From positions 1-37,831 of the forward strand of contig JAQXTL010000012.1 in the NCBI GenBank assembly GCA_029219465.1: 37,831 nt of DNA, in the 5' to 3' direction. Within the stretch, counting starts at the first letter, position 1. Every line of letters starts with the position of its first letter. Under the pieces are notes generated by a model. It did no database searches. It worked only from the letters and a program-made list of their open reading frames with translations, and had not been told where the DNA came from. A program made the position numbers and the translations under genes. Positions 1 to 37,831 of the stretch are shown here, piece after piece. This DNA is from Methanobacteriaceae archaeon. GTDB taxonomy: Archaea > Methanobacteriota > Methanobacteria > Methanobacteriales > Methanobacteriaceae.

Positions 1-817
1 TAAACTTTTTTTTAGTATGAAAAATACATAATTGATGTTTAAAACCTAATTTTGGGATAATTGAGGCATATTTTTTATCTAAATCTGTTGTGATTGCAAT
101 TTTATTTTTATTTGCTGTAGATTCTCTTAAAAACTTTTCAACAGTTGTTTCATCTTTAGTATCGTAAATTGCATCGGCTACAATGCAATTTGATGCGGAA
201 TCAAGCAATGTGTGACGATATTTTCCATTCTTCGTTGATTTTTAGCCATTCTACATCAAAGACATAATAACCTGAGCAATGCCCTAAATCAAATTCTAAA
301 AAATGTTTTCATTAACAAAAAGCCAATTTTTCAATTGTTTGATGTGAAAACTGTGATTCCAAAGAATTTTTTTAAATGATTTACAAACATTTTTTAAGCT
401 TCCCAAATAATCTGAAATTAAATGTTCTGATTCACTTTTTAATTCATTCGTAAAATTGCTGTTTTTATCAACAAGACTTGTTAAATCTGTTTGAAAGGTT
501 TTATCACAACGTTTGCAAATATAGCGCTGAACTTTCACCTTTGTTTTACCAATTTCTTTAAACACTAATGTTCTTTTTGTAAAACCATATTTAACAATAT
601 GACGAGTTCCGCAATATGGGCATCGAGCTAAACTCATTTTAAAATAAGGAACATCCTTTTTAAAGCTTAAATTAAAAGATTTTAAAACTTTTTGACAGGA
701 TTTAAAAATTTTCACAAAACGAGGGTCGGAAAGCACTAATCCATCATTGGAATCGCAAAATATATATTGTTCAACATCTAAAATGCTATTTGGGGTATTT
801 GTTTTTTGGTTTAGTAT
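1..817 (-). pseudogene. Degenerate DDE transposase (zinc-ribbon N-terminus)
   Basis: The codon matching the right copy's ATG is ATA here (815-817). The frame then runs to a TAG at 296-298, and homologous coding continues in the -1 frame, as if one T were lost from a T-run. A second shift near 218-225 (one extra A) is needed before the frame reads on to the window start. The N-terminal part has a CxxC...CxxC zinc ribbon (CPYCGTRH ... CKRCDKTF). The later part has a TDLDKKY segment followed by a CxxH (CIFH), as in MULE/IS256-like DDE transposases. Two frame disruptions plus the lost start argue for a dead copy. The longest intact piece is 146 residues (296-736). Confidence 0.8.
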
Positions 818-931
818 GATAAAAACTTTTACTCCATTTATTTATTAAATTTAACTATTTTTAGATAAAATTAAAAATTCCAAACCAATTTCATCAAAAA
901 ATTTCAAATCAACAAAGTTTTTGAAAGAGTC
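1..931 (-). mobile_element. Insertion sequence, left copy, incomplete (runs off window start)
   Basis: The inner end is at about 931: from there leftward, on the minus strand, the sequence matches the segment starting at 37407 on the plus strand (both begin GACTCTTTCAAAAACTTTG) and diverges outside that point. It contains a degraded transposase gene. By hand count about 26 of ~425 shared positions differ. The outer end and any target duplication lie outside the window. The element resembles those common in Methanobrevibacter. It could be ISM1, described from M. smithii, but I cannot confirm that from sequence alone. Confidence 0.85.
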
Positions 932-941
932 GTTTAATACG

Positions 942-955
942 ATATATTTATATTA
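942..955 (+). promoter_or_regulatory. Candidate TATA box for the 1025-12286 operon
   Basis: The run ATATATTTATATTA lies 70-80 bases before the first gene and just inside the left IS end (931). Archaeal TATA boxes sit about 25 bases before the transcript start, so transcription would begin near 970-980. No B-recognition element can be assigned with confidence in such A+T-rich sequence. Confidence 0.4.
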
Positions 956-969
956 TTAGGATGATAAAA

Positions 970-982
970 ACACATATTGTGT
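970..982. promoter_or_regulatory. Short dyad near the expected operon transcript start
   Basis: ACACATATTGTGT has 5-base arms (ACACA/TGTGT) around TAT, placed where the operon transcript should begin. It could be an operator overlapping the start site. It is short enough to be chance. Confidence 0.25.
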
Positions 983-1024
983 CTTAATGTATATTTTAAT
1001 AAAATACTGATAAATTGTGATTAA

Positions 1025-1777
1025 ATGGATTTGAAAAGTAATTTTAAAGAATCATTGATGTATCCAATTAGGAATTATAAAAAGTTTATACTACTTGGAA
1101 CATTATTTATTATTTTAGACATTAATACTCTCGTCTTTTTAAATTCAGATAATCCTATTCTAACTATTTTTTGTGTTATAGATTCTATTATTTTATTGAT
1201 TATAATAATGGGAGATTTGATTTCTATAATCCGGGAAACCAGACTAACTACTAATGAATTTGAGTTTGGATGGTGGGAAAAATTTGGAATAGGTGTGAAA
1301 GGATTTTTAATTTCTTCCTTTGGCATTGCAATACCTTTAATATTATTCTTATTAATTACTTATATTACTGGAACTGGGGAATATTATTTTGATATACTTG
1401 AAGTAGGTGTTAATGGATTAACTATTAATTTATCAGTGATGTTTAATGATTATTCATTTATAGTCCTTTTAATTAACCTTTTTATAGTATTACTTTTTAT
1501 TTATTTTACAGTAATTGCATTAGCTAGATTATCTCACACTAATAATCTATTGGAAAGTGTTAATACAAAAAAGATAATTGAAGACTTAAAAAATATAGGA
1601 ATAATCCATTTTACTTTATGGGTGATAATAATGTTCATTTTGATGATTATTATGGGCATTGTATGTGATAAAGTCTATTATATTAGTTATGTAGGATTAA
1701 TAATTTCAAGTTATATATTAGTGCCTTATATAGCTATGTTTTTATTCAAAAGCATTGGAAATGAATACTCAATTTAG
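1025..1777 (+). CDS. DUF4013-type multi-pass membrane protein
   Basis: A 250-residue protein with about six hydrophobic segments (roughly residues 20-39, 44-66, 93-116, 142-168, 194-214 and 220-243) separated by short polar loops. The conserved-looking stretch FGWWEKFGIGVKGFLISS and overall plan resemble DUF4013 proteins, which are frequent in Methanobrevibacter and have no established function. The start is an ATG with GTGATT four bases upstream. It is the first gene of the nine-gene operon, eight bases before the phosphatase gene. A role as membrane partner of the sensor phosphatase or the exporter is only an inference from position. Confidence 0.7.
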   Translation: MDLKSNFKESLMYPIRNYKKFILLGTLFIILDINTLVFLNSDNPILTIFCVIDSIILLIIIMGDLISIIRETRLTTNEFEFGWWEKFGIGVKGFLISSFGIAIPLILFLLITYITGTGEYYFDILEVGVNGLTINLSVMFNDYSFIVLLINLFIVLLFIYFTVIALARLSHTNNLLESVNTKKIIEDLKNIGIIHFTLWVIIMFILMIIMGIVCDKVYYISYVGLIISSYILVPYIAMFLFKSIGNEYSI

Positions 1778-1785
1778 GTAAAAAT

Positions 1786-3732
1786 ATGAATTTAAATAAT
1801 TTTTATAAAAATATTAAAAATAATTATAAAAAAATTATAATCTCTTTTTTAATATTCACTCAATTATATATCCTAAAGTATTATATTGGATATTATAGTC
1901 CATTACATATTGAAGCTCATATTGGATTATACCCTATCTTAGGATTATTATTTGGTGGATGGGGAGCATTAGGTGTATCGTTTGCAAATTTATTAACTGA
2001 CTTAGCAGGAGGACATCCTCCTTTAGAAACTTTCATATGTTTTTTTGTAGATTTTTTATATGCATATTTACCTTATAAATTATGGTATAATTTTTCTAAA
2101 AATGGAAAATTAACTGCTCCTCAGTTAGGGACTATCTTTCATTTAGCAAAATTCTGTGGCGTAATATTAGTATCCACTATACTATATACAGTATTAATTA
2201 TAATGTTATTACATGATTCACAGAATGTTAGTTTATTTTCATTAACTACATTGAATTATTTCCTAAATGCATTTGTATTTGGATTTTTCACAGGAGTAAT
2301 TGGTATTATAATATCTAATTTGAAAAATATCGATTTAACAATACCTTCAGTAAATAAAAATCCTAAAATTAAAGATAAATGGTATAACTTAGCTTTATTA
2401 ATTGGAATAATATTGATTGTAGTATTCTTTATTATGATTGCTGTGGGTGAAAGTAATAAGTATATTAATTTACTATTTATTATTTCAATATGTATCTTAA
2501 TATTATTCTATACAACAAAACCTGTTAAATATCCAGTTATTAAAGAAAAATCAATTTATAAACCAATTATTGAGAAATTAATATTGATATTCTTAGGTTT
2601 TATCATTGGAATCTCTTTATTATTTACATCATTAGCTATTTTGATTGCACTTAAAACTGGAGAAAGCAGCATGATGATTGAAAATAGTTTAGGATTCACT
2701 ATTTCAATATTGTTATATCTGTTTATAGGATGGTTAGCATTCTTTGTTCCAGGATTAATTGCTCTTAAATATGTTGAAGAAAACATAACTAATCCTTTAT
2801 CATTATTTTCAAAATTTACTAGAGAATATATTAATTCAAAAGATAGTAAAGAAGTAAATAAAGAAAGTTTAATGGAAAGATATCAAGATTATTTTGAGAA
2901 GTATGATGAAATTGGGATATTGGGAAATTCAATTGTAAAAATGATGTCTGATTTGGAGAATGTTACCTCTGAAAAAGAAAGGATATCTACAGAATTAACA
3001 CTTGCAAAGGATATTCAGGAGTCCAAATTACCTACTAATTTCCCGAAAGATAAAAAGTACTCAATTAATGCCTCAATGAAACCTGCTCGTGAAGTAGGTG
3101 GAGATTTTTATGACTTTTTTGAGATTGATTCTGAAAACATATGTATTGTAATTGGAGATGCATCTGGAAAAGGAATCCCTGCAGCACTTTTTGCTGTAAT
3201 TGCAAAAGAACTAATTAAAACTCAATTACTAAGTGGTGCTTCTTTAGCAGAAACAATGAAATCTGTTAATAATAGGCTCTGTGAAAATAATGTTCAATCA
3301 ATGTTTGTAACAGCATGGGCAGGTGTTATAAATTTAAGAAAAAATGAACTTAAATTTGTTAATGCAGGTCATAATGCTCCTTTAATCAAAAATGGAGAAA
3401 CATTTGAATGGTTGGATTCTAAACATGGGCTTGTTTTAGGAGCTATGGAAAATATACAATATAAAGAACATTGTGTTTCTTTAAAATGTAATGATTTCCA
3501 AATATATTTGTATACTGATGGAGTTACTGAAGCACATAATGATAAAGAAGAACTATTTAATGAAGACAGATTAATAGAACTTATAAATAACAATAACTTA
3601 AATTCAATTGAGTTTATTGATTATCTGAATGGTGAATTAGATAAATTCAAAGGATCACAAGAGCAATTTGATGATATAACCATGATGATATTTGAATATA
3701 AAATTGGAGAAGATGAAAATGGAAATAATTGA
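1786..3732 (+). CDS. Membrane-anchored RsbU/SpoIIE-type PP2C serine phosphatase
   Basis: A 648-residue protein. Residues 1-340 are hydrophobic with about eight or more membrane segments; the GLYPILGLLFGGWGALG stretch recalls ligand-binding membrane sensor or ECF-S-like domains. Residues 340-400 form a HAMP-like helical linker. Residues 405-642 are a PP2C domain with its acidic metal ligands present: D440 in REVGGDFYD, D458 in GDASGKG, D578 in YTDGVTEA and D629/D630 in FDDITMM. RsbU-type enzymes dephosphorylate a phospho-STAS protein, and the STAS gene directly follows, overlapping this one. The likely job is to sense a signal at the membrane and reactivate the STAS protein. The signal is unknown. 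Confidence 0.9.
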   Translation: MNLNNFYKNIKNNYKKIIISFLIFTQLYILKYYIGYYSPLHIEAHIGLYPILGLLFGGWGALGVSFANLLTDLAGGHPPLETFICFFVDFLYAYLPYKLWYNFSKNGKLTAPQLGTIFHLAKFCGVILVSTILYTVLIIMLLHDSQNVSLFSLTTLNYFLNAFVFGFFTGVIGIIISNLKNIDLTIPSVNKNPKIKDKWYNLALLIGIILIVVFFIMIAVGESNKYINLLFIISICILILFYTTKPVKYPVIKEKSIYKPIIEKLILIFLGFIIGISLLFTSLAILIALKTGESSMMIENSLGFTISILLYLFIGWLAFFVPGLIALKYVEENITNPLSLFSKFTREYINSKDSKEVNKESLMERYQDYFEKYDEIGILGNSIVKMMSDLENVTSEKERISTELTLAKDIQESKLPTNFPKDKKYSINASMKPAREVGGDFYDFFEIDSENICIVIGDASGKGIPAALFAVIAKELIKTQLLSGASLAETMKSVNNRLCENNVQSMFVTAWAGVINLRKNELKFVNAGHNAPLIKNGETFEWLDSKHGLVLGAMENIQYKEHCVSLKCNDFQIYLYTDGVTEAHNDKEELFNEDRLIELINNNNLNSIEFIDYLNGELDKFKGSQEQFDDITMMIFEYKIGEDENGNN

Positions 3733-4015
3733 TAATAAAAATGGAAATGAATTAAGTATTAAATTAGTTGGGAAATTAGATACAAACACATCCCATCAAT
3801 TAGAAGAATTCATTCAGAATAATATTGAAGGTGTTGAGAAATTAGTTTATGATTTTGAAGAATTACTTTATATAAGTAGTTCTGGATTAAGAGTTTTATT
3901 ATCTAGTCAAAAAATCATGAATACTCAAGGGGAAATGGAAATAAATAATGTAAATGAGTTTGTGATGGAAGTTTTTGAAGCTACAGGATTTATAGACATC
4001 ATGAACATAAATTAG
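3719..4015 (+). CDS. STAS-domain anti-anti-sigma-type protein (RsbV/SpoIIAA-like)
   Basis: A 98-residue single STAS domain. The signature YISSSGLRVLL (residues 51-61) matches the phosphorylated loop of anti-sigma-factor antagonists; S54 is the likely phosphoserine. I chose ATG 3719 because GGAGA at 3706-3710 is eight bases upstream; an in-frame ATG at 3713 sits too close to it. The gene overlaps the phosphatase gene by 14 bases, implying coupled translation. In bacteria this protein, when dephosphorylated, binds the RsbW kinase and releases its target. An RsbW-type kinase is the last gene of this operon. Archaea lack sigma factors, so the released target is unknown. Confidence 0.9.
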   Translation: MEIIDNKNGNELSIKLVGKLDTNTSHQLEEFIQNNIEGVEKLVYDFEELLYISSSGLRVLLSSQKIMNTQGEMEINNVNEFVMEVFEATGFIDIMNIN

Positions 4016-4022
4016 GTGTAAT

Positions 4023-5729
4023 ATGACAATATATGAAGAATTGGATAAATTAAAACTAACTGAAATAGAAAAAGCTTGGTTAGGATATTGTCATAATTGT
4101 AGTGAAACTCAAAATACCGTTTTAGAAGATATACTTAAAAGCAATGAAAATACAGAGTTTGGAATGAAACATGATTTTAAAAATATCAAATCAGTAGAGG
4201 ATTTCCAAAAAAACATTCCCCTATCTCAATATTCTGATTATGAAGAATATATTGAAAAACTTAAATTAGGAGAGAATAATCAATTATTTGCTCAAGATAT
4301 AGAATATTTCATAATGACTTCAGGGACAAGTTCTGGGAAATCAAAATTAATACCTGAAAATGAAGATTCAAAAAATATCAAAAATACTGTTTACAAATTA
4401 AGAAATTATTATCTTTTAAAAACTTTGTTAATGAGTAAAGCAGATCCAAATTCTCAATTGAATAAGTATTTGATAAGTAAAGGATTAAATCCAAAAGATG
4501 TTAATGTTCCTGAATTATCAAATATTGTTCAGAATATGCATTATTTAACATTTTCAAGTAAAACTGATAATTATGAAACATCTGCTGGAATTCCAATCGG
4601 TTTTGCATCCGGAATGTCTTTTGAAAAATCAGCATTTACTAAAGGAATATCATATCCTCCACGATTAATGACTAAAAATGATGATGAAGCGAATAATTAT
4701 CTTGTAATGCTTTTTTCACTAAGATTTGAGGATATTCTCTATATAACAACTAATAATGCATCTAACTTTAATATTAAAGTGGAATATGCAATGGATCATG
4801 CAGAAGAATTAATTAATGATTTAAGAAATGGTACTATAACTAAAAGATTAAATCTTTCAGATGAAGATAGGAAGTATTATGAAAGCCAAATGGAAGCATT
4901 CCCTAAAAGAGCTAATTTTTTAGAAGAATTATTGAAAAAAGGAAAAGATCAATTTATTCCAAAAAATTATTGGCCATATGTTATGTTAACTAAATTTTGG
5001 TTAGGTGGATCAGTAGGTCCTAATTCAGAAACTTCAAGAAAATATCTTGATGAAAAAACTATTTTCTTTGATGTGGGTTATGGAGCTAGTGAAGGTAAAT
5101 TTACAATTCCTACAAAACCAGATACTCCTGAAGGCGTATTATCTATATTTGGAGGATTTTATGAATTTAAAGACATTGAGAATGGTCAAATATTGACTGC
5201 AGATAAAGTTGAGTTAAATAAAGAGTATGAATTGATAATTACTACATATGGTGGTTTATATCGATATGAGCTTCATGATATTATAGAAATTATAGGTTTT
5301 ACTGGAACAACACCTAATTTAATCTTTAAAACAAAATCTGGAGAAATATTGAATATATCTCAAGAAAAAATTCCAGCTATTGAAGTTGTAAATAAAATAA
5401 AAGATGGATTAAATTTAAGTTTTAAACAAGTTCAAATTTTTGAAAATCATGATGAAAAAAATTATGAGATTTATATTGAACTTGAAAAAGAAACTCAAAT
5501 TAATGCTAATGAATTAGCTAGTAAGTTAAATGAAATATTAATTGAAAGCTTTGAATTATATGAATTATATGATAGAATGGGGTTAATGACTCCGTTAAAG
5601 GTAATTTTAATGAAAAATGGATGGATAGAATCATTATATGCAATGAAATCAAAAGGAAACGTTCCAAAATCACAAATAAAATTACCTCTTATAATTACTG
5701 AAAAACCAGATAAAGAATATATTTTGTAA
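4023..5729 (+). CDS. GH3-family acyl-adenylate-forming enzyme (first copy)
   Basis: A 568-residue protein of the GH3 (JAR1/auxin-responsive promoter) family, which activates carboxylic acids with ATP and joins the acyl group to an amine, usually an amino acid. Adenylation motifs visible are the phosphate loop TSGTSSGKSKLIP (99-111), YGASEG (353-358) and YRYELHD (413-419). The start ATG has AGGTG four to five bases upstream, seven bases after the STAS stop. It is paralogous to, but clearly diverged from, the second GH3 gene at 10192; the shared N-terminal pattern is xFGMKHDFKNIKS versus YGIKYDFKNIKS. The substrate cannot be told from sequence. With the ATP-grasp ligase and exporter in the same operon, a secreted conjugate is plausible. 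Confidence 0.88.
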   Translation: MTIYEELDKLKLTEIEKAWLGYCHNCSETQNTVLEDILKSNENTEFGMKHDFKNIKSVEDFQKNIPLSQYSDYEEYIEKLKLGENNQLFAQDIEYFIMTSGTSSGKSKLIPENEDSKNIKNTVYKLRNYYLLKTLLMSKADPNSQLNKYLISKGLNPKDVNVPELSNIVQNMHYLTFSSKTDNYETSAGIPIGFASGMSFEKSAFTKGISYPPRLMTKNDDEANNYLVMLFSLRFEDILYITTNNASNFNIKVEYAMDHAEELINDLRNGTITKRLNLSDEDRKYYESQMEAFPKRANFLEELLKKGKDQFIPKNYWPYVMLTKFWLGGSVGPNSETSRKYLDEKTIFFDVGYGASEGKFTIPTKPDTPEGVLSIFGGFYEFKDIENGQILTADKVELNKEYELIITTYGGLYRYELHDIIEIIGFTGTTPNLIFKTKSGEILNISQEKIPAIEVVNKIKDGLNLSFKQVQIFENHDEKNYEIYIELEKETQINANELASKLNEILIESFELYELYDRMGLMTPLKVILMKNGWIESLYAMKSKGNVPKSQIKLPLIITEKPDKEYIL

Positions 5730-5739
5730 AGGTGAAAAA

Positions 5740-6672
5740 ATGAAAGGGGTAATACTTGCAGATAAACTATATAAAAGATTAATTGAATCAGAAAATCCTC
5801 CTGAAGATATTCAACTTGCTTTAAACTTGATAAATAGTTTAAATTTGGATTTAGATATATTAGATTATGAAAAAATTACTGTAACTTTGGATAATGAAGA
5901 GGAGGGTAAATTTTATTATGATGGAGAATTAAGGGATTTACCAGACTTTGCAATTAGTATTGCTTTATCCCATCGTGATGATTATAATTTACAAGCAGCC
6001 AAAAGAATGTTTGAAACTAAAGGATGTAAATACATAAATAGTGTTCAAACAACTCAAATTGCTAAAGATAAATTATACAGTTTACAATTAATAAAAGAAG
6101 CTATTCCAGAAATTAAAATTCCAAAAACAATGCTTATAAATCAATTTACCACTCCTGAAATGATTGTGGATTATATTGGTCTTCCTTGTGTTGTTAAAAT
6201 AATGGATGGTCTTCAAGGAAAAGGAGTTACTTTAGCAAAGGATAAAAAAGAGCTTGAAACAATTTTAACAATGCTCTTTGCAGCAGAAAATAATAATCAA
6301 TACATAGCTCAAGAAGCTATAATGACAAGTAAAGGTAGAGATTTAAGAATAGCTATTGCAAATAATGAATTAATTTATTCTTTTGTTAGAAGCAGTGGAG
6401 GAGATGATTTTAGATCAAATACTCATGTTAACGGAAGAATTGAAGATTATGAACCTTCTGAGGAATTATTAGATTTATCATTTAGAGTTGCTGAAGCTAT
6501 TAATTTACCATATGGAAGTATTGATTACTTATTTGGTGAAAATGATGAAGAATTTTATCTTTGTGAAGTAAATACTTTCCCAGGATTTAGTAAATTACTT
6601 AAAGCAATAGCAGAAAATGATGAAGAAACAATAAGAATATTTAAAGAATTACCACAAAAATTATTAAAATAA
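5740..6672 (+). CDS. RimK-like ATP-grasp ligase
   Basis: A 310-residue ATP-grasp protein, close to the usual RimK length. Visible elements are the lysine-containing stretch GLPCVVKIMDGLQGKGVTL with the glycine-rich loop, the GRDLRI motif (199-204), then FRSNTHVNG, and the metal/ATP-binding CEVNTFPGF (275-283). Family members join a carboxylate to an amine through an acyl phosphate; methanogen relatives include the glutamate ligases MptN and CofF. The ATG has GGTGA four bases upstream. Placement between a GH3 gene and ABC exporter genes suggests it adds an amino acid or other amine to the same product. Whether it is specific for glutamate cannot be told. Confidence 0.85.
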   Translation: MKGVILADKLYKRLIESENPPEDIQLALNLINSLNLDLDILDYEKITVTLDNEEEGKFYYDGELRDLPDFAISIALSHRDDYNLQAAKRMFETKGCKYINSVQTTQIAKDKLYSLQLIKEAIPEIKIPKTMLINQFTTPEMIVDYIGLPCVVKIMDGLQGKGVTLAKDKKELETILTMLFAAENNNQYIAQEAIMTSKGRDLRIAIANNELIYSFVRSSGGDDFRSNTHVNGRIEDYEPSEELLDLSFRVAEAINLPYGSIDYLFGENDEEFYLCEVNTFPGFSKLLKAIAENDEETIRIFKELPQKLLK

Positions 6673-6681
6673 GGTGATTTT

Positions 6682-8409
6682 CTGAAAAAATTAGTAATAA
6701 GAGCACTGAAAAAATACTGGAAGCATGTTCTCCTAACATTAATATTCGTATTGCTTCAAGTTTATTTCCAAATTGAAATAATCAACATGTCTAAGGTAAT
6801 TCTTGATAATGGTGTAAAAGTCAACAACTTTGAAGTAATTTATAATAGTGGAATATTAATGTTGATTTATACTCTTGGATCAATGATAATGGTTACTTTG
6901 GTATCATATATAACTTCATATATCACTGGAAAAGTTTCATTTGATTTAAGAAGTAAAATGTTTAGGAAAGTAACAGATTTATCATTATATGATTTTAATA
7001 AATTTGAAAGTGCATCTTTGATGAATAGGGCTACTGGAGATATAAATGTAATCCAGTTATTCATATTAAATCTTCTTAGAAGCTGTTTATTAATTCCATT
7101 TGTTATTGTGGGAGTCATTATAGAAACTGTTTTAATTAATAGAACATTAGCTGCAATTTTAATTGTATTCTTTATAATAACAATTTTATTTATGTTTATT
7201 AAAGGTAATAAGAGTATTATCTTTTTTAACAAACTTCAAGTAAGTGTTGATAGATTAAATTTATTGCTACGTGAGAAAGTTTACGGTGTAAGAAGTATTA
7301 GAGCATTTGGAAAAGAAGATTATGAAAGGAATAAATTTGAAAAGGCAAATGATGATTCTTATGAATTAAATATTGAATCTTCATTAAAACTATATTATGT
7401 TGCTCCAATGGCTGTATTGTTAATGAATGTAGCTGTTGTTATAATTTATTATGTTGGAGGAATTCAATTACAGTATAATATGGTTAATGTTGCAGATTTA
7501 TTATTATTCTTCCAATATATCACATATTTCTTAAGTAGCTTAGCATTAATTCCATTTATTGTAAAAATAATGCCTAAAGCTATTGTTGCATCAAATAGGA
7601 TAGAAGAAGTTTTTGAATATGAACCAATATTACTTAATAATCCAATTAAACAGGAATATAAAGAAGATTCATTTAAAGGTGTTGAATTTAATAATGTTAT
7701 TTTCGGTTATTCAGGAGCAAAGGACGTAATAGCTGATATCAATTTTAAAGCACCTAAAGGAACAACAACAGCTCTAATTGGAGCTACTGGATCTGGAAAA
7801 AGTACTGTAATGTATTTATTAAATAGAATGTATGATCCTACCTTTGGTGAAATATTAATTGATGGTGTCAATATAAAAGACATTGATTTAAAAGAATTAC
7901 ATTCAAAAATAAGTTTTGGAAGTCAAAAATCAATGGTATTCAATGACACTGTAATTGAAAATATTAGAATGAGTGATGATTCTATTACAAGAGAAGATAT
8001 TGAAAGAGCATGTGAAATAACACTTTTCACAGATGCATTTAAAAGTCTTCCTTCTGGAATTGATAGTATTATAGAAGAAAATGGTACTAACATTTCAGGT
8101 GGTCAAAGACAAAGATTAAGTCTTGCAAGAACAATTGCCAAAGATTCAGACATTTATATTTTCGATGATACATTCAGTGCTTTGGATATGAAAACTGAAA
8201 AAATTGTAAGGGAGAATATAAAGGAATTACTCAAAGATAAGACTGTGTTTATGGTTGCTCAAAAAATAAGTACTATTATTGATGCAGATAACATTTTAGT
8301 ATTTGATGCTGGACGTATTGTATGTCAAGGAACCCATGAAGAATTGTTAGAAAAATGTGAAATTTATAAAGAGATTTATGAATCTCAAGCATATATGAAT
8401 AAGGAGTAA
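6682..8409 (+). CDS. ABC exporter half-transporter with degenerate nucleotide site (CTG start)
   Basis: A 575-residue fused membrane-ATPase protein of the multidrug/lipid/peptide exporter class. I extend it to CTG 6682: GGTGA at 6673-6677 sits four bases before CTG, exactly the spacing used for the ATG of the preceding gene. The added 23 residues supply the basic N-terminus (KKLVIRALKKYWKH) and the start of membrane segment 1, which a TTG 6751 start would truncate. Walker A is GATGSGKST (367-375) and the signature is ISGGQ (471-475). The Walker B glutamate is replaced (IFDD, D496) and the switch histidine is Q527. This is therefore the non-catalytic Walker side of a heterodimer with the next gene. 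Confidence 0.88.
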   Translation: MKKLVIRALKKYWKHVLLTLIFVLLQVYFQIEIINMSKVILDNGVKVNNFEVIYNSGILMLIYTLGSMIMVTLVSYITSYITGKVSFDLRSKMFRKVTDLSLYDFNKFESASLMNRATGDINVIQLFILNLLRSCLLIPFVIVGVIIETVLINRTLAAILIVFFIITILFMFIKGNKSIIFFNKLQVSVDRLNLLLREKVYGVRSIRAFGKEDYERNKFEKANDDSYELNIESSLKLYYVAPMAVLLMNVAVVIIYYVGGIQLQYNMVNVADLLLFFQYITYFLSSLALIPFIVKIMPKAIVASNRIEEVFEYEPILLNNPIKQEYKEDSFKGVEFNNVIFGYSGAKDVIADINFKAPKGTTTALIGATGSGKSTVMYLLNRMYDPTFGEILIDGVNIKDIDLKELHSKISFGSQKSMVFNDTVIENIRMSDDSITREDIERACEITLFTDAFKSLPSGIDSIIEENGTNISGGQRQRLSLARTIAKDSDIYIFDDTFSALDMKTEKIVRENIKELLKDKTVFMVAQKISTIIDADNILVFDAGRIVCQGTHEELLEKCEIYKEIYESQAYMNKE

Positions 8410-8414
8410 TTGAA

Positions 8415-10187
8415 ATGGTTAAAAATGATAAAAATTCTTATAAAGGATTACTTAAAACTATTTACCAATTAATTGGGAAAGATAAAAATAAATTTATTTT
8501 AGCCATTGCATTAATGGTTATTGGAACTTTTTGTTTAGCATATGCTCCAAATGTTGCTGGGAAAATAACTGATGAATTTTCAAAATTTGCAACTACAAAT
8601 GTATTTAATGAAAATATAATAATAACTCTCCTTATATCATTATTAGTCCTTTATGTTGTTGGAAATTTATTAAAGATGGTTTCTGACCGTATGATGATTT
8701 TTATAAGCAGTAGGGTGTCTTTAAAATTAAGATATGAGTTACATGAAAAAATGCATAATGTTCCTATAAATTACATTGACTCAACTCCAAGTGGGGATAT
8801 CATAGCTAGATTAACAAATGATATGAGTAGTGTTGAATCAATGATAAGTAGTACATTAGTTACTATCTTTGTTCAATTTATTATCATAGTTCTTGTTATT
8901 GTAATGATGTTAATTTTAAATGTTGAATTAAGTATTATTTATCTTATATTAATTCCATTATCCTTTGGTATTCTCAATTTCATAAGTAATAAAACAAAAG
9001 TACAATTTAAAAAACAACAGATGCTTGTTGGTAAATTGAATGGAGTAATTGGAGATAATTTCAATAATCATCTGATTGTAAAATCCTATAATATGGAAGA
9101 AAAATCATTAGATAAATTTGATAAAATTAATCATCAAATATTTGAATCTTTCTTTAAATCTAGGTTTTATTCAGGATTTATTATACCTATTAACACTATT
9201 TTAACAAATATAGGATATATTGGTATTTGTGTTTTCGGAGGATACTTTATAATCTCTGGAAGTCTTACAATAGGAACATTTTTAGCATTTATTTTATATG
9301 GGCAAATGTTGACTGAGCCATTAACAACTATTGGAAATAATCTTAACATACTACAATCTGGACTTAGTAGTTTAGAGAATATTTTAGATGTTTTAAATGC
9401 AGAAGAAGAAAAAGACTTTGAAAATAGTGAACATCTCCTTGAAAAGGATGTTAAAGGTGAGATTGAATTTAAAAATGTTAAATTTGGATATACTGAAGAT
9501 AAAATATTAATGAATGATGTTAATTTTATTGCAAAATCAGGTACAACAAATGCTATTGTAGGACCATCAGGAGCTGGAAAAACCACAATCGTTAATTTAT
9601 TAATGAGATTCTATGATATAAATGATGGAGTTATATATTTAGATGGTAAAAATATTTATAGAATTAAGAGAGATGATTTTAGGAAAAGTTTTGGAATGGT
9701 TCTCCAAGACAGTTGGGTTTTCGAAGGAACAATAGCTGAAAATATTGGATATGGAATGGAAAATCCAACAATTGAAGATATTCATAAAGCTGCTGAGTTA
9801 GTAGGTTGTGATAAATTTATAAATCTTTTACCTGATGGTTATGACACTATCATCAGTGAAGAAAATACTAATTTAAGTGTTGGTGAAAAACAATTGTTAG
9901 TTTTAGCTCGTACAATAATATCTGATCCTAAAATATTGATTTTGGATGAAGCTACAAGTCAAATGGATACAAGAACAGAACTATTAGTTACAAAAGCTAT
10001 GGAAGAAATGATGAAAGGTAGAACAACATTTATAATAGCTCATAGATTATTTACAATTAAAAATGCAGATAAAATTATTTTCATGAAAAATGGGGATATA
10101 AAAGAAGTTGGAAATCATAAAGAATTATTAGAATTAAATGGATTATATGCAGAGATGTATAAAAGTGGATCAATTAAAAGTGAGTGA
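8415..10187 (+). CDS. ABC exporter half-transporter, catalytic partner
   Basis: A 590-residue exporter half with an N-terminal six-helix membrane domain (to about residue 330) and a C-terminal ATPase domain. Walker A GPSGAGKTT (383-391), Walker B ILDE with catalytic E512 and switch H543 are intact. The signature is degenerate, LSVGE (487-491) instead of LSGGQ. That complements the partner encoded by the previous gene: canonical site = this Walker A/B plus the partner's ISGGQ; degenerate site = the partner's Walker A/B plus this LSVGE. The start ATG follows AAGGAG and lies five bases after the previous stop. The cargo is unknown; the two GH3 enzymes and ATP-grasp ligase around it suggest a small conjugated molecule. 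Confidence 0.9.
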   Translation: MVKNDKNSYKGLLKTIYQLIGKDKNKFILAIALMVIGTFCLAYAPNVAGKITDEFSKFATTNVFNENIIITLLISLLVLYVVGNLLKMVSDRMMIFISSRVSLKLRYELHEKMHNVPINYIDSTPSGDIIARLTNDMSSVESMISSTLVTIFVQFIIIVLVIVMMLILNVELSIIYLILIPLSFGILNFISNKTKVQFKKQQMLVGKLNGVIGDNFNNHLIVKSYNMEEKSLDKFDKINHQIFESFFKSRFYSGFIIPINTILTNIGYIGICVFGGYFIISGSLTIGTFLAFILYGQMLTEPLTTIGNNLNILQSGLSSLENILDVLNAEEEKDFENSEHLLEKDVKGEIEFKNVKFGYTEDKILMNDVNFIAKSGTTNAIVGPSGAGKTTIVNLLMRFYDINDGVIYLDGKNIYRIKRDDFRKSFGMVLQDSWVFEGTIAENIGYGMENPTIEDIHKAAELVGCDKFINLLPDGYDTIISEENTNLSVGEKQLLVLARTIISDPKILILDEATSQMDTRTELLVTKAMEEMMKGRTTFIIAHRLFTIKNADKIIFMKNGDIKEVGNHKELLELNGLYAEMYKSGSIKSE

Positions 10188-10191
10188 TAAT

Positions 10192-11871
10192 ATGGAACGT
10201 GAAATAAGAAAGAAGATATATGGGGAGTTATTAGATGCTCCTTCAAAGGCTCATAAACAATTAGAGCTATTTAGTCTTGATGCAAAGAAAACCAATGAAG
10301 AATTATTAATGAAAATATTAAATGACAATAAAGACACTGCATATGGGATAAAATATGACTTTAAAAATATTAAATCTATTAAAGAATATCAGGAAAATGT
10401 CCCAATATCTGAATATGATGATTATATTGATTTTTTAATTCCAATGGTATTTCAAGGTGTAGAAAATCTTTTAACAGTTTATCCTGTAAAACATTATAAT
10501 AAATCTTCAGGAACACTTGGAAACCCTAAAAAAATACCAATTAGTGAAGTAGCACAACAATTGAATTTCTTATATTCTCTACCTTTTGTATTACACTTAA
10601 TCACAGAAGAATTAGGAGATAAATGGAAAGAGGGAAAAATATTCATAATTGGACAATATAATATTTCATCTGTACCTTCTGGAGCTACATATGGTGCTTT
10701 AACTGCAAAATTAGCAGATAATATGAAAGATTATTTTGATATTTTATCAACAAGCCCTGCAGAAGTTCTTGTTCCGCAAGGAGATTTAGATACACATTAT
10801 CTTCAATCATTATATGCACTTCGTGAAAAAAACACAACTATTGTTATTTCTGCATATTTCAGCTATTTCTTGGAAATTTTAAGATATATGGAGGATAATC
10901 ATGAGATGTTAATTGAAGATATTAGGAATGGAACAATTAATTCTTCAATTAATTTATCTCCTGAAACAAGAGAAATTTTAGAAGAAAAATTAACTCCAAT
11001 GCCTGAAAGAGCTGATGAATTAGAAGAAATATTCTCCAAACCAATTGATAATACTTTTGTTAAATCAATATGGCCAGATATTCAGGCATTTGAAGGAATT
11101 GGAACATCAACATTTGAAACATATGTTGAAAAAATAAGAGAAAAATATGCTAATGAAGAAACTCCAATATTATATTTAGGATTGCAAGCTTCAGAGGGAA
11201 TTTTCTCAACACCATTGGAATTAAATAATAAAAACAGTGTATTAATTCCAAATGCAATATTCTTTGAGTTTAGACCTGTTGAACAGGAGGGTTATGATAA
11301 TCTATTAACAATTGATCAGCTAGAAGTTGGAAAAGATTATGAAATAATTTTAACAAATTTATCTGGATTTTATAGATATAAAATAAAGGATGTTGTAAGA
11401 GTAACTGGAATGCATAATACTCTACCTGAAATTACATTCAAATATCGTTTAAATCAGACTGTAAATTTAACTGGAGAAAAAACTACTGAAGAAGCTTTAA
11501 GAGAATCAGTAAAACAATGTGAAGAGAAATATGGCTTCGACTGTGTTGACTTTACAGTATTTGCAGATACTGAAGCTGTTCCAATGAATTATAATTTCTT
11601 AATAGAACCAGATAACATAGATGATATCGATGTTGAGGCTCTCAGAGCCGATTTAGAAAAAAATCTTGGTAAAGCAAATCCTTCATTTGGTTCTAAAATT
11701 GAAAATAATACTTTTGGTGAAACAAAACTTGAAATATTACAAAAAGAAACATTTATGCTTTACAGGGATCTTATGGCTATGAAAGGAGTAAGTGTAGTTC
11801 AGCTTAAACCTCCTAGAATAATAGTAAATGAAGTTCAAAGAAAATTCTTCTATGCTCTTAGGGAACTTTGA
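10192..11871 (+). CDS. GH3-family acyl-adenylate-forming enzyme (second copy)
   Basis: A 559-residue GH3 protein. The phosphate loop is KSSGTLGNPKKIP (104-116), the second motif LGLQASEG (329-336) and the third FYRYKIKD (393-400). I start at ATG 10192, four bases after the ABC stop, because the 18 residues gained by starting at 10138 would lie inside the ABC gene and look nothing like the family. It is clearly diverged from the first copy, with different residues in all three motifs, so the two probably act on different acids or in sequence rather than being redundant. It is followed four bases later by the RsbW-type kinase gene. Confidence 0.88.
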   Translation: MEREIRKKIYGELLDAPSKAHKQLELFSLDAKKTNEELLMKILNDNKDTAYGIKYDFKNIKSIKEYQENVPISEYDDYIDFLIPMVFQGVENLLTVYPVKHYNKSSGTLGNPKKIPISEVAQQLNFLYSLPFVLHLITEELGDKWKEGKIFIIGQYNISSVPSGATYGALTAKLADNMKDYFDILSTSPAEVLVPQGDLDTHYLQSLYALREKNTTIVISAYFSYFLEILRYMEDNHEMLIEDIRNGTINSSINLSPETREILEEKLTPMPERADELEEIFSKPIDNTFVKSIWPDIQAFEGIGTSTFETYVEKIREKYANEETPILYLGLQASEGIFSTPLELNNKNSVLIPNAIFFEFRPVEQEGYDNLLTIDQLEVGKDYEIILTNLSGFYRYKIKDVVRVTGMHNTLPEITFKYRLNQTVNLTGEKTTEEALRESVKQCEEKYGFDCVDFTVFADTEAVPMNYNFLIEPDNIDDIDVEALRADLEKNLGKANPSFGSKIENNTFGETKLEILQKETFMLYRDLMAMKGVSVVQLKPPRIIVNEVQRKFFYALREL

Positions 11872-11875
11872 TAAT

Positions 11876-12286
11876 ATGAAAAAACTTGTATTTGATGCGG
11901 ATGTTAGTGAATTAGAGAATATCTTCAATGAATTAAATAGATTATTGGAAGATTATGATACTGATGAATTAGCTGTTATGAAACTTAAATTAGTATTAGA
12001 AGAAATTTTTACTAATATCAGCAATTATGCATATAATGATAAAGGAATAGTTGAATTTTTAGTTGACATAATTTCAAACCATCAATTAGAAATTATAATA
12101 AAATTAATTGATGAAGGTGAATATTTCAATCCTCTAGAACAAGCTACACCTGATACTACATTAAGTTCTGATGAACGTGAAATTGGTGGGTTAGGTATTC
12201 TTCTCATTAAAAAGAATGTTGATGTAATAGAGTATGAAAGAGTTGACAATAAAAACATTTTAACTATTCATAAAATTTTAAATTAG
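11876..12286 (+). CDS. RsbW/SpoIIAB-type serine kinase (HATPase_c)
   Basis: A 136-residue single-domain GHKL ATPase. The N-box is EEIFTNISNYAY and the G1 box is DEGEYFNPL, followed by a glycine-rich GGLGILLIKK. There is no sensor or phospho-acceptor domain, as in anti-sigma-factor kinases. I start at ATG 11876 (MKKLVFDADVSELE), four bases after the GH3 stop; a start at 11828 would lie inside the GH3 gene. In bacteria such kinases phosphorylate the STAS protein and sequester a sigma factor. Here its partners are likely the STAS protein at 3719 and an unknown non-sigma target. It is the last gene of the operon. Confidence 0.88.
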   Translation: MKKLVFDADVSELENIFNELNRLLEDYDTDELAVMKLKLVLEEIFTNISNYAYNDKGIVEFLVDIISNHQLEIIIKLIDEGEYFNPLEQATPDTTLSSDEREIGGLGILLIKKNVDVIEYERVDNKNILTIHKILN

Positions 12287-12310
12287 TGATTCCTTTTAAA
12301 GAATATTAAC

Positions 12311-12341
12311 TTTTCCCTTAAGGGGAAAATTACTTTTTTTT
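12311..12341 (+). terminator. Hairpin plus T-run terminator of the GH3/ABC operon
   Basis: TTTTCCC and GGGGAAAA pair around TTAA, followed within three bases by a run of eight T. It lies 25 bases after the kinase stop and separates the operon from the ferredoxin promoter. Confidence 0.8.
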
Positions 12342-12392
12342 ATTTTAGATAAACTTTAATTATATCTGAATAATTATTTTTTCACTAAACAT

Positions 12393-12402
12393 TTTATATA
12401 AT
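12393..12402 (+). promoter_or_regulatory. Candidate TATA box for ferredoxin-ggr
   Basis: TTTATATAAT about 50 bases before the ferredoxin ATG, followed by a ribosome binding site AAGGAGA at 12439-12445. The surrounding sequence is very A+T rich, so the exact box is uncertain. Confidence 0.4.
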
Positions 12403-12451
12403 AAAAAATATATTATACATAATATAAATTTTAGACTTAAGGAGAATTTTT

Positions 12452-12619
12452 ATGATAGTTAAAGATTGGTGCTCATTTTGTGGTGAGTGTGCTGGGGTTT
12501 GCCCAAGAAATTTAATCCAAGTAAGAGAATATTCATTAGTATTTAATGATGATGACTGTAAAGATTGTGATACATGTATTAAAGCATGTCCAATTGATGC
12601 ATTAGAAAAAGAGGAATGA
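12452..12619 (+). CDS. Small 2[4Fe-4S] ferredoxin next to geranylgeranyl reductase
   Basis: A 55-residue protein with two complete cluster motifs: CSFCGECAGVCP (C7, C10, C13, C17) and CKDCDTCIKACP (C36, C39, C42, C46). The ATG is preceded by AAGGAG. The gene ends four bases before ggr, so the two are co-transcribed. In Methanosarcina acetivorans a neighbouring ferredoxin is known to supply electrons to geranylgeranyl reductase for full saturation of archaeal lipids. The same role is the natural inference here. Confidence 0.92.
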   Translation: MIVKDWCSFCGECAGVCPRNLIQVREYSLVFNDDDCKDCDTCIKACPIDALEKEE

Positions 12620-12623
12620 TTAT

Positions 12624-13805
12624 ATGATTGAAACTGATGTAATTGTAGTAGGTTCTGGACCTGCAGGATCAAGTGCAGCAAAACACGCTGCATTAGGCGG
12701 AGCAAATGTTATTTTAATAGACAAAAAATCAGAAATTGGTTCACCAAAAAGATGTGCTGAAGGTGTTTCAATTGAAGGACTTGAAAAATTAGGTATTGAA
12801 CCTTCTCCTCGTTGGGTTACTAAAAAAATCGAAGGAGTAAGAATCCAAACTCCTGATGGAACTGATACCTGGTTAACTGAAGATGAAGTAAAATTACCTG
12901 AAGCTGGTTACATCTTAGAAAGAAAAGTATTCGACAAACACATGGCTATGGATGCTGCAAGAGCAGGTGCTGAAATCAGAATCAAAACCTTAGTAACCAA
13001 TGTTGAAAAAGTTGAAGACGGTTTCTTAGTATTTACTGAATCCATGGGTAAAGAAGAAGTATTAAAATGTAAAATTTTAATCGCAGCAGACGGTCCAGAA
13101 GGTCACGTTGCAAGATGGGCAGGTTTAAGACCAGCTGCAAAAGCTAAAGAAATGGAATCTGGTGTACAATACGAAATGTGTAACGTTGAATTCGAAAAAC
13201 CGGGAGTTATTGAATTCTACTTAGGTTCCTGCGCACCTGGTGGATACGTATGGATTTTCCCTAAAGGTGACGACATTGCAAACGTTGGTTTAGCAATCTT
13301 ACCTCACAAAGCTGAAAAAACGGCTATTGAATACTTAGATGATTTCGTTGCTAAATCACCTTACTTAAAAAATGCTCAAGCAGTTGAAATTAACGTTGGT
13401 GGAGACCCTGTTGGTGGAATGAGTAAAAAACTCTATGACGATAACATTTTAGTTTGTGGAGACGCAGCAGGTCAAGTAAACCCATTAACCGGTGGAGGAA
13501 TCATCAGTGGTATGACTGGTGGAATGTGTGCTGGTCAAGTAGCTGCTCAAGCTATTGCAGAAGGCGATTGTTCTAAAAAATTCTTAAAACAATACGATAC
13601 CATGGCACACGATGAATTAGACCATGAAATCAAAAGGTATAAAAAAGTACAAGAGTACTTACTCACTTTATCTGATGAAGAGTTAAACGAAATTGCTCAT
13701 GCATTTGAAGGAGAAAAATTTGATAAAATTTCAACTACTGAAATTGTTAAAAAATTAATCAAATTATCTCCAAAAGCATTACTTAAATTAGGTAAATTTG
13801 TTTAG
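12624..13805 (+). CDS. ggr: Digeranylgeranylglycerophospholipid reductase
   Basis: A 393-residue flavoprotein of the geranylgeranyl reductase family. It has the N-terminal FAD dinucleotide fold VIVVGSGPAGSSAA (residues 6-19), the KRCAEGVS stretch (about 42-49) containing the conserved cysteine region, and the second FAD motif VCGDAAGQVNPLTGGGI near residue 278. It reduces the double bonds of the isoprenoid chains of archaeal ether lipids at the membrane. The preceding ferredoxin gene is the likely electron donor. Codons end in C more often here than in the upstream operon, consistent with higher expression. Confidence 0.93.
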   Translation: MIETDVIVVGSGPAGSSAAKHAALGGANVILIDKKSEIGSPKRCAEGVSIEGLEKLGIEPSPRWVTKKIEGVRIQTPDGTDTWLTEDEVKLPEAGYILERKVFDKHMAMDAARAGAEIRIKTLVTNVEKVEDGFLVFTESMGKEEVLKCKILIAADGPEGHVARWAGLRPAAKAKEMESGVQYEMCNVEFEKPGVIEFYLGSCAPGGYVWIFPKGDDIANVGLAILPHKAEKTAIEYLDDFVAKSPYLKNAQAVEINVGGDPVGGMSKKLYDDNILVCGDAAGQVNPLTGGGIISGMTGGMCAGQVAAQAIAEGDCSKKFLKQYDTMAHDELDHEIKRYKKVQEYLLTLSDEELNEIAHAFEGEKFDKISTTEIVKKLIKLSPKALLKLGKFV

Positions 13806-13814
13806 GTGTTTAAC

Positions 13815-14783
13815 GTGATTTTGATTACTGGTGGAGCAGGTTATATTGGTTCCCATACAAATAAAGCATTACATGAGGCAGGTTATGAAACTGTTGTAGT
13901 TGATAACTTATGCAAGGGTTATGAAAACTTTGTTAAATGGGGTAATTTTGAGAATTATGATTTTGGAAGTAAAAACTTAAGGGAAGTTTTCGAAAAATAT
14001 GATATTGACGGTGTTATTCACTTTGCTGCATTCTCATCAGTAGCAGAATCAGTTGAAATGCCTCAAAAATATTTTAAAAATAATTATAAAAATACATTAA
14101 ATCTTTTACAAATAATGAGAGAATTCGGTGTAGATAAATTTATTTTATCTTCAACCGCTGCAGTATATGGAAATCCTGAAAAAGTTCCAATTACCGAAGA
14201 TCAGGATTTAAAACCAATAAATCCTTATGGACACTCTAAATTTATCACTGAAAAAGCTCTTGAAAGAGAAGCTGAAAAAGGTGATTTTAATTTCGTATCC
14301 TTAAGGTACTTTAATGCTGCAGGTGACGATTTTGACTGTGAGATAGGGGAATTCCATGACCCTGAAACTCACTTAATTCCATTAGTATTAGATGCTGCTA
14401 TTGGAAATCGTGACAGTATTTCTATTTTTGGTGATGATTACGATACACCTGACGGAACTTGTATTCGTGATTATATTCATGTAAATGATTTAGCAGACGC
14501 ACATATTAAAGCATATGAATATTTGTGCGATAAAAAAGAATCTAATGTATTTAATCTTGGAAATGGTCAAGGATATTCAGTTCGTGAAGTAATTGATATG
14601 TGTAAAAAAGTCACTGGTGTTGATTTTGATGTTAAAATCGATGAACGCCGTGAAGGTGATCCTGATGTATTAATTGCTGATTCAACTAAAATTAAAGATG
14701 AATTAGGTTGGACTCCTCAATATGACTTAGAACAAATTGTAGAGTCTGCTTGGAAATGGCATAAAAAGATTAATGTAATTTAG
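13815..14783 (+). CDS. galE: UDP-glucose 4-epimerase
   Basis: A 322-residue short-chain dehydrogenase/epimerase. The NAD-binding motif ILITGGAGYIGSH lies at the extreme N-terminus; the catalytic STAAVYG serine region and YGHSK (YxxxK) follow at about residues 118-150. It interconverts UDP-glucose and UDP-galactose for cell-wall and surface glycans. I chose GTG 13815 because AGGTG (13804-13808) lies six bases upstream; an earlier in-frame GTG at 13806 overlaps that site. It follows ggr almost directly, so it may be read from the ferredoxin promoter. Confidence 0.92.
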   Translation: MILITGGAGYIGSHTNKALHEAGYETVVVDNLCKGYENFVKWGNFENYDFGSKNLREVFEKYDIDGVIHFAAFSSVAESVEMPQKYFKNNYKNTLNLLQIMREFGVDKFILSSTAAVYGNPEKVPITEDQDLKPINPYGHSKFITEKALEREAEKGDFNFVSLRYFNAAGDDFDCEIGEFHDPETHLIPLVLDAAIGNRDSISIFGDDYDTPDGTCIRDYIHVNDLADAHIKAYEYLCDKKESNVFNLGNGQGYSVREVIDMCKKVTGVDFDVKIDERREGDPDVLIADSTKIKDELGWTPQYDLEQIVESAWKWHKKINVI

Positions 14784-14792
14784 GTTATATTC

Positions 14793-15680
14793 ATGCAAAA
14801 TAATGCCCATGAATCAAAAATAGACATTCGTATAATCGTTTCAGGTATGGATATTGCTCAAATAGTCTCTAAAGCAGTTAATAATATCCAACTTGAACAA
14901 GATTATAATATTATTGTTTCATCTATTATACCTACAGTAGAATTAAGCATTGTAAAAAAAGTAGTTCAGGGTGCTGATATTCTATTAATTGGAGGATATG
15001 GTAGTGATGAAACTTACAATATTCTTTTTAATGAACTTAAAACTGATTTTAATCAAATAGGATTGTTTGATTATACTAATATTATTGTTGATGAGGAATT
15101 TGATTCCACATTAGCTCAAGAAGAAATTTTAAACTCAATTGTTAAATCAGCATTGTCTTTTTCTTTGAATCTGATTAATATTCATTCATTGGAAACTAAA
15201 CTGATGAAGGTAACTAATGATTATAATAGCTTGCTTGAAAGTCATGATCAGTTAATTAAAGAAAATGAAGTTTTATGTCAGGAAAATACTGGCTTAATTG
15301 AAGATATTAAAGAAATCAAAGATGAATATAATGAATTTAAAGTCCAATATAGTGATATTTACTCTAAACAAATTCTGGAAGTTTTTGAATTAGAAAATCT
15401 CTGGCAGGAAACTTTTAATCAGGTATTGTCTGATGAAGAAAGAATTGTTCTAGCTACTGATAAATTTAAACCTGATAATATCATTGTCGGACAGGGTTTT
15501 ATCGCAGCACAATCTAAAAAAGATGCAGTAGAATGGTTAAAAATAATTAAAACTGCTTTAATTTTCATTGATGATAATTCAGATGATTTAAAAAACAATG
15601 ATGATGTTGAAAAAGATGAAGTATCAAACGAAAAAGATGATTATGATATTTCAAATACTTTTGAAAACTTTTGGGATTAA
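14793..15680 (+). CDS. Hypothetical coiled-coil protein downstream of galE
   Basis: A 295-residue protein I do not recognise. Residues 1-125 look like an alternating alpha/beta domain (repeated hydrophobic strands such as IDIRIIVSGM, YNIIVSSII, ADILLIGGYG). Residues about 140-200 have the heptad pattern of a coiled coil. The C-terminal 35 residues are strongly acidic. There is no signal peptide or membrane segment, so it is probably cytoplasmic. It starts nine bases after galE and ends before a clear promoter region, so it likely belongs to the galE transcript. Confidence 0.75.
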   Translation: MQNNAHESKIDIRIIVSGMDIAQIVSKAVNNIQLEQDYNIIVSSIIPTVELSIVKKVVQGADILLIGGYGSDETYNILFNELKTDFNQIGLFDYTNIIVDEEFDSTLAQEEILNSIVKSALSFSLNLINIHSLETKLMKVTNDYNSLLESHDQLIKENEVLCQENTGLIEDIKEIKDEYNEFKVQYSDIYSKQILEVFELENLWQETFNQVLSDEERIVLATDKFKPDNIIVGQGFIAAQSKKDAVEWLKIIKTALIFIDDNSDDLKNNDDVEKDEVSNEKDDYDISNTFENFWD

Positions 15681-15690
15681 ACATTATTAT

Positions 15691-15736
15691 TTTATACTAG
15701 TTAAAACATAATTACAAATATACTATTTAATAGGAG
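15691..15736 (+). promoter_or_regulatory. Promoter and ribosome binding site of the purF gene group
   Basis: TTTATACTAG at 15691-15700 is a good TATA-like box, and AGGAG at 15732-15736 sits seven bases before ATG 15744. The distance allows a short leader of about 20-25 bases. Confidence 0.5.
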
Positions 15737-15743
15737 TTCTTAA

Positions 15744-17165
15744 ATGCAAGGTGAGATGGAAGATAAGTGTGGTATTGTTGGAATTCACTGTAAAGATGAA
15801 TCCAAGAATGTTGCATCTTTTGTTTATTATTGTTTGTATGCTTTACAGCACAGAGGTCAAGAATCAGCAGGAATTGCTACATTTAATCCACAAAAAGGAT
15901 TAAATTATTATTGTGGTATGGGTTTAATAACTGATGTTTTCAAAGATTATGAAATTCAAAATCTTAAAGGAAACATGGCTATTGGACATGTAAGATACTC
16001 AACAACCGGGCAATCCAGACTTGAAAATTCACAACCTTTCGTAACTGATTTTGATGATGGATTCATTGCAATGGCTCACAACGGGGATATTGTAAACTCT
16101 GCAGAGTTAAGAGATGAATTAATCGCAGAAGGTTTTGAATTCAAATCCGACACTGATTCTGAAGTTATTTGTTACATGCTTAAAAAAGAACATTACCATA
16201 ACAACAAAAGCATAATTGATTCAATTGAAGCAGTTTCACAAAAACTTGTTGGTTCTTACGCATTAACTATTTTAGTAAATGGTGAATTATACGGTGTACG
16301 TGACCCTATGGGAATCAAACCACTTGCAGTTGCAAAAAGAGGCGATGACTTTATCCTTGCTTCAGAAACTGTTGCATTTGATGTAATTAATGCTAAATAC
16401 GTAAGAGATATTGAACCTGGTGAAGTTGTGTTCTTTGAAGACGATGAAATTAAATCTCATATGTTAGAAGTCTCAAAAGATTCTAAAATTTCACACTGTA
16501 TGTTTGAATATGTATACTTTGCAAGACCTGACAGTACAATTGACGGAATCAATGTATATGAAACCAGAATGAATATTGGTAGCAAATTATACGACTTATA
16601 TCCTATTGATGCAGATGTTGTAATTCCAGTACCTGACTCATCTATTCCTGCAGCTATTGGTTATTCAAGAGCTTCCGGAATTCCATATGGTGAAGGATTA
16701 ATCAAAAACAGGTATGTTGGAAGAACATTTATTATGCCAACTCAAGAAGAACGTGAGTTAGCAGTAAGACTTAAATTAAATCCTATTAAAGAAGCTATTC
16801 AAGGTAAAAAAGTTGTTTTAATTGATGACAGTATTGTAAGAGGAACAACTTCAAAACAGCTATTGGATCTTGTAAAAGAATCCGAACCTGCTGAAATTCA
16901 CTTTTTAGTTGGTTGTCCACCTGTTATCGCACCTTGTTTTTACGGTGTAGCTATGGCAACCAAAGAAGAATTGATTGCAGCTAATTACTCTATTGAAGAA
17001 ATCAAAGAACAACTTGATATTGATTCATTAGGTTACATTACCCTTGAAGCATTAGTTGAGGCTATTGGAATGCCTAAAGAGGATTTATGTTTAGGTTGTT
17101 TAAATGAAGAGTACCCTACTGAACTTCCAGAGGGTCTTGTAGCTGAAACTTATTATAAACCTTAG
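15744..17165 (+). CDS. purF: Amidophosphoribosyltransferase
   Basis: A 473-residue enzyme making phosphoribosylamine from PRPP and glutamine, the first step of purine synthesis. It has a class-II glutaminase domain with nucleophile C9 after an eight-residue propeptide (KCGIVGIH) and the conserved [11 protein letters not shown] and GHVRYSTTG. The PRPP-binding loop [16 protein letters not shown] lies near residues 354-369. Cysteines in [17 protein letters not shown] and LCLGCL match the 4Fe-4S-containing, propeptide-bearing type known from Bacillus subtilis. It leads a group of five genes with gaps of five bases or overlaps. Confidence 0.95.
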
Positions 17166-17170
17166 ATATT

Positions 17171-18418
17171 ATGGTTGAATTATTAGCTCCAGCAGGAAAT
17201 TTCATTTCACTTCGTGCTGTTTTAGAAAATGGTGCTGATGCAGTTTACTTTGGCCTTGATGATTATAACATGAGGGCCAATGCTAAAAACTTCTCATTGG
17301 ATGACTTAAAAAATGTATCTAAAATAGCTAAGGAGTATGGAGCTAAAACTTATTTATGTACTAATACTATTTTAAATGAAAAATTAGCCTGCTCACTTGA
17401 TGCTAAACTTGAAGATATTTCATCTAGTGAGATTGATGGTCTTATTTTAGCTGATATCGGATTGATTGAAAATACTGTAGCCAGCGGTCTTGAAGCTCAT
17501 ATCAGCGTTCAACAAAACGTTTCTAATTCTTACATGCTTAAAACACTTAAAAAATTAGGTGCAAAAAGAGCAATTCTTTCACGTGAACTTTCATTAGATG
17601 AGATTGTAGAAATAACTAAAAAATCTCCTATTGAAACAGAAATTTTCGTTCATGGGGCTATTTGTATGGCAATTTCTGGGCGTTGTTTTTTAAGTTATGG
17701 TCTTTATGGAAGAAGTGCAAACTGTGGAGACTGCCTGCAGCCATGTCGTAAGAACTGGACACTTACATATGAAGACGGGGACGATAAGGTAGTTAACTTT
17801 TCTGATGTTGAAGATGAATCATTTGTTATTGCTCCAAGCAGTGATGGAAGTTATAGAACAAATTTCTTTTCACCAAAGGACATGTGTATGATTGAATATA
17901 TTCCTGAACTTATGAAAAGTGGTGTAGCTTCTTTTAAACTTGAAGGAAGAGCTCGCAGTCCTGATTATGGTGCAATGGTTACTGGAATTTACAGACAGGC
18001 TATTGACAGCTTTGTTGAAGATCCGGTTAACTATAAAGTTAAAGATGAATGGATGGAAGAACTTGGAAGTGTATTTAATCGTGGATTTGACACTAACTTC
18101 TACTTTAATACTCCTTTTGAGACAAGTGAAGATAATCAGTCAAAATATATTAAAAAAGACATTGGTCAGGTTGTAAATTACTATAACAGAGTTAATGCAG
18201 CTGAAATAAGAATCTGGGATGATTTAAAAATAGGTGATAAGATTATCATCCAGGGTAAAACCACAGGCTCTATTACACATACTATTGATTCTATGCAGAT
18301 TGAAGGAAAATCTGTTTCTAATGTAAAAAAAGGTTCTAATGTAGCAATTGCTATTCCAACAAAAGTTAGAGAAAATGACTTTATTTATAAATTAGTTGAG
18401 AGGGATGTTAATGATTAA
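17171..18418 (+). CDS. Peptidase U32-family protein
   Basis: A 415-residue protein with the U32 opening ELLAPAGNFISLRAVLENGADAVYFG and the cysteine-rich core HGAICMAISGRC ... GDCLQPCRKNW (about residues 161-195). Many U32 proteins are now known as Fe-S enzymes that hydroxylate RNA (RlhA, TrhP) or modify cofactors (UbiU/UbiV) rather than peptidases, and the cysteines fit that picture. It starts five bases after purF and overlaps the next gene by eight bases. The exact substrate cannot be assigned. Confidence 0.85.
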   Translation: MVELLAPAGNFISLRAVLENGADAVYFGLDDYNMRANAKNFSLDDLKNVSKIAKEYGAKTYLCTNTILNEKLACSLDAKLEDISSSEIDGLILADIGLIENTVASGLEAHISVQQNVSNSYMLKTLKKLGAKRAILSRELSLDEIVEITKKSPIETEIFVHGAICMAISGRCFLSYGLYGRSANCGDCLQPCRKNWTLTYEDGDDKVVNFSDVEDESFVIAPSSDGSYRTNFFSPKDMCMIEYIPELMKSGVASFKLEGRARSPDYGAMVTGIYRQAIDSFVEDPVNYKVKDEWMEELGSVFNRGFDTNFYFNTPFETSEDNQSKYIKKDIGQVVNYYNRVNAAEIRIWDDLKIGDKIIIQGKTTGSITHTIDSMQIEGKSVSNVKKGSNVAIAIPTKVRENDFIYKLVERDVND

Positions 18419-19205
18419 AAAAATAGCTATTTACGGAAAAGGTGGAATTGGAAAAAGTACTACAGTAGCTAATTTATCAGCTATTTGGGGTAGTGATGAT
18501 TTAAATTGTCTTGTTATTGGATGTGATCCAAAAGCTGATACAACACGTACATTATGCGGTTCTAGAATTCCAACTATTGTCAATACTATTAAAAAGAATA
18601 GAAAACCACAAAGAGAAGATTTGGTCTATAAAGGTTTTAAGGATATTTTATGTGTTGAAAGTGGAGGTCCCGAACCTGGTGTTGGATGTGCAGGACGTGG
18701 TGTTATTGTTGCTATGAAACGCCTTGAAAAATTAGGTATTTTTGATGAAGACTTTGATGTGGTCATATACGATGTACTTGGTGATGTTGTTTGTGGCGGT
18801 TTTTCAGTACCTCTTCGTGAAAAATATGCTGATGAAGTGTTAATTGTAACATCCGGTGAATATATGGCTTTATATGCTGCAAATAATATTGTTAAAGGTG
18901 TTAAAAAACTTAAAGGTAATTTAAGCGGTATTATCTGCAACTGCAGAAATGTTGATAATGAAGAGCAAATTGTTAATGATTTTGCAAAAAAGATAGGAAC
19001 ACATGTTATTGGTACTATTCATAGAAGTAATTTAATTCAAGATGCTGAATTAGATGCAAAAACCGTTGTAGAAAAATATCCTGAAAGTGCTGAAGCACAA
19101 GAATACAGAGACCTTGCTTCAAGCATAATGTCTAATGAAAAGACTTCAACTCCAGAACCAATGGATGATGAAGAATTCGAAGCATTCTTCAAATCATACT
19201 TATAG
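18411..19205 (+). CDS. cfbC: NifH-superfamily iron protein, probably CfbC
   Basis: A 264-residue homologue of nitrogenase iron protein. It has the P-loop YGKGGIGKST (about residues 8-17), a switch-like GCDPKADTT, and the two cysteines that bind the inter-subunit 4Fe-4S cluster (GVGCAGRG and DVVCGGFS). Every methanogen needs the NifH homologue CfbC, which with CfbD reductively cyclises Ni-sirohydrochlorin diamide to the F430 precursor. No nifD or nifK is nearby, so CfbC is preferred over nitrogenase. The start ATG 18411 overlaps the end of the U32 gene; a longer frame from 18396 lies inside that gene. A less well-defined group-IV NifH paralogue remains possible. Confidence 0.75.
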   Translation: MIKKIAIYGKGGIGKSTTVANLSAIWGSDDLNCLVIGCDPKADTTRTLCGSRIPTIVNTIKKNRKPQREDLVYKGFKDILCVESGGPEPGVGCAGRGVIVAMKRLEKLGIFDEDFDVVIYDVLGDVVCGGFSVPLREKYADEVLIVTSGEYMALYAANNIVKGVKKLKGNLSGIICNCRNVDNEEQIVNDFAKKIGTHVIGTIHRSNLIQDAELDAKTVVEKYPESAEAQEYRDLASSIMSNEKTSTPEPMDDEEFEAFFKSYL

Positions 19206-19210
19206 AAACT

Positions 19211-19690
19211 ATGTACTATCACACCAACTACAACTCCCCCCTTGGCAAAATGCTATTTGTAAGTGATGGTGAAACTATTTGTGGAGTGTGGTTTTACAAT
19301 CAGAAATTTTTTAAAAGCACTATTGATGAAAGTGTAAGAAAAGATGATTTGGAAGTATTTGTGCAACTTAAAAGTTGGTTTGATGATTATTTTAGAGGAT
19401 TAAACCCTCAAATCAATTTTAAACTAAAACCTGATGGTAGTGAGTTTAGAAAAAAGGTATGGAAAATTTTATGTGAAATTCCATACGGCCAGACACTAAC
19501 ATATGGCCAAATAGCTTCTAAAATATCTAAAACAATGTCGGCTCAGGCAGTAGGTGGTGCTGTTGGACATAACCCTATTTCTATTTTAATACCCTGTCAC
19601 AGAGTATTAGGAGCTAATGGCAAATTAACAGGTTATGCTGGCGGTTTGGATAAAAAAATAGAACTTCTAAAGCTAGAAAAAATTTTATAG
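19211..19690 (+). CDS. ogt: Methylated-DNA-protein cysteine methyltransferase
   Basis: A 159-residue suicide repair protein that takes the alkyl group from O6-alkylguanine onto its own cysteine. The active-site motif is IPCHRVLG, preceded by the DNA-binding helix segment YGQIASKISKTMSAQAVGGAVGHNP (read here only as landmarks YGQIA and VGGAVGHNP). It ends with the usual YAGGLDKKIELL. It begins five bases after the NifH-like gene. Confidence 0.93.
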   Translation: MYYHTNYNSPLGKMLFVSDGETICGVWFYNQKFFKSTIDESVRKDDLEVFVQLKSWFDDYFRGLNPQINFKLKPDGSEFRKKVWKILCEIPYGQTLTYGQIASKISKTMSAQAVGGAVGHNPISILIPCHRVLGANGKLTGYAGGLDKKIELLKLEKIL

Positions 19691-19695
19691 ATACT

Positions 19696-20208
19696 ATGAA
19701 TGTGCCGATTAATATTCTCATAGGAAATGCAATATCTCTAGTTGCAGGTCTTTTTATCATACTTAGTATGTGGGTTAATGATGAAAAGCAGGCATACAGA
19801 TACCAGTTCTGGAATGCTTTTATTTTAGCTATTTCTTCTGTATTCTTTTTTTCATGGTCTGGTGTTATTACTATGGGAATTGCAGCTGCAAAAAACGCAG
19901 TTGTATATAAAGGCAAGCTAACATTCAAATTAACCATATTTTTCATTGCAATAGCTGTTATTTTTGGTTGTTTAGTAAATACAATGGGTTTTGCTGGACT
20001 TTTACCAATTATTGGAATAATCCAGATTACATTATGTAACTATTATTTGAAAACTATAAAACCAATTAAAATAGGCTTTATTGTAAACAGTGCGATTTAT
20101 ATAATCTATTTTCTTGTAATATGGGATTTTTCATCTGCAGCTATTGAAACAATCACTGCACTGGTCGGCGTTGTCTCTCTAGCAAGATTAATCTATTCTA
20201 AAAATTAA
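19696..20208 (+). CDS. YgjV-like multi-pass membrane protein
   Basis: A 170-residue protein with about five hydrophobic helices. The pattern WVNDEKQAYRYQFWNAFILAISS and a following FSWSGVITMGIAAAKN resemble the YgjV family of small membrane proteins with no clear function. It lies five bases after ogt as the last gene of the purF group. The family call is from overall pattern, so it is moderate. Confidence 0.65.
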   Translation: MNVPINILIGNAISLVAGLFIILSMWVNDEKQAYRYQFWNAFILAISSVFFFSWSGVITMGIAAAKNAVVYKGKLTFKLTIFFIAIAVIFGCLVNTMGFAGLLPIIGIIQITLCNYYLKTIKPIKIGFIVNSAIYIIYFLVIWDFSSAAIETITALVGVVSLARLIYSKN

Positions 20209-20235
20209 CTGTAATTGTTTGAATTATACTATAGA

Positions 20236-20283
20236 TTTAAATACTACTTATGATAATCATTAATAAGAAATTACAGAGGTGAT
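20236..20283 (+). promoter_or_regulatory. Promoter and strong ribosome binding site of the DUF1002 gene
   Basis: TTTAAATA at 20236-20243 is a TATA-like box. GAGGTGAT at 20276-20283 is a full-strength archaeal Shine-Dalgarno site five bases before ATG 20289. Confidence 0.5.
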
Positions 20284-20288
20284 AAATC

Positions 20289-21146
20289 ATGCGTAAGATT
20301 ACAATTCTATTGTTAGCTTTAATCCTTGGGGGCATGTTAATTCCAACAGGATTTGCAATTGATTCAAACGTAGTAATTACATATGGTGAAACTACATACT
20401 CAAACTCAAATTACAAATCTTTTGTTGATAATTTCTTTATCAACCAAGCAAATGTTGACATTAACAATGTGGGTATAAAAACAATTTCAGCAGATCAAGT
20501 AAACCAAATTTCAAGCGGTATTACTGGTAAATCTTATACTTCAGGTCAAATTTTATCATCTGCACTTGTTGATTTAAACGATAATCAAAATCTAAAAGTA
20601 AGTGTTGACAAATCCAAAATTACAACAATTACTGGAGATATGTACCTTTCAGCTTTAAAATCTGCAGGAATAACCAAAGGACATGTTTACGTTACAAGTC
20701 CAGTTCAAGCAACTGGTGAATCTGCTCTTGCAGGAATCATGAATTCCTACGAAGAAGTAACTGATGTTCAAATTCCAGATTCTGTAAAAGAAGCAGCAAA
20801 CGATGAAATCTACACTCAGGCTGAAATCGTAAACAATTCTGGTGTAAATGCTGATGATTTATCCAATTTGGTAAATCAAGTAAAAGACGAAGTAACTGGA
20901 GATAATATTACCAACCATAATGAAATTGTAAATATTATCACCAATAAAGTCGAAAATAACAATATAAACATTACAAACGTTGATATTGAAAATTTAGCTA
21001 ACTCCATCGAACAAGTACAAAACGTACAAGGTGATGTAAACTACTACAAAGATCAAGTAAGTGATGTATTTGGAAACAGCACTGCTGATGGAATGTTAGA
21101 CGGATTTTTCAATTGGATTAACTCCATTATTGGAGCTAATTCCTAA
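20289..21146 (+). CDS. Secreted DUF1002-family protein
   Basis: A 285-residue protein with an N-terminal signal peptide (basic MRK, hydrophobic ILLLALILGGML, then about residue 23 before IDSNVVITYG). The mature part has the DUF1002 hallmarks: an opening VVITYGET, a middle VYVTSPVQATGESALAG (around residues 133-149), and a helical, Asn-rich C-terminus. Function is unknown; it should act outside the membrane. It is a single gene with its own promoter and a T9 run (21149-21157) after the stop that can terminate transcription. Confidence 0.82.
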   Translation: MRKITILLLALILGGMLIPTGFAIDSNVVITYGETTYSNSNYKSFVDNFFINQANVDINNVGIKTISADQVNQISSGITGKSYTSGQILSSALVDLNDNQNLKVSVDKSKITTITGDMYLSALKSAGITKGHVYVTSPVQATGESALAGIMNSYEEVTDVQIPDSVKEAANDEIYTQAEIVNNSGVNADDLSNLVNQVKDEVTGDNITNHNEIVNIITNKVENNNINITNVDIENLANSIEQVQNVQGDVNYYKDQVSDVFGNSTADGMLDGFFNWINSIIGANS

Positions 21147-21155
21147 TCTTTTTTT

Positions 21156-21779
21156 TTAAAATTTATTAAATTCTTTTTGAGCATTTTCATAAAAATATCC
21201 AAGCTCTCGACCATTTACAAAAATATGGCTTACAGTAATTGAAACGCTCATTTCATAGTTTTCATTGACTTTTCCCCAGGTTATAAGAGGCTGTATTGCC
21301 TGACCGTGTACTTCACAGTTGGTAATCATGTCAAAATCAACCCATGGAATACATGAGAAATTAGCAATGTTTTCAAAATCCCTTCTCTCCATTTCAATGC
21401 AAAAACCTTCTTTTTTACCACTTAATATGTCATTTGATGTATTTTTAACATAATCATGCCATTGTAATATGTCTTCGAATTCCTGTGGTGTTTTAACTCT
21501 CATTTCTCTGTAAATATGTTCATCTTCATTCATTATTGGAGATACTCCATCAAGAGAGTCATATTCAATTACTTTTCCATCATGTATTCTTCTTTTTAAT
21601 TGAGGAACGGAATTTACAGCATTCATTAAACAACCAAGACTCATTATAAAAAAGGATTTATTATTCTCATGACACCAGTTCCATAATTTTTCAACGTTAA
21701 TTCTGGCATTCATAGCATATCTTGAGGATAAAAAATTAATAAATGGATTTTCATCTAAATTAAATTCGATTTCTTTCAT
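21156..21779 (-). CDS. Chloramphenicol acetyltransferase-like acyltransferase
   Basis: A 207-residue protein of the CAT fold. The active-site strand reads VSHIFVNGRE: the catalytic histidine is kept, but the usual HHxxxDG Asp is Asn. The N-terminal ARINVEKLWNWC and central IPWVDFDMIT also fit the family. Many chromosomal CAT-like proteins have other acyl acceptors, so resistance should not be assumed. AAGGTT precedes the ATG. It is divergent from the flavoprotein gene at 21854 and converges with the DUF1002 gene. Confidence 0.8.
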   Translation of the reverse strand: MKEIEFNLDENPFINFLSSRYAMNARINVEKLWNWCHENNKSFFIMSLGCLMNAVNSVPQLKRRIHDGKVIEYDSLDGVSPIMNEDEHIYREMRVKTPQEFEDILQWHDYVKNTSNDILSGKKEGFCIEMERRDFENIANFSCIPWVDFDMITNCEVHGQAIQPLITWGKVNENYEMSVSITVSHIFVNGRELGYFYENAQKEFNKF

Positions 21780-21853
21780 ATTTTAACCTTAATCTTTTTA
21801 TATTATTTTTTAATATATATTATAATGTATAAATGATATACGGTTTTGATAAA

Positions 21854-23185
21854 ATGAAAGTTGTTATTGTAGGTGGAGGAGCTGGAGGAATTTCTACAGC
21901 TTCAAACATTCGTAAACTTGATGAGAGTATTGAAATTACAGTTATCACAAGAGATAACAAAGTAGCATATTCTCCATGTGCTATTCCTTATGTTTTATCT
22001 GGTAAAATCGAATCTTTTGATGATATTGTAATGAGAACCCCTGAAGATTATAAAAATAAAAATATTGATGTTATTATTGAAGCAGAAGTAACTGCTGTTG
22101 ATTCTGATAAAAAAACTGTTACTTATCAAAAAGATGATGAAGAAATCGTCTTAGATTATGATAAATTAGTTCTTGCAACAGGAGGTAATCCATTTATCCC
22201 TCCAATGCAAGGTGTTGATTTAGACGGAGTATTTAGAATCCGTAACATTGATGATGGTATCAAAGTTCAAGAAGCAATTAAAGATGCAAAAAGTGCAATT
22301 GTTACTGGAGCAGGTTTAATTGGTATTGAAATTGCATTTGCTCTTAAACAAAAAGGTTTAAATGTAATTTTAAGCGAAATGTTACCTCAAATTGTTCCTA
22401 GATCTCTTGATAAAGACATGTCTGATATTTTAGTAGAATATCTTGAAATGGAAGGAATTCAAGTTGTTTTAGGAAAACCAATCACTAAATTAATTGGTGA
22501 TGGAAAAGTAGAAAAAGCATGCTTCGGTGATGAAGAAATCTATGATGCTGATATGGTCATCATGGCTACTGGTGTTAGAGCTGAATTGGATTTAGCTAAA
22601 ATGGCAGGTTGTGAACTTGGAAGATGGGCTATTCTTGTAAATGACAGAATGGAAACTTCCGTAGAAGATGTTTATGCTGTTGGGGATTGTGTAGAATCCA
22701 AAGATTTAATTTTAGGATCAAATACCATTTCTCAATTAGGTACTACTGCAGTTCGTGAATCCAAAACTTTAGCACGCACCATTTGCGGTAAAAAATCTAA
22801 ATTTAATCCAGTATTAAACTCCATGGTTTCAAAAGTGGGTAAATTAGAATTCGGTGCAGTTGGTTACACTACTAGTTTTGCACAACAAAACAGAATCAGA
22901 CCAGTTGTACAAAAAGTACAGGCATTTACAAGAGCTCGTTATTATCCAAATGCTAAACCAATGGATATCAAAGTTATTTGTGATGGAAATGGAACCATTA
23001 TTGGTTGTCAAATCATAGCAGAAGAAAGAGTAGCTGAAAGAATCGATACAATGACATTAGCTATTACAGAAGGTTTAACCTGTTTTGATTTAAGTAATAT
23101 GGAATTTGCTTACGCACCACCAGTTTCAATGGTTACTGACCCATTAATACTTGCTGTTGAAGAAGTAAGTAAAAAATTTAGTTAA
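21854..23185 (+). CDS. CoA-disulfide reductase/NADH oxidase-like flavoprotein
   Basis: A 443-residue FAD/NAD(P)-dependent oxidoreductase. The FAD fold VVIVGGGAGGIST is at residues 3-15, the redox cysteine is C42 in YSPCAIPY, the NAD(P) fold IVTGAGLIGIE is near residue 150, and the second FAD motif VYAVGDCVE is near 275. The single-cysteine SPCxIPY site is that of CoA-disulfide reductases, NADH oxidases and related persulfide reductases. I start at MKVVIVGG (21854), where the family begins; an upstream in-frame ATG at 21833 adds seven residues. It probably shares a transcript with the Fe-S carrier gene 22 bases downstream. Confidence 0.88.
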   Translation: MKVVIVGGGAGGISTASNIRKLDESIEITVITRDNKVAYSPCAIPYVLSGKIESFDDIVMRTPEDYKNKNIDVIIEAEVTAVDSDKKTVTYQKDDEEIVLDYDKLVLATGGNPFIPPMQGVDLDGVFRIRNIDDGIKVQEAIKDAKSAIVTGAGLIGIEIAFALKQKGLNVILSEMLPQIVPRSLDKDMSDILVEYLEMEGIQVVLGKPITKLIGDGKVEKACFGDEEIYDADMVIMATGVRAELDLAKMAGCELGRWAILVNDRMETSVEDVYAVGDCVESKDLILGSNTISQLGTTAVRESKTLARTICGKKSKFNPVLNSMVSKVGKLEFGAVGYTTSFAQQNRIRPVVQKVQAFTRARYYPNAKPMDIKVICDGNGTIIGCQIIAEERVAERIDTMTLAITEGLTCFDLSNMEFAYAPPVSMVTDPLILAVEEVSKKFS

Positions 23186-23207
23186 ATAAATTTGGAGATG
23201 ATATAAA

Positions 23208-24185
23208 ATGGCAGGACACGGACATGGACATGGACATGGGGGTCAAATGACTCCTGAACAACAAAAACAAATGATTGAACAAGACTTAAGATTAGCTAAA
23301 AACTTAGGTCAAATCAAACATAAAATCGTTGTTATGAGTGGAAAAGGTGGGGTAGGAAAATCCACTGTTGCAGCTAACCTTGCTGAAACTTTACAAAAAT
23401 TAGGATTTAAAACCGGTATTTTAGATGCAGATATTCACGGTCCAAACATCCCTAAAATGTTAGGTGTGGATTTATACGGTGAATCATTCAATGAATATCA
23501 GTTCAATGTATTTAAAGAAATTACCGAATCTGGATTAGAAGGTAAAAACTTTAAAACTGATGAAGAAAAATTAGCATTCATTGAATCTAAAAAAGAAGAA
23601 TACAAACATTCAATGTTCCCGGTTGAAACTCCAAGTGGTCTTAAAGTAATGTCAATGGCATTCTTATTAGATGGAATTGACAGACCTATCATCTGGAGAG
23701 GACCTCAAAAAACCGGTGCTATTAGACAATTAATTTCAGATGCACACTGGGGTTCACTTGACTACTTAATTATTGATAACCCACCTGGAACTGGTGATGA
23801 ACCTTTAACCGTTTTACAAACTATTCCTGATGCAGATGCAGTTATTATGGTAACCACTCCTAACGTTGTATCTCAAGAAGATGTTTTAAAATGTGTGAAA
23901 ATGGTTGAAATGATGAATATCGAACAAATAGGTCTTATTGAAAACATGGCTTATTACATGTGCCCACACTGTGATGAAAAACTTCACATTTTTGGTGAAG
24001 GTAATGGAGAAGCTTTCGCAGAAGAAATGGAAATTACTTATTTAGGTGATTTACCTATCGAAGAAAAAGTTTCTGATTCACCAAATAAAGAAGGAGTAAT
24101 TTCTGTAATTGATCCTAGTGATGAAGTTTCAAAAAGATTTGTTGAAATCGTTAAAGATATTCAAAAAGAATTTATAAAAGAGTAG
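23208..24185 (+). CDS. Mrp/NBP35-family Fe-S cluster carrier ATPase
   Basis: A 325-residue ApbC/Mrp-type P-loop ATPase. The deviant Walker A is GKGGVGKST (about residues 44-52), followed by DADIHGPNIPKMLG. A C-terminal CPHC (about 248-251) binds the bridging 4Fe-4S cluster in the dimer. An unusual HGHGHGHGG tail at residues 4-12 could bind metal. Such proteins carry Fe-S clusters to target enzymes. GGAGATGAT precedes the ATG. Its last 14 bases overlap the 3' end of the opposite-strand gene at 24172. Confidence 0.93.
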   Translation: MAGHGHGHGHGGQMTPEQQKQMIEQDLRLAKNLGQIKHKIVVMSGKGGVGKSTVAANLAETLQKLGFKTGILDADIHGPNIPKMLGVDLYGESFNEYQFNVFKEITESGLEGKNFKTDEEKLAFIESKKEEYKHSMFPVETPSGLKVMSMAFLLDGIDRPIIWRGPQKTGAIRQLISDAHWGSLDYLIIDNPPGTGDEPLTVLQTIPDADAVIMVTTPNVVSQEDVLKCVKMVEMMNIEQIGLIENMAYYMCPHCDEKLHIFGEGNGEAFAEEMEITYLGDLPIEEKVSDSPNKEGVISVIDPSDEVSKRFVEIVKDIQKEFIKE

Positions 24186-24567
24186 GGTTAATAATATAAC
24201 TCACTCTTGCAATATTTACAACGAATCCTAAGAAATTAGGATCGTCTTTTAATTTTTTAAAAGAATCTAATTTTTCAATAATATAATCCTTATTTTCCTG
24301 CATATCATTTAATGCAAAATAATCCATTCCAATAATATATTCTCTAGGATCAGTAAAAATAGGAACTAAGTATTCACCATCATTTGCATATGGAATTTTT
24401 ACAGGATTTTCATTTTCAGTAGAAATAATGAATTCTTTGCCTTTGATATATTCTTTAATTTGAGCTTCGGTTTTTTCTATTGCACTTTGATTTTGATTTT
24501 CTCCGTGCATATAAATCATATTAATATGATTTTTCAATTCAGGATGTGTTATTTCTTCAAATTTCAT
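24172..24567 (-). CDS. SseB-domain protein (paralogue 1)
   Basis: A 131-residue protein with the SseB N-terminal-domain pattern: a strand leading into YLVPIFTDPREYIIGMDYF (about residues 68-86) and a C-terminal FLGFVVNIARVSYIIN. The same plan occurs in three genes at 26599-27811. SseB-like domains are small soluble proteins of poorly known role. It ends inside the last codons of the Mrp gene (14-base tail-to-tail overlap). No clear ribosome binding site precedes the ATG. Confidence 0.72.
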   Translation of the reverse strand: MKFEEITHPELKNHINMIYMHGENQNQSAIEKTEAQIKEYIKGKEFIISTENENPVKIPYANDGEYLVPIFTDPREYIIGMDYFALNDMQENKDYIIEKLDSFKKLKDDPNFLGFVVNIARVSYIINPTLL

Positions 24568-24594
24568 TATATCATATTCTGTTTACAATAAATA

Positions 24595-25362
24595 TTATTT
24601 TTTTGGTATGAATTTTAAACTAGTTGAATTAATACGATATCTTGGCTCTCCATTTGGACCTTCATAGACAAAATAGCCCAAGTGTGAATTGGATTTTGCA
24701 CTTCTTATTTCAATTCTTGTTCTGCCGTAGGAAAAGTCTCTGTTTTTTGTAATTGCACTTTCATTTATTGGTTTTGTAAATGTTGGCCAACCACTATCTG
24801 TTTTGACTTTATCTTTTGAGGAAAATAGCTCTTCACCATCTATTACATTTACATATATTCCATCTTCATAAAAATCACAGTATTTTCCGCTAAATGCTTC
24901 TTCATCAATTGAAAGCTGTGTTACTTCAAATTCTTTTGTTATATCATCAGTTTCAAGATACTTTTGATGTTTTTCTTCTGCTGTATAAAAGAAAAAAATA
25001 GGGGATGTCTCAATAGCTATTTTTTTAGCTTTTAGGAATTTTTTTATTATTTTTTCCTGATTTGGACTTTGCCAGTAGATTCCACACCTAAGATAAGATT
25101 TAGTCTTCTTAAATGGATCAATCATGGTGTAATATTCATCTAACAGTTCACTTAAAGAAATTAACTGTGGATTGAATGTAACTTTAACTGTTAGAGTATG
25201 ACCTGTTTTTTGCCCAATCACCATTTCAAATGTTGGAGAAATGGTATTTCCATTAGCATATCCTACTTCTGTTTGATTAACTCCATTTAATCTGGAAAGT
25301 TTAGATTCAAGTTGCCAAAAGCATCCTCCCGCTAAATAAATAACTTCCTGTTTTGTAAACAT
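24595..25362 (-). CDS. MsrA-MsrB fusion with lost catalytic residues
   Basis: A 255-residue fusion of methionine-S- and -R-sulfoxide reductase domains. The MsrA part (1-150) keeps the catalytic C14 in GGCFW, but the usual GHAE Glu is Leu (GHTL, residues 54-57). The MsrB part (150-255) has DSGWPTF, SHLGYF and a C-terminal motif RYRINSTSLKFIP. In active MsrB that motif reads RYCxN, so the catalytic Cys is R243 here (codon CGT, plus-strand 24634-24636; Cys TGT is one transition away). The HLGH histidine is also Tyr. MsrB activity is therefore unlikely, and MsrA activity doubtful. It may be a decaying gene, a sequencing error at R243, or a protein kept for sulfoxide binding. Confidence 0.85.
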   Translation of the reverse strand: MFTKQEVIYLAGGCFWQLESKLSRLNGVNQTEVGYANGNTISPTFEMVIGQKTGHTLTVKVTFNPQLISLSELLDEYYTMIDPFKKTKSYLRCGIYWQSPNQEKIIKKFLKAKKIAIETSPIFFFYTAEEKHQKYLETDDITKEFEVTQLSIDEEAFSGKYCDFYEDGIYVNVIDGEELFSSKDKVKTDSGWPTFTKPINESAITKNRDFSYGRTRIEIRSAKSNSHLGYFVYEGPNGEPRYRINSTSLKFIPKK

Positions 25363-25441
25363 AATTTATAATTTGATTTCTAAACATAAAATATTTTTAT
25401 TAGATTGTCTATAATTAATTAATAGAATTGGAGGAAACCTC

Positions 25442-25636
25442 ATGTTTTATAGTACAATAATGAAAATTGATTCAATTGATAGATTAAGGGATATTAGGGA
25501 TGCATTACTTGTTGAACAAGGTATTAACCCTACTCGTCAAGGAGAACATGCTATAAAAGTGGTTGTTGAGAGAATTGATGAGATTCAAGCTACTTTAGAT
25601 AAATCCGCAACTAAAAACAGAAACAGAAAAAGATAA
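25442..25636 (+). CDS. Small hypothetical protein (helical, basic tail)
   Basis: A 64-residue protein with a mostly helical look (SIDRLRDIRDALLVEQG, then VVVERIDEIQATLDK) and a lysine/arginine tail. GGAGG lies seven bases before ATG 25442, which supports this start; an in-frame ATG at 25460 is less favoured. I do not recognise the family. The next gene follows at once, so the two are probably co-expressed. Confidence 0.65.
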   Translation: MFYSTIMKIDSIDRLRDIRDALLVEQGINPTRQGEHAIKVVVERIDEIQATLDKSATKNRNRKR

Positions 25637-25645
25637 GTGATTATT

Positions 25646-25918
25646 GTGATTAGACGTGTAACAAGTGGCAGACGATTACTTAGAAAAAGAATGTATAAAC
25701 CACCTCATACTCGTCACAAAAATGCCACATATCATCGTGAAAATAAAAACCTTGCAAAACCCCATCAAGAGAAGTTTAAGGATATGAACTGTCCTATTGT
25801 AAAAGTTAAAAGAAGACCTAAACGTGAAGTGATGGGTGGTTTTAAAATGTCTTACAGATACAAATTTTATGATGTTGTAGAAGAAGACATTGAAGAATCA
25901 GATGAAACATCTGATTAA
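25646..25918 (+). CDS. Small basic hypothetical protein with acidic tail
   Basis: A 90-residue protein rich in Arg, Lys and His (RRVTSGRRLLRKRMYKPPH), ending in a short acidic stretch. The basic character would suit nucleic-acid or ribosome contact, but no known family is evident. I start at GTG 25646 because GTGATT (25637-25642) directly upstream can act as ribosome binding site; a GTG at 25637 would adjoin the previous stop. A T7 run right after the stop (25920-25926) may terminate the pair. Confidence 0.6.
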   Translation: MIRRVTSGRRLLRKRMYKPPHTRHKNATYHRENKNLAKPHQEKFKDMNCPIVKVKRRPKREVMGGFKMSYRYKFYDVVEEDIEESDETSD

Positions 25919-25933
25919 CTTTTTTTCTTTTTA

Positions 25934-26209
25934 TCATTCTTTCGAACTAATATATTCATAAATAGTTTTCCCATCATCAGTTAAGGAATATAGTTTTCCT
26001 TTATGAATATTCGGAGTAGCACAATAAACAATATCTTGTTTTTTTAATTGTGCCAATAAATTACTTACGTGATTTGTTCGAACACCTATTGCGGTTCCTA
26101 TTTGTTTTGGTGTATATAAGTTATATTTCATGTATAATACGATATTTCGTCTGTGTTCGGATCCTTGAACAAATGCTATTTTTTCTAATATTTTTTCATC
26201 CTTGCACAT
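25934..26209 (-). CDS. Winged-helix transcription regulator (minus-strand member of a pair)
   Basis: A 91-residue winged-helix protein. The helix-turn-helix is TPKQIGTAIGVRTNHVSNLLAQL (landmarks PKQIG, NHVS), with the wing KGKLYSLTDDGKTIYEYI. It is a paralogue of the plus-strand regulator starting at 26319 and is transcribed divergently from it. It is probably autoregulated through the shared spacer, where a spaced dyad is visible. Targets may include the nearby SseB-domain genes, but that is only inference from position. Confidence 0.85.
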   Translation of the reverse strand: MCKDEKILEKIAFVQGSEHRRNIVLYMKYNLYTPKQIGTAIGVRTNHVSNLLAQLKKQDIVYCATPNIHKGKLYSLTDDGKTIYEYISSKE

Positions 26210-26250
26210 ATTGTATACTTTTGTTTCACTTTAAAGTTATTGATTTATAT

Positions 26251-26280
26251 GTTATTACACATACATAGTACATTAATAAC
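26251..26280. promoter_or_regulatory. Spaced dyad between divergent winged-helix genes
   Basis: GTTATTA (26251-26257) and TAATAAC (26274-26280) form perfect 7-base arms 16 bases apart, in the spacer between the two regulators. The size suits a winged-helix dimer. The same arms occur nearly fused at 31774-31794. Confidence 0.35.
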
Positions 26281-26318
26281 AACCTTTTAGCACACTTAAA
26301 CAAAATGAGGTGTTTTTT

Positions 26319-26576
26319 GTGGATAGCTTAGTAAAATATGTTTTAAAATCATCATACCGGGTTCGTGTAATTAAAGCTATTGGTCGGGATGTAAAAATGC
26401 CGTCTCAAATTGCGATTGATAGTAATGTTTTAAATAATCATATAAGTAGAACATTAAAACAGCTTAAAGAACATGGTCTGGTTGAGTTGATAAATCCTGA
26501 AGCACGCTGTGGCAGATTATATAGACTTACAGATAATGGATTGGCAGTATTAGAAAGTATTAATTTAAAAAAATAG
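26319..26576 (+). CDS. Winged-helix transcription regulator (plus-strand member of a pair)
   Basis: An 85-residue winged-helix protein with helix-turn-helix PSQIAIDSNVLNNHISRTL and wing RCGRLYRLTDNGLAVLE. It is clearly paralogous to the divergent regulator at 25934-26209 (shared PxQI, NHxS, GxLYxLTDxG). I start at GTG 26319 because GAGGTG (26307-26312) lies six bases upstream; an earlier in-frame GTG at 26310 falls inside that site. It faces the SseB-domain operon tail to tail. Confidence 0.85.
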   Translation: MDSLVKYVLKSSYRVRVIKAIGRDVKMPSQIAIDSNVLNNHISRTLKQLKEHGLVELINPEARCGRLYRLTDNGLAVLESINLKK

Positions 26577-26598
26577 TATAATAAAGTTTTAAATAACT

Positions 26599-26868
26599 TT
26601 ATTTTAATAATTCTTGTTTTGAAATAGTTTTATTTTGAGAGTGTATATCTAAAATAATTCCTGAAAACTCATCATCATTTTTTGCAAGCTCTCTAAAAAG
26701 TTCAATAGAAACTTCACAAGGTTCATAATCAGATAATTCCAAATATTCATATCCTTTTTTGTATTCTTCAGTATTGGAAAATACGATTATTTTAAAATCT
26801 TGCGGACTTCCACATACAAGAAAATCCTTTTCATGATCTTGACCAATAGCTGGGCAAATAAATTTCAT
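26599..26868 (-). CDS. Short SseB-like protein (paralogue 2)
   Basis: An 89-residue protein matching the second half of the SseB-like domain: FKIIVFSNTEEYKKGYEYL aligns with the xPIFTDxREY block of its neighbours, and DDEFSGIILDIHSQN with their EDFQGFVINPHSQN. The first strands are shortened. AGGTG precedes the ATG, eight bases after the upstream gene. It is the third gene of a three-gene minus-strand operon. Confidence 0.65.
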   Translation of the reverse strand: MKFICPAIGQDHEKDFLVCGSPQDFKIIVFSNTEEYKKGYEYLELSDYEPCEVSIELFRELAKNDDEFSGIILDIHSQNKTISKQELLK

Positions 26869-26876
26869 ATTAACAC

Positions 26877-27320
26877 CTAAAAACTTGCATTTCTGTCCAT
26901 ATTGAAGTTTTGTGAATGTGGATTAATTACAAAACCCTGGAAATCTTCATCTTCATCAGCTATTTTGGATATGTCCTGTGGAGTGATAACTTTCATTTCA
27001 AGTTTGTCTAAGAATAATTTAGATATTTTTGCACTTCCAACAGCATATTCCCTGATGTCTGTAAAAATCGGAAGAATGTATTCATTCCCGGTTTTATTTA
27101 GAGTTAATTTTACAAAATCTTCTCTCTCATCAATTAATGTAAAATAAATTTCTTCAGGAAATGTATTTATGATATTTTGTTTAATAGCTTCAAGTTCAAG
27201 AGCATTTTCGCTCTTGAGCTTTTTTACCATATCAGCATATATTTGAATATATTCTTTTAATTGGCTTTTAGAAGCTTTAACATTGTTTTTTTGATAATCT
27301 TCGTAATCTTTAAGATTCAT
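26877..27320 (-). CDS. SseB-domain protein (paralogue 3)
   Basis: A 147-residue soluble protein. The N-terminal 50 residues are helical and charged. The core has YILPIFTDIREYAVGSAKI (about residues 86-104) and ends with DEDFQGFVINPHSQNFNMD, the SseB N-terminal-domain pattern. It is the middle gene of the operon, two bases after paralogue 4, so translation is probably coupled. Confidence 0.7.
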   Translation of the reverse strand: MNLKDYEDYQKNNVKASKSQLKEYIQIYADMVKKLKSENALELEAIKQNIINTFPEEIYFTLIDEREDFVKLTLNKTGNEYILPIFTDIREYAVGSAKISKLFLDKLEMKVITPQDISKIADEDEDFQGFVINPHSQNFNMDRNASF

Positions 27321-27322
27321 AT

Positions 27323-27811
27323 TTATTCACAACATTCGTGAACATCTTCGCCGCCGATAACGAAGTCCCATTGAGGTGCGTTAATAGCAAGTCCAATGAA
27401 TTGTTCATCTTCAGAGTATTCGGAGATGATTTTATGACCGATTTTTTTGTCACATACAAATTCATTTTCACCGAATTGTTCTTTGAACATTTCAATAGCT
27501 TCATTTGCTTCTTCTTCATCGGTGTAAACAGGAATTACGAATTCTTCTACTTCATCATCTTCATCGCTGATGATTAAAGCAACAATTTCTTTTTCTTCGC
27601 TATTTGCATTGGATACAATAATGAATTCTTCATCAAATACAACGTGTTCGATTTCGTGGTAAATTTCACCTAACTGTTCGATTTGTTCTTTGTGTTCTTC
27701 TTCAAAAGATTCATCGAGTTCTTCTGCATCTCCTAATGTTTTTTCGATTTTTTCGTTTAAGTCATCGTCGAGTTCAATAAATTTTTTAACTAAGTCTTTA
27801 ACTTCGCTCAT
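27323..27811 (-). CDS. Acidic SseB-domain protein (paralogue 4)
   Basis: A 162-residue, very acidic protein. Residues 1-55 are predicted helical and rich in Glu and Asp. The core contains EFVIPVYTDEEEANEAIEMF and then DEQFIGLAINAPQWDFV, matching the SseB domain of its neighbours. The C-terminus ends in CCE with two cysteines. GGTGAT precedes the ATG. It is the first gene of the operon, with a long upstream region holding a strong dyad (27927-27970). Confidence 0.72.
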   Translation of the reverse strand: MSEVKDLVKKFIELDDDLNEKIEKTLGDAEELDESFEEEHKEQIEQLGEIYHEIEHVVFDEEFIIVSNANSEEKEIVALIISDEDDEVEEFVIPVYTDEEEANEAIEMFKEQFGENEFVCDKKIGHKIISEYSEDEQFIGLAINAPQWDFVIGGEDVHECCE

Positions 27812-27926
27812 TGTATCACCATAATGTAATAATCATTAAAATAAGTATTTTTTTTAAAACAAATGAACATTCTCTTCCTAAACACCACTAAAGGAATGCA
27901 AACGAATGCTCATTTCAACCATCACC

Positions 27927-27970
27927 ATTGTTCATATTATAAAAAAATAGTATATAACAATATGAACAAT
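27927..27970. promoter_or_regulatory. 12-bp perfect inverted repeat around TATA-like sequence
   Basis: ATTGTTCATATT (27927-27938) and AATATGAACAAT (27959-27970) are perfect reverse complements with a 20-base centre that contains TATAAAAAAATAG and TATATAAC. Read on the minus strand the centre provides a TATA box pointing to the SseB-domain operon. This fits an operator placed to control TATA access. Confidence 0.5.
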
Positions 27971-28197
27971 AATATTTTATAATTTTAATATATATAAATG
28001 TTAAGGTTTAATTTTGGCTTTCATTAATTTTTATGGCTTTTTAGGTAATTTTATTGTACTTATTTTTAATTTACATATTTGAATATCATTCTTGATATAA
28101 TGTAATTTTTCTAATTTTATTTTGTTTGTTGGCATTAGAATGCTATTTTATATAAATTAATTAATTAATCTTTTATATTATTAAGTCTAAAATAACT

Positions 28198-28265
28198 ATG
28201 TACATAATAAGTTAATTTTAACAAAGTACATTGATTGCAATTTGATTTTTTTAAATTCAATCAAT
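28198..28265 (+). promoter_or_regulatory. Structured leader of the NhaC-type antiporter gene
   Basis: Two overlapping dyads. ATGTAC (28198-28203) and GTACAT (28226-28231) enclose the palindrome GTTAATTTTAAC (28211-28222). Then ATTGATTG-c-AATTT (28230-28243) pairs with AAATT-CAATCAAT (28253-28265), a 13-bp stem with one bulge and a T-rich loop. The two share bases and so are mutually exclusive. TATA-like sequences at 28145-28158 and 28172-28180 place them in or at the start of the transcript. Confidence 0.35.
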
Positions 28266-28314
28266 ACAATTTATGGTTTTTTATAAAAAATGTATAGGAA
28301 AAATGGTGTAATAA

Positions 28315-30057
28315 ATGAATATTAATGACAATATGAAATTGGGTTTAATTGCAGCTGTATCTATTATAGCTCTTTTTGTTTTATCCTTATTTATTTCCCA
28401 AGCACCAGCTAACGATGATAATGCTATTCGTTTTGGTATTTTAACATTATTACCACCTTTAGTTGCTATTGGTTTAGCTTTCATTACTAAAGAAACAATT
28501 TTATCATTGTTTATGGGTGTATTTGTCGGGGAATTTATGTTATGTGTTAACGATTTAAACATCGTTTCCACTGCTGTTAACGCATTTTTACAAATGGGTT
28601 CTCAAATTATATCCTGTATGGCTGATCCATGGAATGCAGGTATTATTCTTCAATGTTTACTTATTGGAGGTATTATCCAATTAGTAACCAAAATGGGTGG
28701 TGCAAAAGCTCTTGCAGATACCTTTGCTAAAAGAGCAGATACTCCAAGAAAAGCTCAATTGTTCACTTGGATTTTAGGATTATGTGTTTTCTTCGATGAT
28801 TATGCAAACTCCTTAATTGTTGGTCCTATTATGAGACCAGTTATGGATAAACTCAAAGTATCTAGACAAAAATTAGCTTTCATTGTTGACGCAACCGCAG
28901 CTCCTGTTGCAGGTATTGCTATTATTTCTACTTGGATTGGTTTAGAAATCAGTTTAATCGCTGCTGGTTTCCAATCTGTTGGTGTAACTAACGTTACTGG
29001 TTTTGGTATTTTCTTACAAACTATCCCATACAGATTCTACAACATCTTCATTTTAATCTTTATTGTAATTTCTGCAGTAACATTATATGAATTTGGTCCA
29101 ATGAAAAAAGCAGAACAAGCTGCACGTAAAAGAGACGCAGACGAAAAAGTTATTGTCCCTAACGCACCTGGATTTGACGAAGTTAAACCAGTTGAAGGAA
29201 TTAAATTATCCATCTGGAATGCTATTATCCCTATTGGTACCTTAATTATTGGTGCTCTTATTGCATTCTACTGGAGTGGATACACTACCATTTTAGGTGG
29301 AGAAGATCAAGCTCTTATTGCTATTATGAAAACTGCTCCATTATCATTTAATGGTATTTTCACTGCATTATCTCAATCTGATGCTTCCGTTGCTCTTTTC
29401 CAAGCTGCACTTCTTGCTTCTATTGTTGCAATTGTTATGGCAGTTGGTGGAAAAATCCTCACTATTGAAGACGCTATCTCTGAATGGATTGGCGGTATGA
29501 AAACTATTGTTATTACCGGTGTAATCTTACTCTTAGCTTGGTCTTTAGGTGGAGTTATTGGTGAAGTCGGAACTGCTTCTTACTTAGTAGGAGTTCTTAA
29601 AAACGCATTACCACAATTCATCGTACCTTCCTTAATCTTTATCTTAGGTGCATTGATTTCCTTTGCAACCGGTACTGCATACGGTACTATGAGTATTTTA
29701 ATGCCTTTAGCAATTCCATTAGCTTGGGCTGTAAGTTCTGGAGATATGTCCTTTACCATTGTATGTACCAGTGGTGTATTAACTGGAGCTATTTTCGGAG
29801 ACCACTGTTCTCCAATTTCAGATACTACAATTTTATCATCTATGGGAACAAGCTGTAGCCACATTGATCACGTTCAAACACAAATCTACTACGCTGTATT
29901 CGTTGCATGTGTAGCTATCTTTATCGGTTACATCCCTGCTGGTTTAGGTATCTCTTGGTTCATTTCCCTTCCAGTCGGTATAGTTGTATTATACATAGGT
30001 CTTAAAGTTTTAGGTGAAAAAGTAGACTTTGATGAAGTAGAGGATTCCTCCTCATAA
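28315..30057 (+). CDS. NhaC-family Na+/H+ antiporter-like transporter
   Basis: A 580-residue membrane protein with about twelve or more hydrophobic segments. The core LGLCVFFDDYANSLIVGPIMRP (near residues 154-175) and the C-terminal FATGTAYGTMSILMPLAIPLAW and FGDHCSPISDTTILSS are the paired conserved blocks of the NhaC-type family. A charged loop (about residues 260-295) divides the two halves. Members exchange Na+ for H+, or a small organic acid or amine; the cargo is not settled by sequence. The ATG has GGTG upstream. It is a single gene with a long leader. Confidence 0.88.
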   Translation: MNINDNMKLGLIAAVSIIALFVLSLFISQAPANDDNAIRFGILTLLPPLVAIGLAFITKETILSLFMGVFVGEFMLCVNDLNIVSTAVNAFLQMGSQIISCMADPWNAGIILQCLLIGGIIQLVTKMGGAKALADTFAKRADTPRKAQLFTWILGLCVFFDDYANSLIVGPIMRPVMDKLKVSRQKLAFIVDATAAPVAGIAIISTWIGLEISLIAAGFQSVGVTNVTGFGIFLQTIPYRFYNIFILIFIVISAVTLYEFGPMKKAEQAARKRDADEKVIVPNAPGFDEVKPVEGIKLSIWNAIIPIGTLIIGALIAFYWSGYTTILGGEDQALIAIMKTAPLSFNGIFTALSQSDASVALFQAALLASIVAIVMAVGGKILTIEDAISEWIGGMKTIVITGVILLLAWSLGGVIGEVGTASYLVGVLKNALPQFIVPSLIFILGALISFATGTAYGTMSILMPLAIPLAWAVSSGDMSFTIVCTSGVLTGAIFGDHCSPISDTTILSSMGTSCSHIDHVQTQIYYAVFVACVAIFIGYIPAGLGISWFISLPVGIVVLYIGLKVLGEKVDFDEVEDSSS

Positions 30058-30107
30058 CTTCATTATATTTTTTTAATTTTCAACATAATTTAGTAATGCC
30101 TAAAAAA

Positions 30108-30818
30108 TTAGTAGTAATCATCACAAATATGTTTATATGTGCAGTATTTGCATAAAAACTGTCTTTTGGCTGGAAACTTTCCATCATTTATTTTACTTCT
30201 AACGTCATGAAGAGTATCAACAGCGTCGCTGATTTCATTTTCATTTAAATATTTGCGTTTGTTGTCTTCATCACAAATATCAAGTAATCTTAAACGCCCA
30301 TTTTTTGTAAAAAATATTCCAACCTTGGATACTGGCTTTTCATAAACATTTTCAACAAGTAACTTGTAATAGCATAATTCTCTTCTATATTTTGAAAATG
30401 TATTTGATTTTGATGTTTTGTAATCAATAATTACTAATTCGCCGTTTTCATCTTCTAAAATTATATCACAAATTCCAGAAAAGCGGTTTTCTTCATCAAT
30501 TAAATATTCTTCATTAGAATATAGTTTATAATCATTATCAATAAATACTTCTTTAAAAAAAGAACCTAAATTATCAACGTGTTCAGCCAAGTCATATCCG
30601 ATGTTTTCTTCATGGGAAATCTTTAAAAGTTCGTTGTTTATATCCACGTCCTCCAATTCATCGCCAAATTTTTCAATAAACTTCTCAGCAACTAAATGAA
30701 CATCACTTCCAAGAGCCATATATTTATTCGGTTCAACTTCAATTTCATCAATATATTGAAATTTGAATTCTCTTGGACATTTTAGATATGAATTGACTTT
30801 GGATTTTGATAATTTCAT
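30108..30818 (-). CDS. PD-(D/E)XK nuclease with Fe-S cysteines (RecB/Cas4-like)
   Basis: A 236-residue nuclease-like protein. Catalytic landmarks are GSDVHLVAEKF (His), FSGICDIILE (Asp) and VIIDYKTSK (D-x-K), then ELCYYKLL at the usual QxxxY position. Four cysteines frame the domain: one in LKCPREF (N-terminus) and three in FLCKYCTYKHIC (C-terminus), the arrangement that holds a 4Fe-4S cluster in AddB and Cas4. No CRISPR array or cas gene is near, so a stand-alone repair exonuclease is more likely. No clear ribosome binding site precedes the ATG. Confidence 0.85.
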   Translation of the reverse strand: MKLSKSKVNSYLKCPREFKFQYIDEIEVEPNKYMALGSDVHLVAEKFIEKFGDELEDVDINNELLKISHEENIGYDLAEHVDNLGSFFKEVFIDNDYKLYSNEEYLIDEENRFSGICDIILEDENGELVIIDYKTSKSNTFSKYRRELCYYKLLVENVYEKPVSKVGIFFTKNGRLRLLDICDEDNKRKYLNENEISDAVDTLHDVRSKINDGKFPAKRQFLCKYCTYKHICDDYY

Positions 30819-30887
30819 AGTATATGTTTTTATTAAATCCTTTTTAAATAAATTGTTATTATTTAAATACTTTAAATTAAATAATTA

Positions 30888-30901
30888 TAAATAGCTATTT
30901 A
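30888..30901. promoter_or_regulatory. 14-bp perfect palindrome between divergent genes
   Basis: TAAATAGCTATTTA is a perfect palindrome in the spacer between the nuclease gene (minus) and the flavoprotein gene (plus), about 32 bases before the latter. It is a candidate operator or start-site element; A+T-rich sequence makes chance palindromes fairly common. Confidence 0.3.
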
Positions 30902-30932
30902 ATAGCATTATATGATTATTTTGGTGATTTAA

Positions 30933-31475
30933 ATGAAAATTGTAGCACTTCAAGGAAGTCCACGTAAAGGTGGAAATTGTGACGTATTAATGGACGAAAT
31001 GATTAAAGGTATTGAAGAAAACGGTGGAGAAGTAACTAAATATTACTTAGAAGACCAAGAAATCGCTCCATGTAAAGCATGTATGTACTGTGCTGAAAAT
31101 CCTGACTGTGTACGTAATGATGACGGAAATAAAATTTTAGATGAAATGCTTGAAGCTGATGGTGTAATCTTTGCAACTCCAGTTTACTACGGTCAAATGT
31201 CTGCACAAGGTAAATTAATCATTGATCGTTTCTATGGTATCGGCCAAAACCCTAATAAAAGCTTATCTGGTAAAGCAGCATTAATCTTTACTGAAAACCA
31301 ACCTGAACACACCTACGATGCATACATTGAACTTACCAAAGCATCTCCATTCGAATTTATGGGATATGAAGTTATCGGTCATGTTGATGCAGGTAATGCA
31401 GGTCCAGCAGGTATTGTTGCTGAAGAACAAAAAGACAAATTAAAAGAAGCTTATGAACTTGGTTTAAAATTCTAA
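30933..31475 (+). CDS. Iron-sulfur flavoprotein-like NAD(P)H/FMN oxidoreductase
   Basis: A 180-residue flavodoxin-fold protein. The FMN phosphate loop is LQGSPRKGGNCD (about residues 5-16) and TPVYYGQMSAQ contacts the flavin. A cysteine cluster CKACMYCAENPDC (47-59) matches the compact 4Fe-4S motif of archaeal iron-sulfur flavoproteins. Such proteins pass electrons between ferredoxin and oxidants such as oxygen or peroxide. GGTGAT precedes the ATG. The ferredoxin gene 35 bases downstream fits as partner. Confidence 0.88.
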   Translation: MKIVALQGSPRKGGNCDVLMDEMIKGIEENGGEVTKYYLEDQEIAPCKACMYCAENPDCVRNDDGNKILDEMLEADGVIFATPVYYGQMSAQGKLIIDRFYGIGQNPNKSLSGKAALIFTENQPEHTYDAYIELTKASPFEFMGYEVIGHVDAGNAGPAGIVAEEQKDKLKEAYELGLKF

Positions 31476-31510
31476 GCCAACTTCTTAATTATTTTTTTTG
31501 GATGATTTTT

Positions 31511-31738
31511 ATGGGTTTAGGTTCTTTATTTAAAAGAAAGAAAAAAGAAGTCGTTGATGAGTCTCATATTGTCATTGATGAGAGTCAATGTGAGGGTTGT
31601 GAGAAATGCTGTATTGCATGTCCAAATAATGTTTTTGTAATTGATGAGGATGTATCTAAAGTAAGGAATCATCAGGTCTGTAAAAATTGTAAGGTATGTA
31701 TAGCAATTTGTCCTAACAATTGTATAACTGTAAATTAA
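31511..31738 (+). CDS. 2[4Fe-4S] ferredoxin
   Basis: A 75-residue protein with a basic N-terminus (FKRKKKEV) and two full cluster motifs, CEGCEKCCIACP and CKNCKVCIAICP. I start at ATG 31511, six bases after GGATGAT; a start at 31502 lies inside that site. It lies just after the iron-sulfur flavoprotein gene, and a T8 run in the spacer (about 31491-31498) may partly terminate the upstream transcript. Confidence 0.9.
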   Translation: MGLGSLFKRKKKEVVDESHIVIDESQCEGCEKCCIACPNNVFVIDEDVSKVRNHQVCKNCKVCIAICPNNCITVN

Positions 31739-31773
31739 TATTGTTTTATTTAAAAATACGGTTAATTATTTTA

Positions 31774-31794
31774 ATAGTTATTACTAATAACTAT
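31774..31794. promoter_or_regulatory. 21-bp near-perfect palindrome
   Basis: ATAGTTATTA-C-TAATAACTAT: 10-base perfect arms around one base. The loop is too small for a good RNA hairpin, so a protein-binding site is more likely. It lies between the 3' ends of the ferredoxin and ABM genes, where no promoter is expected. Confidence 0.35.
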
Positions 31795-31842
31795 ACTTAT
31801 TTTTATCAATTCTTTAATATAATTAAAAAGAGTAATTAAAAT

Positions 31843-31868
31843 TGTAGATTTAAACTAAGTAATCTACA
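31843..31868 (-). terminator. Terminator hairpin of the ABM-domain gene
   Basis: TGTAGATT (31843-31850) and AATCTACA (31861-31868) pair around ten bases, directly after the stop codon of the minus-strand gene. On that strand the hairpin is followed by ATTTTAATTACTCTTTTTAA, which is T-rich. Confidence 0.6.
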
Positions 31869-32165
31869 TTATAATTCAATTTTTTCACTACTTAGCACTT
31901 CAATGTCTTCACTTTGAACAAATTCAGCAATGTCTTCATTGAAATTTAAAAAGTGTGGTGACTTCATATGTTTTTTAAGAGATTCAACAGATTCCCATTT
32001 TTCAACAAAAGTCAATGAATTATCTTTATCAGATTGTAACAATTCATATTCAATATTTCCATCTTCTAGTTGAGATTCATAAATTAATTCTTCGGAAAGT
32101 TCTAAGATACTGTCATGGCAACCTTCTTTAGGTTGGATTTTTGCTAAAATAACAATGAAACTCAT
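31869..32165 (-). CDS. ABM-domain (antibiotic biosynthesis monooxygenase-like) protein
   Basis: A 98-residue ferredoxin-like-fold protein. The opening FIVILAKIQPKEGC, the middle SLTFVEKWESVESLKKHMKSPHF and the end EDIEVLSSEKIEL follow the ABM/quinol monooxygenase pattern (conserved W and H in EKWxSxxxLxxHxxSxHF). Such small dimers act as cofactor-free oxygenases or as heme or quinone binders; in an anaerobe the role is open. GGTG precedes the ATG. Confidence 0.85.
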   Translation of the reverse strand: MSFIVILAKIQPKEGCHDSILELSEELIYESQLEDGNIEYELLQSDKDNSLTFVEKWESVESLKKHMKSPHFLNFNEDIAEFVQSEDIEVLSSEKIEL

Positions 32166-32287
32166 TAGTTACACCAATTAAAAATTTAATTTTCTTAATA
32201 CTTAAATTATTATAATTGATTTTTTCATAAACTACATTAATTAAAAAACAAATATATTAAATTAGTAAAAAATTTTGGAGAAAGAAT

Positions 32288-32980
32288 ATGATATATTCAA
32301 CAGAAATTGAAAATATGTGTCTTGTTCGCAAAGGTGCAAATCACGACCCTGCTCCAATACCTGAAGAAGGTAAATGGGTAAAAGCAAAAGAAATCAGTGA
32401 CATTTCAGGTTTTACTCATGGTATTGGCTGGTGCGCACCACAACAAGGATGTTGTAAATTAACCTTAAACGTTAAAGATGGTATTATTGAAGAAGCATTA
32501 GTTGAAACTCTTGGATGTTCTGGTATGACTCACTCTGCAGCTATGGCAGGTGAAATCTTAGTTGGAAAAACCATCCTTGAAGCATTAAACACAGATCTTG
32601 TTTGTGATGCGATAAATACTGCAATGCGTGAATTATTCTTACAAATTGTTTACGGAAGAACCCAATCTGCATTCTCAGAAGGCGGTCTTCAAATTGGTGC
32701 TGGACTTGAAGATTTAGGAAAAGGTCACAGAAGCCAAGTAGGAACAATTTATTCAACTAAAGAAAAAGGTCCAAGATATTTGGAATTAACTGAAGGTTAC
32801 ATTACCGAAATCGGACTTGATGAAGATGATGAAATCATTGGATACAAATACATCAACCTTGGTGTCATGTTAGATAACATCAAAGATGGTGTTGATCCAT
32901 TAGAAGCAATTGAAAAAGCTACTGGCCAATATGGTAGATTTGACAGTGCTGTTAAGAAAATAGACCCAAGGAGTGAATAG
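32288..32980 (+). CDS. Iron-sulfur scaffold-like protein (IscU/NifU-N related)
   Basis: A 230-residue protein with a NifU_N-like core: CKLTLNVKDGIIEEALVETLGCSGMTHSAAMAGEIL (landmarks CCKLTL and GCSGMTHSA, about residues 57-90). Cysteines at GWCAPQQGCCK and GCSG could bind an Fe-S cluster. The C-terminal half is an added alpha/beta region. GGAG lies about eight bases before the ATG. It ends two bases before the GGGtGRT protein gene, with which such proteins are normally paired. Confidence 0.82.
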   Translation: MIYSTEIENMCLVRKGANHDPAPIPEEGKWVKAKEISDISGFTHGIGWCAPQQGCCKLTLNVKDGIIEEALVETLGCSGMTHSAAMAGEILVGKTILEALNTDLVCDAINTAMRELFLQIVYGRTQSAFSEGGLQIGAGLEDLGKGHRSQVGTIYSTKEKGPRYLELTEGYITEIGLDEDDEIIGYKYINLGVMLDNIKDGVDPLEAIEKATGQYGRFDSAVKKIDPRSE

Positions 32981-32982
32981 AT

Positions 32983-33984
32983 ATGAGCTTATTTGAAAGT
33001 TATGAAAGAAGAATTGACCAAATCACTCCTGTTTTAGAAAAATATGGAATCAAAGACCTTGATGAAGCAAAACAAATCTGTCTTGACAAAGGATTTGACC
33101 CTTATGAAATCGTAAAAGGTGTTCAACCAATCTGTTTTGAAAATGCATGCTGGGCTTACACTCTTGGAGCAGCAATAGCTATTAAACAAGGCTGTGTAAA
33201 AGCATCTGAAGCTGCAAAAGATATTGGTGAAGGTTTACAAGCATTTTGTATTCCTGGAAGTGTTGCAGATGACAGACAAGTAGGTTTAGGTCACGGAAAC
33301 TTAGCATCAATGCTTTTAAGTGATGAAAGTGAATGTTTTGCATTCCTCGCAGGTCACGAAAGTTTCGCAGCAGCAGAAGGAGCTATTGGAATTGCTAATT
33401 CTGCAAACGAAGTACGTGAAAAACCATTAAGAGTTATCTTAAACGGTCTTGGAAAAGATGCAGCTTTAATTATTTCCAGAATCAACGGATTTACTCATGT
33501 TGAAACTGAATTTGATTATTTCACCGGTGAAGTAAAAGTAGTTAAAGAAAAAGCTTACTCTGACGGTGAAAGAGCAAAAGTAAGATGTTACGGTGCTGAC
33601 GATGTACGTGAAGGAGTAGCTATTATGCACTTGGAAGGTGTTGATGTATCAATTACTGGTAACTCAACTAACCCTACACGTTTCCAACACCCTGTTGCTG
33701 GAACCTATAAAAAAGAATGCTTATTACAAGGTAAAAAATACTTCTCAGTTGCTTCCGGTGGAGGAACTGGTAGAACATTACACCCTGATAACATGGCAGC
33801 AGGTCCTGCATCCTATGGTATGACTGATACATTAGGACGTATGCACTCTGATGCTCAATTTGCAGGTTCATCCTCCGTTCCAGCTCACGTAGAAATGATG
33901 GGATTAATTGGAATGGGTAACAACCCAATGGTTGGTGCATCTGTAGCAGTTGCAGTAGCTGTTGAAAAAGCAATGAAAAAATAA
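32983..33984 (+). CDS. GGGtGRT family protein
   Basis: A 333-residue protein named after its own motif, SGGGTGRTLHPDN (near residues 257-269). Other conserved features are GVQPICFENACWAYTLG, LGHGNLASMLL and the C-terminal MGLIGMGNNPMVGASVAVAVA. Its function is not known; constant pairing with the IscU-like gene upstream suggests work on a metal cluster or cofactor. A hairpin with T-run follows the stop. Confidence 0.9.
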   Translation: MSLFESYERRIDQITPVLEKYGIKDLDEAKQICLDKGFDPYEIVKGVQPICFENACWAYTLGAAIAIKQGCVKASEAAKDIGEGLQAFCIPGSVADDRQVGLGHGNLASMLLSDESECFAFLAGHESFAAAEGAIGIANSANEVREKPLRVILNGLGKDAALIISRINGFTHVETEFDYFTGEVKVVKEKAYSDGERAKVRCYGADDVREGVAIMHLEGVDVSITGNSTNPTRFQHPVAGTYKKECLLQGKKYFSVASGGGTGRTLHPDNMAAGPASYGMTDTLGRMHSDAQFAGSSSVPAHVEMMGLIGMGNNPMVGASVAVAVAVEKAMKK

Positions 33985-33985
33985 T

Positions 33986-34016
33986 GGGATTTTTCCCGTT
34001 ATTAACTATTTTTTTT
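33986..34016 (+). terminator. Terminator after the GGGtGRT gene
   Basis: GGGA and TCCC pair around TTTT, followed by eight T at 34009-34016. The stem is short. The T-run directly precedes the GGAG ribosome binding site of the Nudix gene, so read-through may be partial. Confidence 0.5.
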
Positions 34017-34027
34017 GGAGATTTAAT

Positions 34028-34447
34028 ATGAATACACAATGGGGCTTGGCTGCAAAAGGAATTTGTGAGTACAATGGTAAAGTCTTACTTTTGAAAATCC
34101 GCTCCCGTTCATCACACGATGCTGGAAAATGGGAAATTCCTGGCGGTAAAGTTAAAAAATGCGAATTTTTTGATGATGCACTAAAAAGAGAATACTTAGA
34201 AGAGACTGGTTTGGAAGTAGATGTTCAGGAACTCTATAAAACCGTTAGAAAAGATTATACTGCGTGTAAAACAAAACAAGACATTAAATCTATTCAATTA
34301 GTCATGAAAGTCACATGTGAAAGTGATGATGTAAAAATCAGTGAAGAGCATGATGATTTTGGATGGTTTACTTATGAAGAAATAGATGAAATGATTAAAG
34401 AAGAATTGTTAACTCCTCCTGCAATCATTGCATTTAGTAAAAATTAA
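34028..34447 (+). CDS. Nudix hydrolase
   Basis: A 139-residue protein with a complete Nudix box GGKVKKCEFFDDALKREYLEETGL (landmarks GGK at its start and REYLEETG at its end, about residues 38-61). It cleaves a nucleoside diphosphate linked to another group, possibly oxidised nucleotides (MutT-like). GGAG lies just upstream of the ATG. It converges with the amidohydrolase gene. Confidence 0.9.
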   Translation: MNTQWGLAAKGICEYNGKVLLLKIRSRSSHDAGKWEIPGGKVKKCEFFDDALKREYLEETGLEVDVQELYKTVRKDYTACKTKQDIKSIQLVMKVTCESDDVKISEEHDDFGWFTYEEIDEMIKEELLTPPAIIAFSKN

Positions 34448-34459
34448 TCTACTTTTTTT

Positions 34460-35257
34460 TTATTTTAATCCCAATATTTTAGCAGCATTTTCATATAATA
34501 TTTGAGATCTTTCTTTTTTGGTTAAATCAAGCTTGTTGAAATATTCCATTTCACTTTTAGACTCCCACATAGGATAATCTGTTCCCCATAAAACTTTATC
34601 TGCACCATATGCGTGTATTAATTCTAAAGCATTTTCAGGGGTTAAATCGTATAAACTGGAACTTAAATCAACATATAAGTTTGGAATTCCTGCTAATTGT
34701 TCAGTAGCTTCATTCCAGATACTCCATCCTGCAAAATGTGCACCAATAAATGTTATATCTGGGAATTTTTCTAAAAATGGTTTTATATGTTCTGGATTGG
34801 AATAGCTGTATCTGAAGTCTCCACAGTGAACCATTAAAGGAACGTTACCTTCATTTATGATTTCTCCCATTTTAAATGCGCGTTCACCATTCATTGCAAA
34901 TTGCTGGAAATCTGGATGTACTTTAACTCCTTTAAGACCAAGTTCAATTAAATGGTTAAAATCTCCCTGTATATCTTCACTGTCTGGGTGTAGGGTTCCA
35001 AATCCTGTGAATATATCTGAATTTGCTTTTACAGATTCTCCAATAAATTCATTAATGGATTTAACTTGTTTTGGTGTTGTTGCAACAGAATGGACTAAAT
35101 AATGAGTAACTCCAACTTTTTTACCATCTTCTATTAAACCACTTACTGTTCCATTTAATGACATATCTAAATCATAAAAATCTTTAATACCACATACGGC
35201 TTTTGATGCTATTTTTTCTGGATAAATGTGGCAATGTGAATTAATAATTTTTTGCAT
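34460..35257 (-). CDS. Amidohydrolase-2 family metal-dependent hydrolase
   Basis: A 265-residue TIM-barrel hydrolase. The metal-binding opening is INSHCHIYPEK (HxH), with later VKVHPDFQ, LMVHCGDFRY, FIGAHFAGW and LWGTDYPMWES (catalytic Asp), the usual amidohydrolase_2 order. The substrate is unknown; relatives are decarboxylases and lactonases. I start at the ATG at 35255-35257 because GAGGTT overlaps an ATG five codons upstream, which would make the latter a poor start. Confidence 0.87.
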   Translation of the reverse strand: MQKIINSHCHIYPEKIASKAVCGIKDFYDLDMSLNGTVSGLIEDGKKVGVTHYLVHSVATTPKQVKSINEFIGESVKANSDIFTGFGTLHPDSEDIQGDFNHLIELGLKGVKVHPDFQQFAMNGERAFKMGEIINEGNVPLMVHCGDFRYSYSNPEHIKPFLEKFPDITFIGAHFAGWSIWNEATEQLAGIPNLYVDLSSSLYDLTPENALELIHAYGADKVLWGTDYPMWESKSEMEYFNKLDLTKKERSQILYENAAKILGLK

Positions 35258-35437
35258 AAAATTTAACCTCATCTGTTTTTCAAAATTAAATGTTTATCAA
35301 TTTAAATTTATATAATTTTTTCTTTACAAAATTCACTATAAACATTTTGAGTTAAAAAAGTTATTTTCGAGATTTTTGTTTAATTAATTTTATTATTTTT
35401 CATCTTTATTTAACTTTTTTTTGAACTAGTAAGTTAT

Positions 35438-35449
35438 TTTTATTATAAA
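35438..35449 (+). promoter_or_regulatory. TATA box close to the mdh start (possible leaderless transcript)
   Basis: TTTATTATAAAA ends 15 bases before ATG 35465. Its centre is about 22 bases upstream of the ATG, so transcription could begin at or very near the start codon. No Shine-Dalgarno site is seen there. Confidence 0.4.
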
Positions 35450-35464
35450 AAGTAATATTATAAT

Positions 35465-36415
35465 ATGGTAAAGGTAAGTATTTTAGGATCAACTGGTACA
35501 ATAGGTAAAAACGTTGCTTTCACTTTAGCAAAAGAAGAGACAGTTGATGAAATTGTCATGTTATCAAGACCTGAAAGTTTTGATAAAGTTAAAGGAGAAA
35601 CCTACGATATGTATGATGCTCTTGCTGCAAGAGATATTGACTGTAAACTTATTCCATCATATAATTTTGAAGATATCAAGGGTTCTGCTGTTGTTTTGAT
35701 TGCTGCAGGTATTCATCGTGAACCTGGAATGAACCGACTTGATTTAGCAGTTCCTAATGCAAAAATCGTAAGTAATTATTCAAAACAGATTGCTAAATAT
35801 GCTCCAGATTCCATTATATTAGTTGCTACTAACCCTGTTGATGTTATGACTACAATTGCTCTTGAAGCATCAGGATTTAGCAAAAAGAAAGTAATTGGTG
35901 TTGGAAATCACTTAGATTCACTTAGATTAAAAAATTACTTCTCAAGACAAATCAACATTAACAGTGCTGAAGTTCATACAAGGGTTGTAGGAGAACATGG
36001 AAACCATATGGTTCCTCTTTTAAGTTCAACAACAATTGGTGGTATTCCTTTAAAGTATTTCGTAGAATATGTTGATTTAAATGTTATTGCATTAATTGAA
36101 CAACTTAAAAATGCGGGAAATACAATTATTTCTAAAAAAGGAGCTACTGAATACGGACCAGCTTATGCAATTTCAAACTTGATTTCAACTATAATTACAG
36201 ACACTCACAAAGTTTTAACTGTCAGTTGTTATCTTGAAGGTGAAGTTGAAGGAGTTAAGGATGTATCATTAGGGGTACCTGCAGTTACTTCTAAAAATGG
36301 TATTGCAATGATTGTCCCTATTCATATGAGTGATTTTGAAAAAAGAAGTTTTATTGAAGCAGGTAATACTGTTCGTGATGCAACGTATGAAGTTAAAGAA
36401 AATCTTGATATTTAA
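35465..36415 (+). CDS. mdh: Malate dehydrogenase
   Basis: A 316-residue LDH/MDH-superfamily enzyme. The NAD(P) fold reads SILGSTGTIGKNVAF (residues 5-19), the substrate arginine loop GIHREPGMNRLDL, then ATNPVDVMT, GNHLDSLRLK and the catalytic histidine in VVGEHGNHMVP. The pattern follows the archaeal Methanococcales/Methanobacteriales malate dehydrogenases. It interconverts malate and oxaloacetate in the incomplete reductive citrate pathway. It has its own promoter and 192 bases of upstream sequence with nothing else recognised. Confidence 0.9.
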   Translation: MVKVSILGSTGTIGKNVAFTLAKEETVDEIVMLSRPESFDKVKGETYDMYDALAARDIDCKLIPSYNFEDIKGSAVVLIAAGIHREPGMNRLDLAVPNAKIVSNYSKQIAKYAPDSIILVATNPVDVMTTIALEASGFSKKKVIGVGNHLDSLRLKNYFSRQININSAEVHTRVVGEHGNHMVPLLSSTTIGGIPLKYFVEYVDLNVIALIEQLKNAGNTIISKKGATEYGPAYAISNLISTIITDTHKVLTVSCYLEGEVEGVKDVSLGVPAVTSKNGIAMIVPIHMSDFEKRSFIEAGNTVRDATYEVKENLDI

Positions 36416-36447
36416 ATTATAATTATATTTTAAATTGTGGTTTTATT

Positions 36448-37257
36448 ATGTATATTAAAATTAAAAATAAATTTTACATAGTATCTATAGCCACAATTCT
36501 ATTTTTTTGTTTCCAGGTTTGGTTTTTAACCCCTTGGATTTTAGATATTGCTAAGGTCTGTGGAATGACCCTTAGTATCATCATAATCGGTGGTGTGGCT
36601 ATAGGGCTGGGTTTACTTAATTTCTTCTTAGTAATGTCTATGTTTTTTGATAATCAAAAAGACATTTATACTCTTGAAAGACACGATGAAGATGTTTCTA
36701 TATTAATAGCTGCATATAATGGGGAAGAATCTATTTATGAAACATTATTGAGTTTATCTAATCAGAAATATGATGCTACAATTTACGTTTATGTAATAGA
36801 TAACAATAGTAAAGATAATACTAAATACCAAATTTTAAAAGGAATTGTTGATTTTAACAGATCTGATTTGGTTATTAAATATCTTTTTGAACCAAAGCGT
36901 GGAAAATTCAACGCATTAAATAATGGTTTGAGAAGAGTAAAAACAGACAAAGTAATTACAATTGATGCAGATAGCGGGGTATACGGGGATGCTATTTCAA
37001 ATATTGTTAGTAGGATGGTTAATGACAATTGTAAAGCTGTTGCAGGAGCTACATTGGTGCGTAACAGTAGACAAAACTTATTAACCAAAATGCAGGAATG
37101 GGATTACTTTTTAAGTATTGCATCAGTTAAAAAAATGCAGGGTTTATTCCAAGGAACACTTGTAGCACAGGGTGCATTTAGTATTTATGATACAGAAATC
37201 GTTAGAAAATATGGTGGATGGGAAAACTGTATTGGTGAAGACATTATATCACTCTAA
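36448..37257 (+). CDS. Truncated membrane glycosyltransferase family 2
   Basis: A 269-residue protein with two N-terminal membrane segments (about residues 8-30 and 36-62) and a GT-A domain: SILIAAYNGEESI, the DNNSKDNT turn, EPKRGKFNALNNGL, IDADSG (metal-binding DxD type) and the GGWENCIGEDI base region. It stops right after GEDIISL. Full-length relatives continue with a QxxRW motif and C-terminal membrane helices, absent here in all three frames up to the right IS copy (37407). This is probably a broken gene whose 3' part was lost when the IS arrived or through later rearrangement. Surface polysaccharide synthesis would be the usual role. Confidence 0.78.
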   Translation: MYIKIKNKFYIVSIATILFFCFQVWFLTPWILDIAKVCGMTLSIIIIGGVAIGLGLLNFFLVMSMFFDNQKDIYTLERHDEDVSILIAAYNGEESIYETLLSLSNQKYDATIYVYVIDNNSKDNTKYQILKGIVDFNRSDLVIKYLFEPKRGKFNALNNGLRRVKTDKVITIDADSGVYGDAISNIVSRMVNDNCKAVAGATLVRNSRQNLLTKMQEWDYFLSIASVKKMQGLFQGTLVAQGAFSIYDTEIVRKYGGWENCIGEDIISL

Positions 37258-37406
37258 ATATCAGTTGCTTATATGCTTTCTCTCTCAACATTTCTATACT
37301 ATAGTTTAGATTTGGCGGGTTAATTAAATTTGTGGATAAGGTTGTGATATTTCAGTTGGTATATTATTTGTTTTATATAATGAATATAATAAAAATTATT
37401 TTTAAA

Positions 37407-37831
37407 GACTCTTTCAAAAACTTTGTTGATTTGAAATTTTTTGATGAAAATTGGTTTGGAATTTTTTATTTTGTCTAAAAATAGTTAAATTTAATAAATA
37501 AGTGGAGTAAAAGTTTTTATCATGCTAAACCAAAAAACAAATATTCCAAATAGTATTTTAGATGTTGAACAATATATATTTTGCGATTCCAATGATGGAT
37601 TAGTGCTTTTCGACCCTCGTTTTGTGAAAATTTTTAAATCCTGTCAAAAGGCTTTGAAATCTTTTGATTTAAGTTTTAAAAAGGATGTTCCTTATTTTAA
37701 AATGAGTTTGGCTAGATGCCCACATTGTGGAACTCGTCATGTTGTTAAATATGGTTTTACAAAAAGAACATTGGTATTTAAAGAAATTGGTAAAACAAAA
37801 GTTAAGGTTCAGCGTTATATTTGCAAACGTT
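37407..37831 (+). mobile_element. Insertion sequence, right copy, cut by window end
   Basis: It begins at GACTCTTTCAAAAACTTTG and matches the left copy (931 leftward, minus strand) to the end of the window at about 94% by hand count. It lies in inverted orientation to the left copy, with both transposase 5' ends facing inward. The 115-base leader before the transposase ATG is conserved in both copies. Confidence 0.85.
37522..37831 (+). CDS. DDE transposase, 5' part (continues beyond window)
   Basis: An open frame of 103 codons from ATG 37522 running off the end. It begins MLNQKTNIPNSILDVEQ and carries the first CxxC (CPHCGTRH) of the zinc ribbon plus the start of the second (ICKR). The frame is intact where the left copy has lost its start codon, so this may be the functional copy. 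The DDE catalytic part is outside the window. Confidence 0.85.
   Translation, partial: MLNQKTNIPNSILDVEQYIFCDSNDGLVLFDPRFVKIFKSCQKALKSFDLSFKKDVPYFKMSLARCPHCGTRHVVKYGFTKRTLVFKEIGKTKVKVQRYICKR

Follow-up and report, generated by a model that had tools for sequence, protein, structure and literature searches.

What are two GH3 proteins doing in one operon of a gut-type methanogenic archaeon? The stretch of DNA analysed here (37,831 nucleotides; the window) makes up a complete contig; the genome it comes from measures 1.66 Mb and belongs to a group that includes named Methanobrevibacter. A preliminary description had noticed two GH3 proteins in one operon that keep the three adenylation motifs in differing form, and both observations hold: full-length open reading frames at 4023–5729 (GH3a) and 10138–11871 (GH3b), each on the + strand, carry exactly the strings reported (TSGTSSGK, YGASEG and YRYELHD in GH3a; KSSGTLGN, LQASEG and YRYKIKD in GH3b). 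Our main finding is their context: the pair belongs to an operon that is mobile and appears devoted to biosynthesis and export, that carries an RsbU/STAS/RsbW switch and that is shared with gut Firmicutes. In the open-access literature searched we found no description of archaeal GH3 operons, or of GH3 tied to a partner switch.

By sequence and predicted fold, GH3a and GH3b are members of the GH3 family. Their scores against the Pfam domains GH3, GH3_M and GH3_C are 206, 61 and 32 bits for GH3a and 219, 84 and 60 bits for GH3b (cut-off 23.6), and a whole-genome search returned exactly these two GH3 genes. AlphaFold models (pLDDT 83 for GH3a, 90.5 for GH3b) retrieved only GH3 structures as top matches in the PDB, the best all being plant GH3 (6avh, 4epl, 5kod), with TM-scores to AtGH3.15 of up to 0.76 and 0.85, respectively. 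An alignment of three plant enzymes with 80 members from archaea and bacteria revealed that the motif I lysine, the SE glutamate of motif II, the YR(Y)xxxD of motif III and the lysine of a C-terminal QxK are 94–100% conserved in both clades; the hinge E-K is present in GH3a, GH3b and their clades, GH3c being the only subgroup to have lost it. Loss of key catalytic residues in one copy, which the preliminary description had named as fatal to its reading, is thus rejected, the motifs being intact in both.

The archaeal pair shares with plant GH3 enzymes (JAR1/GH3.11, PBS3/GH3.12, GH3.15 and VvGH3-1) the three Pfam domains, the adenylation motifs, the hinge, the C-terminal lysines and the predicted fold, but is only ~18–25% identical to them, falls in separate clades, and lies as two genes in one operon with a RimK ligase, an exporter and a phospho-switch. 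In motif II, the GH3b members shown, archaeal and nearest bacterial, have leucine in place of tyrosine; over the GH3b clade as a whole the residue varies. Bacterial GH3 proteins are not the scattered occurrences that had been supposed, since more than 7,500 bacterial homologues of OlsH, chiefly from Bacteroidota, have been reported (PMC12493201).

The two copies are old. GH3a and GH3b are 28% identical over ~430 amino acids, and each is 42–52% identical to its own counterparts in other archaea. In a tree of 84 sequences, built by a quick method without bootstrap and with some long end branches, GH3a (with the related GH3c group) falls in one deep clade and GH3b in another (SH-aLRT 99 and 96), and both clades hold Methanobacteriaceae as well as gut Firmicutes or Coriobacteriia. 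A recent tandem duplication, the other outcome that had been set against the preliminary reading, is therefore rejected, and the pair must be older than its arrival in archaea. GH3b of two Methanobrevibacter (L047, L049) nests inside a different, mostly Firmicutes group, indicating more than one transfer.

The operon proved larger than first described. Co-location of both GH3 genes stands, but a span bounded by them is too narrow: RsbU and STAS genes upstream and an RsbW gene downstream belong to it as well; between the GH3 genes lie those of a RimK ligase and of both ABC subunits. The whole runs on one strand in the order given in Table 1, neighbouring genes being separated by short gaps or overlapping, as the STAS gene start does with the RsbU gene end; the RsbU gene is the sole SpoIIE gene found by a whole-genome profile search. 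ABC1 probably starts at CTG 6682, behind the ribosome-binding site AGGTGA, the listed TTG 6751 being too short, and for GH3b the ATG directly past the ABC2 stop is the more likely start than that of the open reading frame. Opposite degeneracy of Walker B and signature characterizes heterodimeric exporters in which one ATP site is degenerate; ABC1 and ABC2, two subunits with fused membrane and nucleotide-binding domains, have the sequence features of such a type IV exporter.

Table 1. Features of the GH3 operon (~1025–12286) and the surrounding block, in window coordinates.
Feature	Position	Strand	Basis and remarks
DUF4013 membrane protein	1025..1777	+	Pfam DUF4013 3.3e-11; opens the exchanged block; inside the 99.8% identical block
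RsbU-like membrane PP2C/SpoIIE phosphatase	1786..3732	+	SpoIIE 7.6e-43; metal-site motifs VGGDFYD, DASGKG, QFDD intact
STAS anti-sigma-factor-antagonist-like protein (RsbV)	3713..4015	+	STAS 1.6e-13; TIGR00377 70.6 bits (cut-off 53.45); phosphosite motif SSSGLR
GH3a acyl-acid amido synthetase-like ligase	4023..5729	+	568 aa; Pfam GH3/GH3_M/GH3_C; motifs; AlphaFold model
RimK-type ATP-grasp amino-acid ligase	5740..6672	+	RimK 3.8e-28; TIGR00768 138 bits, slightly below cut-off 143.4; fused to GH3a in L086
ABC1, half of heterodimeric type IV ABC exporter	6682..8409	+	ABC_membrane and ABC_tran; degenerate Walker B FDDT, canonical signature SGGQ
ABC2, second exporter half	8415..10187	+	ABC_membrane and ABC_tran; canonical Walker B LDEA, degenerate signature SVGE
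GH3b acyl-acid amido synthetase-like ligase	10192..11871	+	559 aa from ATG 10192; Pfam GH3/GH3_M/GH3_C; AlphaFold model
RsbW-like HATPase_c_2 serine kinase/anti-sigma-factor-like protein	11876..12286	+	HATPase_c_2 5.4e-17; N-box EEIFTN, DEG and GGLG intact
Terminator-like hairpin and T-run, operon end	12311..12337	+	Sequence scan
Block recently exchanged between species	932..12500		99.3–100% nucleotide identity to G107; site empty in four sister species

We surveyed where else these genes occur together. GH3 is present in 18 of 139 genomes of the family, to which all matches in a phylum-level sample are confined; outside the phylum, the relatives sample contains one distant archaeon (G058) with a GH3 above the cut-off. 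That gene (L017) stands alone beside an aldehyde ferredoxin oxidoreductase and has a very long branch (2.67); our conclusions leave it aside. Scanning 84,980 bacterial and archaeal species genomes yielded 156 relatives, the best 80 of which are archaeal or come from gut or rumen Clostridia and Coriobacteriia; most named carriers have a rumen, intestinal, faecal or termite-type source. Many loci are contigs of metagenome-assembled genomes, so that misbinning could affect individual cases, but the pattern recurs across independent samples.

In archaea the switch genes keep close company with GH3b: a STAS gene lies next to it or is fused with it in 14 of 17 loci, leaving out the window and the near-identical locus of G107. 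The arrangements (double colons marking fusions) include NRPS-RimK-GH3a-RimK-ABC1-ABC2-STAS-GH3b (G007), ABC2-STAS-GH3b-RsbW in a genome that also has GH3a (G033), STAS-GH3b-GH3a-RimK in Candidatus Methanovirga basalitermitum (G153, L059), MATE::RsbW-STAS-GH3b::RsbW in four genomes (G016, G019, G101, G122), STAS-GH3b-GH3c-MATE::RsbW in M. cuticularis and M. curvatus, and STAS::GH3b-MATE::RsbW (G144). Natural fusions thus comprise RimK::GH3a (L086), STAS::GH3b (L044), GH3b::RsbW (four genomes) and MATE::RsbW; the HATPase part of the last is without the GGLG box and so may have no kinase activity.

Among 65 bacterial loci, only 15 have STAS within 5 kb, and 9 have a second GH3 within that distance; many bacterial GH3b genes have no GH3a, and some adjoin NRPS-like or stand-alone condensation and AMP-ligase genes. 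Three Lachnospiraceae combine GH3b, GH3a, PGA_cap, ABC1 and ABC2 (L096, L098 and L090; PGA_cap was profile-tested in the first two and assigned by sequence similarity in L090), and L096 and L098 add STAS and RsbU. Orders in this family include GH3b-PGA_cap-ABC1-ABC2-GH3a-STAS-RsbU and STAS-RsbU-GH3b-GH3a-PGA_cap-ABC1-ABC2, PGA_cap sometimes replacing RimK among the relatives.

We propose, with moderate confidence, that this is a horizontally spread cluster for the carrier-free assembly of amides and for export, its product being a secreted acyl-peptide-like metabolite and its gate the trio of RsbU, RsbW and STAS. ATP-grasp enzymes form an acyl phosphate and then an amide bond. GH3 enzymes form an acyl-AMP and then an amide bond to an amino acid (PMC11253546). 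As either step yields a new free carboxylate, GH3a, RimK and GH3b could work in series with no carrier: these three predicted ATP-dependent amide ligases would each couple a free carboxylate to an amino-acid amine, regenerating a carboxylate for the next, and would jointly make an N-acyl di- or tripeptide-like product, the order of ligation being a guess. The ABC1/ABC2 heterodimer would export this product, while RsbU as phosphatase, RsbW as kinase and STAS would turn production on and off.

Several observations recommend this proposal: firstly, the GH3 motifs are intact and the models adopt the GH3 fold, with plant amido synthetases as best structural matches; secondly, the same gene set is linked in other genomes and joined by fusions; thirdly, STAS and GH3b are adjacent or fused in most archaeal loci, SpoIIE genes track NRPS genes (see below), and the ABC pair is asymmetric. 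The preliminary suggestion that GH3a and GH3b take different substrates or act in series remains the most natural reading. The RimK::GH3a fusion and the linkage of GH3b, GH3a and exporter kept across two domains favour a shared pathway, whereas the swaps between RimK and PGA_cap and the many bacterial GH3b genes without GH3a imply that the ligases, all three, do not have to make up a single linear pathway.

We know of no secondary-metabolite production by methanogens beyond the unexplored NRPS genes of Methanobrevibacter. The operon resembles some of these genes in setting: in M. ruminantium, of the same genus, the NRPS clusters mru0066-0071 and mru0513-0516 likewise place peptide-type biosynthesis beside a serine phosphatase, an anti-sigma-factor antagonist, an anti-sigma kinase and MatE exporters, for which the authors proposed sensing and regulation of NRPS expression (PMC2812497). 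They differ in using NRPS where the window operon has GH3 and RimK ligases, and that paper makes no mention of GH3. An NRPS cluster is rejected for the window genome, in which a whole-genome profile search matched no condensation domain, although a relative has NRPS beside the same genes. Among 25 genomes of the genus, 18 have both SpoIIE genes and NRPS condensation domains, 5 have neither and 2 have SpoIIE only (Fisher p=0.0004, in a test that ignores relatedness and genome size). The two exceptions are the window genome, with its single SpoIIE in the GH3 operon, and G003, in which the gene immediately after STAS-RsbW-RsbU (210 aa) resembles, by eye and not by profile, a 4'-phosphopantetheinyl transferase.

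What, then, would the switch act on? The operon holds all three parts of an RsbU-RsbV-RsbW module, a PP2C phosphatase, a STAS protein and a HATPase kinase, and their active-site motifs are intact. The likeness extends to SiaABCD (PMC8457831), but the window switch is archaeal, sigma-free and linked, in relatives even fused, to GH3 and MATE proteins. No sigma factor is annotated in the operon as output partner, and a sigma-70 promoter scan, of little bearing since archaea use other promoters, gave 104 matches against 99 expected. To our knowledge, archaea are without sigma factors. This, together with the STAS::GH3b, GH3b::RsbW and MATE::RsbW fusions, suggests that GH3b and/or the exporter, and not transcription, is the probable direct target of the switch; SiaC-SiaD is a precedent for such control of an enzyme (PMC8457831).

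Alternatively, the switch could control only the operon's transcription, through some archaeal factor, and leave GH3b itself untouched. The classical composition of the set, its intact motifs and the proposal made for M. ruminantium speak for this; the same fusions, the sigma-free host and the lack of a transcription-factor gene in the operon weigh against it, and we regard it as a real possibility that falls somewhat short of probable. As it concerns regulation alone, it is compatible with the same biosynthetic role, and its probability overlaps with that of our main explanation.

Less likely, in our view, is a role in decorating the cell envelope, in which the ligases would load a precursor (lipid, glycan or pseudomurein) with amino acids and an MsbA-like ABC pair would flip it outward. 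ABC1 and ABC2 do score best against MsbA-type models, yet far under their cut-offs, and PGA_cap occurs in the bacterial clusters and, frameshifted, upstream of the G107 copy. Methanogens, however, are established to be without fatty-acid membrane lipids, the operon has no glycosyltransferase, relatives have a MATE pump instead of the ABC pair, along with NRPS genes, and presence across the family is very patchy. A precedent is OlsH, a planctomycete lyso-ornithine lipid synthetase and, like the archaeal pair, a prokaryotic GH3-like protein, in its case an amino-acid N-acylase (PMC12493201); the window operon has no OlsI-type acyltransferase partner, and membership of the OlsH family (NF052613) is rejected at 52.1 bits for GH3a and 80.2 bits for GH3b against an equivalog score of 620.

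Detoxification, with the GH3s inactivating aromatic or bile acids of the gut by amino-acid conjugation and the ABC pair exporting the conjugates, appears improbable. It would suit the gut-type sources of the carriers and the conjugation of aromatic and jasmonate acids by plant GH3s (PMC11253546), but does not account for RimK, for the partners NRPS and PGA_cap or for two anciently separate GH3s having been kept together. A RiPP with RimK as peptide modifier is not favoured, the listed genes lying nearly end to end with, judged from gene spacing, no space for a precursor gene.

We return to the proposed assembly and export cluster to consider its spread. From 932 to ~12500 the window is 99.3–100% identical in nucleotide sequence (99.8% overall) to G107, which is a different species; in the right flank identity falls to 80–91%. 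In four sister species the site is empty: a universal stress protein gene, the left neighbour in G107, is followed within ~300 bases by the ferredoxin-like and geranylgeranyl reductase genes that are the window's right neighbours. Thus, from nucleotide comparison, the block has recently been exchanged between species; its gene content is shared with gut bacteria. We raise, more tentatively, a broader idea, that archaea and bacteria among gut anaerobes possess a class of clusters (GH3b and GH3a, with or without RimK or PGA_cap, and an exporter) whose sigma-free RsbU/STAS/RsbW switch directly gates GH3b and the exporter; in this full form it is a real possibility, though less likely than not. 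If our reading of the operon is right, gut archaea and gut Firmicutes would have in common a compact, recently exchanged pathway, and so, probably, a chemical signal or an antimicrobial that both make in animal guts. The operon also makes a standing puzzle answerable, namely what RsbU/RsbW switches target in organisms without sigma factors, and close strains with and without the block make the questions of product and switch directly testable. At the left edge, G107 has an extra, frameshift-split PGA_cap gene between the stress protein and DUF4013 genes; the window has an insertion sequence copy there, at the contig end.

Several large NRPS genes per genome, with frames of up to 7212 aa, are found in many Methanobrevibacter, and across the genus genomes SpoIIE phosphatase genes and NRPS presence go together. 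In genus member G003, the gene directly following STAS-RsbW-RsbU looks like a phosphopantetheinyl transferase, a layout identical to that of M. ruminantium mru0513-0516; no condensation domains were detected in the G003 genome (87% complete).

STAS and GH3b::RsbW adjoin the MATE::RsbW genes at all four relatives' loci listed, and the RsbW-like domain lacks the GGLG box in L014, where it was inspected. The Blautia STAS fusion adjoins a GH3b/NRPS cluster.

Features of the window and of related loci
Feature	Location	Remarks
Large NRPS genes	G009:C18; G017:C31/C33; G022:C58	Also in other genus genomes
STAS-RsbW-RsbU, then phosphopantetheinyl transferase-like gene	L153:7086-10282	G003
MATE exporter with C-terminal RsbW-like HATPase domain	L014:7256-9013; L015:7692-9452	Also L041, L042
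STAS fused to APH-type phosphotransferase	L074:7345-8544	Blautia
PGA_cap (CapA-like), frameshift-split	L040:3906-4899	G107; between universal stress protein and DUF4013
Insertion sequence, left	window 1-931	Transposase N-terminus with zinc motif
Insertion sequence, right	window ~37440-37831	Opposite orientation to left
Truncated glycosyltransferase gene	window 36448-37257	Precedes right insertion sequence

The split PGA_cap gene of G107, another species with a near-identical block, belongs to the inserted segment and matches the PGA_cap gene of Lachnospiraceae clusters. In the cluster copy of G033 (L054), ~5.4 kb are N, so its RimK and ABC1 genes are unreadable.

One and the same IS1/ISL3-like element occupies both window ends, and the operon block begins immediately after its left copy.
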